A DNA stretch of 64,000 nt from Phycisphaerales bacterium (lineage in GTDB: Bacteria; Planctomycetota; Phycisphaerae; Phycisphaerales; UBA1924), in contig JAJDDK010000004.1 in the NCBI GenBank assembly GCA_029260345.1, positions 310,001 through 374,000 on the forward strand, in the 5' to 3' direction. The translations under genes and the position numbers were made by a program. Of the stretch, positions 1 through 64,000 are shown piece after piece. The notes below the pieces were generated by a model that did no database searches, was not told the origin of the DNA, and was given only the letters and a program-made list of their open reading frames with translations. Position 1 is the stretch's first letter. Every line of letters starts with the position of its first letter.

Positions 1-307
1 TGCTCTTCGGCCCGGCGACGATGGAGCCGCCCTTGGCTTGGCACGCCGCGATTCCCTTCTCCACATCCTCGACGATGAAATACGGAATCCAGACGGGCGG
101 CAGGTCGGTGTTGGAGCCGCGCGCATGGCAGACACCGCAGGTTGGGTCGCCGCCGGCGGGAGGGATCATGCAGAAGTCGGAGTAGTCCCCCATCGGCACT
201 TCGGAATGCGTGAAGCCCACGACTTCCTTGTAGAAATCGCGCACGCCTTCGGCGTCGTCAATGGTGAGATCCATCCAGCCCATGGTTCCGGGTTTCATGT
301 CGGTCAT
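1..307 (-). CDS. VOC (glyoxalase/dioxygenase superfamily) protein, 3' end cut by window
   Basis: Only the first 102 codons are inside the window. They read as the start of a vicinal-oxygen-chelate protein: GWMDLTIDDAEGVRDFY at residues 10-26 is the usual opening strand and helix, a Gly/Cys-rich stretch follows (residues 51-64), and WIPYFIVEDVEKGIAAC (73-89) begins the second half-module. The ATG at 307 has GGAGG eight bases upstream; a second ATG at codon 4 is possible. VOC members include glyoxalases, epoxidases, dioxygenases and resistance proteins, and nothing visible here fixes the substrate. It is transcribed away from the iscA-type gene's terminator region. Confidence 0.75.
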   Translation of the reverse strand, partial: MTDMKPGTMGWMDLTIDDAEGVRDFYKEVVGFTHSEVPMGDYSDFCMIPPAGGDPTCGVCHARGSNTDLPPVWIPYFIVEDVEKGIAACQAKGGSIVAGPKS

Positions 308-401
308 GCCAAGCCTCCGAGTTCTGAGTGTGTCATTTGCCGCGCCAGCCTACTGCGGCGCGCGGGGAGGCTTCTTGCCAAATCCTGCGATTCTGCGGCG
401 C

Positions 402-435
402 AAAGAAAAAGCCCACGACATTGAATTCGTGGGCT
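402..435 (-). terminator. Rho-independent terminator downstream of iscA/erpA
   Basis: On the minus strand an 8-bp stem (GCCCACGA / TCGTGGGC, 411-434) is followed by a U-rich tract (complement of 402-410). It lies about 115 bases after the iscA-type stop codon. Two other hairpins (463-484 and 508-538) lie between them. Confidence 0.75.
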
Positions 436-462
436 GATGGTTTTGATCCCGAGGACTTCGAA

Positions 463-484
463 CGGACGGGCGAGACGCCCGTCC
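463..484. repeat. Palindromic repeat, family J copy 1
   Basis: The near-perfect inverted repeat GGACGGGCGAGACGCCCGTCC recurs almost unchanged at 36523-36544 upstream of groEL2. It is a hairpin without a T tract, so it is not a standard terminator. Confidence 0.7.
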
Positions 485-507
485 CAGCGCGTCATTTTCA
501 TTGGGCG

Positions 508-538
508 CTCAACTCACAGCTCGGAGAGCTGTGCCACC
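508..538 (-). repeat. Palindromic repeat, family F copy 1 (after iscA stop)
   Basis: Read on the minus strand, GGTGGCACAGCTCTCCGAG starts about a dozen bases after the iscA-type stop codon. The core CACAGCTC-N-GAGCTGTG is a hairpin. Sister copies at 15808-15838 and 32058-32088 also follow stop codons in the same orientation. Confidence 0.8.
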
Positions 539-551
539 CCGAGGCGCATCT

Positions 552-881
552 TCAGACCGCGAAGCTGGAGCCGCAGCCGCAGCTCGTGTTGGCGTTCGGG
601 TTCTGAAACACGAAGCCGCGACCCATGACTTCATCCTTGAAATCGATCGTTGTGCCGTTGAGATATAGGAGGCTCTTCGGATCAACGATCACGGAGATGG
701 CGCCGTTGTTGAAGATCTCGTCCGTTTCCTTCTGGTTCTCGGTGAGATCGAGCACGTAGCTGAAGCCGCTGCAGCCGCCGCCTTTGACGCCGACGCGCAG
801 GCGAACCGTCTCGCGGTCCAGCTCCTGCTGGTTGATAATGCTTTCAATTTCACGGGCGGCGGAGTCGGTGAGGATGATCAT
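552..881 (-). CDS. Iron-sulfur cluster insertion protein, HesB/IscA/ErpA family
   Basis: This A-type carrier accepts Fe-S clusters from the assembly scaffold and passes them to apo-enzymes in the cytoplasm. The 109-residue product has the three family cysteines: Cys37 in GGGCSGFSY, and Cys101 and Cys103 in the C-terminal CGCG. The length is normal for the family. The ATG at 881 (MIILTDSAA) was chosen over the upstream in-frame start because AGGAAG lies eight bases before it and the extension is not family-like. The cysteine desulfurase that could supply its sulfur is about 3 kb away (3797-5038), not in the same operon. ErpA and IscA cannot be told apart from this sequence alone. Confidence 0.92.
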   Translation of the reverse strand: MIILTDSAAREIESIINQQELDRETVRLRVGVKGGGCSGFSYVLDLTENQKETDEIFNNGAISVIVDPKSLLYLNGTTIDFKDEVMGRGFVFQNPNANTSCGCGSSFAV

Positions 882-1155
882 GGAATTCGCTTCCTGAATA
901 AATGGCTCAGAAGGTGGTCGCGTCGCGGCCTGACGCCTCCGTCCGGGCGCCGCGACCATCAATGTATCGACCAATCATAGGCGACATGACGAGCGTGGTT
1001 GCCAGCGAAACGCGGTTTTTCGACCCGTTTTCGGGGCCGAATACCGGACCCTGATGGCCGCAGAACTTGGGCGGGCGGCGCTCGTAGGATCAGTACGAGA
1101 TGAAAGCGGCGGGCGGCGACGCTGTGCCGCGCCAATTCGGAAAGGAGTTTTCGTT

Positions 1156-1467
1156 ATGCAGATTCAGGTCAACTTCGCCAACATCCCCGCTTCCGACGCC
1201 CTGGACGACCACGTCCGTGACCGGGTCACCCACGACCTGAAGAAATTCGGCGAGCGCCTCACCCGAGTGGAGGCGCACCTGCACGACGAAAACGAAAAGA
1301 AACACGGCCCGGCGGACAAGCGCTGCACCCTGGAAGCCCGCCCGCGCGGCCTCGACCCGATCGCCGTGGAGGATCGGTCCGACGATTTCTTCAAGGCGGT
1401 GACGGGCGCGGCCCGCAAGCTGGAGCATGCGCTCGAGTCGCGGTTCGGGAAGCTGGAGCACACGTGA
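1156..1467 (+). CDS. hpf: Ribosome hibernation-promoting factor, HPF/YfiA (RaiA) family, short form
   Basis: The 103-residue protein has the single beta-alpha-beta-beta-beta-alpha domain of HPF/RaiA: MQIQVNFANIPASDALDDHV at the start, RVEAHLHDEN mid-domain, and a final helix with FFKAVTGAARKLEHAL. Such proteins bind the 30S decoding centre in stationary phase and block or dimerise ribosomes. It lacks the C-terminal dimerisation domain of long HPF. The ATG at 1156 follows AAAGGAG by about ten bases; the longer frame upstream is not conserved-looking. It is divergent from the iscA-type gene. Confidence 0.88.
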   Translation: MQIQVNFANIPASDALDDHVRDRVTHDLKKFGERLTRVEAHLHDENEKKHGPADKRCTLEARPRGLDPIAVEDRSDDFFKAVTGAARKLEHALESRFGKLEHT

Positions 1468-1494
1468 TCGCTCTTGACCTGGGCGCGCCGCAAT

Positions 1495-2874
1495 TCAATC
1501 GAAACATGGCCCCCAGTTCGCGAGCAGGAACGCGAGGTCGTGGGCGTCGGTGGTTCCATCTCCGTTGAGGTCGCCAAATGCGGTGCCCCAATTGTTGATG
1601 ACTTGCGCCAAATCAGCACCGTCCACGACAGCGTTGCCCGAGATATCCGCTTGCAGGCACGCCTCGGTGAGATCAGGGATGAACTCGCCGCCCTGCTCAA
1701 ACCATGACACGACGTCTTCGTTGTTCGTGCCGCCGGAGGGGCTGAAGATCGCCGCGATGTCCCGGTCTCCGTCTGCGTCCATGTCTGCGACGGCGATGCC
1801 GCGGGCGTTGTCGTTGGGGAGTATTTCCTGCGCAATTTCGTCCATGAACCATGCGCCCATGGCGCTGACGCGATTTTCGTAAATAATGATTCGTCCGGTG
1901 TCTCGAATGAGGTAATCCGGATCGCCGTCGCCATCGAGATCCGCAAGAGCTGTGGCGCCGCCGCCTTCGTAGGGGCCGGCGATGAACATTTGGGCAAACT
2001 CCGGTGACGGCGCTCCGTTGTTCTGATACCACCGAAGCACAATGCTTGTGCGGCTCAAGATGTCCATGGCGCCGTCGCCGTCAATATCCGCCGCATGAAC
2101 TTCGAAGGGTCCGAGTTGGTCCTGACTGATTACCGAAGTCGCCATTTCAGCGGCAAATGTCGGCGATGCGGCGCCGTCATTCAGAAACAGTCCGACGGCA
2201 TAGGACGGGTTGGCGAACGGCGCGAAGCGGCCCAGCAAATCGACGTCGCCATCGCCATCCATGTCCGCCGCGTCGAGAAGGTTGAAGGATGTGGCGACCT
2301 TGCCGGCGCTGAGCGGGTGGTAGGTGAAACTCGGCGCCAGAGCGCCGTCGTTCTCGAGCCAACCGCTCGGAAGCACGGGGTCGATGTCGCCATCGCCATC
2401 GAGATCGGTCAGGAACACATTGGTGTTGCTCAGCGGCGGTGTCTCGGTGACGACGTGCGTAAACGTCGGCGGCGTGCCCCCGTTGTTTCGGAACCACTCC
2501 AAGCCCAGCGCCTTGGCGCCGCTAACGGCCATCGCGAGATCGACAAGTCCGTCACCGTTGATGTCGCCGACATCAATCGCGGCAGCGCCGGGTGTGTTCA
2601 GCGCGCCGAGCCCGCGCCGTGTGAATCCCGGCTGGTCTTCACCGTCGTTTTCATACCAGTCCACGACGCCTTCGAAGAGTTCGTCGCCACTACCGGAAAC
2701 GACGATGAGGTCTTGATCGCCGTCGTTGTCGAGATCGGCGACGGCGATGTGCGTTGGATTGAACGCTTCATCGTCGATGAGACGTTCGGGAAATGGTGTT
2801 CCCGCGTGCGCGAACGGCACGAGGCCCATCCAGCACAAGAGTGCAGACCAAATCCGGCGCGATGTAATGTTCAT
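1495..2874 (-). CDS. Secreted FG-GAP/VCBS repeat protein with planctomycete dockerin-like C-terminus
   Basis: The 459-residue product starts with a signal peptide (MNITSRRIWSALLCWMGLV, cleavage after AHA). Seven FG-GAP/VCBS calcium-binding repeats follow, each with a loop such as DLDNDGDQD, DINGDGLVD, DLDGDGDID, DMDGDGDVD, DIDGDGAMD, DLDGDGDPD and DMDADGDRD. This fits a seven-bladed beta-propeller. The last ~60 residues hold two EF-hand-like loops (DISGNAVVDGADLA and DLNGDGTTDAHDLA) ending in NWGPCFD, the short dockerin-like tail of Phycisphaerae exported proteins. The ATG at 2874 follows GGAGGG. It probably acts outside the cytoplasm, perhaps in adhesion or surface attachment; the ligand is unknown. 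Confidence 0.85.
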   Translation of the reverse strand: MNITSRRIWSALLCWMGLVPFAHAGTPFPERLIDDEAFNPTHIAVADLDNDGDQDLIVVSGSGDELFEGVVDWYENDGEDQPGFTRRGLGALNTPGAAAIDVGDINGDGLVDLAMAVSGAKALGLEWFRNNGGTPPTFTHVVTETPPLSNTNVFLTDLDGDGDIDPVLPSGWLENDGALAPSFTYHPLSAGKVATSFNLLDAADMDGDGDVDLLGRFAPFANPSYAVGLFLNDGAASPTFAAEMATSVISQDQLGPFEVHAADIDGDGAMDILSRTSIVLRWYQNNGAPSPEFAQMFIAGPYEGGGATALADLDGDGDPDYLIRDTGRIIIYENRVSAMGAWFMDEIAQEILPNDNARGIAVADMDADGDRDIAAIFSPSGGTNNEDVVSWFEQGGEFIPDLTEACLQADISGNAVVDGADLAQVINNWGTAFGDLNGDGTTDAHDLAFLLANWGPCFD

Positions 2875-3067
2875 GATGAGACCCTCCGGTAATTGCCCCC
2901 AAACTACGCGAAGGCGCCACGCAGGCCAATGAGAAAATGGGAAAAGACCCCTCAAGACGTGCGAACGCCGAATGTGGGGATTATGTTTGTGATCTGTGAG
3001 CGCGTCGCAGCTCAGCCGAGGCCAAGCAGCGGCGCCAGCTTGATCCGGCTCGTCGTCTTTTCACCAA

Positions 3068-3754
3068 TCAGAGTTCTGATTCTTGAACGACCTCCAATTC
3101 GCCCCCAACGATGCGCCGCGTGATCCGACCTTTTCGGCTGTGCCGAATGACGGCAACTTGAATCGACTCTGGAATCGTGACGGCATGCTCAATTTCAAAC
3201 CCGCGCGGGAGCCATGTCTTTCCGTATTCATCCGTTGCTTCGATTTCGATGTCGGTCCCAAACTGGGAAGCAAGTTGAATTGCTGCATCCAGGTATTGGA
3301 TCACTATGTCATCGCGAATTTTGCGGCAAAAGCGCTGCTGAATCGGAGTTGTCTCTCCACCGTGCGCTATGCACAGTTGAATAAAGCGATCCTCCGCCTT
3401 TCCGTGTTGGCTGCTTGATACATGAAGCCAATGGCGAATGACGAGCCGATCAATTTCACTGGCATGTATACAACGCGGCTTATCACAGGCAATGTTGGAG
3501 TCAGTCACAATTGTGAACCATGGTCGAAATCGTTTCATCGAGAATATGACGCAACCAAGTGCGACGGCGGCAATCAAGCACCACCATATTGGAAGCGAAT
3601 AGCCGAAGAACGGCGCCGCAATCCAAGGCAGGAGGCTGGCAGCCATGCCAGCGAAGCCAAACGCTACACAATCAACGGTTGGCCGACGCGAGACAATTCG
3701 ATCCGGCAAGTATTCCAGAAAGAGACGCGAATTCGTGAACTTCCGTGACAACAA
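3068..3754 (-). CDS. Hypothetical membrane protein with two N-terminal TM segments
   Basis: I do not recognise a family. The 228-residue product begins at a TTG codon with GGTGAG about five bases upstream. Two hydrophobic segments near residues 30-50 and 54-70 form a hairpin, and the rest (about 160 residues) is a soluble, mixed alpha/beta region rich in Ile, Arg and His. This topology resembles small PH-like membrane proteins, but no motif proves it. The gene stands alone between the FG-GAP gene and the cysteine desulfurase gene on the same strand, and it uses fewer G+C-rich codons than its neighbours. Confidence 0.6.
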   Translation of the reverse strand: MLSRKFTNSRLFLEYLPDRIVSRRPTVDCVAFGFAGMAASLLPWIAAPFFGYSLPIWWCLIAAVALGCVIFSMKRFRPWFTIVTDSNIACDKPRCIHASEIDRLVIRHWLHVSSSQHGKAEDRFIQLCIAHGGETTPIQQRFCRKIRDDIVIQYLDAAIQLASQFGTDIEIEATDEYGKTWLPRGFEIEHAVTIPESIQVAVIRHSRKGRITRRIVGGELEVVQESEL

Positions 3755-3796
3755 TTTCTCACCAATCGCTTCGCCGAAACGTCAATTTCTACAAAT

Positions 3797-5038
3797 TCAC
3801 CCCAACCCCAACAGCGGCGCCAGCGCCCGCAAGTTGCTCACCGCTGTCGCGATGTGATCGATCGCATAATCCACATCTTCTTCCGTTGTGGAGCGCCCTA
3901 ATGAAAGCCGCAGCGTCGCCAGCGCCATTTGTTCGGGCACGTCCATCGCGGTGAGCACGTGGCTCGGCTTCACCGCCATGCTCGAACAAGCGCTTGCGGC
4001 GGAGCAGGCGACGTCCGTCGCGACCATCATCAAGGCTTCGCCGTCCATGCGCTCGAACGAAATGTTCGTGATGTGCGGCAGGCGCTTGGCCTCAGCGCCG
4101 TTGATGTGTACGCCGTCGAGGCGCGAGAGCAGGCCTTTTTCAAGTCGTTCGCGCAGTTTTGCCAGACGTGGCGCCTCGTCGTCCATGTGTTCAGCGCAGA
4201 TTTCGCAGGCGACGCCGAGTCCGACAATGCCGGGGACGTTGAGTGTGCCGGAGCGCAAGCCGCGCTCTTGTCCGCCGCCTTCGGTCTGGGCGCGCAAAGC
4301 GCGCGTGCGCTCGTTGTCGCGGATGTACAGCGCGCCGACGCCCTTGGGGCCGTAAATCTTGTGCCCGGACATCGAGAGCAAGTCGAACCCATCGCGCGAT
4401 GCGTCCGTCGGCATTTTGCCCACCCACTGTGTCGCGTCCGTGTGCATCGCGACGTTGGCCTCGTTGCAGAGGCGCGCAATGGCGGGGACGTCGCTGATCA
4501 CGCCGGTTTCGTTGTTGGCCCACATCACGGAGACGAGGATCGTGTCGTCGCGTAGCGCGGCTTCGACCATCTCTGCCGTGATGGCGCCTTTGGGGCCGGG
4601 CGTGAGATAGGTGACATCGAAACCTTCGGCTTCGAGTGTGTGGGCCGGGTCGTAGACGGCTTTGTGTTCGGTCGCGGCGGTGATGATGTGGGGGCGGGAG
4701 GAGGAAGGGGAACTAATTTGAGCCCTCACCTGACCTCGCTGTGCTCGGCCATCCTCTCCCAGGGGGAGAGGGGGGCGCGCTATCCCCTTGACGGCGATGT
4801 TGTTGGATTCGGTGGCGCCGCTGGTGAAGATGATTTCGTGGGGAGATGCGTTGAGGAGAGCCGCGACTTGTTTGCGCGCGCTTTCAACGGCTTGGGCCGC
4901 TTCCCAGCCGAAGCGATGGTTGCGATTGCTTGGGTTGCCGGGGCTGCTGGATAGATACGGCAGCATCGCGCCTACGACGCGCGGGTCGCACGGCGTGCTG
5001 GCGGCGTGATCCATATAGATCGGCTGGTCGATGGGCAT
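3797..5038 (-). CDS. Cysteine desulfurase (NifS/IscS family) with an in-frame repeat insertion
   Basis: This PLP enzyme takes sulfur from cysteine for Fe-S clusters and thio-modifications. Family marks are YMDHAASTPCDP near the N-terminus, FTSGATESNN (71-80), the PLP lysine in SGHKIYGPKG, and the catalytic cysteine loop ASACSSMAVKPSH. The 413-residue length exceeds the usual ~385. The excess is a low-complexity stretch at about residues 88-114 (GIA-RPPLPLGEDGRAQRGQ...), exactly where relatives run straight from the lysine-glycine turn into HIITAATEHK. That stretch is encoded by a family A palindromic repeat (4722-4780) read in frame. The core is intact, so the enzyme is probably active. The start codon has no clear Shine-Dalgarno site. 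Confidence 0.93.
   Translation of the reverse strand: MPIDQPIYMDHAASTPCDPRVVGAMLPYLSSSPGNPSNRNHRFGWEAAQAVESARKQVAALLNASPHEIIFTSGATESNNIAVKGIARPPLPLGEDGRAQRGQVRAQISSPSSSRPHIITAATEHKAVYDPAHTLEAEGFDVTYLTPGPKGAITAEMVEAALRDDTILVSVMWANNETGVISDVPAIARLCNEANVAMHTDATQWVGKMPTDASRDGFDLLSMSGHKIYGPKGVGALYIRDNERTRALRAQTEGGGQERGLRSGTLNVPGIVGLGVACEICAEHMDDEAPRLAKLRERLEKGLLSRLDGVHINGAEAKRLPHITNISFERMDGEALMMVATDVACSAASACSSMAVKPSHVLTAMDVPEQMALATLRLSLGRSTTEEDVDYAIDHIATAVSNLRALAPLLGLG
4722..4780 (-). repeat. Family A palindromic repeat inside the cysteine desulfurase gene
   Basis: On the minus strand the copy reads CCCCTCTCCCCCTGGGAGAG, then an inner hairpin (GGCCGAGCACAGCGAGGTC) and GGTGAGGGC. This matches the intergenic copies at 22228-22341 and the copies in mqnC at 61868-62031. 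It stays in frame and adds PLPLGEDGRAQRGQVRA-type residues to the protein. Confidence 0.85.
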
Positions 5039-5069
5039 GGAGAGGGGATGCTAGCGGTTGTCAGTCACG

Positions 5070-5134
5070 GGGAGCCAGGCTCCAGGCATCAGGTTTCGGA
5101 ACTGGGGCCTGGTCACTGGCTCCTGAGGCCTTCT
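5070..5134 (-). repeat. Family G long palindrome after the UVR-motif gene stop
   Basis: The element folds as a long hairpin: GGAGCCAG pairs with CTGGCTCC, with inner CCAGGC and GCCTGG arms. On the minus strand its edge, GAAGGCCTCAGG, starts within a few bases of the stop codon at 5137. The other copies are 7071-7137 and 59833-59904. Confidence 0.8.
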
Positions 5135-5136
5135 CT

Positions 5137-5901
5137 TCAAGCTCCCGGCCTGCCGCCCATGGCGCGGAGTTCGTCGCGGAGGATCGCGGCGAGTTCGTAA
5201 TTCTCGTGCTCGATCGCCTTGGTCAGGCGGTCGCGGAGTTCGGACTCGGGGCTGACGGGGAGTTTGGGCACGAGGGATTCTTTCATGCCTTCGAGCAGCC
5301 GCGCTTCGTTGGACTCTTCGAAGAGGTCCGGCTCGCCGGCTTCATCGAAGTGCTCACGGATGCGCTCCAGCGCTTCGTCAATCGCGAGGATCGCGGCACG
5401 CGGCTCTTTATCACGAATCGCCAGCCCGGCCAGCGCTCGGGCGCGCATCATCAGCAGGTAGGGGCGGAACTGCGCGAGTGATTCGCGATCATCATCGCTG
5501 CCCGCGTGGCGCTCCATGAAATCCAGCGCGCGCAAGTTGCGCGACGTGTCGCGCAGCACGCCTTCGAGATCTTCAAGCACGTACAGCGCGACATACCGGT
5601 GATAAAACTGCGACGCTTCCTCGCGCAGTGTGCGGCAGGCTTCCTCGTCAAGCAAAAACTGCTCGGGGTCGCCACCTTCGATTTGATGCTCTTCGAGTTT
5701 GGCCTCGTAGTAATCAAGCAGGCTTTCGAAGCCGTGCGGGCGCGAACCATCGGGCCGGCCCTGCGCTTCGAGCTGCAAGAGTCCGAGATCCAGACGGATT
5801 TGCAGCTTGTCGCGGCCGTCTTCGCCTTCAATCAGGCGCACCGCAAGCTGCCCGTTGACGAAGGGCCAATCCTGCAACAATTTGGTGAGGTCATTGGTCA
5901 T
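5137..5901 (-). CDS. UVR (UvrB/UvrC-motif) domain protein of unknown function
   Basis: The 254-residue, acidic, mostly helical protein ends in a UVR motif (ELRDRLTKAIEHENYELAA, about residues 222-240, followed by ILRDELR). This coiled-coil contact module occurs in UvrB, UvrC and the arginine kinase activator McsA. The N-terminal 60 residues form a domain with VNGQLAVRLIEGEDGRDKLQ, and the middle contains several amphipathic helices. Planctomycetes commonly carry such standalone UVR proteins; a role as a partner in repair or proteolysis is inference only. The gene is downstream of nothing on its own strand and ends beside a family G repeat. Confidence 0.75.
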   Translation of the reverse strand: MTNDLTKLLQDWPFVNGQLAVRLIEGEDGRDKLQIRLDLGLLQLEAQGRPDGSRPHGFESLLDYYEAKLEEHQIEGGDPEQFLLDEEACRTLREEASQFYHRYVALYVLEDLEGVLRDTSRNLRALDFMERHAGSDDDRESLAQFRPYLLMMRARALAGLAIRDKEPRAAILAIDEALERIREHFDEAGEPDLFEESNEARLLEGMKESLVPKLPVSPESELRDRLTKAIEHENYELAAILRDELRAMGGRPGA

Positions 5902-6200
5902 AACATCAGGCCTCGTCTCGATGAACGCCTATCGGCAGTTCCATCAAGGCGACGCCATCCAACTATACGACGGACGGACCCTTTGGGTTCGGTTGCGGCG
6001 ATCACGCAAATGGGGCGTTCTCGGACGCCCTGTGTGCGCAGGCCGCGCCGCTTCACACGCCCCGCAGAGTCCGCCTTAAGGGGCCATCGCGACGGGCCGA
6101 TGCTCGGAGCGGTGTGTGACAGCGCGCCCGCATCGGACCGAGCCAAGCGTGGTTGTTCGTCCGAATAAGTGCGGCGTCCAGGAGGGGGATCTGACGTCTG
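5902..6200. other. Divergent intergenic region, no gene seen
   Basis: This 299-base gap separates the divergent UVR gene and the sigma factor gene, so it should contain both promoters. I see no convincing reading frame, RNA gene or repeat. A Shine-Dalgarno sequence (CAGGAGGGGG, about 6178-6188) precedes the sigma factor ATG. Confidence 0.6.
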
Positions 6201-7070
6201 ATGGGCAAGGGCCGCGTTGAGTCTGACCTGCAGACGTACCTTCGTGAAATCGACGAAGTGCCGCTGCTTTCCGCCGAGGAAGAGCGATGGCTCGGATGGC
6301 GTGTCATTAATGACAACTGCCCCGATGCGCGCGAACACATGATCCGCGCGAACCTGCGCCTCGTGGTCGCCATCGCGAAGCGCTACAACAATCGCGGGCT
6401 GACGCTTTCGGACCTCATCGAAGAAGGCAACATTGGTTTGATCCGCGCCGTGGAGGGGTTCGACCCCGCGCAAGGCGCGCGATTCAGCACGTATGGCTCG
6501 TGGTGGATCAAGCAGGCGATCAAACGCGCGCTGATTAATGCCGTGCAGCCGGTGCATATTCCGGCGTACATGGTTGAATTGATTGCGAAGTGGAAGCAGA
6601 CGAGCCGCATTCTGCAGGATGAGCTTGGTCGCCAGCCGTCCGCGCAGGAACTGGCCGAGCGCATGAAACTGCCGGTCAAGAAGATTCGCATCATTCGCAA
6701 GGCCGTGCGCGCGGTGCAGAGCCGCGGGCAAGGGCCAGTGGATGAGAACGGGCAGGATGTGACGCTCAGCGCGATGCTGAAGGATGAACGCAATCCGCGC
6801 CCGGATGAAGAAGTGCTGCTCGACGATGAGCTGCGCACCATTCAGCAATTGTTGGAAGCGATCGACGAGCGCGAAGCCGTGGTGCTGCGTTTGCGATTTG
6901 GCCTGGACGGGCGCGAGCCGCTGACGCTGAAGCAGATTGGCGCCGAGATCGGGCTGACGCGCGAGCGCGTGCGCCAGATCGAGATTCATGCGCTCAAAAA
7001 GCTGAACAAGCGCCTGCACGACGACAAGCCAAGCCGCTTCTTTAAGGGTGCGGCGAAGAAGGCGGGTTGA
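6201..7070 (+). CDS. RNA polymerase sigma-70 family factor (RpoD/SigA-RpoS type, short)
   Basis: The 289-residue protein has regions 1.2 to 4.2: DLQTYLREIDEVPLLSAEEE (1.2), RANLRLVVAIAKRY (2.1), LSDLIEEGNIGLIRAVEGFD (2.2-2.3), FSTYGSWWIKQAIKRA (2.3-2.4), region 3, and a region 4 helix-turn-helix with GLTRERVRQIEIHALKKL. It lacks the long N-terminal region 1.1 of housekeeping RpoD and is therefore more likely a group 2 (RpoS-like) factor or a lineage-specific SigA paralogue. The ATG at 6201 has an AGGAGG-type site upstream. It is convergent with gcvT, with a family G palindrome between the two stop codons. Confidence 0.92.
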   Translation: MGKGRVESDLQTYLREIDEVPLLSAEEERWLGWRVINDNCPDAREHMIRANLRLVVAIAKRYNNRGLTLSDLIEEGNIGLIRAVEGFDPAQGARFSTYGSWWIKQAIKRALINAVQPVHIPAYMVELIAKWKQTSRILQDELGRQPSAQELAERMKLPVKKIRIIRKAVRAVQSRGQGPVDENGQDVTLSAMLKDERNPRPDEEVLLDDELRTIQQLLEAIDEREAVVLRLRFGLDGREPLTLKQIGAEIGLTRERVRQIEIHALKKLNKRLHDDKPSRFFKGAAKKAG

Positions 7071-7137
7071 GGAAGGCCTCAGGAGCCGGTGACCAGGCGC
7101 CAGTGCGCAACACTGGAGCCCGGGGCCTGACTCCTAG
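7071..7137 (+). repeat. Family G long palindrome between convergent sigma factor and gcvT
   Basis: It begins directly after the TGA of the sigma factor gene with GGAAGGCCTCAGGAGCC. It contains an inner stem CCAGTG-CGCAA-CACTGG and ends with GGCCTGACTCCT four bases before the gcvT stop. It could act as a two-way terminator; it has no T tract. Confidence 0.8.
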
Positions 7138-7140
7138 TGA

Positions 7141-8256
7141 CTACTTCTTCGCTTTATAAAACGGCAACCCCACCACTTCCGCCGCGATCGTGCGTTCGCC
7201 GGCGATGATGTCGAGTTTCGTGCCGTTGTCGGCCAGCGCAGAATCCACGTATCCCATCGCGATCGGTTTTTCGAGCGTCGGGCTGAGGCACGCGCTGGTG
7301 ACGAGGCCGACGTCTTCGCCGTTGCGTTGAATGATCATGCCCTGTCGCGCGCTGCGCCGGCCTTCCATCGCCATGCCGACAAGCTTGCGGGCCGTGCCTT
7401 TCTCCGCCTGCTCGCGCACGGCGTCGAAACCGATGAACTGCTCCTTGGGTTCGTGTTCGGCCTTGTCGAGATTAATCGCGAATGACAAGTCGCTGGACCA
7501 TGCAGGGATGTCTTCACCAAGCTCATGCCCATACAGCGGCATGCCCGCTTCGAGGCGCAGTGTGTCACGCGCGCCGAGACCGGCCGGTTTGATGATCGCG
7601 TCAGGTTTGGTGAAATCGACTTCGCGCTTGATGAGGTCAATGGCCATGCCCGCGACACTGTTCGGCAGGATGACTTCAACGCCATCCTCTCCCGTGTACC
7701 CCGTGCGGCTCACAAGCGCCTTCACCATGAGCACGCCCTTGGTCACGAAGCGATACCGCTTGAGTTGCGGAATCTCCTGGCTGAACTTGCCGATCAGGTC
7801 CATCACCTTCGGGCCTTGCAGCGCGACCATCGCAGTCTTCATGGTGCGGTCATCGATGTCGACTTTCAGGTCGCCGCGAATTTCATCGAAGTGCCCGAGC
7901 AGCTTCTCGCGGTTGGATGCATTGACGACAAGCATGAATTCCGATTCATCGATGCGGTAGACGAGCACATCATCGCGCACGCCGCCGGCTTCGTTGCAGA
8001 CGAGCGAATAGCGGCACTGCCCGGGCTGCATGTCGCTGATGCGTCGTGTGCAGAGGCGCTCGAGGAATCGCCGCACGTCCTTGCCTTTGAACCACACGCG
8101 CCCCATGTGCGAGACGTCGAACAGTCCGCCGCTGTGGCGCACCTGCTTGTGCTCTTCGATGATGCCGGTGTACAGGATCGGCATCTCCCACCCGGCGAAG
8201 TCCACCATGCGGCCGCCGGCGTCGTGATGCAGTTTGTTGAAGGGCGTTTTGAGCAT
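7141..8256 (-). CDS. gcvT: Glycine cleavage system T protein (aminomethyltransferase)
   Basis: GcvT transfers the methylene group from aminomethylated GcvH to tetrahydrofolate and releases ammonia. The 371-residue product has the folate-binding fold: MVDFAGWEMPILYTG near residue 20, RHSGGLFDVSHMGRVWFKG (45-65), SRTGYTGEDGVEVILP (about 195-210), and the C-terminal barrel with EGRRSARQGMII. The length is normal. The ATG at 8256 follows GGAG; an in-frame extension upstream runs into a heptamer repeat and is not coding. The gcvH and gcvP partners are not in this window, so the gene is split from the rest of the system here. Confidence 0.94.
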   Translation of the reverse strand: MLKTPFNKLHHDAGGRMVDFAGWEMPILYTGIIEEHKQVRHSGGLFDVSHMGRVWFKGKDVRRFLERLCTRRISDMQPGQCRYSLVCNEAGGVRDDVLVYRIDESEFMLVVNASNREKLLGHFDEIRGDLKVDIDDRTMKTAMVALQGPKVMDLIGKFSQEIPQLKRYRFVTKGVLMVKALVSRTGYTGEDGVEVILPNSVAGMAIDLIKREVDFTKPDAIIKPAGLGARDTLRLEAGMPLYGHELGEDIPAWSSDLSFAINLDKAEHEPKEQFIGFDAVREQAEKGTARKLVGMAMEGRRSARQGMIIQRNGEDVGLVTSACLSPTLEKPIAMGYVDSALADNGTKLDIIAGERTIAAEVVGLPFYKAKK

Positions 8257-8320
8257 GGGGAAGCTCCGGGGTACGGTGCGGGAATTGATTTGGGTTTGAC
8301 ACGATAGCGGAAGGGACGGG

Positions 8321-8369
8321 GCACCAGGCACCAGGCACCAGGCACCAGGCACCAAGCACTAGGCACTGG
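8321..8369. repeat. Heptamer tandem array (GCACCAG)n
   Basis: Seven consecutive 7-bp units are visible: GCACCAG four times, then GCACCAA, GCACTAG and GCACTGG. The period continues degenerately into the adjacent family H repeat (8368-8400). The array lies in the divergent gap between gcvT and the next gene. Confidence 0.9.
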
Positions 8370-8400
8370 GGATCAGAGCCCTGAGCGCAAGCGAGGGGTC
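8368..8400 (+). repeat. Family H repeat copy 1
   Basis: The core is GATCAGAGCCCTGAGCGC followed by AAGCGAGGGGTC, with a CCCT/AGGG stem. Other copies are at 10201-10227, 22709-22741, 24270-24302 and 39177-39207. Confidence 0.8.
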
Positions 8401-8478
8401 GCGGCGGCGCAATCACGATGACGTGCGTTCGGCTGAACGGAATCGCAGCTCCGACTCCCCCACCGCTACGATCCTCCA

Positions 8479-9888
8479 ATGTTCGCCTGGATCTTCCGCT
8501 GGCCCCGCCACGCCGCGCTGTGCGGCGGTGTGGTGCTCGTGCTACTCGCGTACGGAGCGTGGAGCACGTGGGCGATCATGACGGCGCAGCCAAGGCCGAC
8601 GGTGGATTACATCGCGAAGTTGAATGCGTTGACGCTGGAGGGGCAGCCGGAGAGGGAGGATGCGTGGCCGGTGTATCGGAAGATTATTTTTGAGACCTTT
8701 GAATACGACCCGATCGAGTTTGAAGGCAATGCGACTTACACACGACTCCGGTCGCTTCTTGGCAGTCATATTTTTCATGGGCGCTGGGACGATTCACGCC
8801 TTGATGTCGCCAAATCCCATCTCGTCGCGGCATACCCCCTACTGACGGCGTTTGATCAGGCGACTGCATTGCCGGGGCTCGCAGTTCCATTTGATGCTTC
8901 CTATTCCAGTTCAACCGAGCGCCTTGATGAATATGGAATGACTTTGGCGGCGAGCGCAGCGCCCTTCAGGATTGGAGCGCCATTTCGGTATTTGGCAACG
9001 GTGAACGCCGCCGCGATGCGCGCCGCTTTTGAGGTTGAAGACTGGGACGAAGCGCTCGCTCGTCTGGAATCAGGCCTCGCACAAATTGAGCAGCAGGCGC
9101 TCCAACGATTTCTTGTGGTGCATCTCAGTTCGAGTGCGTCCATTGAATTGTTGCTCACGGAACTCTGTCATCAGCTCGATGAAAAATCCATGTCGCCCTG
9201 GGTTGCGGATGCAATCTCGGATCGATTGTTGGTGTTTCAAACTCGCATGGCTGAACGCATGACGAACTGGATTGATGGGGAGGCGCTCATTCGTGAAGAT
9301 TCCGTGCAGTGGATTTATGGCCAGAGTCTTCCATGGAATTCGCTCGTTCTCGGGGATTTCATCGAAGTGATTTCAGTATGGGCGGCGCGACCTGCTGAAG
9401 TTGCTTATCTCGGCGATTTTGGAGGGCTTTTTCTTGCCGATCGAGAGCAATCGGTGGCTTCGATCGAGTCATGGAGAGAGTTTCTTCACCGTGTTTATGA
9501 ATCGCCGCCGTCCGTATGGGATTCTTTTGGCGAGCCATATCACCAACAGTTTGGAACGGTTCCGGTGCATATGTTGGAGGATTGGGGGCTGCACCGGCGC
9601 GTGCTGAATCAGTTTCACACGCGGCAATCTCGAATTGCAGGCGTTCGCGTGATGGCCCTTTTGGAATCCGCTTTGGCGAATGGGAACGAACCGCCGAAGT
9701 CACTATTGGAGGTCATAAGCGAGAATGATGCGCGGGATCCGGTCTCGGGGTCATTCTTTGAATATCAGATCATTGATGATGAAGCAGACGTTCGCGAATA
9801 TGTCTTACGCGTTCCGTGGCTGCCGCAAGATGACTATCACGCCATTATCAATTCGAAACGATTGACGATTGACCAAATGACCTTCTGA
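8479..9888 (+). CDS. Hypothetical membrane-anchored protein
   Basis: I do not recognise a family. The 469-residue product has one N-terminal transmembrane segment (about residues 12-34, LCGGVVLVLLAYGAWSTWAI) and a large soluble domain that would lie in the periplasm. The soluble part is alpha-helical by eye, acidic, with many aromatic residues and no cysteine motif. Its opening after the membrane segment (VDYIAKLNAL...EREDAWPVYRKI) resembles other uncharacterised planctomycete proteins with the same topology. It is a single gene flanked by repeat-filled gaps. Confidence 0.7.
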   Translation: MFAWIFRWPRHAALCGGVVLVLLAYGAWSTWAIMTAQPRPTVDYIAKLNALTLEGQPEREDAWPVYRKIIFETFEYDPIEFEGNATYTRLRSLLGSHIFHGRWDDSRLDVAKSHLVAAYPLLTAFDQATALPGLAVPFDASYSSSTERLDEYGMTLAASAAPFRIGAPFRYLATVNAAAMRAAFEVEDWDEALARLESGLAQIEQQALQRFLVVHLSSSASIELLLTELCHQLDEKSMSPWVADAISDRLLVFQTRMAERMTNWIDGEALIREDSVQWIYGQSLPWNSLVLGDFIEVISVWAARPAEVAYLGDFGGLFLADREQSVASIESWREFLHRVYESPPSVWDSFGEPYHQQFGTVPVHMLEDWGLHRRVLNQFHTRQSRIAGVRVMALLESALANGNEPPKSLLEVISENDARDPVSGSFFEYQIIDDEADVREYVLRVPWLPQDDYHAIINSKRLTIDQMTF

Positions 9889-10216
9889 GCGTTCAAAGAG
9901 TCGATGAGGGTCGCGATCCGCCCCTAAGGGGCGGCGGATGTTGCCACTCGTGGGAGGTTGCCTGATGAATCTCCTCGCCCCGTAGGGGCAAAGGAATTGT
10001 AGTTTCGAAAAGGCCCGTCGAAAAAAAAGATTCCTGCGCCCCTTTGGGGCGCGGCGTCCTATGGGTCGTTTTCCACGAGTTGCGCTGCGCCCAGTGGGCG
10101 CTGCTTCACTCGTGGCAACAATCCTTCATCCCTTCGGGATAGGGCGCTGCGGATGCGCATCCTTTTTGACCGACATTGATTGTGCGCGAGGCGCGTCTGT
10201 GACCCTTCGCTGGCGC
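9889..10216. repeat. Gene-free cluster of short GC-rich palindromes
   Basis: No coding frame is convincing here. At least five perfect or near-perfect palindromes follow one another: CCGCCCCTAAGGGGCGG (9918-9934), GCCCCGTAGGGGC (9977-9989), GCGCCCCTTTGGGGCGC (10036-10052), GCGCCCAGTGGGCGC (10087-10101) and ATCCCTTCGGGAT (10128-10140). CACTCGTGG blocks frame part of the cluster. A family H copy overlaps its right end. Confidence 0.8.
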
Positions 10217-10227
10217 TCAGGGCTCTG
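10201..10227 (-). repeat. Family H repeat copy 2, overlapping the panC stop codon
   Basis: On the minus strand the repeat reads TCAGAGCCCTGAGCGCCAGC. Its internal TGA is the panC stop codon (10217-10219), and the last three codons of panC (Ser-Glu-Pro) lie within the repeat. Confidence 0.8.
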
Positions 10228-11071
10228 AGGGCCACGGCATGTTGTCGAGGAGGCGCACAAGCCCAAGCCGCCCGGCGGTGAGCGCTCTTGCGGGCGCCTG
10301 CAATTCACTCGCCGTTGTGTGCGGCGGCAATGGCTCTAGTGTCGCCGCGTCGCGGACGGTGGCGTAGTTCACGTCGATGCCGGCGCTTGTCACGGATTCG
10401 CGAATCGCGCGTTCGGCGTCGGCGACGGTGAATTCTTGTTGGGCCGCGCGCAGGCCGCGGCTGATGGAGAGCGCCCGCTCGCGCTCGTCCTTTGTCAGAT
10501 GCACATTGCGGCTGCTCAGCGCCAACCCATCCTTCTCGCGCACGGTCGGCCCCGGCACAATCGTCACACCCAATCCTTCGCCCTCACTCATCGCGCGCAC
10601 GGTTTGCAACTGCTGCCAGTCCTTCTCGCCAAACACCGCGGCGGCGCACTGCGTGAGTTTGAAAAACCGGCGCACCACCTGGCACACGCCTTCGAAGTGC
10701 CCCGGCCGAAAGGCATCCTCCAGGCCTTTGTTCACAGCGCAATCGGGAATCGTTCCGACGGGGATGGATTCATTTTGCGGATACACAAGCTCCACGGGCG
10801 GCGCGAAGACGCATTGCGCGCCGGCTTCGGCCGCGATAGCGACGTCGGTTTCGAGTGTGCGCGGGTAGCGGTCGAAGTCGTCCTTCTCGTCAAACTGGGT
10901 TGGATTCACGAACACATACACGACGACCGGCGCGCCGTTGAGTTCGTCATGCGCATGTCGCGCTGCGATCTCGATGAGTTCGATGTGGCCGGTGTGCAGG
11001 GCGCCCATGGTGGGGATGAGCACGCCGCCGAAGTGTGGGCGCAGGTCTTCGAGTGTGTGGGCGACGTGCAT
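10217..11071 (-). CDS. panC: Pantoate--beta-alanine ligase (pantothenate synthetase)
   Basis: PanC joins pantoate and beta-alanine with ATP to make pantothenate, the precursor of CoA. The 284-residue product has the HIGH-type nucleotide motif PTMGALHTGH (20-29), the family signature VFVNPTQFDEKDDFDRYPRT (53-72), the FGEKDWQQL block, and the KMSKS-like loop GLALSSRN. The length is typical. The start ATG at 11071 is the only sensible one because the family begins a few residues before this motif. The C-terminus is encoded by a family H repeat, so the last residues may differ from relatives. No other pan genes are nearby. Confidence 0.95.
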   Translation of the reverse strand: MHVAHTLEDLRPHFGGVLIPTMGALHTGHIELIEIAARHAHDELNGAPVVVYVFVNPTQFDEKDDFDRYPRTLETDVAIAAEAGAQCVFAPPVELVYPQNESIPVGTIPDCAVNKGLEDAFRPGHFEGVCQVVRRFFKLTQCAAAVFGEKDWQQLQTVRAMSEGEGLGVTIVPGPTVREKDGLALSSRNVHLTKDERERALSISRGLRAAQQEFTVADAERAIRESVTSAGIDVNYATVRDAATLEPLPPHTTASELQAPARALTAGRLGLVRLLDNMPWPSEP

Positions 11072-11136
11072 GGCGCGGGCATTGTGACGGAGGTTGGGGA
11101 GAGGCGCCGTTGCGAAGAGCGATTGAGCACCGGATT

Positions 11137-11322
11137 CCCCTCATCCGTCATCCCGACAAGTCGGGATGCCACCTTCTCCCGTTGGGAGAAGGGTTTGACT
11201 CCCTCTCCCTCCGGGAGAGGGCCGGGGTGAGGGGTGTTGGGCGCGCGATGATTCAGATGCGCTGTCCTTGAGAATGTGCGCTGTCTCGTGGCCTTGACTG
11301 AAGACAGTCAAGACCACGGCAC
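11137..11322. repeat. Composite repeat block, copy 1 (families A, A, D)
   Basis: It contains a family A element on the minus strand (11137-11193) and one on the plus strand (11201-11234). A linker with GTTGGGCGCGCGATGATT follows, then a family D hairpin (11287-11323: GTGGCCTTGACT paired with AGTCAAGACCACGG). Confidence 0.85.
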
Positions 11323-11351
11323 CATAGAAAACTACGGTCTTGCACTGGCCG

Positions 11352-11532
11352 CCCCTCATCCGTCAACGCTTACGCGTTGCCACCTTCTCCCGGGGGGAGA
11401 AGGGTTTTCTCCCTCTCCCTCCGGGAGAGGGCCGGGGTGAGGGGCGTTGGGCGCACGATGATTTCGATGCGCAGTCCTTGAAAATGTGCGATGTTTCGCG
11501 GCCTTAACTGAGAACAGTCAAGACCACGGCAC
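11352..11532. repeat. Composite repeat block, copy 2 (families A, A, D)
   Basis: It shows the same order as copy 1: inverted A (11352-11404), direct A (11411-11444), linker with GTTGGGCGCACGATGATT, family D hairpin (11498-11532). Differences from copy 1 are mostly single substitutions plus a few indels. Confidence 0.85.
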
Positions 11533-11570
11533 TTTTGAAATGGCAGGAGCCGTTCAATTTGTGCGGGTAT

Positions 11571-12050
11571 TCAATCCATCGCCAAATCAGATTCGCCGAG
11601 CAACTCATAACACTTGCGCCGCAGGATCTGCCCCGCGAGTGTCGGATCATCGACCGCCAGCGCTACAGACGGGCCGCGGTTGGCCATGCCGAGCAGCGGG
11701 TACACGAATTGAATATTCAACTCCGCCGCGACGAGGCACGCGCACATCGTGGCGATCGTGTGATCGCCGGTTATCTCTACGACGAGCACTTCGGTTTCCG
11801 AAAATGGAAAGTCCGCTTCGCGCAGGGTGAGGATGGCGTCTTCGGCGTTGCTGGTGATGAGTCGCACGACCGCATGGTCGGAGGCTTCGTGCACAGTGAT
11901 GGCGTGCAGGCGGCAGTACGGGCGCTCATCGAATGCTTGCAGCAGTGTGCGCAGTTTTCCGACGCGGTTGTCGAGGAAAACGCTGAACTGCGTGACGCTC
12001 GGAGGCGAATAGCCCTGGGCCGTCTCGAACGGGTTTGGCGACTGACTCAT
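11571..12050 (-). CDS. ACT domain protein
   Basis: The 159-residue product carries one clear ACT domain (TQFSVFLDNRVGKLRTLLQA, about residues 20-39, then HAITVHEASDHAVVRLI) and a second, weaker ACT-like half toward the C-terminus (TEVLVVEI, then CLVAAELNIQFVYPLL). Paired ACT proteins bind amino acids or other small effectors and regulate enzymes or act as sensors. The ligand is not shown by the sequence. The ATG at 12050 (MSQSPNPF) is preferred to an upstream in-frame start because the latter adds no conserved sequence. It is on the same strand as mqnD, 214 bases downstream of it. Confidence 0.78.
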   Translation of the reverse strand: MSQSPNPFETAQGYSPPSVTQFSVFLDNRVGKLRTLLQAFDERPYCRLHAITVHEASDHAVVRLITSNAEDAILTLREADFPFSETEVLVVEITGDHTIATMCACLVAAELNIQFVYPLLGMANRGPSVALAVDDPTLAGQILRRKCYELLGESDLAMD

Positions 12051-12264
12051 CGTGCGTCCGGATCCTTGGACGAAGCCCCGTGAAAAAGAGAGCCCGGCGG
12101 ACGCCGTCACAAGCAAATGCCGGCGGCTTACGTCTTGAACGACGTCCCCCCCGCAAACCGCCGCCAGTCACCACCCAATCCGCGACCGACGTCCGCCCGA
12201 CTCAGAATCCCGAGTATCCCACACGAGCGCCAAAACACAAGGATTTACCGAGCAGAATCCGACC

Positions 12265-13185
12265 TCAGCGGCCTCTTTGGTCCTTCTGGATGGTTTCGGC
12301 GGGCGGCCGCACCATCGTCACCTCACCCGGATCGGGGCAGAGGCCCATGTGATGCGCCAGCGAGAGCAGCGCCTGAATGGCTTCGAGCCCGCGCTCGCCG
12401 GCGTCGATGGTCAGCCGATTCACGTACATGCTGATGAATTCGTCAGCCGTGGCGGAGTCGAGCCCGCGCGCGTGTTGCATGGCGTAGGCAACGCTTTCTT
12501 CGCGCTCGACCAGCGCGTGCGCGATGCTCTGCGACAGGATCCCCGTCACCTCTTCGCAGGCGCCGTCGCCGAATCGATCATCAAGATCGCGCCGGATGGC
12601 GTTGCCACCGAGCGGCAGCGGAAGGCCGGTTTCCCCCCGCCACCAAGCGCCGAGGTCGGTGATCAGCGACAGCCCTGCGTCGGCGTAGGTCAATTGGCCT
12701 TCGTGAATCACGATGCCCGCGTCGACCTCTCCATTGACGACCGCATCCATGATTTGATCGAAGGGCAATGCGATGGCGTTTGGCTCGGCGCCGCGCAACA
12801 TCATGCGAAAGACGAGATGGGCCGTCGTTTGGAGTCCAGGCGTCGCAATGCGTGACGCAGGGTCAGCAAGCCAGGCGAAACCGTCGCTGCGCGGCTCGCG
12901 CGCCACCAGTCGCGGGCCGTACCCATCACCCATGCTAGAGCCACAACTCGTAAGGGCGTAGCGATCCTTCACGTGCGGGTACGTATGGATCGAAATGGCG
13001 GTGATGTCGAGATCGCCTTTGCGAATCGCCCGCTGATTGAGGGATTGAATGTCCTCGGGGACGAGTTCGAACCGAAAGCGACCGGTGTCGATGGCGCCCG
13101 TCAGCGGCCACCACATGAACGCATCGTCCGGGTCCGGCGAATGGGCGAGGGTGAGCGTCGGTCTCTCTGAAGGGCTGGCGGGCAT
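12265..13185 (-). CDS. mqnD: 1,4-dihydroxy-6-naphthoate synthase (MqnD), futalosine pathway
   Basis: MqnD converts cyclic dehypoxanthinyl futalosine to 1,4-dihydroxy-6-naphthoate in the alternative menaquinone route. The 306-residue product has the periplasmic-binding-protein-like MqnA/MqnD fold with AHSPDPDDAFMWWPL near the N-terminus, AISIHTYPHV, and the MqnD-specific IHEGQLTYADAG block, in which the histidine is catalytic in characterised enzymes. The ATG at 13185 is preferred to a GTG 12 codons upstream, since relatives begin close to this position. The same pathway is represented by mqnC at 61062-62645, so the genes are scattered rather than in an operon. Confidence 0.9.
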   Translation of the reverse strand: MPASPSERPTLTLAHSPDPDDAFMWWPLTGAIDTGRFRFELVPEDIQSLNQRAIRKGDLDITAISIHTYPHVKDRYALTSCGSSMGDGYGPRLVAREPRSDGFAWLADPASRIATPGLQTTAHLVFRMMLRGAEPNAIALPFDQIMDAVVNGEVDAGIVIHEGQLTYADAGLSLITDLGAWWRGETGLPLPLGGNAIRRDLDDRFGDGACEEVTGILSQSIAHALVEREESVAYAMQHARGLDSATADEFISMYVNRLTIDAGERGLEAIQALLSLAHHMGLCPDPGEVTMVRPPAETIQKDQRGR

Positions 13186-13295
13186 GCTCGGACGAGGATC
13201 ATAGTGGCCGAGACCCAACACCGGGCAATTGCGGTGATCCTGCCCCCGGCATTGAAGCCGGTGCGGCGGACTCCTAGTGTGCCCGCTCTCTGATC

Positions 13296-13778
13296 ATGGC
13301 CAAACGCAAGAAAGACCATTCCGACTCCCCCACCGTGCTGAACCGCAAAGCGCGACACGACTACGTCATCGAGGACACACTCGAGGTCGGCATGATGCTG
13401 CGCGGGTCGGAGGTCAAGAGCATCCGCGCCGGGGGCACGTCGCTGGCCGAGGGGTACGTCCGCGTGCAGGAGACCCCCCCCGCGCTATTCCTGCATGGCG
13501 CGCACATTCCCGAATATGGACCGGCCGCCGGCCACCAGCATCCGCCGACGCGCGTGCGCAAGCTTCTCGCGCACAAACGCGAAATCAAAAAGCTGGTGCT
13601 GCTGGTGAGTCAAAAGGGCGTGACCGTCGTGCCGCTGAAGCTGTACTTCACGCGCGGCAAAGCCAAGCTGCAAATCGGCGTCGCACGCGGCAAACAGCAC
13701 GGCGACAAGCGGCGCGACCTGCGCGAACGCGAAGCCAAGCGCGACATTGATCGCGCGATGTCTCGCAAACTCGGTTGA
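13296..13778 (+). CDS. smpB: SsrA-binding protein SmpB
   Basis: SmpB binds tmRNA and is needed for rescue of stalled ribosomes. The 160-residue product shows the OB-fold hallmarks: VLNRKARHDYVIEDTLEVGM (14-33), LRGSEVKSIRAG (36-47), YVRVQ with the following ALFLHGAHIPEY, RKLLAHKREI, and the C-terminal basic tail DKRRDLREREAKRDIDRA that reaches the decoding site. The length is normal. It is divergent from mqnD. No tmRNA gene was recognised near it. Confidence 0.96.
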   Translation: MAKRKKDHSDSPTVLNRKARHDYVIEDTLEVGMMLRGSEVKSIRAGGTSLAEGYVRVQETPPALFLHGAHIPEYGPAAGHQHPPTRVRKLLAHKREIKKLVLLVSQKGVTVVPLKLYFTRGKAKLQIGVARGKQHGDKRRDLREREAKRDIDRAMSRKLG

Positions 13779-13813
13779 GGGGTCAATGTCTCTGACGGGA
13801 ACGGCCGCGTTGG

Positions 13814-14131
13814 TTATTCGGCGGCTTCTTCGGAGATCTCTTGCACCAGGGAATCGATAGCGGAGTCGATCTTGTCCGACGTGTTGTACGCGCCGGAATC
13901 GATCTCACCCTTGATGCGCTGAACGAGGTCCGCACGTATCGCGGGCAGCTCGCGAAGGCGGCTCAGCAGCACAGCGCGATTCGAGAGTTCAAGTTCATCG
14001 CTCGGCCGAAGGGCGCCGTTGATTTCGGCGCGCGCGGCGGGAGCGTTCGTATGGTGCGGCTTCCCGTTGAGCCGGGTGACTGACGCCGCAGACGGCTGAC
14101 TGATTGGTGATGCGTCGCTCATGGCGGACAT
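13814..14131 (-). CDS. flgM: Anti-sigma-28 factor FlgM family protein
   Basis: FlgM holds the flagellar sigma factor inactive until the hook is finished and FlgM is exported. The 105-residue product has a disordered, Ser/Pro/Asn-rich N-terminal half and the conserved C-terminal block LLSRLRELPAIRADLVQRIK (55-74), then IDSGAYNTSDKIDSAIDSLV (77-96), which matches the sigma-binding helices of FlgM. The ATG at 14131 follows AGGAG by four bases. It lies about 29 kb from the flagellin genes. A sigma-28 (fliA) gene is not in this window. Identification rests on motif recall and is not proved by a search. Confidence 0.8.
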   Translation of the reverse strand: MSAMSDASPISQPSAASVTRLNGKPHHTNAPAARAEINGALRPSDELELSNRAVLLSRLRELPAIRADLVQRIKGEIDSGAYNTSDKIDSAIDSLVQEISEEAAE

Positions 14132-14337
14132 TCTGCTCCTGCGTTTCAACGAACGAGTCCGGGGCATGAAAGTGTCTTTGAAGGGCCGTTGCAGTCGTTC
14201 AGTAAAGCGGTACGACGCCCGAGGCGCCGGTGATTTGAGAACTTCCGGCCTGCCGATTGTCGTACTCACGAATCCATTCGTACCATCACCTGTATCGACA
14301 CACGCCCTTCATCGACTTGAAAGAATGAGATAATCCA

Positions 14338-15162
14338 TTGAAGCGTAAAGACTTACAGAATCGACTCCGGAGCCTCATCTGCGTCTTTGCGGGCGCCCTG
14401 GCCGCTATCGGCGCCGCCGGCTGCTCGTCTGGAAGCAGTCAGAGCAACGAAAACCTTCGTGCCGAGGGCCGAGAGGTGTTCGGCGATGTGAATCGCGCCG
14501 GACAACCCCAGGTAAGGCCGCCGGCGTGGCGAGTGGCGCTGGCGGTTTTCTCCGGGCCGGATGCCGTGGCTCAGGCCAACATCGCGCTGCCGATCATCCA
14601 GGGTGAGGGCGGCATGCCCGAGGCGTTCGTCGAGCCTCGCCGCAGCGGCGCCATCATTGCGATCGGCGCCTTTGATGAACCGGACAGCCGTCAGGCACAG
14701 CGCGAACTGGATCGCGTCAAGGCCATGCGTCGCAACGGGCAGGTGATGTATCCGCGCGCGTTCCTGGCGCCGCCCCAGAGCGGCGTCGCGGGCGCGATCC
14801 CGGAATGGAACCTTGCCAACGCGCGCGAACAGCACGGGCAAAGCGTGAAATACACGTTGCAAGTCGCGGTGTACGAAAGCAACCGGCGCGCTGAGGCCAT
14901 GCGTCTCGCTGAAGAAGCCGCGTCGACGTATCGGCGCGACGGTGAACTCGCGTTCTATTACCACGGCCCGAACCGAAGCATGGTCACGATCGGTGTGTTC
15001 AATGATCGTGATTTTGATCCCGCGTCCAGTCGCATGAGCACGGAGTTGCAACAACTCATGACGCGGCATCCGGCGCACCTCTACAACGGCATGGGCGTGA
15101 CGGAGACACTCAGCGACGGTTCGACCCGAACGCAACCCCCCCAGCTTGTTCGAATTCCTTGA
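14338..15162 (+). CDS. Lipoprotein with SPOR-like repeats, unknown function
   Basis: The 274-residue product starts at a TTG codon. Its N-terminus has a basic stretch, a hydrophobic segment and a lipobox ending AAGC (Cys29), so it should be a lipid-anchored envelope protein. Two similar segments follow (WRVALAVFSGPDAVAQANIA and YTLQVAVYESNRRAEAMRLA), each with the sheet-helix pattern typical of SPOR or SPOR-like sequence capture domains. A role in the cell envelope is an inference. The upstream GAGAT is a weak ribosome binding site, so the start is less certain than the frame. Confidence 0.68.
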   Translation: MKRKDLQNRLRSLICVFAGALAAIGAAGCSSGSSQSNENLRAEGREVFGDVNRAGQPQVRPPAWRVALAVFSGPDAVAQANIALPIIQGEGGMPEAFVEPRRSGAIIAIGAFDEPDSRQAQRELDRVKAMRRNGQVMYPRAFLAPPQSGVAGAIPEWNLANAREQHGQSVKYTLQVAVYESNRRAEAMRLAEEAASTYRRDGELAFYYHGPNRSMVTIGVFNDRDFDPASSRMSTELQQLMTRHPAHLYNGMGVTETLSDGSTRTQPPQLVRIP

Positions 15163-15620
15163 GCCGCAACCACTAACGCGCAAACCCTGCACGCCCGATA
15201 AGCATGGTCCGATTACCCCAAGTTGTTGTTTTCACACGCTTTTCGGGTCAAGAGTCTTGCAGAGACACGTCAGAGCGGTAGCATGACGCAGTCCGACATC
15301 GGCGCTTTGCACAGGGGCCGATCAAGCGGACACGAGAAGAGAGAGTGGCGAGTCCACGATCGAAAAAGCCCCGGCGCTGTCCCTCTTGCGCCCCGGTGAT
15401 CAGTGCGCTCCCACCCGATGAGTTTGGTTCAGTTCATCAGGACTGAGCGTGTGTTGTGTGTGTGCACGTGCTCAGACTGATGCGCAGTGGCCATTGGCGC
15501 ACTGCGCCATTCGTGTGTTGCGTCGCCTATCGGGGCGTTTTCGCGTCGGCCTCTTTGAGGCCGTGCGGGGTAAGAGGGAAGCACCCCCGAGTGCGTTGAG
15601 TTCAGGCGACCGCACCGCGA

Positions 15621-15652
15621 CACCACCCGTGCTAGCCGCGGGTGGTGTTTTT
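15621..15652 (+). terminator. Rho-independent terminator
   Basis: The stem CACCACCC (15621-15628) pairs with GGGTGGTG (15640-15647), followed by TTTTT. It lies 460 bases beyond the plus-strand lipoprotein stop, with no recognised gene just before it. Confidence 0.8.
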
Positions 15653-15807
15653 CATTGGCGAGACATCGCTTTAGTGATCGTGTGCCACTGCTCTTGAGCA
15701 GTGATTCCGGGAGAAACGGGCGAGACGGTCCGGCCTGCATCCGAGCCTTCGCTTCGCTCAGACGCGGCGTCCGTCGGTGACTGGAAACTCAATTTTCGTG
15801 CTTACGT

Positions 15808-15838
15808 TCAACGCACAGCTCGGAAAGCTGTGCCGCCT
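15808..15838 (-). repeat. Family F repeat copy 2, after the CaCA antiporter stop
   Basis: On the minus strand GGCGGCACAGCTTTCCGAGC starts about a dozen bases after the antiporter stop at 15851. The position and orientation match the other two family F copies. Confidence 0.78.
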
Positions 15839-15850
15839 TGAGCTCTGCAT

Positions 15851-16849
15851 TCACTGCCGCGACAGCGCCGTCACCACCTCATACCCCATGTACCCGAAGT
15901 ACAGGGCCAGCAGCACCGAGCCCTCCACGCGGCTGATCATCCGACCCGACGTCAGACTCATTGGCCACAGAAGCAGGCTCAAGAGCGCCATCATCAGCAG
16001 CGATGACAGCGCCAGTTGCGGCAAGGGCACGGGCGCCACCGTCGATGTCACACCCATCACCAGCAGAATGTTGAACAGGTTTGACCCCACCACATTGCCG
16101 ACGGCGATGTCCACCTGACCCTTGCGAGCCGCGATCAGCGACGTCGCCAGTTCCGGCAGACTCGTCGCGACCGCGACCACCGTCAGGCCGATCAGTTCAT
16201 TGGACATGCCGATGGACGCCGCGATCTGCACCGCGCCCGTCTCCGCGAGCTTGCCGCCACCCAGCAGCAACCCAAGCCCAAACAGAAACAGCATGATCGA
16301 CAAGCCCAGCGGCGTTCGGCGGACGTCGGCCATTTGCTCCTGTTCTTCAATCGAAATGATGCCGTCGCCGACGCCTTCGCTGCGCGACATACGCAGGATG
16401 AACAGAAACACGCCGGCGAAAAGCGTCAGCAGGATCACACCATCGAGCCGCGCCAGCCCCGGCGCGCCGTCATACGCGGGCGGGTTCACATATCCAAGCG
16501 CAATGAATGCAAGCGTCGCGGCGAGCATGAGCGGAATCTCGCGCGTGACCAGCGTCGCTTTGACCTGCATGGGTTTGATCAGCGCCGACAAGCCGAGGAT
16601 CAGCCCGACGTTGGCGATGTTGGACCCGACAATGTTGCCGAAGCTCAGTTCGGTGTTGCCATTGATCGCGGCAACGATGTTCAGCGCCAGTTCCGGCGCG
16701 GAAGTGCCGAAGGCGACGACCGTCAGGCCGATGACGAGCGGCGAGACGCCAAGCCGCCCGGCCAGCGCGATGGCGCCGCGCACCAGCATGTCTCCGCCGA
16801 CGACCAGCAGGACAACTCCGAGCGCGAATATGCCAATGCTTGCGATCAT
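15851..16849 (-). CDS. Calcium/sodium antiporter, CaCA superfamily (YrbG-like)
   Basis: The 332-residue inner-membrane protein has about ten hydrophobic segments and the two inverted alpha repeats that form the ion-binding centre: AFGTSAPELALNIVAA with GNIVGSNIANVGLILG in the first half, and AVATSLPELATSLIAA with GNVVGSNLFNILLVMG in the second. The acidic residue in each PEL motif is the expected cation ligand. A short cytoplasmic loop (EGVGDGIISIEEQEQM) joins the halves. It would exchange Ca2+ or Na+ across the membrane; the exact ion is not shown. It is a single gene, divergent from the next one. Confidence 0.92.
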   Translation of the reverse strand: MIASIGIFALGVVLLVVGGDMLVRGAIALAGRLGVSPLVIGLTVVAFGTSAPELALNIVAAINGNTELSFGNIVGSNIANVGLILGLSALIKPMQVKATLVTREIPLMLAATLAFIALGYVNPPAYDGAPGLARLDGVILLTLFAGVFLFILRMSRSEGVGDGIISIEEQEQMADVRRTPLGLSIMLFLFGLGLLLGGGKLAETGAVQIAASIGMSNELIGLTVVAVATSLPELATSLIAARKGQVDIAVGNVVGSNLFNILLVMGVTSTVAPVPLPQLALSSLLMMALLSLLLWPMSLTSGRMISRVEGSVLLALYFGYMGYEVVTALSRQ

Positions 16850-17019
16850 GGGTGCAAATTCCTCTGGCGCACGACACTAGCGGGTTTATTGGCGATTGCG
16901 TGACCGAAACACGTTCACGGGCGTCATGCAATGGGCGGAGCGTGATTCGGAAGAAGTGAGCGGGCGCCGTTCATTGTTCGAATTGGCGTCGTTTTCTCCC
17001 CACCGGTAGCCTTACACCC

Positions 17020-17925
17020 ATGAGCCAAAACCCCTACCAGCAGAACGAAGACTACGGCTACGGCGGCGATGATTACGACTATCCCGATCCGCCGCGCACG
17101 AGCTTGCTGGCTGTTTTCTCAATCCTGTGCGCTATTCCGTGCGGCTGTATTCCGTTCGTCGGCGCGATCCCGGGTTTGCTCGCAGTCACGCTCGGCGCCG
17201 TGTCGCTCGGATTGATCAAACGATCCAATGGGCGGCTTTCCGGGCGCACGCCGGCGATCACCGGCATCTTCCTCGGGTTGCTGATGGTCGTGATTCATGT
17301 CGCGCTTTCCATCGGCGTCATGCAGGGCTTTACGTACTACCAGAAGACCATGCAGCCGGTCGCGTCAACATTCTTCATGAGCGCCACGCAAGGTGATTTC
17401 ACCAAGGCGCGCAGCGTCCTGACGGCGACGGCCGACGCCGACGTCACGGATGAACAATTCGCCTCGTTCATCGAAGCGATCGAAGTGAATGAGGGCAAGA
17501 TCACCGGCGTCAACGCGAATATCGGTCAGATGTTTGAAAGTTTCGGGACGATCTACTCCGGCTCACGACAGACCACGACCGTCAGTGGAAACCAGGGTTC
17601 CAATGATGCGATGCCCATTCCATTCCGTGTTGATACGGATCAAGGCTCGTTCATTGGCATCGCCATTTTCGATCCCATATCGCTCGGCTCGCCGCAGCCG
17701 AAACTCGTTGATGTGATGGCGCTCCTGCCCGGCCCGCGCGCCGTACTGCTGCGCAACTACGGACCCGGAGCCCTCGAAGCCGCCGCGGCGTTCGGCGCCA
17801 CCGTCGTCACACACGAAGAAGCCATCGAAGGCGCAAAGACGAACGCGCTGCCGCCGGCCGAAGACGCGACGTCCGAAACGCCCGATTCCAACAACGAAGA
17901 AGAATCCGAGGAAAACGAAGGCTGA
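17020..17925 (+). CDS. Hypothetical DUF4190-like membrane protein
   Basis: The 301-residue product has an N-terminal tail rich in Tyr, Asp and Gly (about residues 1-26). It then has two to three membrane segments with SILCAIPCGCIPFVGAIPG, GLLAVTLGAVSLGL and ITGIFLGLLMVVIHVA, a pattern typical of DUF4190 proteins. A soluble domain (about residues 110-265) and a very acidic tail (DSNNEEESEENEG) follow. No catalytic motif is visible. It is convergent with the LptF/G-type permease gene. Confidence 0.72.
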   Translation: MSQNPYQQNEDYGYGGDDYDYPDPPRTSLLAVFSILCAIPCGCIPFVGAIPGLLAVTLGAVSLGLIKRSNGRLSGRTPAITGIFLGLLMVVIHVALSIGVMQGFTYYQKTMQPVASTFFMSATQGDFTKARSVLTATADADVTDEQFASFIEAIEVNEGKITGVNANIGQMFESFGTIYSGSRQTTTVSGNQGSNDAMPIPFRVDTDQGSFIGIAIFDPISLGSPQPKLVDVMALLPGPRAVLLRNYGPGALEAAAAFGATVVTHEEAIEGAKTNALPPAEDATSETPDSNNEEESEENEG

Positions 17926-17932
17926 AACAGCC

Positions 17933-19039
17933 TTACGTCTTCATGCTCGAAAGAGCCGCGATCGCAATCGGCGCCAACACCAGCGGCGGAAAGAACACCG
18001 CCAGCCACACCGGCAAGCCCGGAAGCGGACTCATCACGCCGATCACACTGCCGATCATCGCTATCGCGATCAAGGGCGCTACACGGAACGATCGGGACGC
18101 CATGTTGACCGGTGTGCGCGAGAAGAAGAACGGAATCGCGATAAGCAGCACGCAGAGGTTGCTCAGCATGATCGCAACGCGTCCGAAGCGAATGCGGTTC
18201 AGTCGATCGCGCGTGGTCTTGTCGATGGGGAAGTCCCGCTGTGACAGCGCTGCATTGATCTGCCGCCACGACAGGCTTTGTCCGAACCCAGCGACCTGAC
18301 GCACGAGAATCACGGTCGGCTCAAGATCCGTTTCGATGCGTTCGACCACTTCGCGCTGATTCGAAGCGCCGGGGCGCTCCGCAATGCCGCCGATGAGACG
18401 CCACGCCGTTCCTTCCCAGATCGCTTCATCCGCAGCGATGCGCCGGGTGATGTAGCCCGAGCTGTCGCGCTCCCAAATCGCCACGTTGGTGAGTCGCTGT
18501 TCGGACGGTTCAAAAGTCGTCGCGTTCCACAGCCGCCCAGCGCCATCGCGAAGGAGCGTGACACGAAACGTCTCCAGCTTTCGCTTGCCGATGTCTTTCG
18601 CGTCGCGCGGCAAGAGGTGCGCCACCCGCGGCAGGAAGAACTCCTGATTCGCCGCCTGCGCCGCCAGCACGAGCACCGCCGCCATCGCCATCGGCGCGCT
18701 GAGTCGATGCAAGCTCACGCCGCTGGCCAGAGCCGCGACCAGTTCGCGCTTGCGCACCATGCTCGCGGCGGTGAATCCCGCCGCCATCACGATGACCAGC
18801 CCGCTCAAGTAGCTGAACAATTGCAGCAGCCGCGGGCCCCAGAGATCAATCACCGCCAGTCCCGTCGCCGCCACGATTTTCAATGACGATCCATCCGGAT
18901 CAAGATCCCGTGCTGCCTGAATGAACCGGCGCAGATTCAGGAACACGTCGATCCCGACCACAAACGCAAACAGCACAACGAACAGCGCGATGCAGTTCGC
19001 GAGGTACCGGCGCGCGATGTAGCGATCGAGGCGATTCAT
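17933..19039 (-). CDS. LptF/LptG (YjgP/YjgQ) family permease
   Basis: LptF and LptG are the membrane parts of the ABC machine that moves lipopolysaccharide to the outer membrane. The 368-residue product has the family layout: MNRLDRYIARRYLANCIALF leading into the first membrane segment, FSYLSGLVIVMAAGFTAASM then RKRELVAALASGVSLHRL (segments 2-3), a periplasmic beta-jellyroll region (about residues 120-250), and three closing membrane segments with SNLCVLLIAIPFFFSRT. It occurs alone; the usual partner gene and lptB are not adjacent. I cannot decide between LptF and LptG. Confidence 0.9.
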   Translation of the reverse strand: MNRLDRYIARRYLANCIALFVVLFAFVVGIDVFLNLRRFIQAARDLDPDGSSLKIVAATGLAVIDLWGPRLLQLFSYLSGLVIVMAAGFTAASMVRKRELVAALASGVSLHRLSAPMAMAAVLVLAAQAANQEFFLPRVAHLLPRDAKDIGKRKLETFRVTLLRDGAGRLWNATTFEPSEQRLTNVAIWERDSSGYITRRIAADEAIWEGTAWRLIGGIAERPGASNQREVVERIETDLEPTVILVRQVAGFGQSLSWRQINAALSQRDFPIDKTTRDRLNRIRFGRVAIMLSNLCVLLIAIPFFFSRTPVNMASRSFRVAPLIAIAMIGSVIGVMSPLPGLPVWLAVFFPPLVLAPIAIAALSSMKT

Positions 19040-19076
19040 GCCGCGCCGTCAGCATACCGCCGCGAGCGGCGTTGCC

Positions 19077-19823
19077 TCAGTTCTCCTGCCGCGTGGGCCG
19101 CACGAGAATCTCGTTCACGTTGACATGGGGCGGCGACTCCATGGCGTAGATGATCGCCGCGGCGATGTCCGCGCTCTCCAGCGGGACAAAGTCTTCAGGC
19201 AGGCTGCGGAAGCGCTCCTTCACGCGTTCATCCGTAATCGCGTTCTGAAGCTCCGTGGTTACGAGGCCCGGTGCGATAGTCGTCACGCGGACGCCGCTGG
19301 ACGCCAGCTCCTGCCGCAACCCTTCGGAGAGCGCATGCACGGCGAACTTGGTGGCGCAGTACACCGCGCCGCCGGGGAACACCTTGCGCCCCGCCACGCT
19401 CGACACATTGATGATGTGCCCGGTGCGTCGTTCGATCATCTCTGGCAGCACGGCGCCGACGCCGTAGAGCACACCGTTGATGTTCACATCCACCGTCTGC
19501 GTCCACTCATCAACTTTGCACGCATCCATGAACGACAGCGGCATGATGCCGGCGTTGTTGATCAGGACATCAATGGGGCCGAAGGTTTCCCGCGCCGTGG
19601 CGACCATTCCGTCCACATCAGATCTTGAGGTGACGTCGCACTCGACAGCGATTGCCTTGCCGCCAAGGGTGAGGATCTCTTTGGCGAGCTGATCCAGCCG
19701 ATCGATGCGGCGGGCGACGCAGACGACGTTGGCGCCGCGCTTCCCGAGTTCAACGGCGGTGGCGTACCCGATGCCGCTGCTGGCGCCGGTGACGATGACG
19801 ACTTTGTTCGATAACGCACTCAT
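19077..19823 (-). CDS. Short-chain dehydrogenase/reductase (SDR), classical type
   Basis: The 248-residue Rossmann-fold oxidoreductase has TGASSGIG (12-19) for NAD(P) binding, an arginine pair (RRIDRL) after the second strand that suggests NADP preference, NNAG, a catalytic Ser in NVSSVAG, and YCATK as the catalytic Tyr and Lys. The substrate is not shown. The ATG at 19823 follows GGAGA; the longer in-frame extension does not look coding. It is divergent from lysS. Confidence 0.9.
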   Translation of the reverse strand: MSALSNKVVIVTGASSGIGYATAVELGKRGANVVCVARRIDRLDQLAKEILTLGGKAIAVECDVTSRSDVDGMVATARETFGPIDVLINNAGIMPLSFMDACKVDEWTQTVDVNINGVLYGVGAVLPEMIERRTGHIINVSSVAGRKVFPGGAVYCATKFAVHALSEGLRQELASSGVRVTTIAPGLVTTELQNAITDERVKERFRSLPEDFVPLESADIAAAIIYAMESPPHVNVNEILVRPTRQEN

Positions 19824-19924
19824 GAATCGTTCTCCAAATTCGCGCCGAGCGGCGTCTCCGGGTGAGCACGAAAGTCTATCCCCCAACAGGCGGCCTGCGC
19901 CGGGATCGGTACGATGCGTGTCCA

Positions 19925-21505
19925 ATGCCTGAGACTGAGCCGCAACACGAATCCACGGGTGAACTCGACGTCCATCGCCTGGAAGCCCAGCGTCGCGCCA
20001 ATCGCGATGCAGTCGCCGCACTGGGCCTCGCGCCCTATGGCCAGCGTGAAAAAGACCTCATTTCACTTGCTGAAGCCGCTCGCCAATACGACGAGAATGC
20101 CGACGCCGCATTCAAGGAGCATGGCAAGGAAGAGGGTTTCGCCGATCAGCGTCCGCGCGTGCGCATCGGTGGGCGCATCATGCTGCATCGTGACAACGGC
20201 AAACTGATCTGGTTGAACCTGCGCGACCACACTGGCGACTTGCAGGTCGCGGTGAGCAAGCGCGATTGCGATGAACTTGGTTTTAATCTCGCCAAGGCCA
20301 GCGATCTCGGCGACATTGCGATTGCGGAAGGCCCGCTGGTGAAGACGCGCACGGGTGAGATCACGGTATGGGCGAGTTCGTTGCGCGCGGGTGTGAAGAG
20401 TCTGGCGCCGCCGCCGGAGAAGTGGTCCGGCCTCGCCGATCCCGAGATTCGCTATCGCAAGCGATACATCGATCTCTATACGAATCCCGAAGTGATGCGC
20501 ACGTTTACGTTGCGCAGCCAGATCATCGCTCGCATCCGCCGCTTCTGGGACGAGCGCGGCTTCCTCGAAGTCGAAACCCCCGTCTTGCAGCCTCAACCCG
20601 GCGGCGCCGCGGCGAGACCGTTCAGGAGCCACCTCAACGCGCTGGACATGCGCGTCGTCATGCGCATTGCGACGGAGCTTCATTTGAAGCGACTACTCGT
20701 GGGCGGCATGCCGCGGGTGTACGAGCTTGGGCGCATCTTCAGAAATGAAGGCGTGGACCGGCAGCACAACCCGGAGTTCACGTCGATTGAGGTGTACGAA
20801 GCGTTCGGCGATTGCTGGTCGATGCTCGATCACACCGAATCGCTGATGCGCGGCCTCGCACACTTCATCGCCGTCACCACCGCCGACCCGGACGTCATAA
20901 GCGAAGACATCGACATCCGCGATGTGAAACTGCCGTGGGGCGACATCACGGTGGATTACGGCTCGCCGTTTGCGCGCTTTACGTATTCGGAGCTGTATGA
21001 GAAGGCGCTCGGTTTCCCGATCAGCGATACCAAGCGCGCTCGTGAAGAAGCGAAGAACCGCAAACTCAAGCACGAAGGCCTCGACGACGTGTTCATCATC
21101 AACGAGCTCTTCGAAGAAGTCGCCGAGCCGCTGATCGATCCCGGCAAGCCGACTTTTGTCACGGAATATCCGTCCGCGATTTCGCCATTGACGCGCCCGT
21201 TGCCGGATAAGCCGCAGTTTGCGGGGCGCTGGGACCTCTTCATCGGAGGCATGGAGATCGGCACGTCCTACACCGAACTCAACGACCCCGACATTCAGAT
21301 CGCCAAGTTCCAGGAACAGCTCGCCGGCGCTGACGAGGAAGAGCAGGCCATCCGCACGATGGACGACGACTTCATCGAAGCCCTCAAAGTCGGCATGCCC
21401 CCCGCCGGTGGCCTCGGCCTCGGCGTGGACCGCATCGTCATGCTGATGACGAACAACCGATCGATCCGGGACGTGATCTTGTTCCCGTTCATGCGCCCAA
21501 CTTGA
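19925..21505 (+). CDS. lysS: Lysyl-tRNA synthetase, class II
   Basis: This charges tRNA-Lys. The 526-residue protein has an N-terminal OB-fold anticodon-binding domain (VRIGGRIMLHRDNGKLIWLN, about residues 79-98) and the class II core: motif 1 (RRFWDERGFLEVETPVL), then GGAAARPF, motif 2 (RVYELGRIFRNEGVDRQHNP) and motif 3 (GGLGLGVDRIVMLM). The length is normal for bacterial LysRS. The ATG at 19925 (MPETEPQHE) was chosen over the longer frame, which lacks similarity and a binding site. Its 3' end abuts a family D hairpin. Confidence 0.97.
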   Translation: MPETEPQHESTGELDVHRLEAQRRANRDAVAALGLAPYGQREKDLISLAEAARQYDENADAAFKEHGKEEGFADQRPRVRIGGRIMLHRDNGKLIWLNLRDHTGDLQVAVSKRDCDELGFNLAKASDLGDIAIAEGPLVKTRTGEITVWASSLRAGVKSLAPPPEKWSGLADPEIRYRKRYIDLYTNPEVMRTFTLRSQIIARIRRFWDERGFLEVETPVLQPQPGGAAARPFRSHLNALDMRVVMRIATELHLKRLLVGGMPRVYELGRIFRNEGVDRQHNPEFTSIEVYEAFGDCWSMLDHTESLMRGLAHFIAVTTADPDVISEDIDIRDVKLPWGDITVDYGSPFARFTYSELYEKALGFPISDTKRAREEAKNRKLKHEGLDDVFIINELFEEVAEPLIDPGKPTFVTEYPSAISPLTRPLPDKPQFAGRWDLFIGGMEIGTSYTELNDPDIQIAKFQEQLAGADEEEQAIRTMDDDFIEALKVGMPPAGGLGLGVDRIVMLMTNNRSIRDVILFPFMRPT

Positions 21506-21519
21506 GCGTTCGAAACGAT

Positions 21520-21550
21520 GGTGCCGTGGTCTTGCAAAGCAAGGCCACGA
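21520..21550. repeat. Family D hairpin after lysS
   Basis: GTGGTCTTGC pairs with GCAAGGCCAC around a short loop. Other copies are at 11287-11323, 11498-11532, 24186-24214 and 38738-38769. It starts 15 bases after the lysS stop. Confidence 0.8.
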
Positions 21551-21584
21551 TTGGGCGCTCACATCTCAAAATACATCGCACATG

Positions 21585-21606
21585 CAGGGGGAAGTCTCCC
21601 CCTGCA
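21585..21606. repeat. GCAGGGGGA/TCCCCCTGC hairpin
   Basis: This perfect 9-bp inverted repeat with a four-base spacer is followed by CCCCCTCTTTCGG. It sits in the repeat-filled gap between lysS and the cupin gene. Confidence 0.7.
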
Positions 21607-21643
21607 ACCCCCTCTTTCGGAATACTGAATCGGTCGCTGTCGC

Positions 21644-21674
21644 GGGTGGCATGCCCACGTCCCCGTGGGCATGG
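21644..21674. repeat. Family E repeat copy 1
   Basis: GGTGGCATGCCCACGTCCCC followed by GTGGGCATGG forms a CATGCCCAC/GTGGGCATG hairpin. Other copies are at 30593-30622, 31984-32013 and 39057-39085. Confidence 0.8.
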
Positions 21675-21792
21675 TTACTTGTATTGCCAGCATGAATTCG
21701 GAACCGACGATGCCATCAATTCGAAAAAGTGTTGGCCCCTTCTCCCAGATTCAGCGAGAATGCTTCAAACTCACCACACGAGGAACCTCACC

Positions 21793-22227
21793 ATGCCCGA
21801 CATCGCCGACACCGATCTCAAGCAATTCGTCGAAGGCGGCGACGGCATCTTCGTCATTCGCGGCAGCGACACTTGCCGCGGCTGGAACAACATTCGATAC
21901 AAGGTCGGCATGTCGTCGAAGAACGTCGGCTCGACGAAACTCTCCATGAACGTCGCGACCATCCCGCCCGGCGGCGTGGCGCTGGCCCACATTCACGACG
22001 GTTTCGAACTGATGCTCTACATCTTGCAGGGCAACGTGCGCCACGAATACGGCCCCGGCTGCAAGAAGATCATCGAGAACAAAGCCGGTGATTTCATTTA
22101 CATCGAACCTGGTGTGCCGCACGAAGTGTTCAATATGAGTGATACAGAAGATGTGGTTGCGGTGGTCGCGCGCTCCGACGCGAGCGAATGGGCGAACATT
22201 ATTCCGTATGACAGAGAGAGCGCCTAA
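21793..22227 (+). CDS. Cupin-fold protein, unknown substrate
   Basis: The 144-residue product has a single cupin barrel. Motif 1 is at about residues 58-80 (GGVALAHIHDGFELMLYILQ) and motif 2 is GDFIYIEPGVPHEVFNM (about 99-115). The two His and the Glu of motif 1 and the His of motif 2 are the usual metal ligands. Cupins of this size include isomerases, dioxygenases and sugar-binding regulators, and the substrate cannot be read from the sequence. The ATG at 21793 follows GAGGAACC. A family A repeat begins at the base after the stop codon. Confidence 0.82.
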   Translation: MPDIADTDLKQFVEGGDGIFVIRGSDTCRGWNNIRYKVGMSSKNVGSTKLSMNVATIPPGGVALAHIHDGFELMLYILQGNVRHEYGPGCKKIIENKAGDFIYIEPGVPHEVFNMSDTEDVVAVVARSDASEWANIIPYDRESA

Positions 22228-22341
22228 CCCCTCTCCCCCTGGGAGAGGGTGGCATCGCGACTTGTCGGGATGACGGGTGAGGGCCTGATCTCCCTCTCCC
22301 CCTGGGAGAGGGTGTCGCTGCGAAGCAGTGACGGGTGAGGG
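22228..22341 (+). repeat. Two tandem family A palindromic repeats after the cupin stop
   Basis: The copies are 22228-22283 and 22292-22341. Each opens with CCCTCTCCCCCTGGGAGAGG, has an inner hairpin of different sequence (around CGCGACTTGTCGGG; CGCTGCGAAGCAGTG) and closes with GGGTGAGGG. The first starts directly after the TAA. Confidence 0.88.
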
Positions 22342-22495
22342 TCGGTCGAACTGCGCCACTGTTGGAAGTTGCGATGCGCAATGACGCCGCGCCTGAGCCA
22401 AGCGAAGACGCGGATGGTTGGTTGTGATTGACACGGTCCGATCCGGATCTTCGCTCGCTGGCGCTTACTCAGATCCGGCGTCCTCAGTTTCCACC

Positions 22496-22645
22496 TCCCC
22501 CGCCTCGCGGGGGAGGACACAGGAGGGGGCTACTCCGGCTACATCTTCTTCAGGTCTTGAGCGTGAGCAGCGCCATGAGGCATGTAGAAGTGAGTAGTTC
22601 AGTAGCCCTCCCCTATCCCCTCCCGCAAGGCGGGAGGGGAGGCGA
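22496..22645. repeat. Family B composite repeat, copy 1
   Basis: A left arm (CTCCCCCGCCTCGCGGGGGA, 22496-22516) and a right arm (CCCTCCCCTATCCCCTCCCG and GCGGGAGGGGAGG, 22606-22640) enclose about 90 bases. A homologous composite lies at 27788-27980. Shared words include GCCATGAGGC and TAGCCCTCCCC/GAGCCCTCCCC. Confidence 0.78.
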
Positions 22646-22708
22646 AATGGACCAATTTCGAATGCTCTCGAATGACAGAATGAAACGCCGCATGCAATGC
22701 GCACATAC

Positions 22709-22741
22709 GACCCCGCGCTCGCGCTGGGGGCTCTGATCCCC
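22709..22741 (-). repeat. Family H repeat copy 3, downstream of the TlpA-like gene
   Basis: On the minus strand the TAG of the TlpA-like gene is followed by a period-8 array (GCATCAAC, GCATCAAG, GCAGCTAG, GGATCGAG, GGGATCAG), which runs straight into the family H core AGAGCCCCCAGCGCGAGCG. Confidence 0.75.
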
Positions 22742-22772
22742 TCGATCCCTAGCTGCCTTGATGCGTTGATGC

Positions 22773-24098
22773 CTACTCCGAACCCACAATCCCCTCCGTC
22801 AACGCCTCAAACTCCCGCACCAACTTCACATGCTCCATTTGCGTCGCCGGCCCCGCAAACCCGGAATGAATCGCTTGCACTTTTCCGTCGCGTCCGATCC
22901 AGATCGTTGTCGGGAATGACTTCACCGCGGAGATGTCGGGCAATGTCTTTGACGCCTGCGCCTTGTCGCTTGTGCCGGCGATGACGATCTCCCAGTCGAT
23001 GCCGAATTTTTCTTTGAAGCGCTCCACCTGGCGCTGACTGCGCTCATCATCGCCAGTCACTTCATACGCGAGGCCCAGCACTTCGAGGCCATCTTCGCGA
23101 TAGCGCTCGTACAGATCGCGCAGCACCGGCGTCTCATCATGACAGTTCGGGCACCACGTGCCGAAGATCTGCACAATCACCGGCTTGCCCCGATAGCGCG
23201 GCGTATCAAGCTCCGCCAGATGTAACTTCCCATCGCCGCTGGTCAGCGCGACTTCGCTGAACGGGTCCGGGAGTTTGAATTCCTCGTTCGGTTCGAGCAT
23301 GTGCCCGGTCAGAGTCTCATGCCACCAGTTGCCTGAATAGAAGTCACCCTCGATTGTGCCGTCAGCCGGACTGTGACTCATGTCAATGAGGAAGGCATGG
23401 GCGCCATCGAATACCGACAATCGGAGACTCGGGGGATCTTCAAACGTGTCACCGTAAAAATCCCATGTTCCAGACAGGTATCGATAATCACCCGTCGGCG
23501 TTCGAATGGTTCCGTTTACTTCACGCAGATAGAATTCAGGGCCTGCGACGCGTCGCCCAAAATTGAATACGCCGACCGCGACGCCGCTCTCCTGAAAATT
23601 GATCTTGAATAGTTTCTGATCGTTGCCTTCAGGCCCGTCTTGCATGGTGTATTTGGCGCCGAATTCTGAGAATGTAGCCAGTGGATGAGGTTCTGAAATA
23701 ACCTCCAGGTAAAAACTCATTTGCGCCATGCCGCTGCGTCGCATCTTCGTCCACTGCCCGCGAAACGTGTTCGTCAGATCACGTTCAGCAAAGATGCGCG
23801 AGTCATAATGCGGAAAATCGAGAACGAAGCGCTCCATCCCATCGCTCTGAATCGCGGGCGGCGGGAAGCGTTCGAAATCAACGCGGATGTCCTCATTCCC
23901 ATTGCGAATGACCGCATCGCCTTCGCCATGCGGCAGCCACAACAAGAACGGAATCTCTGTTGCTTCGTTGATCTCGAGACACGCGCGATGCCACTGGCCT
24001 TGCGAGAAGTCGATGTCAGCGGCGACTGCGAGCGGCGCCGCGATGAGCGCGAGCAGCGCCGTCAATACCATTCCGATCACGCTCTTGCTCTTTCTCAT
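22773..24098 (-). CDS. Exported TlpA/ResA-like thioredoxin-domain protein
   Basis: The 441-residue product has a signal peptide (about residues 1-26, MVLTALLALIAAPLAVAAD), a long N-terminal beta-rich domain of unknown function (27-280), and a C-terminal TlpA-type thioredoxin fold (about 285-441). The redox motif is WCPNC (315-319) with the cis-proline in SFPTTIWI. This class reduces disulfides in the periplasm, often for cytochrome maturation or metal handling. The N-terminal domain contains GDYRYLSGTWDF and SPADGTIEGDF, which resemble other planctomycete TlpA fusions. The leader directly upstream of the ATG is a family C repeat that supplies GGGAGAG as binding site. Confidence 0.87.
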   Translation of the reverse strand: MRKSKSVIGMVLTALLALIAAPLAVAADIDFSQGQWHRACLEINEATEIPFLLWLPHGEGDAVIRNGNEDIRVDFERFPPPAIQSDGMERFVLDFPHYDSRIFAERDLTNTFRGQWTKMRRSGMAQMSFYLEVISEPHPLATFSEFGAKYTMQDGPEGNDQKLFKINFQESGVAVGVFNFGRRVAGPEFYLREVNGTIRTPTGDYRYLSGTWDFYGDTFEDPPSLRLSVFDGAHAFLIDMSHSPADGTIEGDFYSGNWWHETLTGHMLEPNEEFKLPDPFSEVALTSGDGKLHLAELDTPRYRGKPVIVQIFGTWCPNCHDETPVLRDLYERYREDGLEVLGLAYEVTGDDERSQRQVERFKEKFGIDWEIVIAGTSDKAQASKTLPDISAVKSFPTTIWIGRDGKVQAIHSGFAGPATQMEHVKLVREFEALTEGIVGSE

Positions 24099-24103
24099 CC
24101 AAT

Positions 24104-24140
24104 CTCTCCCACTCTGCGGCCTTTGCGTCTCTGCGGTGAA
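24104..24140 (-). repeat. Family C repeat (single), forming the 5' leader of the TlpA-like gene
   Basis: On the minus strand it reads TTCACCGCAGAGACGCAAAG, then CCGCAGAGTGGGAGAG, and stops six bases before the start codon at 24098. It is the only copy seen immediately before a start codon. Confidence 0.8.
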
Positions 24141-24185
24141 TCAGATCGACGGGTGAGAACCACATTCCGTTGGAAATGCGCTCAG

Positions 24186-24214
24186 ACGTGGCCTTGGGGC
24201 AAGACCACGGCACC
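24186..24214. repeat. Family D hairpin
   Basis: GTGGCCTTG-GGG-CAAGACCACGG forms a short hairpin with one mismatch, related to the copies at 11287, 11498, 21520 and 38738. Confidence 0.75.
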
Positions 24215-24269
24215 GTCGGAACGGGCGATCACGCGCAGTCGCGCATGCAGGTTGCAAACACATCACCGT

Positions 24270-24302
24270 GACCCCTCGCTTGCGCTCAGGGCTCTGATCC
24301 CC
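24270..24302 (-). repeat. Family H repeat copy 4 plus heptamer array downstream of gap
   Basis: After the GAPDH stop codon on the minus strand, heptamers GGGACCG, GGGACCA, GTGATCG, GGGACCA and AGGGGAT (24303-24331) lead in register into the family H core CAGAGCCCTGAGCGCAAGCG. Confidence 0.78.
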
Positions 24303-24331
24303 TTGGTCCCCGATCACTGGTCCCCGGTCCC

Positions 24332-25342
24332 TTAATCCTTCCCCGCCATCATCTTCAACATGTCCACACAGCGGCTCGCGTAGCCATACTCATTGTCGTA
24401 CCACGACACGATCTTGAAGAACCGGTCGTTCAGTTCGATGCACGCGCCGGAGTCGTAAATGCTTGAGTGCGGGTCGGTCATGAAGTCGCTCGAAACGACG
24501 TCCTCTTCTGTGTACGCCAGCACGCCCTTCATCGGGCCTTCGCTCGCTTTCTTCATCGCGGCGTTGATGTCCTTCAAACTCGTGGACTTTGCCGTGCGGA
24601 ACGTGAGGTCCACGCACGAGACATTCGCCGTCGGCACGCGGAACGCCATGCCCGTGAGCTTGCCCTTCAGCGCGGGGATGCACAGCGTGACGGCCTTGGC
24701 GGCGCCGGTGCTGGCGGGGATGATGTTCATGTAAGCGTTGCGCCCGCCGCGCGGGTCTTTCTTGCTCGGGCCGTCCTGCGTCGGCTGCGTCGCGGTCGCG
24801 GCGTGCACCGTCGTCATGAGTCCCTCTTCAAGACCGAACTCATCGTTGATCACCTTCGCGACCGGCGCGAGGCAGTTCGTCGTGCAGGAGGCGTTCGAGA
24901 CGATGTGGTGCTTGGCGGGGTTGTAATCCTCGTGATTCACCTTGAAGCACATCGTGGGGACCTGGTCGGTGCTCTTGGTGGGCGCGGAGATGAGCACGCG
25001 CTTGGCGCCGCCGTCGAGGTGCTTCTTGGCGCTGTCGTAATCGGTGAAGAGGCCGGTGGATTCGAGCACGTACGTGGCGCCGAGGTCTTTCCACGGCAGC
25101 TTCGCGGGGTCGCGCTCGGCGAAGGTCTTGGTCGTGCGTCCGTCGATGGTGAAGGAGTTCTCCGTGGCGCTGTGGCTCTTGCCGAAGCGCCCGTGCATGG
25201 TGTCGTGACGCAGCAAGTACGCGAGGTTGTCCGCCGGCACGAGGTCGTTCACCGCGACGATCTCAATCCCCGCATCCCACGCGGCTCGGTAGAAGAGCCG
25301 CCCGATGCGACCAAACCCGTTCACGCCCACACGAATAGCCAT
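24332..25342 (-). CDS. gap: Glyceraldehyde-3-phosphate dehydrogenase, type I
   Basis: This glycolytic enzyme oxidises glyceraldehyde-3-phosphate with NAD+. The 336-residue product has the Rossmann start [20 protein letters not shown], the active-site [13 protein letters not shown] (catalytic Cys about residue 152), the [20 protein letters not shown] loop with the catalytic His, and the C-terminal [11 protein letters not shown]. The ATG at 25342 follows AAGGAG; the upstream in-frame extension is not conserved. It is a single-gene unit, followed by a heptamer array and a family H repeat. Confidence 0.97.
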
Positions 25343-25470
25343 GGCTGCCTGCTCCTTCCGAAGGTTCGACGCGGGCCACACCCCGCGATGATTTCAGTTC
25401 AAAACGCCGGGCCGCCGAGCCCGCCTCGCCCATTGTAGGGGTGGCGACGCGACACCCAACTGTCTTGAGT

Positions 25471-25590
25471 TTTTACCGCAGAGGCGCAGGGAACGCAGAG
25501 AGGAGTCATTGGAAGAGGAGAATCCGGATCGAATCACCCCTGAACCCGGTTTCCTTTTCTCTGTGTCCGCTGCGCCTCTGTGGTGAATTC
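25471..25590. repeat. Family C inverted pair (MITE-like unit) between gap and the aminotransferase gene
   Basis: The plus-sense arm is 25471-25510 (TTTTACCGCAGAGGCGCAGG) and the minus-sense arm is 25557-25590 (GAATTCACCACAGAGGCGCA on the minus strand), separated by about 46 bases. The right arm touches the stop codon of the aminotransferase gene. Confidence 0.85.
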
Positions 25591-26769
25591 TCAACCCGCG
25601 AGCATCTCGGCGAGGATATCCAGGCCGCGCTCCAGCTTGGAGTCTTCCACGGCGAAGCTGATGCGGAAGTGCGAGTGCTTTGCGCTGAATGCGCTGCCGG
25701 GGATCACGAGCATGTTGCGTTCAATGCACGCTTCGCTGAACTGCACATCCGTCATGCCGAGCTTTTCGGAGATGCGCACGAACGCAAAGAATGACCCGCC
25801 GGGCTTGGGCACTTCCGTCACCGGCGTGAGCTTTTCCATCACGAGGTCGCGGCGGCGTTCGTACTTTTTCAGCACTTCGCCCATGTCGCACTCGAACGCG
25901 GGGATGCAACCCCACTGCGCGATCGACGGCGCGCACACGAACGAATACTGCTGCACCTTTGACATCTGAGTGATGATCGTGCTCGGGCCAGCGGCGTAGC
26001 CCATGCGCCAACCCGTGCAGCCGTACGTCTTGCCAAAGCCGCGAATGACCAGCATGGATTCTTCAGCGCCCGGGAAGCGAGCGGCGCTGGGCGTGGCGCG
26101 CCGCGACGGGTCCTGCGGCGTCGGCTCAAGCATTTCATCAAACGCAAATTCGTCGTAGATCTGATCGGCGATGAGCAGCACGCCGCGCGATTTGCACAGT
26201 TCGTGCAGGTCGCGGCATTCCTGCGTGTTCAGCACCACGCCCGTTGGGTTGCCCGGCGAGACTTTCAGAACAAATTTCGTGCGCTTAGTCAGCAGCGGCT
26301 CGACGCGTTCCGCCGTCATGCGGAAATCGGGGTACGTATCGCACAGAACCGCCTTGGCGCCCGTGAGTTTGGCGAGGTTCGGATACAGCACGAAATACGG
26401 ATCGGGAATCACGCATTCATCGCCGGCGTCCAGCAGCGCCATCGCGGCGAGGAAGAGCGCGCCGGACGTGCCGCTCGTGACCATGACGCCGGTCTGATCG
26501 CTGGGCGCATTCCAGCCGAGGTCCTCGCGCAAGCGCTGACCGATGCGCTGGCGCAGTTCGGGGATGCCCTGCGTGAGCGTGTAGCCGCTTTTGTTGTTTT
26601 GAATTGCCTCGATCGTCGCGCGCTTCATCGACTCCGGCACGGCGAAGTCCGGCTGGCCGATGGAGAGGTTGATCGGGTCGTTGAGTTGGGCGCCGAGTTC
26701 GAAGATGCGCCGGATGCCCGACACATCGATCGATTCAGCGCGCGCAGAGATCAAGCTCGCGAGGTCCAT
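25591..26769 (-). CDS. PLP-dependent aminotransferase, class I/II (aspartate-type)
   Basis: The 392-residue cytoplasmic enzyme has the fold-type I features: INLSIGQPDFAVPESMK near residue 35, the SGYTLTQGIPELRQ turn, SGTSGALFLAAMAL (cofactor phosphate), KVSPGNPTGVVLN, the DQIYDEFAF aspartate-tyrosine pair, the PLP lysine in GFGKTYGCTGWRMGY (about residue 245) and the substrate arginine in SHFRISFAV. Amino-acid specificity is not determined by these motifs; aspartate, alanine or a branched substrate are all possible. The next gene on the strand, 40 bases upstream, is the small basic protein. Confidence 0.93.
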   Translation of the reverse strand: MDLASLISARAESIDVSGIRRIFELGAQLNDPINLSIGQPDFAVPESMKRATIEAIQNNKSGYTLTQGIPELRQRIGQRLREDLGWNAPSDQTGVMVTSGTSGALFLAAMALLDAGDECVIPDPYFVLYPNLAKLTGAKAVLCDTYPDFRMTAERVEPLLTKRTKFVLKVSPGNPTGVVLNTQECRDLHELCKSRGVLLIADQIYDEFAFDEMLEPTPQDPSRRATPSAARFPGAEESMLVIRGFGKTYGCTGWRMGYAAGPSTIITQMSKVQQYSFVCAPSIAQWGCIPAFECDMGEVLKKYERRRDLVMEKLTPVTEVPKPGGSFFAFVRISEKLGMTDVQFSEACIERNMLVIPGSAFSAKHSHFRISFAVEDSKLERGLDILAEMLAG

Positions 26770-26809
26770 CAGTCGCGGCTTTCAACTTTGGCGCTGGATC
26801 GGATCAGGA

Positions 26810-26986
26810 TCACTTGCCGGCCTTGAGGCGCGCGACGCGCGTCTTCGGCAGACCAAGGACGCCCTTCTTCTTGGCGTCGTAATCCTTTTCATCCTGAAGC
26901 TGTTTGATGCGCTCGGGACGCGTCAACACGCTGCGCTGGGCGGCGAGGTTGCCGGATGCAATTTTCAAACTTGGGTCAATGCTCAC
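26810..26986 (-). CDS. Small basic protein of the Planctomycetes-Verrucomicrobia-Chlamydiae type
   Basis: This short gene codes for 58 residues from a GTG start with AGGAG five bases upstream. The protein is lysine/arginine rich and follows the pattern SIDPSLK-IASGNLAAQRSVLT, RPERIKQLQDE, then GVLGLPKTRVARLKAGK. I recognise this as the small basic protein family restricted to the PVC bacteria (TIGR04137-like, from memory). Its role is not established to my knowledge. It sits between the SPOR-like gene (17 bases upstream) and the aminotransferase gene, on the same strand, so the three may be co-transcribed. Confidence 0.78.
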   Translation of the reverse strand: MSIDPSLKIASGNLAAQRSVLTRPERIKQLQDEKDYDAKKKGVLGLPKTRVARLKAGK

Positions 26987-27002
26987 CGCTTGCTCCTGAT
27001 CG

Positions 27003-27743
27003 TCAATCGCCGCCGCTCGTTGCGTCGGCCTGATGCTGTGGCGGGGTGTACTTCTGCGGCCACACCTCGCTGAAGTCCCGCGTTCCGTTGTGATCCCGCT
27101 TCCAGATCCGCCCGAGGCGGCGCAGTTCGTTGCGGTGCGCCTCATACGCGCCGGAGCCCACCTCCGACGATGCGAACCCCATCAGCGAGACCACGTAGCG
27201 GAACCGACCATTGTTAGCAGGAATGACCGCCGCATCAACCCCGTTCGTCCGGAGAAACGCAGCAGCCCGCTCGGCCTCCTCCGGCCCGTCATACAAAACG
27301 ATGAAATAATTGAGGTCCGGGACCCGCACATCGCCCGTCTGAGCGGGACGGCTGCGGGGCGGAGAGGCGTTGTTGGCGGGGGCGGAGGTGCGAGTCTGGG
27401 AGGGCCGCGTCGTGTCAGTTTGGGCCAACAAGGGGTCTCGCGTGGGCACATCCCGGACTGGATCAGCCGAAGACTGGAGCCGTTGAGCGTCGAGCCGGTC
27501 GCGTTTGTGCTGGCCGGTTTGGAAGCCGATCGAATACGTCAGGGCCATGCACGCGACGGCGACGGCCCCGGCAATGAAGACATATCCAAGGGGCACGCGG
27601 ATCGCGCGGCTTTGGCCGAAGTATCCACTGTCAGCCTCATCCAATGGCGCCGGTGGGGCGACCGGGGCCTCTTCAGCCCGCACCGGGCGCGACCGCGCCG
27701 GGTCACGCATCAGCTCAAAAAGTGTCGGCCCCTTCTTCGCCAT
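27003..27743 (-). CDS. Membrane-anchored SPOR-like domain protein
   Basis: The 246-residue product has a cytoplasmic N-terminus (about 1-48), one transmembrane segment (LGYVFIAGAVAVACMALTYS, about 52-71), a low-complexity Pro/Ser/Thr linker, and a C-terminal domain (about 140-235) with NYFIVLYDGPEEAERAAAF and a second strand set (RFRYVVSLMGFASSE) that looks like a SPOR domain. SPOR domains bind denuded peptidoglycan at the division site. That assignment is inference. It probably shares a transcript with the small basic protein gene. Confidence 0.72.
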   Translation of the reverse strand: MAKKGPTLFELMRDPARSRPVRAEEAPVAPPAPLDEADSGYFGQSRAIRVPLGYVFIAGAVAVACMALTYSIGFQTGQHKRDRLDAQRLQSSADPVRDVPTRDPLLAQTDTTRPSQTRTSAPANNASPPRSRPAQTGDVRVPDLNYFIVLYDGPEEAERAAAFLRTNGVDAAVIPANNGRFRYVVSLMGFASSEVGSGAYEAHRNELRRLGRIWKRDHNGTRDFSEVWPQKYTPPQHQADATSGGD

Positions 27744-27787
27744 GACTCTGATTATCGACCCTTTTGTTGGTTGTGACCAATCGAGCC

Positions 27788-27980
27788 TCCTCCCCCGCCT
27801 CGCGGGGGAGGACTGAGGAGGGGGTTCTGCCTTCCTCCCACGCCTCGCGGGGGAGGACTGAGGAGGCGGCTCTTCCTTCTACAAATTCCTTCCACCTCAA
27901 ACGAGCACAGTGCCATGAGGCGCGGAGGAGAACGGAGTACAGGAGCCCTCCCCTGGCCCCTCCCACAGTGCGAGAGGGGA
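27788..27980. repeat. Family B composite repeat, copy 2
   Basis: The left arm is present twice (27790 and 27837 regions, each with CGCCTCGCGGGGGAGGACTG); the right arm is at 27950-27980 (CCCTCCCCTGGCCCCTCCCA). It is related to copy 1 at 22496-22645, including the shared GTGCCATGAGGC and GAGCCCTCCCCT words. Confidence 0.78.
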
Positions 27981-27986
27981 AAGAAA

Positions 27987-28370
27987 TCAACCGACCGCGA
28001 TCACCGACGCCATCGCGAAACCACCGGCATGCGACAGCGACACGAGCATCTCCGCAATCCCCATTTTCGAAGCCGTTTCAGCCGCGACCCCGCTCAGCAC
28101 GATGCGCGGCGCCCCGCTCGGCTCCAGCACGACTTCGACGTCCGTCCAGGCGATCCCGCTCCGCCAGCCTGTCCCGAGCGCTTTCAGCACGGCTTCTTTC
28201 GCCGCGAATCTGGCCGCGAGGTGCTCGTCGCGGCGCTTGCGATTTTCTGCGTACGCGCGCTCTTCCGGGGTGAAGCACCGCTCAAGAAAGCGGTCCTCAT
28301 GCTGCTGAATCATCTCCGCGAGGCGCGCGATCTCGACGAAGTCAACGCCATGGGCAATGACACGCGACAT
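27987..28370 (-). CDS. acpS: Holo-[acyl-carrier-protein] synthase
   Basis: AcpS transfers the phosphopantetheine arm from CoA to acyl carrier protein, which makes fatty acid synthesis possible. The 127-residue product has the signature GVDFVEIARLAEM (Mg-binding Asp at residue 9), FTPEERAYAENR, and RFAAKEAVLKALGTGWRSGI. The length is normal. It starts only seven bases after the stop of the desaturase gene, so these two lipid genes probably form an operon. Confidence 0.95.
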   Translation of the reverse strand: MSRVIAHGVDFVEIARLAEMIQQHEDRFLERCFTPEERAYAENRKRRDEHLAARFAAKEAVLKALGTGWRSGIAWTDVEVVLEPSGAPRIVLSGVAAETASKMGIAEMLVSLSHAGGFAMASVIAVG

Positions 28371-28377
28371 CCGCGGC

Positions 28378-29367
28378 TCAAGCAGCGAGCTTGCGCTGAA
28401 TGTGCTCTTCCGACGGCGTCTTCACATCCGACACCAGCCCGAGCTTCTCCATCCCGCGAATCACGATGTAGCTGAGGTCCAGCTCCCACCAGCGCAGGCC
28501 GTGCCGCGCCGACGCCGGGAAGGCGTGGTGATTGTTGTGCCAGCCTTCACCAAGCGCGAGCACGCCGCAGATCACATTGTTGCGGCTCTCGTCGCCGGAT
28601 TTGAACCGCTGCCCGCCCCAGATGTGACACACGGAGTTCACACTCCAGGTGATGTGGTGGACGAAGAAGATGCGCACGAGTCCACCCCAAATGAATCCGA
28701 GCAGCACGCCCCACCAGCTCATGGTCAGCAGGCCGCCGAGCGCTGCGGGCAAAATGAGCCCCAGCGCCACCCAACCGAGGAAGCTGCGATCAATAAATCG
28801 CACGACGGGGTCTTTTTGCAGGTCGGGCACGTAGCGATCCATGTCGCGCGACAGCGGCTTCACGAGCCAGCCCATGTGCGCATGAATCAAGCCGCGGAAC
28901 ATGTTGCGGAACCCCTTGCCGTGGACGTGCGGCGAATGCGGGTCCTCTTCGTGATCGCTGTGCTGATGATGCTGGCGGTGCGTCGCCGTCCATTGCAGGA
29001 CTGGCCCTTCGACCGCCATTGAGCCGCAGACGCCGATGAGAAACGTCATGAATTTGCTGGTCTTGAATGACTTGTGCGTGAACAAGCGGTGGTAGCCGAT
29101 CGTGATACCAAAGCCGGTCACCAGATACATCGCAAAGAAAATGCCGAGTTGCGTCCAGCCAATGCCGCGCCCCCACAGCAGCACGACGGCCGCGATGAAT
29201 CCCGCAAACGGGAGCAGGATGGCGAGTAGGTTGGCGACGCGGACACCGATGGATGCGTTCGGCGAAGTGTGCGTGTGCTCGTGGTCGGACGATCTTGTCG
29301 GGGCGCCACCGAGCAGCAGAAAACCTTTGCCTGCGCTGAGCGTCGCGTCCTGCGGTTGGTTGTTCAA
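28378..29367 (-). CDS. Membrane fatty-acid desaturase (acyl-CoA/acyl-lipid delta-9 type)
   Basis: This integral di-iron enzyme introduces a double bond into acyl chains. The 329-residue product has the three histidine boxes HRLFTH (in GYHRLFTHKSF), HRQHH (in TATHRQHHQHSD) and HNNHH (in GEGWHNNHHAFPASARHG) and about four membrane segments (GVRVANLLAILLPFAGFIAA is the first). The spacing fits the stearoyl-type family. Substrate and position are inferred from family. It precedes acpS by seven bases. The first ~40 residues are soluble and poorly conserved. Confidence 0.93.
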   Translation of the reverse strand: MNNQPQDATLSAGKGFLLLGGAPTRSSDHEHTHTSPNASIGVRVANLLAILLPFAGFIAAVVLLWGRGIGWTQLGIFFAMYLVTGFGITIGYHRLFTHKSFKTSKFMTFLIGVCGSMAVEGPVLQWTATHRQHHQHSDHEEDPHSPHVHGKGFRNMFRGLIHAHMGWLVKPLSRDMDRYVPDLQKDPVVRFIDRSFLGWVALGLILPAALGGLLTMSWWGVLLGFIWGGLVRIFFVHHITWSVNSVCHIWGGQRFKSGDESRNNVICGVLALGEGWHNNHHAFPASARHGLRWWELDLSYIVIRGMEKLGLVSDVKTPSEEHIQRKLAA

Positions 29368-29554
29368 TTGATTCCTCTTTCGCGATCAGACGGGGCGAAG
29401 GAAAGCGATCGGACGCCGCGAACAATCAAGGATGGAGCCATTGATTATAGGTCAATCGAATGGCGGCATTCCGCAGAGCCAAATTGATCGCACGAAATTG
29501 ACCATTCCCGAGCAGGAATCGAGTTGACCACCCCGGCGCCTGGGCCTGCGGTGC

Positions 29555-29905
29555 TCACTCGCTCTTCTTGGCGCTGACGCTGGGCGTGGTTCCGCCGCCG
29601 GCGCAGCCGCAGCTCGGCCCGCACGGAGCCTTCTTCTCGGATTTTGGTTTGTCGCTCTTGCTCTCGCCGTTCCCCTTCTCAGAGGACTTCGAGTCAGCCT
29701 CCGCGCCCTTCTTGTACGACGAGGAGCGGTAGTCCGTCTCGTAGAAGCCGGATCCCTTAAAGATCACGCCCGCGCCGGTGCCGATCAGGCGCTCCAGCGC
29801 GTTCTTGCCGCACTCGGGGCACTTGCGCTTTGGATTGTCCTTCATGGAATGGAACAGCTCGAACTGATGTTCGCAGGCGGTGCAGCGGTAGTCGTACGTC
29901 GGCAT
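29555..29905 (-). CDS. FmdB-family zinc-ribbon protein
   Basis: The 116-residue product starts with the FmdB-type zinc ribbon (MPTYDYRCTACEHQFELFHS, with CPECG about 25 residues later) and ends in a Lys/Ser/Glu-rich tail with a second cysteine group (CGPSCGCAGG). FmdB-like proteins are small regulators or metal-binding factors; their targets are rarely known. It follows grpE by five bases and closes the chaperone cluster at its 3' end. Confidence 0.85.
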   Translation of the reverse strand: MPTYDYRCTACEHQFELFHSMKDNPKRKCPECGKNALERLIGTGAGVIFKGSGFYETDYRSSSYKKGAEADSKSSEKGNGESKSDKPKSEKKAPCGPSCGCAGGGTTPSVSAKKSE

Positions 29906-29910
29906 TGCGA

Positions 29911-30486
29911 TTATTCCTCAGACTCATGCGCGCCGAATTCAGTCGGCGGCGCGACATACACCTTCGCCGGACGCAACACGCGGCCGCCAAGCTCATAGCC
30001 CGGCTGCTCCACACGCGTGATCAATCCCGGCCCGACACCTTCTGCCTCTTCGTGACCCATCGCATCGTGGTGCGACGGTCGGGGCTCTTCGCCCGGCGTT
30101 GGACGAATCGGCGTCACGCCGTGCTCCAGGAACACTTTGTTCAGCTCTTCGCGAATCAGCCACACGCCATCCATCACGGCTTTCGCTGACACGCGCTCCG
30201 CGTCCTGCTTCAGGGCCATGTCCAGATAGTCGGCGACGGTGAGCAGGCTCTCGATCACGCGGCCGGAGCCTTCGCCACGCGCTTCGCGCTCATTGATCAT
30301 CGCGCGCTTCTGGTAATTCATGAAGTCGGCGAGGGCGCGCTGGCGCGCATCGCTCGCTTCGGCGAGCTGCGATTCCAGTTCGTCAACTTTGGCGCGCAGA
30401 GCCGCAAGCTCTTCGGGCGAGATTTTGGTCTCGTCGCCGCGCTCGGGCTCATGCTGTTTCGCTTTGTCCTTCGTTGATTTGCTCAT
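29911..30486 (-). CDS. grpE: Nucleotide exchange factor GrpE
   Basis: GrpE releases ADP from DnaK. The 191-residue product has a charged N-terminal helix, a long coiled coil (about residues 25-80, LAALRAKVDELESQLAEASD), and the family block MNYQKRAMINEREAR followed by LLTVADYLDMAL. The C-terminal wing contains ARVEQPGYELGGRVLRPAKV. Gene order dnaJ-grpE-fmdB on one strand supports the assignment. No dnaK is in the window. Confidence 0.94.
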   Translation of the reverse strand: MSKSTKDKAKQHEPERGDETKISPEELAALRAKVDELESQLAEASDARQRALADFMNYQKRAMINEREARGEGSGRVIESLLTVADYLDMALKQDAERVSAKAVMDGVWLIREELNKVFLEHGVTPIRPTPGEEPRPSHHDAMGHEEAEGVGPGLITRVEQPGYELGGRVLRPAKVYVAPPTEFGAHESEE

Positions 30487-30522
30487 CGTGTCTCAATCAT
30501 CATCAAAAGGCGCTTCCTATCT

Positions 30523-30622
30523 CCCTCTCCCTATGGGAGAGGGCCGGGGTGAGGGGGTTGAGCGAAGAATGACAGTTCATCGTTCGTCCCACCATGCCCA
30601 CCCAGAAGTGGGCATGCCACCC
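30523..30622 (+). repeat. Composite repeat (family A + family E) between grpE and dnaJ
   Basis: Family A is at 30523-30556, a linker (TTGAGCGAAGAATGACAG) follows, and family E is at 30593-30622 (CATGCCCACCCAGAAGTGGG). The same composite occurs on the other side of dnaJ at 31913-32013. Confidence 0.85.
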
Positions 30623-30650
30623 AATCTCTCTCCCCTCCCAATTCAATCCG

Positions 30651-30685
30651 ATCTCAGCGCCCTCTGCGCCTCTGCGGTGAATTCT
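30651..30685 (-). repeat. Family C repeat at the dnaJ stop codon
   Basis: On the minus strand the repeat (GAATTCACCGCAGAGGCGCA) begins at the base after the dnaJ TGA. It has no paired arm nearby. Confidence 0.8.
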
Positions 30686-31842
30686 CACCCTCCCAATCGA
30701 TCCCGAATTTTCTGCCAGAACCCATTGTTCTCCCCCACGACCGGCGTGTCTTCTTCCTCCGCCAGTTCGTGGAGCAAATCCTTCTGTTTCGACGTCAATT
30801 TCTTCGGCACGATGATCTTTGCGATCGCAATCAGATCGCCGCGCTTCCCGCTGCGCAGGTTCGGCAAGCCTTCGCCAGGCGCCTTGAACGGGCTGCCGAA
30901 CTGCGTCCCGGAATGAATCTTGATCGTCGTCGGCTCCGTCAATGTCGGAACTTCGATCTCCGCGCCCAGCGCCGCCTGCGTGTACGTCACCGGCAGTTCA
31001 AGCATCAGGTCATCGCCTTCGCGCTCGAAGATCTTGTGATCACGAACGCGCACCAGCACGTGCAGGTCGCCGCGCACACCAGCGCCTGCCGGCGAAACAT
31101 CCGGCGTCGGAGGCTCGCCCTCGCCGCGCACGCGCACCGCTTGGCCGTGATGAATGCCCGGCGGAATCTTCACGCTGATCGCGCGCTTGCGCGGCACGCG
31201 CCCTTTGCCGCGACACTCCGAACACGGATCGTCGATCACTTCGCCACGACCGCGGCAATGCGGGCACGCAGTTGCAATGCGGAACATGCCGCCAAGCCCC
31301 TGCTGCATGACGCGGCCTTGCCCGCCGCACGTCGCGCATGGTTTCGGCGACGTTCCAGCTTTGGCGCCGGAGCCGCTGCATGTCTCGCAAACGTCAACGC
31401 GCGTGAACTCGACTTCGGTTTCACAACCGTTGAGCACATCTTCCAGATCAATCGTGACTTCAGTTTCGAGGTCGTATCCGCGAGCGACGCCGCGCTGCCG
31501 GCTTTGTCCGCCGCCGAACCCGCCGCCACCGCCGCCGAAGATGTCGTTGAACATCGAGAAGATGTCTTCGACATGCATGCGGCTGAAGTCATGCGTCGCC
31601 GGCCCCCCGGCGCCGCGCAAGCCTTCGTGACCAAACCGGTCGTACCGCGCGCGTTTGTCCGAATCCGATAAAACTTCATACGCCTCGGCGGCTTCCTTGA
31701 ATTTGATTTCAGCTTCCGCGTCATCCGGATTGCGATCCGGATGATGCTTCATCGCAAGGCGCCGATACGCGCGCTTGATGTCATCGTCGGAAGCGTCCTT
31801 CTCAACGCTGAGAATCTCGTAATAGTCGCGCGTCGTCGGCAT
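30685..31842 (-). CDS. dnaJ: Chaperone protein DnaJ
   Basis: The 385-residue co-chaperone has the J-domain with the HPD motif ([11 protein letters not shown], about 30-40), a Gly/Phe-rich linker, four zinc-binding CxxCxGxG motifs ([40 protein letters not shown]) and the C-terminal substrate domains with [17 protein letters not shown]. The length is normal for type I DnaJ. It is flanked on both sides by nearly the same composite repeat. Confidence 0.97.
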
Positions 31843-31912
31843 GAAGCGAGCCTTCGGCCGGTTAAGCCGAAGGCCCGGAGAATTCAGTCAATCTCGCAGG
31901 CGCCTGCCTGCT

Positions 31913-32013
31913 CCCTCTCCCACCGGGAGAGGGCCGGGGTGAGGGGCGTTGGTCGAGCGACGACTATTCGTCATTCGTCCAACCATGCCCACTCGGAAGT
32001 GGGCATGCCACCC
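31913..32013 (+). repeat. Composite repeat (family A + family E) upstream of dnaJ
   Basis: Family A is at 31913-31946 and family E at 31984-32013. The linker (TTGGTCGAGCGACGACTATT) is recognisably related to the one at 30557-30592. Confidence 0.85.
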
Positions 32014-32019
32014 TCTGAA

Positions 32020-32088
32020 CCCTCTCCCTCTGGGAGAGGGCAGGGTGAGGGCCGACCCTCAACGCACAGCTCAGAGAGCTGTGCCACC
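32020..32088. repeat. Family A copy followed by family F copy 3, after groEL1
   Basis: Family A is at 32020-32051 and family F at 32058-32088. On the minus strand GGTGGCACAGCTCTCTGAGC starts about eight bases after the groEL1 stop codon. Confidence 0.82.
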
Positions 32089-32096
32089 TTTTCCTC

Positions 32097-33710
32097 TTAC
32101 GAAACCGATCCCGCGACCGCTTCGTCCTTGTCCTTCAGATCGGCGATCAGCACATCGGTCGTCAGCATGAGGCCCGCGACAGAAGCCGCGTTCACCAGCG
32201 CCGTCTTCGGCACCAGCACCGGATCGATGATGCCGCTCTTGATCATGTCCACGTACTGATGCGTCGCGGCGTTGAAGCCCTGCGACACCGGCAGACCCTT
32301 GACCTTCTCAACCACGATGTCGCCGTCGATGCCCGCGTTCTCCGCGATGCGCGACAAGGGCGACTCCACCGCCTTGAAGACAATGTCAAAGCCGAGCTTC
32401 TCATCGCCCTTGGCCTTCTTGCGGCCGGCTTCGATCGCATCTTGCGTGCGCAGCAGCGCCACGCCGCCGCCGGGGACGTAACCCTCACGAGCCGCAGCGC
32501 GCGTCGCGTTCAGCGAATCATCAACGCGGTCCTTGCGCTCCTTCATCGCGATTTCGGTCGGCGCGCCGACTTTGATGATCGCGACGCCGCCGGTGAGCTT
32601 CGCAAGACGCTCCTGGAGCTTCTCGCGGTCGTAATCGCTCGTGGACTTGTCGAACTGCGCCTTGATCTGCTCAGCGCGAGCGTCAATTTCTTTCTTCTTA
32701 CCGGCGCCCTGAATGACCGTGGTCGCGTCCTTGGACACGATGATCTTCTTGGCTTTGCCAAGCTCGCTGATTTCAACGCTCTCGAGCGTGCGGCCGATGT
32801 CTTCACTGAAGAACGTGCCGCCGGTGAGCGTTGCAATGTCGCCCATCATCGCCTTGCGGCGGTCGCCGAAGCCCGGCGCCTTCACAGCGCAGACCTTGAG
32901 CACACCACGCAAGCGGTTCACGACCAGCGCTGCCAGCGCTTCGTTCTCCACTTCCTCGGCGACGATCAGCAGGTTCTTGCCGCTGCTCGCGACCTTGTTC
33001 AGGAAGGGAAGGAAGTCATTGAGGTTCGCAATCTTCTTCTCGTACAGAAGGATGATCGCGTCTTCCAGCACGCATTCAGCGCTCTTCGGATCGGTCATGA
33101 AGTACGGCGAGAGGTAGCCCTTGTCGAACTGCATGCCTTCGACGTACTCAAGCGTCGTCTCGGCGGACTGACCTTCTTCGACTTCGACGACGCCATCGGG
33201 GCCGACCTTGCTGATCGCTTCGGCGATGAATTCGCCGATCTCTTCATCGTGATTGCTCGCGACGGAGGCAACCTTCTTGTAATCGGCCTTGCCCTTGCAC
33301 TGCACGGCCATGCCGTCGAGCGCATCGCACGCGGCTTGCGCTGCCGCGTTCACGCCGCGCTGCACCTGCACCGCGTTGGCGCCCGCCGCGATCTGGCGCA
33401 GGCCTTCCGTGAAGATCGACGCAGCGAGGACTGTTGCACACGTCGTGCCGTCACCCGCTTTGTCGTTGGTCTTCTTGGCGACCTGCTGGATCATTTTGGC
33501 GCCCATGTTCTGGAACGCTTCCGGCAGATCGATTTCCTTGGCGACGGAGACGCCGTCCTTCGTGACGGTCGGCCCGCCGTATGACTTCTGAATAATGACG
33601 TTGCGCCCGGTCGGGCCCATCGTCGCGCTGACGGCCCGAGCAAGGCGCGTGACGCCTTCCTTGAGCTCAACCAGCGCGGTGTCGTCGAACATGAGTTGCT
33701 TTGTTGACAT
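32097..33710 (-). CDS. groEL1: Chaperonin GroEL paralogue 1 (without GGM tail)
   Basis: The 537-residue 60-kDa chaperonin has the equatorial, intermediate and apical domains in the usual order: [53 protein letters not shown], a mid-region with [14 protein letters not shown], and [20 protein letters not shown] holding the ATP-hydrolysis aspartate. The C-terminus ends [14 protein letters not shown] and lacks the Gly-Gly-Met tail found in paralogue 2. It differs at many sites from paralogue 2, so this is an old duplication. It is separated from groES by the GxxExxY element. Confidence 0.96.
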
Positions 33711-33734
33711 GGCTATTTCCGTTATCGAGTCGAT

Positions 33735-33772
33735 CAGTTTGCACCGCAGAGGCGCAGAGAACTCAGAGAGGA
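33735..33772 (+). repeat. Family C terminal repeat, left end of the GxxExxY element
   Basis: CACCGCAGAGGCGCAGAG then AACTCAGAGAGGA. It ends at the base before the GxxExxY stop codon and is 24 bases upstream of the groEL1 start. It is direct with the arm at 34241-34275 and inverted to the arm at 34316-34350. Confidence 0.85.
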
Positions 33773-34192
33773 TTACTTGGGTGAGAGGATCAGTCGTTTG
33801 ATGCCGTTGCGTAGGTAAGGGGCGTTGAAGTTGAGAAGGAGGCCGCGGTCGAGACGAGAGAGACGGAGGTAGGTCAAGAGTTGTGCTTCGTGGATTGGGG
33901 CGAGCTCATCGACTGCCTTCAGTTCCACGACGACGCGGTCGCGAATGACGAGATCAAGCTTGTAGCCGCATGCGATGCGCCGTCCTTTGTATTCGACGGG
34001 AAGTTCGACTTGCGAAGCGAAAGGCACGCCGCGATCCGAAAGTTCTTGTTCGAGACAGGCCTGATAAGCGGATTCCAGCAGTCCCGGCCCGAGGGCCTTA
34101 TGAACCTCGATCGCCGCCGCGATGATTTCGCCCGTGACGGGATCTTTGGCGCCGATCGTGGGTGATTCTGGAGTCTCAACCTTTAGACCCAT
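33773..34192 (-). CDS. GxxExxY family protein (PD-(D/E)XK nuclease-like)
   Basis: The 139-residue product carries the defining motif [17 protein letters not shown] (about residues 35-51), then [18 protein letters not shown] (76-93), which supplies the D and ExK of a PD-(D/E)XK-type active site, and a C-terminal [13 protein letters not shown]. The family is widespread in environmental bacteria with no agreed function; a nuclease role is inferred from the fold. The gene has a GAGGAAAG binding site and lies between family C repeats (33735-33772 and 34241-34350), inserted in the groES-groEL1 interval. This genomic position suggests a mobile or recently gained gene. Confidence 0.88.
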
Positions 34193-34240
34193 TGACTTGC
34201 TTTCCTCAACATTGATGAGTGTTCATTTACGCACTTTGGA

Positions 34241-34350
34241 TTCACCGCAGAGGCGCAGAGGACACAGAGAGAAACACTCTCCTCTTTTCCTTCTCTCCCT
34301 CTCCACCACAAGTTCCATCTCTGCGCTCTCTGCGCCTCTGTGGTGAAAAA
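34241..34350. repeat. Family C inverted pair, right end of the GxxExxY element
   Basis: The plus-sense arm is 34241-34275 (ATTCACCGCAGAGGCGCAGA) and the minus-sense arm is 34316-34350 (on the minus strand TTTTCACCACAGAGGCGCAG). The inner spacer is about 40 bases and pyrimidine-rich. The right arm lies 20 bases from the groES stop codon. Confidence 0.85.
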
Positions 34351-34369
34351 AAAGAGATCGCCAATCACT

Positions 34370-34657
34370 TCACTCCACGATGCCGAGCAATTCCGACTCC
34401 CGAAGAATCAAATGCTCATCACCCTTGATCTCCACTTCCGACCCCGCGTACTTGCCGTACACGACGGTGTCGCCCTTCTTGACGCTGGGCTTGGCGCGCT
34501 GGCCGTTTTCCAGGCGCTTGCCGGGGCCGACGGCGACGACTTTGCCATGCACCGGGCGCTCCTTCGCGCTTTCGGGGAGGTAGATCCCGGCCGCGGTCTT
34601 TTCTTCCTGCTCGATCGGCTTGACGAGCACGCGATCATCCATTGGTTTGACGGACAT
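34370..34657 (-). CDS. groES: Co-chaperonin GroES
   Basis: The 95-residue product is a 10-kDa cochaperonin: [20 protein letters not shown] at the N-terminus, the mobile loop ([20 protein letters not shown]), [16 protein letters not shown], and a closing [12 protein letters not shown]. It caps the GroEL chamber. It is the only groES in the window and could serve both GroEL paralogues. No CIRCE-type inverted repeat was found in its upstream gap. Confidence 0.97.
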
Positions 34658-34732
34658 TCTGTTTCGCTCCTTGCGAGTGAATAAGCGAGTGTTGTTTGTT
34701 CAGATGAATTCGATTCGGCAATGCGCGGCGGT

Positions 34733-36478
<1,746 letters not shown>

Positions 36479-36522
36479 CGGCGTCAATCTCCGTTTCTGT
36501 CTCTAAAAAAGCTTTGGACGGT

Positions 36523-36544
36523 GGGACGGGCGTCTCGCCCGTCC
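36523..36544. repeat. Family J palindrome copy 2, upstream of groEL2
   Basis: GGGACGGGCGTCTCGCCCGTCC is nearly identical to the palindrome at 463-484. It lies 45 bases before the groEL2 start on the minus strand, so it may be in the mRNA leader. Confidence 0.7.
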
Positions 36545-36750
36545 GTCGAAAGTCGAGTGGAATGATTCGCGGCCCATCAGCGACGATGCACCGACAGACC
36601 GAACGGAAGAAGATGCAAGCGGCGCGCCGCGGCTCACCAACCCGAAAATCAGCAAAACAACCGTGTTTGAGGCTCATCTGCACGGAGCCGCCGCCGCCGC
36701 GCCTGACACGCCGCGACCCGCGCCGCTCCTCGCCTGCCACACTGGCAGCC

Positions 36751-37689
36751 TCACGCGCCGTTGGCAGGGCGAAACTCGATGATCTGTCCGAGCGATGGGC
36801 TGGGCGTGATGATCGCCTTTCGAATGCGCCAGCCGTCGAGGGCGCCGCCTGCAATAGCCATCGTGGTCAGGATCGAACCTACCAGCACCAGAATCGTCCC
36901 CGCTCCGGCCAGAAGATCCTGATTGATCGCCGGGACCATCGTTGACGCCATCCGCACGCCATCGCCAACCATGGCGATCGCCACCGCGGCGGCCGTCGCA
37001 TAAATAGTCTGCCGGCCGACGCGTCCGGTGCGCAAAACCAGTGATCGCGCCACGAGTTGCCGCGCATTGGGCCGCAAACCCAGGAGCACGACGAGCGCAC
37101 ACACTCCAAGGCAAATTCGCAGCGACAAACGCTGCATGTTGGGGCCGGCTTGCACATACGGGGCCAGTGACGTCGCATCAACGACCGCCCCGATTCGCCA
37201 CCAGCACCACGCCAGCGGCACAAAACTCAGCAGGCCGATCGCCGCCGTGAAGTTCGTCCACGCCGGACCGTGACGCGTCGGTCGGACCATCCCCAGCGCG
37301 CCGACGAACGAAATGCCCAGCGCTGCGAGGCTCACCAAAGTCGTCCAGTGCAGATCAGGTCGAGTGGTCCACCCGAATGCATACGCCGCGATGTCCGCCA
37401 CGCGCGGCGCCCAAGCAAACAGCACTGCGATCAACGCCCCGATTGGCCACAGCGCCACGCCCCACGCCGTCAGCAGCGGCGTCGGCAATGGCCGAAACGC
37501 CTCTGCGTGCGGGTCCACGCGGTAGAGAATGGTGGCCCGCACCAGAATGCCACACTCGGGGCAATTTCCGCGAATGGACAGCCCCTGCAGCTCGTAGCCG
37601 CAGTTGATGCACGGCAGCGAGCCGCGAAGCGCGGCTTCAAGAGGCCGCGCCGATTCAAGATCCACGGAATCGCCGTCGTGATCCACCAT
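36751..37689 (-). CDS. Hypothetical membrane protein with N-terminal zinc ribbon
   Basis: The product (312 residues from the ATG at 37689; a TTG at 37731 would add 14) has a zinc ribbon near its N-terminus (CINCGYELQGLSIRGNCPEC, cysteine pairs 20 residues apart) followed by about seven hydrophobic segments, among them LLTAWGVALWPIGALIAVLF and IGLLSFVPLAWCWW. I recall this ribbon plus membrane-domain layout in planctomycetes, but I do not recognise the family. No catalytic motif is visible. Confidence 0.7.
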   Translation of the reverse strand: MVDHDGDSVDLESARPLEAALRGSLPCINCGYELQGLSIRGNCPECGILVRATILYRVDPHAEAFRPLPTPLLTAWGVALWPIGALIAVLFAWAPRVADIAAYAFGWTTRPDLHWTTLVSLAALGISFVGALGMVRPTRHGPAWTNFTAAIGLLSFVPLAWCWWRIGAVVDATSLAPYVQAGPNMQRLSLRICLGVCALVVLLGLRPNARQLVARSLVLRTGRVGRQTIYATAAAVAIAMVGDGVRMASTMVPAINQDLLAGAGTILVLVGSILTTMAIAGGALDGWRIRKAIITPSPSLGQIIEFRPANGA

Positions 37690-37780
37690 CTGATCGATCC
37701 AGCCACCCTTAGCCTTGCAGTCTACTGCCAAGCACGCAATCGGAACCCACCCCTATACCCATCCGTATACTCGACCGAGC

Positions 37781-38710
37781 ATGATCGACGCGATTGACAG
37801 ACTGCGCAACAACATCGCGGGGGTGTTCCTCGGCGATCCAGCGGCGATCGATCGCGTGATTGTGTGCCTGCTGGCGCGCGGCCATGTGTTGATTGAGGAT
37901 GTGCCGGGGGTGGGCAAGACGATGCTGGCGACGGCGCTGGCGCGTTCCGTCGATTGCACCTTCAACCGCATTCAGCTCACGCCGGATCTCCTTCCCGGCG
38001 ATGTGCTGGGCGTTTCGGTGTTTAACCGGCGCAGCAGCGAATTCGAATTCAAACCCGGACCGATCTTTGCGAACATTGTGCTGGCCGATGAAATCAACCG
38101 CGCTTCGCCGAAGACGCAATCCGCTCTGCTGGAAGCGATGAACGAAGCGACGGTGTCCATCGACGGGCGCGTGCACCGGCTTGATCCGCCGTTCATGGTC
38201 GTCGCGACGCAGAACCCGGCGGACTTTGAGGGCGCCTACCCACTGCCGGAAAGCCAGCTTGATCGCTTCCTCATGCGCATCGGCCTTGGCTACCCAACCG
38301 CGGAAAACGAAGCCCGCGTGCTCGATCTGCGACCGGCGACGACGGCGATTCATCAGCTCAAGCATGCGCTCACGCACACCGAAGTGCTGGAGCTTCAGCA
38401 GCAGGTGGACGATGTGCGCCTTGATCGCACCCTCGCCGAATACATCGTCGGCCTCGCGCACGCGACGCGCGAACACGAAGAATTGCGCATCGGCCTCTCC
38501 CCCCGCGGCACACTCGCGCTCGCCCAATCCGCCCGCGCCACCGCCGTGATGGAAGGCCGCGACTACGTGATTCCCGAAGACATCACAAGCAACATCAACG
38601 CTGTGTGCGCGCACCGCATCATGCCGCAAGCGCAATTCGGCGCCGGCCGCTCCGTCGTCGCCGACCGCGTGCTGCAAGAAGTGATGGAACGCGTCGAAGC
38701 GCCGAGTTGA
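37781..38710 (+). CDS. MoxR-family AAA+ ATPase
   Basis: The 309-residue ATPase has the Walker A EDVPGVGKT (39-47), Walker B IVLADEINR (99-107) and sensor 1 VATQNPADFEGAYPLPESQL, and a C-terminal lid domain (ISPRGTLALAQSARA-type: LSPRGTLALAQSARATAVME). MoxR proteins act as chaperones that load metals or assemble complexes, often with VWA-domain partners. No VWA gene follows here. The ATG at 37781 matches family starts. Confidence 0.92.
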   Translation: MIDAIDRLRNNIAGVFLGDPAAIDRVIVCLLARGHVLIEDVPGVGKTMLATALARSVDCTFNRIQLTPDLLPGDVLGVSVFNRRSSEFEFKPGPIFANIVLADEINRASPKTQSALLEAMNEATVSIDGRVHRLDPPFMVVATQNPADFEGAYPLPESQLDRFLMRIGLGYPTAENEARVLDLRPATTAIHQLKHALTHTEVLELQQQVDDVRLDRTLAEYIVGLAHATREHEELRIGLSPRGTLALAQSARATAVMEGRDYVIPEDITSNINAVCAHRIMPQAQFGAGRSVVADRVLQEVMERVEAPS

Positions 38711-38737
38711 TTGCGCGACGGAACCGTCCTTTCCAAA

Positions 38738-38769
38738 GGTGCCGTGGTCTTGCGCAGCAAGGCCACGAA
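38738..38769. repeat. Family D hairpin after moxR
   Basis: GTGGTCTTGCGCAGCAAGGC followed by CAC forms a hairpin related to the copies at 11287, 11498, 21520 and 24186. It starts 28 bases after the moxR stop. Confidence 0.8.
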
Positions 38770-38843
38770 AAAGCACAATTCCACACAAATCTCAGACTGT
38801 TACTCTGGAACGAACAATAATTCGCGTTCCTCCGGAGTTCCCC

Positions 38844-39053
38844 ATGCCCCGACTCGTCCGACACGATCACACCGGCCCCATCAAGATTGAGCCGCAGGAC
38901 AAGCCCATCTTTATCTGCGGCTGCGGTCTCACGCAGAATTTCCCCTTCTGCGACGGCACGCACAAACAGTGCGCGAGCGAAGACCCCAAGACGGTCTACG
39001 TCTACGACGACACACGCACCAAAGTGATTGAAGAGCGCCCGGATTCAGAATGA
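38844..39053 (+). CDS. CDGSH iron-sulfur domain protein (mitoNEET-like)
   Basis: The 69-residue product contains one complete CDGSH motif, CGCGLTQNFPFCDGTH, which ligates a [2Fe-2S] cluster with three Cys and one His. Small bacterial proteins of this kind are linked with redox sensing and iron handling, but the role is not known. The ATG at 38844 follows CGGAG. It is a single gene ending at a family E repeat. Confidence 0.88.
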   Translation: MPRLVRHDHTGPIKIEPQDKPIFICGCGLTQNFPFCDGTHKQCASEDPKTVYVYDDTRTKVIEERPDSE

Positions 39054-39056
39054 TCG

Positions 39057-39085
39057 GGTGGCATGCCCACGTCTCCGTGGGCATG
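39057..39085. repeat. Family E repeat copy 4, after the CDGSH gene stop
   Basis: GGTGGCATGCCCACGTCTCC followed by GTGGGCATG starts three bases after the TGA of the CDGSH gene. Other copies are 21644-21674, 30593-30622 and 31984-32013. Confidence 0.8.
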
Positions 39086-39176
39086 AGAGGTCGTCACTCA
39101 ACACCAGCGCCATCAATTGCATGAGACGGGTGCGATTCTTCAGTCCCACGTATTGAGCGCCCCGGTTGACAAGAGC

Positions 39177-39207
39177 GACCACTCGCTCGCGCTCGCGGCT
39201 CTGATCA
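39177..39207 (-). repeat. Family H repeat copy 5, overlapping the PH-domain gene stop
   Basis: On the minus strand TGATCAGAGCCGCGAGCGCG starts with the TGA stop codon of the gene at 39205-39795 itself. This is the second case, after panC, in which the stop codon lies in a family H repeat. Confidence 0.78.
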
Positions 39208-39795
39208 CATCCCGCGCAGTGACCCGCCGTACCGCTTCACCGCCTGCTGCGCGATGTCGTGCACGCGCTTCGCATCTCCGACGCTGCTCCAGGCGATCAC
39301 GCCCTCGTCCGTGCGAAACACGACCGTGCCGACGTCAAATCGCGACAGCGCATCGTTTTGTTCGAGCGTCAAGCCGCGCACACTCGCCAGCGGCGCTTCC
39401 GCATGCGCGACGCGCGTGAACTTGCGATCCTGCCGCACCACGCGCCGATCGGTCAGCACGTACAGGCGGCGCATGTGTTCAAACACAAAGAAGCCGCAGC
39501 CAATCGCCAGGCCGACGAGCGCCGCCGTCGGTGTCGCCACCGGGCGACCGAGCGCCTTGGAAACCAGCCACGCGACCATCGCGCCGATGCCAGCCGCGAT
39601 GACCGCGGAAATCGCATCGATCCACCACGAACGCCGGCACACCAGAATTACGACCTCGCCCGCATTCAAAGGCACACCAAGAATGGATCGGTGCGCGAAG
39701 TTCTCCTCAATCGCGTCAGCGCCGACCACCTCCGCGCAAAAGCGCGGCGCCGGTGTGAGCCGCCCCGGTTCGCACTGCGACGGCCGCGCAATCAT
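39205..39795 (-). CDS. PH-domain (bPH2/YdbS-like) membrane protein
   Basis: The 196-residue product has a membrane hairpin in the middle (AISAVIAAGIGAMVAWLV and AALVGLAIGCGFFVFEH) and a C-terminal bacterial PH-like domain with RRLYVLTDRRVVRQDRKFTR and a following RGLTLEQND. The YLTDRRV motif is typical of bPH2 proteins. Function is unknown. It overlaps the hpt stop codon by four bases (ATGA), so the two genes are translationally coupled. Confidence 0.8.
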   Translation of the reverse strand: MIARPSQCEPGRLTPAPRFCAEVVGADAIEENFAHRSILGVPLNAGEVVILVCRRSWWIDAISAVIAAGIGAMVAWLVSKALGRPVATPTAALVGLAIGCGFFVFEHMRRLYVLTDRRVVRQDRKFTRVAHAEAPLASVRGLTLEQNDALSRFDVGTVVFRTDEGVIAWSSVGDAKRVHDIAQQAVKRYGGSLRGM

Positions 39796-40361
39796 GCGTC
39801 ACCTGCTTCTTCAAGCAGCCGAATGTCGCGCAGATTGCGGTAATGCCCGTCGTAATCCAGCCCGTATCCAACGATGAACACATCGGGAATGTCAAAGCCG
39901 GTGATGTCCGCCTCCACGGGGACATCGCGGTCGCGCTCCTTGCGCAGCAGCACGCAGATGCGCAGAGACGCCGGTTTCTGAGCCCCGATTTCTTTTTTGA
40001 GCAGGCCCAGTGTGCGCCCGGTGTCGAGGATGTCATCCACAATCACGATGTGCTTTCCGGCAAGGTCGTCCGGCAGCGCGCCGACGACGCTGACGCCGAG
40101 GGACGCCGTCGTGGCGCCGCGATAGCTGCTGACGCTCACCATCTCAGTGGACATCGTGACCGGCAGTTGCCGGATGAGGTCGGCGAAGAACACGATCGCG
40201 CCGGACAGGACCGGGATGAAGATGACGCGCCCCGGCACATCGACGCCGTGCCCCTCGCGCCGGAGGTCCGCCTGCAGCGCATCGGACAGCTCTCGCGCGA
40301 TGGACGCGACCCGATCCCTGATCTCTCTCTCCCCGATCAAGATCTCGCCGGGCGGACGCAT
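39792..40361 (-). CDS. hpt: Hypoxanthine phosphoribosyltransferase
   Basis: This purine salvage enzyme converts hypoxanthine or guanine with PRPP to the nucleotide. The 189-residue product has the PRTase features: RVIFIPVLSGAIVFFADLIR, the PRPP loop IVIVDDILDTGRTL, LRKERDRDVPVEADITGFDI, and VGYGLDYDGHYRNL with the substrate aspartate. The ATG at 40361 is preferred to an upstream GTG. Its stop overlaps the next gene by four bases. It is divergent from pgi. Confidence 0.95.
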   Translation of the reverse strand: MRPPGEILIGEREIRDRVASIARELSDALQADLRREGHGVDVPGRVIFIPVLSGAIVFFADLIRQLPVTMSTEMVSVSSYRGATTASLGVSVVGALPDDLAGKHIVIVDDILDTGRTLGLLKKEIGAQKPASLRICVLLRKERDRDVPVEADITGFDIPDVFIVGYGLDYDGHYRNLRDIRLLEEAGDA

Positions 40362-40423
40362 TGGGTGACACTGTACCACCCTCAGCGCGGGCGGCGCCCG
40401 CCGCGCTGTACCTTGAGTACGCC

Positions 40424-41845
40424 ATGATCACCATCGACTACGCCAACTGTCTCGTCCCCCGCGTCGGCAAGCACGGCCTTGAGGCCAACAGCTTTGAGCC
40501 GCACTCGCCACTGATGGCGCGACTCGCTCAAATCGCCGAGCAGCTCGCCGCTTCGCGCGGCTCAGGCTGGGAGCGCTGGCGACTCTTGCCGTTCGACCCC
40601 ATGCGGAGTGAACACGTGCAATCCGTGCGCGATGTCGCAGAGCGCTGCCGCGGCCGGTTTGACACAATGGTCGTACTGGGCATCGGCGGCTCGGCGCTGG
40701 GCAACATCGCGCTGCAGAGCGCGCTCAACCCGCCGACGTGGAACCTGTTGCCGAAAGACAAGCGATCCGGCCCGCGACTGTTCGTGCTCGACAACGTCGA
40801 TCCCGACAACATCGGCGCGGTGCTCGAATGCGCCGCGTCATCCCCCGGCGGCCTTGAGCGCACACTGTTCAACGTCATCAGCAAGTCCGGCGAAACCGCC
40901 GAAACCGCAGCGCAGTTCCTGATCATTCGCAAAGCGCTGATCGATGCGCTTGGCGAGCGCGAGCACGCGAACAACATCGTCGCAATCACCGACCCGGCCA
41001 AAGGCACGATGCGAACCATCTGCGATGAAGCGGGGTACGTGACTCTGCCCGTTCCGGACGGCGTCGGCGGGCGATTCAGTGTGCTGTCTCCCGTCGGACT
41101 GTTCTCCGCCGCAATGTGCGGCGTGGACATCGAAGCGCTCCTCAACGGCGCGGCGCTGATGGATGAACGCTGCGCCGATCGCGAAGCGCATCGCAACCCC
41201 GCCGCGATCCTCGCGATGATCCTCGTCGAACTCGCGCGGCAGAAGAACAAGACGATTCACGCGCTCATGCCGTACGCGAACAACATGTACCTGCTCGCGG
41301 ACTGGTTCCGGCAGTTGTGGGCGGAGTCGCTCGGCAAGCGTGTCGATGCCAGCGGGCGTGAAGTATTTGCTGGTTTCACGCCGGTGAAGGCGCTGGGCGC
41401 GACGGATCAGCACTCGCAGATTCAGCTGTACCGCGAAGGGCCGAACGACAAAGTCATCGGTTTTGTCGAGGTCGAGCAGTTTGAACACGACATCACGATC
41501 CCGCCGGGACTCGGTGTGGATTCGTTGCAATATCTGGAAGGGTCAACGCTTTCCGCGCTGCTCAGCGCGGAGAAGCGTGCGACGGAGTATGCGCTCGTTG
41601 AATCAAAGCGGCCGAATTTCACGATCCGCATGCCGCGCGTCGATGCGCACCATGTCGGCGAGTTTTTGCAACTATGGATGATGACGACGGCGTTCGCGGG
41701 TCGCATGCTCAATATCGATGCGTACGACCAGCCAGCGGTGGAGACTGGCAAGAAGGCGACGTTTGGCTTGATGGGGCGTGCGGGGTTTGAGAAATACAAG
41801 ACGGAAGTTGACGCCGCGCTGGAGGAAACCTCGCACGTTGTGTAA
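40424..41845 (+). CDS. pgi: Glucose-6-phosphate isomerase
   Basis: This enzyme interconverts glucose-6-phosphate and fructose-6-phosphate. The 473-residue product shows the SIS-fold motifs VLGIGGSALGNIALQSAL (about residues 83-100), NVISKSGETAETAAQF, DPAKGTMRTICDEAGY, and a C-terminal section with GATDQHSQIQLYREGP. It is closer to the shorter (archaeal/bacterial ~450 residue) type than to the 550-residue E. coli enzyme. The ATG at 40424 is supported by the conserved N-terminus MITIDYANC. It ends next to a family C repeat. Confidence 0.94.
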   Translation: MITIDYANCLVPRVGKHGLEANSFEPHSPLMARLAQIAEQLAASRGSGWERWRLLPFDPMRSEHVQSVRDVAERCRGRFDTMVVLGIGGSALGNIALQSALNPPTWNLLPKDKRSGPRLFVLDNVDPDNIGAVLECAASSPGGLERTLFNVISKSGETAETAAQFLIIRKALIDALGEREHANNIVAITDPAKGTMRTICDEAGYVTLPVPDGVGGRFSVLSPVGLFSAAMCGVDIEALLNGAALMDERCADREAHRNPAAILAMILVELARQKNKTIHALMPYANNMYLLADWFRQLWAESLGKRVDASGREVFAGFTPVKALGATDQHSQIQLYREGPNDKVIGFVEVEQFEHDITIPPGLGVDSLQYLEGSTLSALLSAEKRATEYALVESKRPNFTIRMPRVDAHHVGEFLQLWMMTTAFAGRMLNIDAYDQPAVETGKKATFGLMGRAGFEKYKTEVDAALEETSHVV

Positions 41846-41851
41846 GCGGGG

Positions 41852-42098
41852 TTTTTTCACCACAGAGGCGCAGAGGGCGCGGAGAGAATCAGGATTGTTT
41901 GGGTGAAGCCAAATTCGGGACTCCCAACTTCCAACACCCAACACCCAACACTCAAATCACAAATCACAAATCACAAATCACGGATCACGGATCACGGATC
42001 TCAAATCTCAAATCTCAAATCTCAAATTGTCTTCTCTACCTTTATTCTCAGTTCTCTCTTCAACCCTTCTCCGTGCTCTCTGCGCCTCTGCGGTAAAG
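41852..42098. repeat. Family C inverted pair enclosing a heptamer array
   Basis: The plus-sense arm is 41852-41889 (TTTTTTCACCACAGAGGCGC), and the minus-sense arm is 42065-42098 (on the minus strand CTTTACCGCAGAGGCGCAGA). Between them is the array at 41921-42025. Both arms touch the stop codons of the convergent pgi and SDR genes (41845 and 42104). Confidence 0.88.
41921..42025. repeat. Graded heptamer tandem array (15 units)
   Basis: A perfect 7-bp period runs through CTCCCAA, CTTCCAA, CACCCAA (x2), CACTCAA, ATCACAA (x3), ATCACGG (x3) and ATCTCAA (x4). Each block changes from its neighbour by one to three bases, so the array looks like repeated slippage with drift. Confidence 0.92.
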
Positions 42099-42103
42099 AA
42101 GTC

Positions 42104-42799
42104 TCAACTCTTCCCATACACGGGCGCCAACGCCCCGCGCGTCACCGCATTCAGCGGCGACGCCAGAAACGCAATCGTTGCGGCGACTTCATCCACCTTG
42201 GGCCACGCGGCGTGATCCGCCTTGGGCATTGCTTCGCGGTTCGCGGGCGTATCCATAATGGATGGCACGATCGCGTTCACCCAGATGCCATCGTCTTTCA
42301 CTTCTTCCGCGAGTGACTGCGTGATGGATGCGACCGCCGCCTTGCTCGCGGAATACGCCACCATTCCGCCTGCCGGAACCAGCGCCGGTTTCGCGGCGAC
42401 ATTCACGATCCGCCCGCCATTGCCGTCTTTCATGCGCTTCACCGCTTCGCGGCAGCACAAAAAGCACGTCGTCGCATTCATGTCCTGCATCTGGCGCCAA
42501 TCGCTGAGGCTCGTCTCTTCGATTGCCCCCATCGCAAAACCGCCTGCGATGTGAATGGACGCCCACAGCGACGGTGGTTTTGCAAAGAATGACTCACATG
42601 CGTCTTCGTCCGCCAAATTGACGCAGACTTCGGTATGCACTCGTTCGTTACTGCGCAGTTCGAATGCATCGTGCTCTTTCTGGTCAAAGCACGGAACCCA
42701 GCATTCGGCGCCGCGATCGAGCAGGCGCTTCACGACGGCGCTGCCCAAGGCGCCCGCGCCGCCGGTGATGATGACGTTTCGATCGGTGTAATCGCTCAT
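42104..42799 (-). CDS. Short-chain dehydrogenase/reductase, second copy
   Basis: The 231-residue protein has the SDR fold with TGGAGALGSAVVKRLLDRG (14-32, NAD(P) site), a variant of the NAG block (IHIAGGFAMG), an atypical AAKPALVPAGG stretch where the catalytic serine block usually lies, and YSASK as Tyr and Lys. The change at the serine block is unusual and may mean a different or absent catalytic serine. It is unrelated in sequence to the SDR at 19077. It is convergent with pgi. Confidence 0.87.
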   Translation of the reverse strand: MSDYTDRNVIITGGAGALGSAVVKRLLDRGAECWVPCFDQKEHDAFELRSNERVHTEVCVNLADEDACESFFAKPPSLWASIHIAGGFAMGAIEETSLSDWRQMQDMNATTCFLCCREAVKRMKDGNGGRIVNVAAKPALVPAGGMVAYSASKAAVASITQSLAEEVKDDGIWVNAIVPSIMDTPANREAMPKADHAAWPKVDEVAATIAFLASPLNAVTRGALAPVYGKS

Positions 42800-42829
42800 G
42801 CGCGCATGCTACCGCGCCTCGCGCGCACG

Positions 42830-42862
42830 AAAAACGCCCCGATCCGTGAAGGACCGGGGCGT
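42830..42862 (-). terminator. Rho-independent terminator after flagellin gene 1
   Basis: On the minus strand ACGCCCCGGTCC and GGATCGGGGCGT form the stem, followed by TTTTT. It lies 34 bases after the flagellin stop codon, between the flagellin and SDR genes. Confidence 0.85.
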
Positions 42863-42895
42863 CAGAGGATCCCGATTCAATCGAGACCGAGTCGA

Positions 42896-44437
42896 TTATC
42901 CGAGCAACTGCAGCACGTTCTGCGGCTGCGAGTTCGCCAGCGCCAGCACGTTCGTGCTCGAACTGACGAGAATCTGCGAGCGCGTCAGCGCTGCGGTCTC
43001 GGATGCAAAGTCAGCGTCGCGAATGGCGGATTCAGCCGCCGTCGTGTTCTCCAGCGAAACGCCGAGGCTGCGAATCGTCGCGCCCACGGTGTTCTTCTGG
43101 AAAGCGCCGAGTCGGCCGCGGAGACCGCTGATCTCCTTGATGGACTCGCGCACGACTTTCTGCGCCATCGTGAGGTCGCCATTCTCGACGTTCAGGTTCT
43201 TGCCTGCGGCGAGATCGGCCAGCGTGAAGGACGCCGCTCCGTCCACCGTTCGGCCAAGGCCGGAGATCGAGACGTTGTCGAGGCCGAGGCTCACCTTGCC
43301 GGCGATGTCCACGTTGGAGGCGAGCTGGAAGTCAGCGCCGCCGCCGGTGATGGTCAGCGCCTGAAGCGCGCCGAGGTTGCTGGCGTTGGGGCCGGCGCCA
43401 CCTGAGGCAAGATCGAGCTCAACCGACAGGAAGTCGGTGTTGATGCTTGCCTTGGTGCCCTTGGCGACAGCGATAATGCCGTTGATGACAGCGCCGACGT
43501 CCTGACCGTCATCGGTCAAGCCGTTCGAGGCGGCGACGGTGCTGAACAGTGTGTTCGTCGCAGCCGACGCGGTGTTTGCATCGCTGGCGGCGACGGCAAC
43601 GATGCCGGCGGTCGCGGCCGCCGTGTTCAGATCGCCATCGTCAATGATCTTCACGGAAACGAATTCCGCTGAACCGAAGTCGATGCTGTCGACGCGGAAG
43701 CCCGTGCCGCTCGCTGCGGCCGAAACACCGGTGACATCTTTGAAGCTGTTGATCGCGCCGACGATGTCAGCGACGGCCGTGCCCGACGCGAACGACAGTT
43801 CACGTGAGCCCTTGCTGCCGCCGACTTCGATGACGAACTGCGCATTGGACGAACTCAGATCGAGCGCGCCGCCCGTGGACAGGAAGTACGCCGCCTGCTG
43901 CGCGGACTGCGTCACGACGACATCGACGTCAAGCGTCTGGCCTTGCTCAAGCTTGGCGCCGTTGACTTTGAAGCTGGAAATTTCGGCGCTGACGTTGCTC
44001 GTCACGTAACCGAGATTGCCGTTGAGCAGCTTGGTGCCTTGGAAGCTCGTCGCGCCGGCGAGACGGTTGATCGTCTGCAGCACCGAATCAATCTGAAGTT
44101 GATTCGCTTCGCGCTCTTCCGTACTCAGGCCGGCGGTGTTCGCCGTGGTGGTGAGCAAGCCTTCAAGCTCAGTCAGCAAGGAAGAGATTTCCTGCAAACC
44201 GCCTTCAGCGATGTTCACGACTTGTTCGGCGCGCTCCGCATTGCTGATGGCGGCGCCCAGGCCCGCCTTCTCAGCGCGAAGGTTTTCCGACGCGATGAGT
44301 CCGGCCGGATCATCGGCGCCACGATTGATTTTCAGCCCCGTGCTAAGCCGTTCAAGCGATTGGCTCAGCGCGAGGTTGTTGCCGCCCAGCACGCGCTGGG
44401 CAATCAACGACTCGACGTTGGTGTTGATGCGGGTCAT
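42896..44437 (-). CDS. fliC1: Flagellin, paralogue 1
   Basis: The 513-residue filament subunit has the conserved D0-D1 ends: MTRINTNVESLIAQRVLGGN with SLERLSTGLKINRGADDPAG, and at the C-terminus LGVSLENTTAAESAIRDADF then NSQPQNVLQLLG. The central region (about residues 180-420) is variable and forms the outer filament domains. It shares clear similarity over its full length with paralogue 2. The gene is last of three in the cluster, has its own terminator and its own promoter candidate, and has a leader with TCACGGAGG over the ribosome binding site. Confidence 0.96.
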   Translation of the reverse strand: MTRINTNVESLIAQRVLGGNNLALSQSLERLSTGLKINRGADDPAGLIASENLRAEKAGLGAAISNAERAEQVVNIAEGGLQEISSLLTELEGLLTTTANTAGLSTEEREANQLQIDSVLQTINRLAGATSFQGTKLLNGNLGYVTSNVSAEISSFKVNGAKLEQGQTLDVDVVVTQSAQQAAYFLSTGGALDLSSSNAQFVIEVGGSKGSRELSFASGTAVADIVGAINSFKDVTGVSAAASGTGFRVDSIDFGSAEFVSVKIIDDGDLNTAAATAGIVAVAASDANTASAATNTLFSTVAASNGLTDDGQDVGAVINGIIAVAKGTKASINTDFLSVELDLASGGAGPNASNLGALQALTITGGGADFQLASNVDIAGKVSLGLDNVSISGLGRTVDGAASFTLADLAAGKNLNVENGDLTMAQKVVRESIKEISGLRGRLGAFQKNTVGATIRSLGVSLENTTAAESAIRDADFASETAALTRSQILVSSSTNVLALANSQPQNVLQLLG

Positions 44438-44440
44438 GAG

Positions 44441-44452
44441 ATCCTCCGTGAT
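44441..44452 (-). promoter_or_regulatory. Candidate CsrA-binding site over the Shine-Dalgarno of fliC1
   Basis: On the minus strand ATCACGGAGGAT ends four bases before the ATG. It fits the CsrA preference for a GGA core flanked by A/C and U. The same block occurs before the other two flagellin genes (46265-46276 and 48135-48146). Confidence 0.5.
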
Positions 44453-44500
44453 CTTTTTCTGTGACGCGGCGTGATTCGTCACCCGCGCCTTCGCCCAGCG

Positions 44501-44527
44501 TTATCGGGAGGTGCGTTTCGGGACTTC
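44501..44527 (-). promoter_or_regulatory. Candidate sigma-28 (FliA) promoter of fliC1
   Basis: On the minus strand the -10-like CCCGATAA (consensus GCCGATAA) is preceded, with an 11-base spacer, by a weak -35-like GAAGTCCC (AAGT in place of AAAGTTT). It lies about 65-90 bases upstream of the ATG. The -10 match is good and the -35 match is poor, so this is a candidate only. Confidence 0.4.
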
Positions 44528-44661
44528 AGCCCGACACCGCATCAACCCGCAAACTTTTTCCATCCGGACTATCCGGCCCACCCGTTTCGACCGTTACAAC
44601 GGGCGCCGGTGAGGCCAGAGTCAACGAACCGGAAATCACGTCTTATCGGGCGTCAAAAATG

Positions 44662-44692
44662 AAAAAACCCCGCGGGAATGCCCCGCGGGGTT
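44662..44692 (-). terminator. Rho-independent terminator after flagellin gene 2
   Basis: On the minus strand AACCCCGCGGGG pairs with CCCGCGGGGTT around CATT and is followed by a run of T. It is 37 bases after the flagellin 2 stop. Confidence 0.88.
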
Positions 44693-44728
44693 CGGAGTTC
44701 TCGGACTCAGATCAACCCGCCGTCGGGT

Positions 44729-46258
44729 TTAGCCGAGCAGCGCCAAGACGTTCTGCGGCTGGGCGTTGGCCAGCGAAAGAACGTTCGTCGCCGACTGCGA
44801 CAGAATCTGCGAACGGGTCAGAGCCGCCGTCTCGGACGCGAAGTCCGCATCACGGATGGCTGACTCGGCGGCCGTCGTGTTCTCAAGGGCGACGCCGAGG
44901 CTACGGATGGTCGCGCCGACGGTGTTCTTCTGGAACGCGCCGATGCGGCCGCGAAGACCGCTGATGTCCTTGATCGCCTGACCAACGACATCCTGCGCCA
45001 CGCTGAGGTCGCCGTCGATGACGGACAGACCCTTACCGGAGCTCAGATCGGACAGCGTGTAGTTCGTGCCGCCGCTGCTGGTCTTGCCAACGTTGCGAAC
45101 GGCCACGTTGTCGATGCCGATGCTCACCTTGCCGGCGATATCAACGTTGGAAGCGAGCTGGAAGTCAGCGCCGCCGCCCTCAATCGTGAAGGCATTGATG
45201 TTGCCGGGCGTTGTGGCGCCGGTCGCGGTCAAATCGATATCCACAGACAGGAAGTCGGTGGAGATGCTGGCCTTGGTGCCATTGGTCGTGGCGACCACAC
45301 CGTTGATCGTGGCGCCAACGTCCTGGCCGTCGTCCTTGACACCGTTGGTGGCGGCGCCAGCGCTGAACAGGGTGTTCGTCGCAGCCGACGCGACGGCGGT
45401 GTCGCTTCCGGCAAGGCCGACAATGCCGGCGGTCGCGACGGCCGTGTTCAGGTCGCCGTCATCGACAACCTTGACCGAGACGAATTCGTTTGAGCCGTAC
45501 TCGACGCTGTCAACGCGGAAGCCCGTGCCGGACGCCGCGGCGGAAACGCCGGTGACGTCGCTGAAGCTGTTGATTGCGGCGACGATGTCAGCCACGGCCG
45601 TGCCCGACGCGAACGAAAGCTCGCGTGAACCCTTGGCGCCGCCCACATCGAGGACAAACTGCGCATTGGCGGAGCTCAGGTCCAGGGCGCCGCCCGTGGA
45701 CAGGAAGAAACCGGCCTGCTGCGCGGACTGCGTGACGAGGATGTCCACGTCGCGCGTCTGGCCGAACTCGAGCTTGGCGCCGTTGATCTTGAAGCTGGAA
45801 ACTTCAGTGTCCACACCGGTGACTTCGTAACCGAAGTTGCCGTTGAGCAGCTTGCTGCCCTGGAAGCTGGTGGACTCCGAGACGCGGTCAATTGTCTGAA
45901 GGATGGAGTCAATCTGAAGCTGGTTGGCTTCTTTTTCCTCAGCGCTCAGGCCGGCGGTGTTCGCCGACGCGGTGATCAGGCCTTCGAGTTCCGTGAGGAG
46001 GCCCGACACTTCCTGAAGACCACCTTCAGCAATGTTCACGACTTGCTCGGCGCGCTCGGCGTTGCCGATGGCGGCGCCGAGGCTGACCTTCTCAGCGCGA
46101 AGGTTCTGTGATGCGATCAGACCGGCCGGATCATCGCCGCCGCGATTGATCTTCAAACCGGTGCTCAAACGCTCAAGAGCCTGGCCGAGCTGCTTGTTGT
46201 TCTGTCCAAGGATCCGCTGTGCGAGCAGAGACTGGACGTTTGTGTTGATCCGACTCAT
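44729..46258 (-). CDS. fliC2: Flagellin, paralogue 2
   Basis: The 509-residue flagellin has MSRINTNVQSLLAQRILGQN and SLERLSTGLKINRG-type (here ALERLSTGLKINRGGDDPAG) at its start and LGVALENTTAAESAIRDADF then NAQPQNVLALLG at its end. It aligns with paralogue 1 along its length apart from the central region, so the two arose by duplication. It has its own terminator and therefore a separate transcript is likely. The start ATG at 46258 follows CACGGAGGGA. Confidence 0.95.
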   Translation of the reverse strand: MSRINTNVQSLLAQRILGQNNKQLGQALERLSTGLKINRGGDDPAGLIASQNLRAEKVSLGAAIGNAERAEQVVNIAEGGLQEVSGLLTELEGLITASANTAGLSAEEKEANQLQIDSILQTIDRVSESTSFQGSKLLNGNFGYEVTGVDTEVSSFKINGAKLEFGQTRDVDILVTQSAQQAGFFLSTGGALDLSSANAQFVLDVGGAKGSRELSFASGTAVADIVAAINSFSDVTGVSAAASGTGFRVDSVEYGSNEFVSVKVVDDGDLNTAVATAGIVGLAGSDTAVASAATNTLFSAGAATNGVKDDGQDVGATINGVVATTNGTKASISTDFLSVDIDLTATGATTPGNINAFTIEGGGADFQLASNVDIAGKVSIGIDNVAVRNVGKTSSGGTNYTLSDLSSGKGLSVIDGDLSVAQDVVGQAIKDISGLRGRIGAFQKNTVGATIRSLGVALENTTAAESAIRDADFASETAALTRSQILSQSATNVLSLANAQPQNVLALLG

Positions 46259-46264
46259 TCCGAT

Positions 46265-46276
46265 TCCCTCCGTGAA
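46265..46276 (-). promoter_or_regulatory. Candidate CsrA-binding site over the Shine-Dalgarno of fliC2
   Basis: On the minus strand TTCACGGAGGGA lies six bases before the ATG at 46258. It shares TCACGGAGG with the leaders of flagellins 1 and 3. Confidence 0.5.
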
Positions 46277-46478
46277 AGTCGTACCGGGCGTTGCCGCGAT
46301 GCACTCCGTTGTGAACCGCGACAAACGTCGGGCGCCTGACCAATTGTGTCAGGCCGTCCCCGGCGCCCGGTCCACGCGGACACGATGCGCCGCGAGTCTC
46401 GATCGACGGGACATGACACTCAGTTCACGAGGGGAAAGTGTTTATTGACGCGATCCACGCTATAGGACGCGCACAGAC

Positions 46479-46509
46479 GGACCCCCGTCGGGATAACCAA
46501 CGGGGGTCC
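46479..46509. terminator. Strong hairpin after flagellin gene 3, no T tract
   Basis: GGACCCCCGT (46479-46488) pairs with ACGGGGGTCC (46500-46509) over an 11-base loop. It lies 53 bases after the flagellin 3 stop. The lack of a T run on either side makes it an atypical terminator or an mRNA-stabilising end. Confidence 0.6.
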
Positions 46510-46561
46510 GGAAAAAGAGCCGTGTTATATGGATGCGTGTGTCTACGAACGCGCGTTTCAT

Positions 46562-48130
46562 TTACCCGAGGAGTTGCAACACGGACTGCGCCGACGCATT
46601 GGCCGTCGCCAGCACACTCGTGCCTGCATTGGTCAGGATTTGCGCTCGTGTCAGAGCACTGGTTTCCGCCGCAAAGTCCGCATCACGAATCTGCGAGTTG
46701 GCCGACGTGACGTTCTCAAGCGCCGATTCCAGCGAACGGATGTTCGTCTGGAGGGTGTTGCGTTCGAACGCGCCGAGGCGGCCGCGCAGCGTCGAGATTT
46801 CATCGATCGACGTTTCCAGAATGCGGCTGGCGCTGATGAAGTTCTTGGTCGCCAGCGAATTGGCGCCTCCGGACTTCAGGCTGGACAGGAACTGGAATTC
46901 CGTGCCCCCTGCCGCGAGGTTGTTGAGTGTGCCGCCAAGGCGCGATGACGCGATGGACTGCACACCGACGTTGATCTGCTGCGAGGCGTTCACTTCCGGG
47001 CCAAGCTGATACAGCGAGCCGCCGCCGGTGATATGGAACGTGGACGGCGTGCCGCTGACCGCCGTGGCAAATGCCTCGTCAAGGAGTAGATCAACATCAA
47101 GTTCGGACGTCTTGCTTGCGATCGACAAACCGCGCCCGGTGCCGAGCGCGCCATTGATCAGCGCGACGACGTCCTTGCCGGTGTCGCGCGTCGCGGATTC
47201 GACGATGGCGCCATTGGTGTAATCCAGCGTCGCAGGATCGCCGTTGTCAATGAGGCGCACAAGTCCGTTGTCCAGGAACCCGCCGGTCGAGCCGACGCGT
47301 TCAACTGAGACAAACGGCTTTGAACCGTATTCAGACGAAAAGATGCGAATGCCGGAGGTCACATCGGCGCCACTGACGCGCTCGGCGCGCACGCCGGTCG
47401 CCGCGCCAACCGCGTTGATCGCGGTCACCATTTCATCGAGCGTTGTGCCGCTGGTGAACGTGAGTTCCTGAATGCCGGCGCCGCCGGCGACGCGCACGGT
47501 CACGGTCGACAGCAACTGACCATCAACACCCGGGGGGTTGAAGGGCGGGTTGCTGCTGAAGTCGCCTCGCAGGTAGAGCGACGCCTGCTGCGCGGACTCG
47601 ATGACCTCAACATCCACTTGAATGTTGCTTCGTTCGAGGAACTGCGCGCCGTTGACGGTCGCTTTGGTGACTTCGGTCGCGTCCACGCCGCTGAGCGTGT
47701 AGCCGAGTTCACCATTGAGCAGCTTCAGGTCCGCGAAGGAGGCGGTGTTGCTGATGCGGGTGATCGAATCGATCGCCGAGTCGATCTGCCGCTGGTTGGC
47801 GTCAAGCTCCGCGGCGGAGAAGGCGCCGCTGTTGGCCGCTTCAACGACGAGCGATTTGATCGAGTTGAGCAGTTCGGACACTTCCGTCAACGACCCTTCG
47901 GTCGTTGCAATGACGCTGCTGGCTCGTTCGGCGTTCTTCACGCCTTGCTCGATGCCGCGCAGGTTTGAGCGCAAACGCTCGGAAGTGATCAAACCGGCCG
48001 GATCATCGGCGCCTCGGTTGAGTCGCAAACCGGTCGAGAGGCGCTGGAGGCGCACACCGAGGTCGGCATTGGACGTAGCGAGGTTTCGCTGGGCGATCAG
48101 GCTGGCGATGTTCGTATTGATCCTCGCCAT
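46562..48130 (-). CDS. fliC3: Flagellin, paralogue 3 (divergent)
   Basis: The 522-residue protein has MARINTNIASLIAQRNLATS and LQRLSTGLRLNRGADDPAG at the N-terminus and the LESALENVTSANSQIRDADF and NASAQSVLQLLG ends. It is clearly a flagellin but more distant from paralogues 1 and 2 than they are from each other, and its central domain has a different sequence. Such paralogues may form a different part of the filament, for example the base. The gene is first of the three after csrA, which it follows by about 107 bases. Confidence 0.94.
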   Translation of the reverse strand: MARINTNIASLIAQRNLATSNADLGVRLQRLSTGLRLNRGADDPAGLITSERLRSNLRGIEQGVKNAERASSVIATTEGSLTEVSELLNSIKSLVVEAANSGAFSAAELDANQRQIDSAIDSITRISNTASFADLKLLNGELGYTLSGVDATEVTKATVNGAQFLERSNIQVDVEVIESAQQASLYLRGDFSSNPPFNPPGVDGQLLSTVTVRVAGGAGIQELTFTSGTTLDEMVTAINAVGAATGVRAERVSGADVTSGIRIFSSEYGSKPFVSVERVGSTGGFLDNGLVRLIDNGDPATLDYTNGAIVESATRDTGKDVVALINGALGTGRGLSIASKTSELDVDLLLDEAFATAVSGTPSTFHITGGGSLYQLGPEVNASQQINVGVQSIASSRLGGTLNNLAAGGTEFQFLSSLKSGGANSLATKNFISASRILETSIDEISTLRGRLGAFERNTLQTNIRSLESALENVTSANSQIRDADFAAETSALTRAQILTNAGTSVLATANASAQSVLQLLG

Positions 48131-48134
48131 GACA

Positions 48135-48146
48135 ATCCTCCGTGAT
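48135..48146 (-). promoter_or_regulatory. Candidate CsrA-binding site over the Shine-Dalgarno of fliC3
   Basis: On the minus strand ATCACGGAGGAT lies four bases before the ATG at 48130. The 12-mer is identical to the fliC1 site. Confidence 0.5.
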
Positions 48147-48237
48147 TGAGGCGATCCGTCCGATCCTTCGGACGACGTCGAGGTGCGTGCGGCAAATCAC
48201 CGCGGTGAGAAACGTCAGGACACTTTCGAAACGGCGC

Positions 48238-48573
48238 TCACTTGGGCGAGCGCGGGGGTCGGTTCACAGTGGTGATGCGATCCGCCACCGGTGGCGCGGA
48301 TTGCGTCAGCCGCGAGACGCCACCGGTGCGGCGGCGCTGCGGCCCAGGGGAAATAGCCTCATCCGTGAGGCCGTTGACTTCGCTGGCGTCAAGCTGGGAC
48401 GCCCGTTCGTTCTCCGCGCGAATCGCTTCGTACACCTCTTTGCGATGCACGGCGATGCGCGACGGAGCGGTGATGCCGAGACGAATCTTGTCGCCTCGGA
48501 TATCGACGACGGTGATTTCGATGTCGTCGCCGATCATGATTGTTTCATCGCGTTGGCGTGAGAGCACAAGCAT
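48238..48573 (-). CDS. csrA: Carbon storage regulator CsrA with C-terminal extension
   Basis: The first 60 residues are a complete CsrA: MLVLSRQRDETIMIGDDIEI, RGDKIRLGITAPSRIAVHRK, EVYEAIRAEN. CsrA binds GGA motifs in mRNA leaders and represses translation. Unlike the 61-residue E. coli protein it has about 50 extra residues (ERASQLDASEVNGLTDEAIS then Pro/Arg-rich) with no domain. The ATG at 48573 follows AAGGAG. It lies between fliW and the flagellin genes, the arrangement of the FliW-CsrA-flagellin switch. Confidence 0.95.
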   Translation of the reverse strand: MLVLSRQRDETIMIGDDIEITVVDIRGDKIRLGITAPSRIAVHRKEVYEAIRAENERASQLDASEVNGLTDEAISPGPQRRRTGGVSRLTQSAPPVADRITTVNRPPRSPK

Positions 48574-48701
48574 GCTCGTCGGCTCCTTCCTTGGTGGCGC
48601 GTGCGCCGCGGAACCCCGCGCGTCGTCGTGACGGCGCCGAGGAAAAACCACGGAAATCACGCTGCGGGCGAATCCGTCCGCCCGCTCTCTCGCTCAACCA
48701 C

Positions 48702-49145
48702 TCACGCCGTAGCCCGCGCCGGAGCGCCGACCGTCATGAGTTGATGTCGCGTCGTCCATCGCTTCTCCGCCAGCACGAGCTGCTCGCCGCTCCGGTTGAT
48801 CGTGTTGATCACCAGCGGCCCCTGCAGATTGCCCGTGAGGGTGTCGTTGACCTTGTTGACGATCACGAACACCTGTGCATCGTCGAGGTTGTCCATCGAC
48901 AGCTCTTCCATCTGCTCCGGCCGAATCGGCGCGGAATAGTCGGAAACGAACAGCGATGGGTCCGTCACCACGAAGGCGAGGGACGGATCCTCGGTTGACT
49001 GCAACCAGAAGAACAGCGCGTCGTCGCATGGCTGCAAAAGGCAATACTGCTTCATGCTTGGAAAGCCCAGCAGCCCTTTCGGGAAGTGAATGAGGCGCTC
49101 GTCGGCGATTTCGATCACGCCGAATCGTGTGGTTTGCACTTCCAT
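48702..49145 (-). CDS. fliW: Flagellar assembly factor FliW
   Basis: FliW binds CsrA and, competitively, flagellin, so that flagellin translation is matched to export. The 147-residue product has MEVQTTRFGVIEIADERLIH at the start, LIHFPKGLLGFPSMKQYCLL, and DAQVFVIVNKVNDTLTGNLQ with GPLVINTINRSG, all FliW marks. It is directly upstream of csrA on the same strand (128 bases apart). Together with csrA and three flagellins it completes the known regulatory loop. Confidence 0.95.
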   Translation of the reverse strand: MEVQTTRFGVIEIADERLIHFPKGLLGFPSMKQYCLLQPCDDALFFWLQSTEDPSLAFVVTDPSLFVSDYSAPIRPEQMEELSMDNLDDAQVFVIVNKVNDTLTGNLQGPLVINTINRSGEQLVLAEKRWTTRHQLMTVGAPARATA

Positions 49146-49266
49146 CGGAGTGCTCCCGTTCGGTCCGTCGTTCCACGTGGGCTCTGCGTTCCTCCGCAGA
49201 TGACCTCCGGTCCGGGTGATGCCGACGCGACCGATCCGTCGGCGACCCGAGATGCAAATCCCCTGC

Positions 49267-51303
49267 CTACCGCAGGAAGTTCAGTAGCGAGAGCGACTGT
49301 GCCTGCGCCGTTGTCGTCAGCCCCGCCTGAAGCGAAAGCTGAAGCAAACTGAAGCGGCTCGACGCCTCGATGAAGTCAATGTCTTCGATACGGCTCTTCA
49401 CGATCTGATCCAGCAGCGCTGAATCCTCTTCCTTGGTCTTCGCGCTTTCGACCCGCTGGGCTCGCCCGCCGACGACGGCGCGCGATTGTGCCAAGCGTTC
49501 GATGCTTCGCTCAATTCCCTCTCCAGCAAGCGTGATGCCAGTCGAATCGTCGCTGCGCAGGGCGTCGCGCAGGTCGATCAGCGCAGAAAGTAGACCATCA
49601 ACGCGCACCGTTGCGCGATCCTCACCGGCAAATCTTGCCGGGGCGCCAGGCGTGAACGCGCCATCCAGCAGGCCAAGATCCTCGCCGGCCCGCCCGTTGA
49701 GCTGCGCGACCTGAATCGTGCCGCCGCCGCCCGTGGTGTCTTCGAGCACAATCCCATTGGCGCCGTCCGACAGCGTCGCCGCGAACACGGCGCCAAAGCC
49801 GGCCGTCGCGGCGTCCGCGTTGATCCGGTCCAGCACGCTTTGCACGTTCACGAGGTCCGACGGGACGAAATCCACCTGGAACGTTGAACCGTCCGTCAGC
49901 GTGATCTCCAGATCGACGTTGCGATCGGGGTCCGGCAGGCCGGAGATGGGGTCGGTGGCGCCATCGGCGATCTGCACGCCACGGCCGTCGTTGAAATCCG
50001 CGATTGCAGTCGTCGCGGCAAATGAGCGCAGGCCAAGCGTCGTCGCCGTGAATGTGCCCGCGCCCGCCTCTTCCACTTGAAGGCGGAATCCGGAGACTTC
50101 GTTCAGCACATTCAGCGATTGTCCGTCATCGGAGATTTCGACTCGGGCGCCGATGTTCAGCCGCGCCACGTCAGCTTTGAAATCCGCAATCGTTGTTGCG
50201 GGAGTGATCGTCACCGTGCCGCTGCGACCGCCGTTGGTGAACACGATGTCGCCGAAGTCGATCGGGGTGGTCGGTGTGAGCTGGCCAAATGTCGTGGTGT
50301 CGGAGAGTCGCGGATCAAGATCGGCCGCGACGTTCTCTGGAACGGCGTTGGTGTAGGTCGTGCCGGACAATCCGAGATCGGCCGCGGTGGTTCCCGCGCC
50401 GATGTCGCTCACATTGATCGACACACCCGCTTGCACATTGAATCGCAGGCGCTCACCGGTGAGGCCGAGCGTCACGCCGCCGGGCCAGGCGCCGTTGAGC
50501 GCGCCGGGGTCCGCCTGACGGATCGCCGACTCAATCGCGTCCAGCGCATCGCCGACGCTCTCAGCGCCGGACAGATCCACGGTAATAGTCTGCGTCGGGC
50601 CGTTGGTGATGTCGATTTGAATAGCGCCGAGAGTGACGCCAGCGCCATTGGCGCCGGCCAGGTCCGCCAGCGGCGTGGTCGTGAGCAGCGACGGGTTCAG
50701 ATCCACATCGCCTTGCACACGCCCGGAAATGACACCCAGCGCCTGATCGGCGCCGATGGAGATGGGCGCCGCGACGCCGCTGGTCAGGTCCGTCGTCAGT
50801 CCGTTGCCTTTGCCGACGTAGCGATAGCCATCGAAGAACGACTGAATCGGCGCGGCGCCGGTGCGATCGCCACCCAGCAGATGCAGTCCGTCGAATTCCG
50901 TATTCGACAAACGAACCAACTCTGTAATGAGGGATTCAACCACAGTGGCCTGTGAATTGCGCGTCGCTGCGTCTGAGCCAACGCCAACCTGGCTCGATGC
51001 GATCGACTTAGCTTCGAGCGCCAAATTTGTCGCTTCGCCCAGCGCCTGATCCAGCGTCGCCAGCGCGCTTCCGGCGTGATCGAGATTGCGCAGGAATTGA
51101 TCGCTGCGCCCGAGCCGCTCATTCAGCACGCTGACGAGCGAAGCGCCGATCGGATCATCACTGCCGGTTTCGATGCGCTTGCCCGATGAGATCTGCGTTT
51201 GCAGCCGCACGAGATCAATGTTCGTGCGCGTCAGGTTCGAGAGCATCACCTGCGAAGCCAGCAGGTTCGGCGCTCGAGACAGGTTGGATGGCACGGAGGG
51301 CAT
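49267..51303 (-). CDS. flgL: Flagellar hook-associated protein 3 (FlgL), unusually large
   Basis: FlgL joins hook to filament together with FlgK. Conserved flagellin-like ends are present: NLSRAPNLLASQVMLSNLTR and QTQISSGKRIETGSDDPIGA near the N-terminus, and FSLLQLSLQAGLTTTAQAQS with LLNFLR at the C-terminus. The protein has 678 residues, against about 300-320 in E. coli; the extra ~350 residues lie between about residues 170 and 580 and are rich in Asp, Gly and Thr, with flagellin-hypervariable-like beta-segments. It starts six bases after the flgK stop codon. Confidence 0.92.
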   Translation of the reverse strand: MPSVPSNLSRAPNLLASQVMLSNLTRTNIDLVRLQTQISSGKRIETGSDDPIGASLVSVLNERLGRSDQFLRNLDHAGSALATLDQALGEATNLALEAKSIASSQVGVGSDAATRNSQATVVESLITELVRLSNTEFDGLHLLGGDRTGAAPIQSFFDGYRYVGKGNGLTTDLTSGVAAPISIGADQALGVISGRVQGDVDLNPSLLTTTPLADLAGANGAGVTLGAIQIDITNGPTQTITVDLSGAESVGDALDAIESAIRQADPGALNGAWPGGVTLGLTGERLRFNVQAGVSINVSDIGAGTTAADLGLSGTTYTNAVPENVAADLDPRLSDTTTFGQLTPTTPIDFGDIVFTNGGRSGTVTITPATTIADFKADVARLNIGARVEISDDGQSLNVLNEVSGFRLQVEEAGAGTFTATTLGLRSFAATTAIADFNDGRGVQIADGATDPISGLPDPDRNVDLEITLTDGSTFQVDFVPSDLVNVQSVLDRINADAATAGFGAVFAATLSDGANGIVLEDTTGGGGTIQVAQLNGRAGEDLGLLDGAFTPGAPARFAGEDRATVRVDGLLSALIDLRDALRSDDSTGITLAGEGIERSIERLAQSRAVVGGRAQRVESAKTKEEDSALLDQIVKSRIEDIDFIEASSRFSLLQLSLQAGLTTTAQAQSLSLLNFLR

Positions 51304-51308
51304 GTCGA

Positions 51309-53045
51309 TTACACCAGCGAGATGAGTGTTTGAGTGAGTTCGTCAACAGTCGCGATAAAACGCGCCGCCGCCTGGTACTGACGCTGAAAGCCGAGCAGAT
51401 TGATGGACTCTTCGTCGATGCTCACGCCGCTGACAGCCGCACGCTGGGCTTCAAGACTGGCGCGAACCTGTCCTTCGGCGTCGGCGCGGGTGAGGGCGCT
51501 CTTCGCGCTCACGGAGGTTCGATCAACGACGCGTCGCCACGATTCGCTGATGGAGGAATCGCCGAGAGCCGCGAGCGACTTGTTCTGGAGCTCCACAATC
51601 GCAAGCGCCGCTTCGTTTGAGCCTTCTTCGGCGCCGGCGACCAGAAAGTTCGGATTGTCGATGAGCTGCTGCCGCACGCCGATGTCGCGAGCGTTCGTGC
51701 CGGTGAAATACGTATTGATGCCAACCGCCGCGAGGACGCCCGAACTGTCATCCTTGAAACCGAACTCGAATCCGGGACTCGCGCTGATGGAAATCTGCCC
51801 ATTCGCATTCAGCGTCGCCGTCAGATTCGGAACGGCGTCGAGCGCGGCTTGAACGTCCGCCAGCGTCGTGTCATCCCCAAATCCCGGCGCGCCCGTGTTG
51901 TCGATGCCGTCCAGGTCAATGTCGATGGACACCGTCTGCGTTTGTCCCGTCGCTTTGTCCGTCACGAGCACCTTGAACGAACCGTTGCCCGCCGCGAATG
52001 GCAATTCCGAGAACGCAACGTTGTTCGGATCATTGAGCGCGAGCGTCTGATCGGCGAGCGTCACCTTGCGCTCACTCAACGTCGAGGTCAGCCCGGGGAA
52101 CGATCGCCCGGACGAGTGAATACGGTTGACTTCAAAGATGAGCGATGACGTGACGCGATCCAGATCATCGACCGTCTGATTGACGAGTCCTGATCGCTGT
52201 TGAATCAGTCCGCCAATGCGTCCGGACTCCGGAAAAACGCGCTCTTCGAGGTTTCCGGGGACAACGACCTTCGCGACGAGTTCACCGTTTACGGTTTCCA
52301 GTTTCAAATCGAGGCCGCGCGCCGTTCCCCCCTGCACGACCGGGGTTGATCCGATGCGCACATCAACGGAGCCGTTCTGCTGCTGAACAACAGAGATATC
52401 CACCAGTCCGGAGAGTTCCTCCAGCAAGACATCGCGCTGATCACGCAGGGCGACGTTCTCCGCCGAGCCAAGCTCCGACGTAGAGATCGACGTGTTCAGC
52501 GATGCAATCTCATTGAGCAGTTCATCCGCGCGCCCGACGGCGCCGGAAAGCTGCTGATCGACCTGATTGCGCAAGTCGACAAGATCACTGCGCAATCCCT
52601 GCAGGAAACTCGCCAGTGAGACGCCCTGCTCCACAAGCAATGACTTGGTCTCCGCGCCAAGCGGATTGTTCGCCAGTTCAGAGAATGCGTTGTAGAACTC
52701 GTTGAGTTGTCCGCTCAGGCCGAACTCACTCAGATCATTGGTGATGGATTCGATCTGCGCAAACAGATCGCTCGATACGAGCGCCGCTTCCTGATCCGCC
52801 ACGCTTGAACGCAGGCGCGTGAGCAGCGATTGATCCACGCGCCGGGAAATATCAACAAGACTGACGCCGCGACCGGCGGAGACACCGCCAACGCCCCCCG
52901 CTCCGGGGGTGGATGACAGCCCGGCTACGCGACGTGAGAATCCCGGCGTGGAGACGTTCGCGAGGTTGTCGCCCGCGACCTGAATCGCGAGCTGACTCGC
53001 CGTCAGTGCGCTGCGCCCGATCTGGAATGACGCGGTGAGTCCCAT
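51309..53045 (-). CDS. flgK: Flagellar hook-associated protein 1 (FlgK)
   Basis: FlgK is the first of two junction proteins between hook and filament. The 578-residue product has the N-terminal rod-type motif SALTASQLAIQVAGDNLANV with NVSTPGFSRR, a long coiled N-terminal helix, a central variable part and the C-terminal GVSIDEESINLLGFQRQYQA with AARFIATVDELTQTLISLV. The length is typical. It is followed by flgL and preceded by the flgN-like gene on the same strand. Confidence 0.95.
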   Translation of the reverse strand: MGLTASFQIGRSALTASQLAIQVAGDNLANVSTPGFSRRVAGLSSTPGAGGVGGVSAGRGVSLVDISRRVDQSLLTRLRSSVADQEAALVSSDLFAQIESITNDLSEFGLSGQLNEFYNAFSELANNPLGAETKSLLVEQGVSLASFLQGLRSDLVDLRNQVDQQLSGAVGRADELLNEIASLNTSISTSELGSAENVALRDQRDVLLEELSGLVDISVVQQQNGSVDVRIGSTPVVQGGTARGLDLKLETVNGELVAKVVVPGNLEERVFPESGRIGGLIQQRSGLVNQTVDDLDRVTSSLIFEVNRIHSSGRSFPGLTSTLSERKVTLADQTLALNDPNNVAFSELPFAAGNGSFKVLVTDKATGQTQTVSIDIDLDGIDNTGAPGFGDDTTLADVQAALDAVPNLTATLNANGQISISASPGFEFGFKDDSSGVLAAVGINTYFTGTNARDIGVRQQLIDNPNFLVAGAEEGSNEAALAIVELQNKSLAALGDSSISESWRRVVDRTSVSAKSALTRADAEGQVRASLEAQRAAVSGVSIDEESINLLGFQRQYQAAARFIATVDELTQTLISLV

Positions 53046-53054
53046 CGCGGCTCC

Positions 53055-53594
53055 TTACGAGGTGCAGTCCAGTGCGGTGACGACGGGCTTGCCAGTGCGC
53101 ACATCGCCGCGCCGCCCGTACACGCCGGCGTGGCTGTGCTGACGCTCTGCCGCGAGCAGCAGGCCCTGCATGTGCCGCGCGAGTTTTTCAGCCGCGAGCT
53201 TGCTGGCTTCGTTCTTGCGATGCACGCGATCAATGATCGTGCGCAAGCGCAGGGCGCTGTCGAGCAGTTCGCTGCGCCACGGCTCGGGCATAAGCGAGGA
53301 GATCTGTGTGATGGTCGCCGTCGTGGGATCAAGGCGCGATTCCTGCGCGACGAGGCGCACAATTAACTCGCGCTCGCCATCCAGCGCCGCGATGCGCTGC
53401 ACCACGTCGTTTTCGGAACGCACGCACTCGCTCAGCGCCCTGAGATCAGCGCTTGAAACGGCGCCTCGGCGCACATCAGTCAGTCGATCCAGCGATTCGT
53501 AAGCCTGGTGCAGCTCTTGAATCAGCGACTGAAGCCGCTCGGGAACTCCCGCGTGTGCTGAAATAGTTTGAGCATGTGTGGTTGCGTCAGGCAT
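53055..53594 (-). CDS. FlgN-like flagellar export chaperone
   Basis: The 179-residue product is alpha-helical with heptad-like leucines (LQSLIQELHQAYESLDRLTD, about 21-40) and a central LRALSECVRSENDVVQRIAA followed by LDGERELIVRLV. FlgN proteins are the chaperones that protect FlgK and FlgL before export. Position directly upstream of flgK and overlap with the flgJ-like gene (start codon within that gene's last codons) support the call. Sequence similarity to FlgN is weak, so the name is inference. Confidence 0.7.
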   Translation of the reverse strand: MPDATTHAQTISAHAGVPERLQSLIQELHQAYESLDRLTDVRRGAVSSADLRALSECVRSENDVVQRIAALDGERELIVRLVAQESRLDPTTATITQISSLMPEPWRSELLDSALRLRTIIDRVHRKNEASKLAAEKLARHMQGLLLAAERQHSHAGVYGRRGDVRTGKPVVTALDCTS

Positions 53595-53994
53595 CAAGAT
53601 CAACTCCCGCCGGCGCGTGTGTCGCGCCTTCAGAAGCCGCAAGCAAGCGGCGCGCCACGACGTCGACCAGCGAATACCGCTCCTTGGCGACGATGCGGCG
53701 CGAGATTTCAGCATCCAGCAATGGGCCGAAAGACTTCTCCGCTTCCGATGGAGCAAACGGCTCAACCGCCTGATTGGATTCACGAAGCGACTTGAGGATG
53801 GGCTCGACAAATGCGATCGCGACAAATTCTTCCGCCGCGAGGCGGGCGTCCTCTTCGCCCGACACCGGTCGCAGGGCGCCGCCAAGCGTTGAACCAAAGC
53901 CGCGATTGGGCGCCTGGGACGCGCGCGGCGTCGAACCGACGCGCGACATGGGCGAGACATCCGGCATCGAAGGTGTGATCAGGGCGCTGTCCAT
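53587..53994 (-). CDS. Rod-binding protein, FlgJ N-terminal type
   Basis: The 135-residue product matches the rod-scaffolding half of FlgJ: ARLAAEEFVAIAFVEPILKS (50-69) then LRESNQAVEPF and EKSFGPLLDAEISRRIVAK. It lacks the muramidase domain of E. coli FlgJ, as is usual in many bacteria where a separate lysozyme cuts the wall. The N-terminal 40 residues are disordered. Its stop codon overlaps the flgN-like start, and its start lies at the flgI stop. Confidence 0.82.
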   Translation of the reverse strand: MDSALITPSMPDVSPMSRVGSTPRASQAPNRGFGSTLGGALRPVSGEEDARLAAEEFVAIAFVEPILKSLRESNQAVEPFAPSEAEKSFGPLLDAEISRRIVAKERYSLVDVVARRLLAASEGATHAPAGVDLDA

Positions 53995-55085
53995 CAGTTC
54001 ACAATCAGCTCCGCATGGAGCGCTCCCGTGCGATGCAGCTGCATCAAGATCGCAATCTGGTCATCCACCGAAACATCGAGCTGTTTGAACGCGGAAAGCA
54101 GATCCTGCAATTTCGCAGCTTCACTGGCCCGGCGCGACGTGCTGACCGCCGCCCAGCGGGCTTCTTCAATGATCGGAAGCCCCACGTCAGGCTCAAGCGG
54201 CGGCGTAATGCTTGTGATGATCAAATCGCCGTGCGTCAGCGCCGTCGGGCTGATCTCGACATTGCCCGTCATCACGATGATGCCTTCGCGCTCGTTCACG
54301 ACGACGCGCGCAGGAAGTTCGAGCAGCGAGGGATCAAACCGAATGCTCAAAATGTCTGCGACAAAGCTCGCGGGATCCGCAAGGTCCGTCGCGGGAATCT
54401 TCACAAGGACGGAGCGATCATCCACGGCTTGCGCCAGTGGTTCGCCAAGCTGATCCAGCCCCATGCGGTGCTGATTGATCGTGTCCGCGAGAAGCTGCGC
54501 CGTCGTCCACGCCGAGACGTGCGGATGAATGATGAGCGTGATCGTGCCGTCGCTGGCGATCGTGGGCATGATGATGTCGCGCGTCATGCGGGCGCCGCCG
54601 CGCACCATTCCGCGGGTCGGGTTGTTGCCTTCCAGCACAACCGGCCCTTGCGCAATCGCATACACATGGTGCGGCGGCAACGGGGCACGAAGCGGCGCAA
54701 GAAACAGTTCGCCGCCGACCAGACTGTCGGGATTGTTGATGGCGCTGACGACGACATCGAACTTATCGTCCAGCTTGGCGCCGGTGCGGTCGATCGTGCA
54801 GGTCACCATGACCAGCGCGATGGAGCGTGAGTTGGCGAGTTCATCAAAGCCGCCGATCGGGTTGCCTGCGTTCTCAAGAAGCTTTGCGAGCGGTCGCGCG
54901 ATCATCAAGTCTTCGCCGGCGTCACCCGTGCCGGGGAGGCCGACCACCAGGCCCAATCCCTGCAACACGGATTCGCCCTGCCCCTTGAGCCGCACGAGTT
55001 CCTGCACACTCGTTGCGCGCGCCAGCGGCGTGACAATCAACGCGAGCAAGACGCCAAACACGAGATTCTGCAATGCGCATCGCAT
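53994..55085 (-). CDS. flgI: Flagellar P-ring protein FlgI
   Basis: The P-ring lies in the peptidoglycan layer around the rod. The 363-residue product has a signal peptide (MRCALQNLVFGVLLALIVT, cleavage after LARA), VQELVRLKGQGESVLQGLGL, VGLPGTGDAGEDLM, FDVVVSAINNPDSLVGGELF and the closing LLSAFKQLDVSVDDQIAILM. The ATG at 55085 follows GGAGG; the TTG two codons before is less likely. It lies directly after flgH, as in most flagellar operons. The stop overlaps the next start. Confidence 0.96.
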   Translation of the reverse strand: MRCALQNLVFGVLLALIVTPLARATSVQELVRLKGQGESVLQGLGLVVGLPGTGDAGEDLMIARPLAKLLENAGNPIGGFDELANSRSIALVMVTCTIDRTGAKLDDKFDVVVSAINNPDSLVGGELFLAPLRAPLPPHHVYAIAQGPVVLEGNNPTRGMVRGGARMTRDIIMPTIASDGTITLIIHPHVSAWTTAQLLADTINQHRMGLDQLGEPLAQAVDDRSVLVKIPATDLADPASFVADILSIRFDPSLLELPARVVVNEREGIIVMTGNVEISPTALTHGDLIITSITPPLEPDVGLPIIEEARWAAVSTSRRASEAAKLQDLLSAFKQLDVSVDDQIAILMQLHRTGALHAELIVN

Positions 55086-55115
55086 GAACAATCGCCTCCG
55101 CGATTCGAGTGTGGA

Positions 55116-55799
55116 TCAGAAGTTGAACAACGCTTCGATGGCGAGCGGAATCAGGCCCTTCTTGGTCGCCTTGCGCACCTGACCTTCGTGCTGCACGTTC
55201 AAGGTCAAGTCGAAGAGCTGCGTGCTGAGCACGGTGTTGATGACGGTGATGTCGAGGCTGCGGCAGATGCCCGACAGCGTGACGGTCTGGATTTCTTCGT
55301 CCGTCTGCCGCACCGTGCGCGCTTCAAGCAGAAGTGTGCCGTTGGGCTTCACTTCGAGCACGCGAGCCGTGATGCTGGTTTCGATGACGTCCGTGCGCTC
55401 GTATTCGCCCTTGCCGTCAAAGTTGTTTTCGTTTGACGCCAGGTCGAATTCGCCGAGCGTCTGGCCGGCGACAGGAAGCCGCAATTGCAGGAACTGCTCC
55501 AGGAGCGTCTTGTTGAGCATGGAGAAGGAGTTTTCGTAATCCTTGTCCGCTTTCACCTGCTGCGTGCGCTCGAGATAGCTCTCTTCGCGAATGATGATCG
55601 TGATCAGATCATTCTCGCGGTACACGCGCGCCTGGGGCGGCTCAATCGCGAAGAGGCTGAATTCATACAGCGTTTCGGCGTAGTTCGGCGCCACCGCACT
55701 GACCGCCGCCGCTTCACCGAGTTGAAACAGGCTTTGCGATTCGGCGCCGGTCGCGGCCGTCATGGCGAGTCCGAGGGCAATAAGTGTGGAATGTTTCAC
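55116..55799 (-). CDS. flgH: Flagellar L-ring protein FlgH
   Basis: FlgH forms the outer-membrane L-ring. The 227-residue product has LFAIEPPQARVYRENDLITI then IIIREESYLERTQQVKADKD, GEYERTDVIETSITARVLEV, the KPNGTLLLEARTVRQTDEEI block, and a final MPLAIEALFNF-like end (LIPLAIEALFNF). The signal peptide (about residues 1-20) has no clear lipobox cysteine, unlike FlgH of enterobacteria, where it is a lipoprotein; this may be lineage-specific. The start is a GTG at 55799 with AAGGAG eight bases upstream. Confidence 0.92.
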   Translation of the reverse strand: MKHSTLIALGLAMTAATGAESQSLFQLGEAAAVSAVAPNYAETLYEFSLFAIEPPQARVYRENDLITIIIREESYLERTQQVKADKDYENSFSMLNKTLLEQFLQLRLPVAGQTLGEFDLASNENNFDGKGEYERTDVIETSITARVLEVKPNGTLLLEARTVRQTDEEIQTVTLSGICRSLDITVINTVLSTQLFDLTLNVQHEGQVRKATKKGLIPLAIEALFNF

Positions 55800-55804
55800 T
55801 GTGG

Positions 55805-56869
55805 TCACTCCTTCCTATTCGAAGCGTCGCTCAATGCGGCGCTCGATGTGGAATCAAGATTCATGATGGCGCGCCCAGCGCCGACCACGCGGGCGACGAA
55901 TGTCTTGCGCCGGCCATCCACGCGCATTTCGACGAGTTCGCCTTCGCGTGCGTCGTCCTGAGCGCGGGCGCGTGTCTTCACGACCACGCCGCCGCTGATG
56001 CAGTGAATGGTCACGAGTTCGCCGCGCCGAACGACGACGGGTGATTCGAGATGATCCACGCGCAGCACCGTGCCGGAGGTCAGCCGGCGGCGCGCGACGG
56101 AATTGATCGCCTTGTCCTGACTGAGCACCGGCGCCGGGCCGGTGGGTTCGAGCCACATGAATTCGGAACGAAGGTGCGATTCACGGATCGCGTCGCCGCG
56201 CTCAAGTTCGCTGCTGAGCACAAACACGCGCCGACGCACCTGAAGATCAATGCGCATCGTGCGTGTTTCGAGCAACTGATCGCCCGCATACAGCCAAACG
56301 ACGACGGCGAACCGAGAGCTGGACCCGGTCGACGCGGGCTGCACCTCGATGCGCCGACCCGCATCAGGCAGATCGAGGAATGACTTATCGTCCTCATTGA
56401 AGAGCACGCGCAGGTTCTCGGAGTCGACGTCGTAAACGCGCAGCAGCAGAGACACGATTCGCGTGCGCACGGTGCTGTTGCCGGTGAGGTCCACCGTTTC
56501 AGGGGCGCGAGTCGCCGGGGCGACGTGATCATCAGATGACTGAGTGATGAGCGCGCCGGCGAGCCGCACCGTGCAGTGCCGCCCTTGCAGCGAGATGCGG
56601 CCCCAGTTCACGCGGCGCGCATCGAGCGCGGTGCGCACATCATCGATCGCAAGCTGCACCCATGCTCGTCCGCCGGCGCGCTCGTCGAAATCTTCGATGA
56701 TGACGACATCGGCCAGCGCGAGGGCGTTCGGACCTTCGAGGTCAGCGACGTCCTTCAACGTGACGGCGCCGCTCTCCGGCGCGATCGCAGACGGTTTGAG
56801 TTCAATGCGGCCGGCGCTTGCGGCGCCCTGAAACAACAAGGTGCAAATTGTGAGTGCGATCCATCGCAT
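55805..56869 (-). CDS. flgA: Flagellar basal body P-ring formation chaperone FlgA
   Basis: FlgA assists assembly of the P-ring in the periplasm. The 354-residue product has a signal peptide (MRWIALTICTLLFQGAASAG), an N-terminal variable part, and a C-terminal SAF domain: RRRVFVLSSELERGDAIRES, then RRRLTSGTVLRVDHLESPVV, followed by RRGELVTIHCISGGVVVKTR. Length is longer than E. coli FlgA (219) because of the N-terminal half. The ATG at 56869 follows GGAGGG. It lies between flgG and flgH. Confidence 0.9.
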   Translation of the reverse strand: MRWIALTICTLLFQGAASAGRIELKPSAIAPESGAVTLKDVADLEGPNALALADVVIIEDFDERAGGRAWVQLAIDDVRTALDARRVNWGRISLQGRHCTVRLAGALITQSSDDHVAPATRAPETVDLTGNSTVRTRIVSLLLRVYDVDSENLRVLFNEDDKSFLDLPDAGRRIEVQPASTGSSSRFAVVVWLYAGDQLLETRTMRIDLQVRRRVFVLSSELERGDAIRESHLRSEFMWLEPTGPAPVLSQDKAINSVARRRLTSGTVLRVDHLESPVVVRRGELVTIHCISGGVVVKTRARAQDDAREGELVEMRVDGRRKTFVARVVGAGRAIMNLDSTSSAALSDASNRKE

Positions 56870-56897
56870 CAAAAGAGCCCTCCGTGGCTCAAACCAA

Positions 56898-57707
56898 TCA
56901 CGCGCCAAGCTGCGCAATGGTCTGGAGTGATTCGTCCGCGGCCTGAATCGTCTGGCTGTTCATCTCGAAGGCGCGCTGCGTACGAATAAGACCGATGAGT
57001 TCGCGCGTCGGGTCAACGTTGGAGCCTTCAATAAAGGTCTGACGCAGAACCCCGAATCCATCTTCTGAAGGTGTGCCGGTGACTGGCGACCCGGACGCGA
57101 TGCTCTCGCCGAACAAGTTCTCACCGATCTGGCGCAATCCCGCCGGGTTGATGAATCGCGCCAGTTCGAATCGCCCGATGCGGCGCGGCTGCGAATCACC
57201 CGGCACCAGCGCCGTCACTTGACCATCGGTGCTGATCGAAATGCCTTCCGTTCCCTCCGGAACGGTGATGCCAGGCTCAATGCGTCGTCCCTGATCGTTC
57301 GCCAATACGATTTCGCCATCTTCATTCAAAGCGAAATTGCCGGCGCGGGTGTAGGCAATGCCATTGACGGCGCGGTCATCTTCGACCTGCACCTGAAAGA
57401 ACCCGTGTCCTTCGATGGCGACGTCAAGCTCTTGACCCGTGCTCAGCAGCGGACCTTGAAGAAAGCTGACCTGCGTGCCGGACACTTTCACGCCAAGGCC
57501 GACATAGAGGCCCGTCGGGCGCTGATCGCCGTTGGCGTTCTCAACACCCGGCTGCTCCTTTTCGATGTAGAGCAGATCCTGAAAGTTGGCGCGGCTGGAC
57601 TTGAAGCCGTCGGTGTTCACGTTGGCCAGGTTGTTGGCGATGACGTCAAGCTGAGTCGTCAGCGCCGAAAGCCCGGTCGAGGCGGAATACAGGGCGGTTA
57701 ACGCCAT
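56898..57707 (-). CDS. flgG: Flagellar distal rod protein FlgG
   Basis: The 269-residue rod protein has ALYSASTGLSALTTQLDVIA with NNLANVNTDGFKSSRANFQD (N-terminal rod motif), GLGVKVSGTQVSFLQGPLLS, TGQELDVAIEGHGFFQV, and a C-terminal FIEGSNVDPTRELIGLIRTQ with RAFEMNSQTIQAADE. The length is typical. It is 30 bases downstream of the flgF-type gene on the same strand. Confidence 0.95.
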   Translation of the reverse strand: MALTALYSASTGLSALTTQLDVIANNLANVNTDGFKSSRANFQDLLYIEKEQPGVENANGDQRPTGLYVGLGVKVSGTQVSFLQGPLLSTGQELDVAIEGHGFFQVQVEDDRAVNGIAYTRAGNFALNEDGEIVLANDQGRRIEPGITVPEGTEGISISTDGQVTALVPGDSQPRRIGRFELARFINPAGLRQIGENLFGESIASGSPVTGTPSEDGFGVLRQTFIEGSNVDPTRELIGLIRTQRAFEMNSQTIQAADESLQTIAQLGA

Positions 57708-57736
57708 CGGTTCGCTCCGATACGAAGAAAGTCAGT

Positions 57737-58504
57737 TCAAACGACGCGGCCAAAGGAATTGATGGCGCGGTCCATCAGGTGATCGTGAATCTGCATGAGC
57801 CGCGTGCCGAAGCGGATGTCGCGCCCGGCGTTCGTCACGGCCATCATTTCCTTGATGGGGTCGGAGCCGGACGTCTCAACCGAGCCGGGCTCCAGAAACG
57901 ACCCGGTGAGAAATCGCGATTCCGCCACCGCCGGATCGGCGCTAAAGAGGTTCTCGCCGATCTTCACGAGGTCATTGCGATTGGGCACACTGGCGACTTG
58001 GAGCACGCCGAACACGCGATCACCCTGAATGACTTCGCCGCGCTCTGAGATGGATACGGGCAATCCCGGGAACACACGGATGGGAAGATCGCGCTCGTTC
58101 AAGACCTGCATGCCCGTCGTTGCTGACGTGAGAAAGCTGTTCTCGTCCAGCGTGAAGCGACCGTCGCGGGTGAATTTCAATTCCTCGCCGCCATCGCCGA
58201 GCACGAAAAACCCTTCGCCCAGAATTGCCACATCAAGGTCATTGCCGGTGAGTTCAGGACCAGCCGGTGTGAAGTTAGTCACCGTCGGTGACGCGAGCGC
58301 CCCGGCGCCGAGTCGTTCGAGCAGATCATCTGAATCAATATGAAAGAGACCATCTTCGATGCGAGCCGCATCGCGCTGCACGGTGAACGCGATGTCCGGC
58401 TTGAAACCGGTCGTGGTCACGTTCGCGAGGTTGTTGGATGCGACGTTCATGCGGTGCATGGCCGTCAAGACGCCTGAGGTCGAGAGATACAGGCCGTAAT
58501 TCAT
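57737..58504 (-). CDS. flgF: Flagellar rod protein, FlgF type
   Basis: The 255-residue rod protein has MNYGLYLSTSGVLTAMHRMN followed by VASNNLANVTTTGFKPDIAF, GNDLDVAILGEGFFVLGDGG, and a closing GSDPIKEMMAVTNAGRDIRF. It is shorter than FlgG and shows the FlgF-type C-terminus. It stands directly before flgG. The start codon overlaps the stop of a small upstream frame (58501-58701) by four bases (ATGA). Confidence 0.9.
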   Translation of the reverse strand: MNYGLYLSTSGVLTAMHRMNVASNNLANVTTTGFKPDIAFTVQRDAARIEDGLFHIDSDDLLERLGAGALASPTVTNFTPAGPELTGNDLDVAILGEGFFVLGDGGEELKFTRDGRFTLDENSFLTSATTGMQVLNERDLPIRVFPGLPVSISERGEVIQGDRVFGVLQVASVPNRNDLVKIGENLFSADPAVAESRFLTGSFLEPGSVETSGSDPIKEMMAVTNAGRDIRFGTRLMQIHDHLMDRAINSFGRVV

Positions 58505-58701
58505 CGCGGATCCTCCGCTTTTGATGAGTGCTGAATCGCCTTGAATCGGAGCGACTGACTCGTGGACTCCGCCAGATGCATGGCTGTCGCCGCCTGAGCG
58601 GCCGCAAGAACACGCCGCCCCAGCGCGCCGGCGTCCCGCCCGAGCGCATCGCTCGTGCGGCTTTGCCGGGACACGTCAGGATGGATGCGCAGCGTCTGCA
58701 T
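58501..58701 (-). CDS. Possible small protein encoded upstream of flgF
   Basis: This 66-residue frame starts at an ATG with TTGGAG nine bases upstream and ends in a TGA that overlaps the flgF ATG (ATGA). The product (MQTLRIHPDVSRQSRTSDAL...SQSLRFKAIQHSSKAEDPR) is mostly helical with Ala-rich stretches and no motif. The tight overlap suggests translational coupling; without homologues it may still be chance. It would be the first gene of the flagellar cluster. Confidence 0.45.
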   Translation of the reverse strand: MQTLRIHPDVSRQSRTSDALGRDAGALGRRVLAAAQAATAMHLAESTSQSLRFKAIQHSSKAEDPR

Positions 58702-58902
58702 GAGAGAGTGCTCCAACGGATCTACTCTCAATCGCTGTGCCAAAACCTCGTGCAGGCGGATCGCACGCGCTCAGTGCGGCTCAACGTGTCGCGAGGTCGA
58801 ATCAGGCGCATTCAATGCGCACGTCTGTCATTCGCCGCGCAATCTTCGCTCGGATGTTCGTGGCGCCGATCTCACCTCGACGCCCGATACTGGAGGCACG
58901 GC

Positions 58903-59829
58903 ATGCGCTATCGCGACCTCCATCACGCTCGGCAGGCCTTCCTCACGTACATCCGTGTCGAGTGCGGCCTCGCGTCCAACACCATCGAGGCGTACGGGCG
59001 CGACTTGCGCGATCTGCTCATCGATCTCGACAAAAACGAAGTGACCTCACCGGAAGCCGTTGAGCCGCGCCGACTGGTCGAACACCTCACCTCGATGAAA
59101 AATGATCGCGGCCAGGCGTCTTCGACGATCACCCGCCGTCTCGCGACGATCCGCACATTCTTCCGCTGGCTGCACGCCGAGGGCGCCATCGACGAAAACC
59201 CCGCGACGTGGCTCGATCGCCCGACCCGCTGGCAACGTCTGCCGGACATCCTTTCGCCCAATCAAATGCGAAGACTGCTCGAATCGCCATCACCCGAGCT
59301 GGATCGTCCCGGCCAGCCCCCCTTGTGGTTGCGCGACAAAGCAATGCTCGAGCTGATGTATGCGTCAGGGCTGCGCGCCAGTGAAGTCGGCGCGGTGGGT
59401 GTTGAGGACTTCCATCCAAAGCTCGGCGTCGTTCGTGTGCTGGGCAAAGGCGACAAGGAGCGACTGGCGCCGATGGGCCGCCCCGCAATTCAGGCGATCG
59501 AGACGTATCTCACTGATTGCCGCCCGCAACTCAAACGCCCAGACGGTCGCGACAAGAATCGCCTCATCCTTTCAAAGACCGGCCGACCGGTTGAGCGCGT
59601 CGCGGTGTGGCAGATCGTGAAGCGTCATGCAAGCCGCGCAGGACTGCGGGATGTGCATCCGCACACATTGCGGCATTCATTCGCAACGCACCTCTTGATG
59701 GGCGGTGCGGACCTTCGCCTCGTGCAGGAATTGCTCGGCCACGCCGACATCGCGACAACGCAGATTTACACGCACGTCGATCGATCACGTCTGAAGGACG
59801 TGCATCGGAAGTTTCATCCGAGGGGATAG
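58903..59829 (+). CDS. Tyrosine recombinase XerC/XerD
   Basis: Xer recombinases resolve chromosome dimers at dif. The 308-residue protein has the SAM-like N-terminal domain (FLTYIRVECGLASNTIEAYG) and the catalytic domain with the Arg in YASGLRASEVGAVGVED, then the His-Leu-Arg-His block HTLRHSFATHLLMGGADLRL and the Tyr in LLGHADIATTQIYTHVDRSR. The length is typical. The ATG at 58903 follows GGAGG; a longer frame extends upstream but is not family-like. XerC and XerD cannot be told apart here. It is divergent from the flagellar cluster. Confidence 0.92.
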   Translation: MRYRDLHHARQAFLTYIRVECGLASNTIEAYGRDLRDLLIDLDKNEVTSPEAVEPRRLVEHLTSMKNDRGQASSTITRRLATIRTFFRWLHAEGAIDENPATWLDRPTRWQRLPDILSPNQMRRLLESPSPELDRPGQPPLWLRDKAMLELMYASGLRASEVGAVGVEDFHPKLGVVRVLGKGDKERLAPMGRPAIQAIETYLTDCRPQLKRPDGRDKNRLILSKTGRPVERVAVWQIVKRHASRAGLRDVHPHTLRHSFATHLLMGGADLRLVQELLGHADIATTQIYTHVDRSRLKDVHRKFHPRG

Positions 59830-59832
59830 GGA

Positions 59833-59904
59833 GCAGTCACCAGGAGCCAGTGGCCAGGCATCAGTTTCTGGAACTGGGGCCTGGCTCCCGGCGCCTGAGG
59901 CCTT
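59833..59904 (-). repeat. Family G long palindrome between convergent xer and membrane protein genes
   Basis: It fills the space between the two stop codons (59829 and 59907). On the minus strand GAAGGCCTCAGGCGCC follows the TGA of the membrane protein gene within a few bases. The inner arms are CCAGGCATCAG and CTGGGGCCTGG. Confidence 0.8.
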
Positions 59905-59906
59905 CT

Positions 59907-60851
59907 TCAAATTGGCCTCTTCAGCCCATCACCCGACGAAGGCTCACCAATGCGCCGTAATGACTGACCGCCACCGGCGGCGAGTGCCTGTTCGGGAACT
60001 GGTTTCGGCGCCGCCGCGGCAAGGCCGGTCGGCTCGCCAATCGCGCGATTCAGCGCGCCAACCGATCGCGGCGCGCTGGTGGCGCCGAGTTTGATCGACG
60101 ACATCTCGCGATGCAGTTTCTCATCGAGTTCACTGACGCTGGTCGCGATCACGCCGCGCTCAACGCCCATGTGGAATCGCAGCACAATCAGACCCGTGGC
60201 GATCAGTGCAATCAGCGGCACGATTAGCACGGAAGCGTAAAACTCGCCCCATCCCGGCGACGCCGGTGAATTGTTGTGAATGGATTCACTGGCAGCGGTC
60301 AACCATTCATAAGACGGCAGCGCACCGCCAAACGGAATGCCGGGCAGCATCGCCGCGACCGGCAAACAAACCAGCGCCAGCACCATCGCCCACGAGCTTG
60401 ACGTCACGCAGCGCTCCACGCCCGGCACGCCCGCCCCGCCCGCAACAATCACTCCCTGAAACAGACACAGCGCCAAAACCACCACCGCAACAAAACCCAT
60501 GGACCGAGCCAGATCGCTCGTGCTGTGCATCCACAGATTGTTTCGATTGAGGACGCGATTCACATCTGCGGCTTGCACAGTCAATTCCGGTGGCGGCGCC
60601 TTATCGGCCACTTTCGACCCGGCTCCGGAGAGCGACACCGCCGTATCTGCATTGGAGCGCACCACACGCATTTCGCGCGTCGATTGCTTTGGCGGCTCCA
60701 TCTCCGTCCATCGAACGTCCGTGTAATGCACAAACGCAAAGACCAGCATCTGAAGAATCAGCGCCAGCGACAGGGCGGCGCCGGCGGCTGTTACAGCGAG
60801 CCGGAGATGCCGTAGAGCCGCCGAGACGTGCGGTTTTGGTGTGTATGACAC
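59907..60851 (-). CDS. Hypothetical membrane protein
   Basis: I do not recognise a family. The 314-residue product starts at a GTG with GGAGG six bases upstream. It has an N-terminal membrane segment (AGAALSLALILQMLVFAFVH), a soluble stretch with ELTVQAADVNRVLNRNNLW, further segments (SMGFVAVVVLALCLFQGVIV; MVLALVCLPVAAMLPG; VLIVPLIALIATGLIVLRF) and a cytoplasmic tail rich in Pro and Ala. Topology is about four passes. It is divergent from mqnC and convergent with xer. Confidence 0.68.
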   Translation of the reverse strand: MSYTPKPHVSAALRHLRLAVTAAGAALSLALILQMLVFAFVHYTDVRWTEMEPPKQSTREMRVVRSNADTAVSLSGAGSKVADKAPPPELTVQAADVNRVLNRNNLWMHSTSDLARSMGFVAVVVLALCLFQGVIVAGGAGVPGVERCVTSSSWAMVLALVCLPVAAMLPGIPFGGALPSYEWLTAASESIHNNSPASPGWGEFYASVLIVPLIALIATGLIVLRFHMGVERGVIATSVSELDEKLHREMSSIKLGATSAPRSVGALNRAIGEPTGLAAAAPKPVPEQALAAGGGQSLRRIGEPSSGDGLKRPI

Positions 60852-61061
60852 GGTCGGCCTCCGCCAAAAGAAGTGCCCGCCGCCGCACAAGGGCGTCGCG
60901 CATCCGGCGCTATCGGTCGATCGGGAACCCCGGTCAAGGCCAGATCGGCGGCAATTCGAAATCTGGACCCCCGCCCCCGCAGCGATACACTCATTTCCCT
61001 TCGGAAACCGACTTCGACGCGCCGGACCGGCGATCAACGCTGAGAGAAAGCCCGCATCTTC

Positions 61062-62645
61062 ATGCCCGCCGGATACACGCCCCCGCCAACCAGCCCCGCC
61101 AGCGACGCCCTCGACCCGGGCCTGCTGCGCGACGTCGCCATCGGCGCGGCACGCCTCACCGGCGAACAGGCGCTGGACCTCTACACGCGCACGCCGCTGT
61201 TTGAACTCGGCCGCTGGGCCGACGCCCGCTGCCGATCGCTGCATGGCGACCACCTGCGCACGTACGTGATTGATCGCAACATCAACTACACGAATGTGTG
61301 CAGTGCCAAGTGCACGTTCTGCGCCTTCCGGCGCGACGGTGACGAGGCCGACGCCTACACACTCGAATACGAACAGCTTTACGAGAAGGTTGCCGAGCTC
61401 CAGGCCATCGGCGGCACGCAGATCCTCATGCAGGGCGGAATGAACCCCGAACTGCCACTGGACTGGTATCTGGAACTGCTGCGGGGCCTCAAAGAGCGCT
61501 TCCCCGACATTCACGTGCACGGCTTCTCGCCGCCGGAATTCATCGAGTTCGTACGATTCTTCGATCCGCCCGGCGCCACGCTCGAAGACAAACTCCGCTG
61601 GGTGATGGTGCGGCTGAAAGAAGCTGGCCTCGATTCATTGCCCGGCGGTGGTGGTGAGATCTTCGCGTATCCCGTCCGCCGCAAGATCGGCCTCGGCAAG
61701 TGCACGGCGGAAGACTGGCTGACGACGATGTACGTCGCGCACACGCTCGGCATGTTCACGAGCGCGACGATGATGTTCGGCCACATCGAAGGCGCCGCCG
61801 ACCGCGTGCACCACATGCTCCTCGTCCGCGAATGGCAAGACCGAATCCTCCGGGAGGCCTCCGCCTCCCTCCCCCGCCCCGCGGGTGAGGGCCCGGGTGA
61901 GGGTTCCGAAGCTCCCTCTCCCCCTGGGAGAGGGTGTCATGGCGCAGCCATGACGGGTGAGGGCTCCGGTCTCCCCTCTCCCCCTGGGAGAGGGTGGCCG
62001 AGCGGAGCGAGGTCGGGTGAGGGCCAAATCAATCCCCATTCCCCCTCCCCCCACGGCCACTACAAAGCCTTCATCTCCTGGCCCTTCCAGCGCGAAAACA
62101 CCCCCCTCGGCCGCCTCAAGGAATGGGGCCAGCGCGAAGGCGAACTCGACCAGCCCTTCCCCGGCGACCTCGCCGCCTCCATTCGCGGCGACGGCGACCC
62201 CAAAGCCCACCCGGAATTCGGACGGCGCCTGCGCATGGCCGGCGCAACCGACTACCTGCGCACGCAGGCCCTCTCGCGCCTGGTCCTCGACAACGTCTAT
62301 TCGATCGGCGCTTCGTGGGTGACCATGGGCCCCCACATCGGACAGACCGCGCTCTTCTTCGGCGCCAACGACATGGGCTCCGTGATGATGGAAGAGAACG
62401 TCGTCAGCAGCGCCGGCACGACCTACTGCCTGGACGAAGCTGTCCTTTGCCGCCTCATCCGCACCGCCGGCTTCACCCCGGCCCAGCGCGACAACGTCTA
62501 CGACATCCTCCGCGTGCATGACACCACCGCCAGCCCCGACCTGAAAGTCAACGACTGGTCCGAGCACCGCACCAAGCGCCTGCACATCGAGAGCAAGGCG
62601 GAGGTTGAGGCGAAGGTGGCGCTGAGTGTGACGGCGGGCACGTAG
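61062..62645 (+). CDS. mqnC: Cyclic dehypoxanthinyl futalosine synthase MqnC with an in-frame repeat insertion
   Basis: This radical SAM enzyme cyclises dehypoxanthine futalosine in menaquinone synthesis. It has the SAM cluster motif INYTNVCSAKCTFCAFRR (CxxxCxxC), GGTQILMQGGMNPELPLDWY, the family signature GLDSLPGGGGEIFAYPVRRK, FISWPFQRENTPLG and FGANDMGSVMMEENVVSSAG. The 527-residue length exceeds the usual ~380. The excess includes about 65 residues at 267-330 encoded by three tandem family A repeats (61868-62031), placed just before GHYKAFISWPFQ where relatives have a short turn. The core motifs are intact. mqnD is at 12265. Confidence 0.93.
   Translation: MPAGYTPPPTSPASDALDPGLLRDVAIGAARLTGEQALDLYTRTPLFELGRWADARCRSLHGDHLRTYVIDRNINYTNVCSAKCTFCAFRRDGDEADAYTLEYEQLYEKVAELQAIGGTQILMQGGMNPELPLDWYLELLRGLKERFPDIHVHGFSPPEFIEFVRFFDPPGATLEDKLRWVMVRLKEAGLDSLPGGGGEIFAYPVRRKIGLGKCTAEDWLTTMYVAHTLGMFTSATMMFGHIEGAADRVHHMLLVREWQDRILREASASLPRPAGEGPGEGSEAPSPPGRGCHGAAMTGEGSGLPSPPGRGWPSGARSGEGQINPHSPSPHGHYKAFISWPFQRENTPLGRLKEWGQREGELDQPFPGDLAASIRGDGDPKAHPEFGRRLRMAGATDYLRTQALSRLVLDNVYSIGASWVTMGPHIGQTALFFGANDMGSVMMEENVVSSAGTTYCLDEAVLCRLIRTAGFTPAQRDNVYDILRVHDTTASPDLKVNDWSEHRTKRLHIESKAEVEAKVALSVTAGT
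61868..62031 (+). repeat. Three tandem family A palindromic repeats inside mqnC
   Basis: The copies are at about 61868-61905 (variant with CCCCGCGGGTGAGGG), 61911-61963 (CCCTCTCCCCCTGGGAGAGG, inner hairpin TCATGGCGCAGCCATGA) and 61972-62022 (inner hairpin GGCCGAGCGGAGCGAGGTC). All are in the gene's frame without stops. Confidence 0.88.
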
Positions 62646-62664
62646 TCTCGAAGTCCTCGACGCT

Positions 62665-63585
62665 TTATTGGTGAGGCGTCCACGGGCCAGACGGCGACCA
62701 ATTCGTGTGAAACGATTGGCGATGAACGAGCGCGCTGATCGGCGGGCTGAGGAAGGCTGCGATGATATCGCCAAGTTCCTCGAAAGTTTCCGGCGCCTCA
62801 GTGTTTCCCAGGCGGCGGCGAAACGCTTTCCACTGTGTCGCGTTTTGTGTATTGGCAAACATGGCTTCGCTGAGTCCGACCGGGTTGGATTCGATGGGTG
62901 TGTCGCGTCGCTCGCAAGTCCTCCGGATCGCCTCACATAAAGTGCGGCCGTCAAACGATTGAGATTGTGCAAGCATCCATATGTCAAAGTAATCCTTCAT
63001 GCGGCTGTTGAGCATTCCAAATCGGAACATGATCTGGAGTTTCTCTGCAATGACGGTTTCGGGCGGATAGGCGTACAACCGTGGTCGCGGCATGTCGAAG
63101 AGTGTGGGATAGTCAATGCGTTTGGGTTTGGGTGTGACCTGATCGCCAAACCCAACATCAACTCGCATCGGAATGACGGCATTTCCCAGGGAAGCACGAA
63201 ACTCAATACGAATGCCTTGATATTCCGCTTGGTCAGCGATGCGTTCGGCGCTGATGTGCTCCAGGTCAAATGTCAGGCCGTCCTCAAACGGAATCTCACA
63301 AATGCCCCGGATGATTCGCTTCAGATTGTCGACGTCATTTCCCGTTTGACCAAGCAAGTCAATGTCTCGCGTCGGACGCGCGCTTGCAACATCCCAAGCT
63401 CGCAAAAGCAGGGCGCCTTTGAGCACGAAGGTGTCGGCCACCTGTGAAACCGAGAGACGGTAAAGAAAGCGTTCGAGCGCGTAGTGCTGCAAGACCTCAT
63501 TGAATGTGCGTCCGGACTCATGGGCTACGTTTTTGAGTCGTTGATGAATCGATGTCGAGATGTTTGTGGGTGATCGAAAATTCAT
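62665..63585 (-). CDS. AbiEii-type nucleotidyltransferase toxin (type IV toxin-antitoxin)
   Basis: The 306-residue product has the nucleotidyltransferase pattern of AbiEii: FVLKGALLLRAWDVASARPT, RDIDLLGQTGNDVDNLK with the acidic Dx(D) pair, a later YAYPPETVIAEKLQIMFRFG, and MKDYFDIWMLAQSQSF. AbiEii is thought to modify a nucleic-acid target when freed from AbiEi control. The gene overlaps the antitoxin stop codon by four bases. It is transcribed toward mqnC. Confidence 0.9.
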   Translation of the reverse strand: MNFRSPTNISTSIHQRLKNVAHESGRTFNEVLQHYALERFLYRLSVSQVADTFVLKGALLLRAWDVASARPTRDIDLLGQTGNDVDNLKRIIRGICEIPFEDGLTFDLEHISAERIADQAEYQGIRIEFRASLGNAVIPMRVDVGFGDQVTPKPKRIDYPTLFDMPRPRLYAYPPETVIAEKLQIMFRFGMLNSRMKDYFDIWMLAQSQSFDGRTLCEAIRRTCERRDTPIESNPVGLSEAMFANTQNATQWKAFRRRLGNTEAPETFEELGDIIAAFLSPPISALVHRQSFHTNWSPSGPWTPHQ

Positions 63586-64000
63586 GTCAGAGACTCAAGG
63601 TACGGTCGCATGATTCGCGCCACGCGATTGATTTCTGCATAGCGGAATAGCTCCGAAACGTTGATGCGTTGGCGATTCCGATAGAGGCGCAGCGCTTCAA
63701 TGGCAACGTCGAGTCCTATCTTGTTTCGAAACTTGAAGCAGTCAGCAAGCGTTTTCTCAGCGCAAAAGACTTGAAGTTGAAAACGGTCAATCGGGCGATT
63801 TTCAATTCCGTCGGTCATCGATCTCCCGCTGAATCGGAATATCCGAATCGGCGGATGTTGGAGTTCAGGCGTCCAAGCGCCGGGCGGGAGCGCAATATCA
63901 ACAGCGTGCGGGATCTGCGTGGTTATTTCATGAAGGGCAAGGGCTGAGATAAGACATATGACTCCTTGGGGAACACGAGCCGCGACGGTGAGAAGATCGG
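63582..64000 (-). CDS. AbiEi-type antitoxin/transcriptional regulator, N-terminus beyond the window
   Basis: The 139 visible codons (to about 63998) read continuously into the window edge. They show DLLTVAARVPQGVICLISAL, a basic middle (PPGAWTPELQHPPIRIFRF), and the C-terminal AEKTLADCFKFRNKIGLDVA with IEALRLYRNRQRINVSELF typical of AbiEi. The winged-helix N-terminus lies outside the window. The stop codon overlaps the toxin start (ATGA), the usual antitoxin-toxin coupling. A shorter frame starting at 63818 is only an internal methionine. Confidence 0.85.
   Translation of the reverse strand, partial: DLLTVAARVPQGVICLISALALHEITTQIPHAVDIALPPGAWTPELQHPPIRIFRFSGRSMTDGIENRPIDRFQLQVFCAEKTLADCFKFRNKIGLDVAIEALRLYRNRQRINVSELFRYAEINRVARIMRPYLESLT

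Follow-up and report, generated by a model that had tools for sequence, protein, structure and literature searches.

The window analysed here, a 64,000-nucleotide stretch of a Phycisphaerales bacterium genome, carries on its minus strand (positions 3797–5038) a gene for an IscS/NifS-type cysteine desulfurase of 413 residues, in which profile searches and alignment place an insert at residues 89–116. The encoded protein scores 254 bits against Pfam Aminotran_5 and 470 bits, over two stretches, against NCBIfam PRK14012, below the equivalog cut-off of that model (548). Alignment to the mitochondrial cysteine desulfurase chain (5usr) is interrupted at 88/113. A structure prediction made from 3 sequences gave a pLDDT of 42.6 and was not used; a scan of viral contigs returned 3 homologues only.

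The insert contains a repeat core of 50 nt (4723–4772, minus strand; residues 89–106), a copy of what we call family A, the hairpin-loop form of a triplex repeat. BLAST similarity to other copies extends over 81 nt (4693–4773, minus strand; residues 89–116), about 60 nt of which are clearly common to the aligned copies; compared by eye with the copy at 61974–62023, the core differs at 4 of 50 positions. The proposal from the sequence-only reading that a repeat lies in frame between two conserved blocks is thus borne out, and its bounds (residues 88–114; 4690–4785) were off by no more than a few residues or some dozen bases. Among the 59 relatives with a match, 29 were inspected at this position; they hold a linker of 14–18 residues with a sequence unlike the insert, so the similar insert in relatives that would have told against an origin from the repeat was not found. 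E. coli IscS has 8 residues here and the present protein 29; the insert therefore stands in for a variable linker, with a net gain of about 15 residues, and is not a clean addition. Directly after the repeat tail there is one extra T (4721–4722, minus strand) relative to five other copies, which could be a frame-restoring change. RNA folding showed no strong signal in the stretch 4690–4785, with z-scores of −0.78 and −1.55 for the two strands, compared with −3.38 and −2.96 for two other copies.

A further NifS-like gene is present in the genome (contig C7, 85795–87015; positions 296–1516 of its fetched locus, L329), so the desulfurase with the insert need not be essential, and the gene might be a decaying pseudogene in which an in-frame copy survives by luck. 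We regard this as very unlikely: the frame is open, a codon signal is present on both sides of the insert (0.47 and 0.33), and the SGHK lysine, TEHK histidine and SACSS cysteine, which we take to be the key residues of the enzyme, are all present as judged by eye; moreover NadA and MutS, which carry such inserts in frames without stops, are single copies in this genome according to a Pfam search. The second NifS-like gene has an in-frame insert of its own, of about 24 residues, which carries a different palindrome (...CCCACGCGGACGTGGGCATGCCACC...) with the core GTGGGCATGCCACC; this core has 4 matches in the window (0.02 expected) and occurs in 12 of 329 fetched loci, some of them overlapping.

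Read directly on the minus strand, the desulfurase copy opens with a pyrimidine arm, CCCTCTCCC (4764–4772), which a 3-nt loop separates from a purine arm, GGGAGAGGA (4752–4760); together these form hairpin 1. A second loop of 20 nt (4732–4751), itself an imperfect hairpin, leads to a third-strand tail, AGGTGAGGG (4723–4731), the mirror of the purine arm. By eye, tail and arm give allowed purine-motif triplets at 9 of 9 positions, with one terminal Watson–Crick mismatch (C/A) in the hairpin: the last A of GGGAGAGGA is unpaired with the C of the other arm and matches the A with which the tail begins. The hairpin within the second loop is supported over the 61 distinct 20-nt loops, in which pairing is possible in 407 of 488 cells, against a shuffle mean of 325.8 and a maximum of 345, with two of its eight pairs forming in only 35–36 of the 61 loops; it may be REP-like.

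Bacterial genomes have been known to contain triplex repeats for about 25 years. The closest described class is that of the purine-motif intrastrand-triplex repeats (TM/TMECO/PIT; Holder et al. 2015, PMC4666352, with Hoyne and Maher cited therein), for which oligonucleotides of the E. coli sequences form a stable triplex in vitro by CD and NMR and a polymerase stops in front of the motif. The short copy at 11201–11233 of the window (CCCTCTCCC-TCC-GGGAGAGGG-CCG-GGGTGAGGG; E. coli no. 1, for comparison, is CCCTCTCCCTGTGGGAGAGGGCCGGGGTGAGGGC) has the layout of the E. coli type B elements, whose loop is CCG, and by eye fits the published class II pattern CCCTCNCCC N3-6 GGGNGAGGG N3 GGGNGAGGG. The desulfurase copy departs from that pattern in its 20-nt second loop and its GGGAGAGGA arm, while its tail and arm show, by eye, the purine-motif triplets of the class. 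Inverted pairs, described for E. coli as A+B pairs, are also found here, many copies being inverted neighbours as judged by eye. Two differences stand out. The second loop is 3 nt long in 26 of 149 copies of the present genome and at least 12 nt in 119, beyond the 1–6 nt to which loops were limited in the search of Holder et al. Secondly, the E. coli copies are 'always located intergenically', a property of those copies and not part of the definition of the class, whereas several copies here lie inside genes, 11 of which have conserved sequence on both sides of the copy.

Three patterns describing the family gave 129, 149 and 131 matches in the 3.4-Mb genome, against 4, 0 and 0 for the same patterns reversed, and at least 149 elements lie in the stretches fetched from it, which cover contigs C6–C8 in part. 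A 47-position hairpin-loop pattern has 4 matches in the window where 0.00 are expected from shuffles. When the genome and 60 relatives were searched, 23 of the 61 gave matches, in some cases just one or a few; the reversed pattern matched once. The window holds other repeated sequence too: a second dispersed repeat of the CTCTGCGGCCTTTGCGTCTCTGCGGTGAAT type, with its inverse, occurs at least nine times between 24112 and 42106, and at 42896–48034 there are three to four tandem paralogous stretches spaced by about 1.8 kb, with 72–83% identity in the listed stretches, possibly a duplicated gene array.

For the survey of internal copies, 66 stretches were fetched around 144 listed places and the stop-free ORFs spanning copies (20 proteins) were scanned with Pfam. 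At least 11 genes have conserved sequence on both sides of an insert: those for the cysteine desulfurase, Asparaginase_2, a CofH/MqnC-like radical SAM protein, NadA, a short-chain dehydrogenase, MutS, RarA/MgsA, a class I/II aminotransferase (for which Pfam gives two matched stretches and coordinates for one, so that the other side is inferred), RlmN, a ThiF-family protein and a ThiD2–ThiE fusion. The sequence-only reading had counted the desulfurase as a second gene of this kind; that it is not the sole one holds, and the number proves too small. The CofH/MqnC-like gene lies in the window (ORF 61044–62642, plus strand) and has an in-frame copy at 61914–61963 and a second, tandem copy at 61974–62023, both on the plus strand. 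Structure alignments are interrupted at positions matching the inserts in NadA (query 180/285 vs chain 137/147), MutS (432/493 vs 717/714), RarA (252/323 vs 218/245) and, twice, the ThiF-family protein (170/273 and 315/398 vs 114/121 and 163/166). What the in-gene copies have in common is that they are in frame and lie in a linker or between conserved blocks, and in the ThiD2–ThiE fusion and RlmN the insert falls between domains.

Copies 5′ of the EF-P, DCC1-like and NuoF domains probably precede the real start and so do not figure among the internal ones, and an RF-1-domain protein and an alpha/beta hydrolase were left out of the 11, having a Pfam match on one side only. Pfam found nothing in the spanning ORFs of L213, L250, L264 and L219 or in the ORF on the plus strand of L254; L258, in frame by both of the codon-usage runs described below, lies outside the Pfam-scanned set.

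Codon usage was scored over 180 nt on each side of every cluster of copies. A first run found 9 clusters in frame and 0 broken among 88; with a codon model trained on the fetched loci (87 clusters), the in-frame and broken counts were 9 and 0 at a threshold of 0.25, 11 and 0 at 0.15, and 12 and 1 at 0.05, the sole broken cluster being the weak L237. Most clusters have a coding signal on one side or none. In the one control genome, G048, from the same order and with 100 matches (68 clusters in 60 stretches), the corresponding counts were 0 and 3, 1 and 5, and 4 and 8, which fit copies lying between genes, as expected; at the threshold of 0.15 the difference (11/0 vs 1/5) gives a Fisher value of about 0.001, calculated by hand. 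Because of these G048 counts, the in-gene copies are a feature of the present genome and not of the repeat family, as far as one control genome shows.

These counts bear on the possibility that the inserts are skipped or removed, by translational bypass or by excision from RNA or DNA, and are absent from the proteins. Palindromic inserts in yeast mitochondria are bypassed during translation, and the inserts found here sit in core enzymes. Skipping, though, would not require a kept reading frame, and where coding signal flanks a cluster on both sides in one strand, the frame is kept and free of stops in 11 of 11 cases at the threshold of 0.15 and in 12 of 13 at 0.05; we consider skipping exceedingly improbable. 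Another possibility is that selection favours the element as a regulatory or terminator signal, with the in-gene copies tuning expression; REPs, for comparison, are believed in many cases to work at the RNA level (Di Nocera et al. 2013). It is highly improbable nonetheless, as the in-gene copies occur in both orientations and use several frames, and PIT motifs had neither promoter nor terminator activity in an earlier study, according to Holder et al. (2015).

The same spread over frames and orientations runs against the explanation first offered for the survival of the element in coding sequence, namely that its sense reading avoids stops. The repeat tail carries a TGA in one sense frame, and open frames are slightly fewer than in dinucleotide shuffles, both for hairpin-loop copies (4.28 of 6 stop-free frames per copy, n=119, vs 4.72) and for short-loop copies (4.90 of 6, n=30, vs 5.60); the idea of an element rich in open frames was rejected accordingly.

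If the tail lies antiparallel to the purine arm in a purine-motif triplex, position i of the arm should match position 10−i of the tail. This expectation was compared with elements from at least 80 loci of named genomes belonging to many phyla; L110 (match too near the end of the locus) and L120 (nested duplicate) were left out, which gave 116 elements in 79 loci with purines left free at arm positions 7–9 and tail positions 1–3. The combinations are GGG/GGG in 70, AGG/GGA in 33, GGA/AGG in 7 and GAG/GAG in 1, a total of 111 concordant elements, with 5 discordant. Mutual information is 0.836 for r7–t3, 0.254 for r9–t1 and 0.031 for r8–t2 (r, arm; t, tail), and at most 0.011 for the six off-register pairs. 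The 5 mismatching elements compare with a mean of 62 and a minimum of 46 in 10,000 shuffles of the tails, and with one element per locus and type the mismatches are 5 of 90 against a shuffle minimum of 34; related copies descend from one another and were counted without a tree, so that these numbers overstate their independence.

In the present genome, 119 of 149 copies are concordant at the same positions (r7–t3 0.818 bits, r9–t1 0.222 bits, off-register pairs up to 0.089), and arm–tail mismatches are similarly frequent in the in-gene loci (4 of 22 elements) and elsewhere (26 of 127), so that preservation is alike. Sixteen of the 30 discordant copies belong to the ACC/GGT/GGG type, in which a T at r9 faces G; the changes in the other 14 are mixed, and three of these copies have one of two hairpin loops found otherwise with GGG/GGG. 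With the middle positions freed, 73 matches copied by hand from a 392-genome sample of the phylum show, at r4–t6, AA in 56, GG in 12 and discordance in 5. At r5–t5 the signal in that sample is weak (AA 2, discordant 4), and r8–t2 has no support either in the present genome, where all four copies with A at r8 have G at t2, or in the 116-element set (1 concordant, 3 discordant). Arm–tail covariation in the register of a triplex is thus present at two positions across phyla and at a third within the phylum.

A hairpin might be all that matters, with the likeness of arm and tail going back to a small number of ancestral subfamilies (one of G type, one of A type) in which the two were inherited together. 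Such a history would account for the fact that the A-type copies listed in the present genome have a hairpin loop (the pattern requires at least 10 nt), for similar loops on many A-type copies from Rhizobiales and Xanthomonas, for the lack of covariation at r8–t2 and for the 30 discordant copies of the genome's 149. It sits poorly with the way in which types and loops combine: four second-loop hairpins of the genome each occur with two concordant types, which are GGG/GGG and AGG/GGA for three of them and GGA/AGG and AGG/GGA for the remaining one. AGG/GGA is also found with short loops (8 elements in seven organisms), GGA/AGG occurs in seven organisms (labelled SAR324, Sphingomonas, Rhodanobacter, deltaproteobacterium, Elusimicrobia, Bacteroidia and Aquimarina), and short-loop elements taken alone mismatch in 3 of 60 cases against a shuffle minimum of 17. 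Furthermore, r4 equals t6 in 17 of the 73 phylum matches despite a Watson–Crick mismatch at r4 (15 are G against A, mostly from one subfamily with the CCCTCGCCC arm), and in 2 more with a G–T wobble partner. We therefore consider a role for the hairpin alone unlikely. The CCCTCGCCC-arm subfamily (G343, G272, G365, G410 and others) keeps the G-against-A mismatch while arm and tail agree; for E. coli, Holder et al. (2015) describe 'mm' types that have one mismatch. Taken together, the way in which the copies vary suggests that the three-stranded fold matters in living cells.

The reading we prefer, and consider probable, is that the insert is a non-autonomous, REP/MITE-like repeat of the PIT/TM class with a hairpin-tethered third strand, which lies in frame in a tolerant linker and is translated, and whose fold drives its spread; our confidence goes no higher because of the discordant copies in the genome itself and because the third covarying position rests on one phylum. 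In the proposed course of events, the repeat would spread as a non-autonomous mobile element. When single-stranded, it could form hairpin 1 and lay its tail back along the purine arm through reverse-Hoogsteen pairing; since arm and tail covary in the register of a triplex, selection presumably acts on the triplex formed by single-stranded DNA, whether in copying or in replication. Copies able to fold would be those that spread, the copying machinery selecting the fold. The desulfurase copy would have landed in a tolerant linker and taken the place of the usual one with the frame kept, and the simplest view is that the insert is translated and the enzyme works with it; at least ten more conserved genes of the genome would have had a like history. 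Inside genes, copies would survive only where the frame is kept and the site is tolerant, as short insertions rich in Pro/Gly/Arg, and the insert of the desulfurase would be one such passenger.

With respect to mobilisation, mobilisation by a RAYT was considered and set aside: a search with the Pfam model for Y1_Tnp (PF01797), the only transposase model used, found three loci, none flanked by a family A hairpin within about 1.5 kb on each side. One of them (L047, 1300–1980), a RAYT-like gene, has its own palindrome on both sides (CCACGAGT...ACTCGTGG type, by eye), unlike family A. The MutS insert (L204, 1281–1500) and the ThiF insert (L253, 1777–1905) share about 145 nt at 71% identity, partly family A, and the ThiF insert has matches of at least 60 nt in 28 of the 66 loci, itself included; what moves may therefore be a composite of larger size.

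Palindromes that lie in frame within genes have precedents in the Rickettsia palindromic elements (RPEs; MITE review, PMC10969869) and in intragenic REPs (PMC3733652). Like the copies described here, RPEs are palindromic repeats in frame in unrelated genes; compared by description only, they differ in being about 150 bp long, and the available part of that report mentions no triplex layout. The GTAG/CGTC REPs, which bear an unpaired GTAG or CGTC tag at one end, are likewise short palindromes inside ORFs, many in genes of DNA synthesis and repair (here MutS and RarA), and for the CGTC REPs, too, there is apparently no transposase of their own (Di Nocera et al. 2013); compared by description only, family A differs in being defined by its arm–arm–tail layout. 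Three things are apparently new, namely that the triplex class occurs inside genes at such a scale, that its third strand can be tethered by a hairpin, and that this strand covaries with the arm: among the papers listed by searches of an open-access collection, none reported covariation in triplex repeats, in-gene copies or the hairpin-tethered form, and the words covari- and compensat- are absent from the text of Holder et al. (2015).

The triplex has hitherto been without proof in the cell, and in vivo DMS footprinting showed no protection (Holder et al. 2015, PMC4666352). Third-strand covariation offers independent, evolutionary evidence for a triplex in vivo, which requires no chemistry and pinpoints the exact changes. 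More tentatively, and as a reading that may well prove wrong, the three-stranded fold, formed on single-stranded DNA in vivo, could be the selected form of a very widespread bacterial mobile repeat and the one that the copying enzyme recognises, the switches from C-G*G to T-A*A across many phyla being its footprint and the hairpin-tethered form an unrecorded branch that has spread, in the present lineage, into the coding sequence of a considerable number of core proteins. The insertions in genes show how a triplex repeat can lengthen bacterial core enzymes, and they supply natural test proteins.
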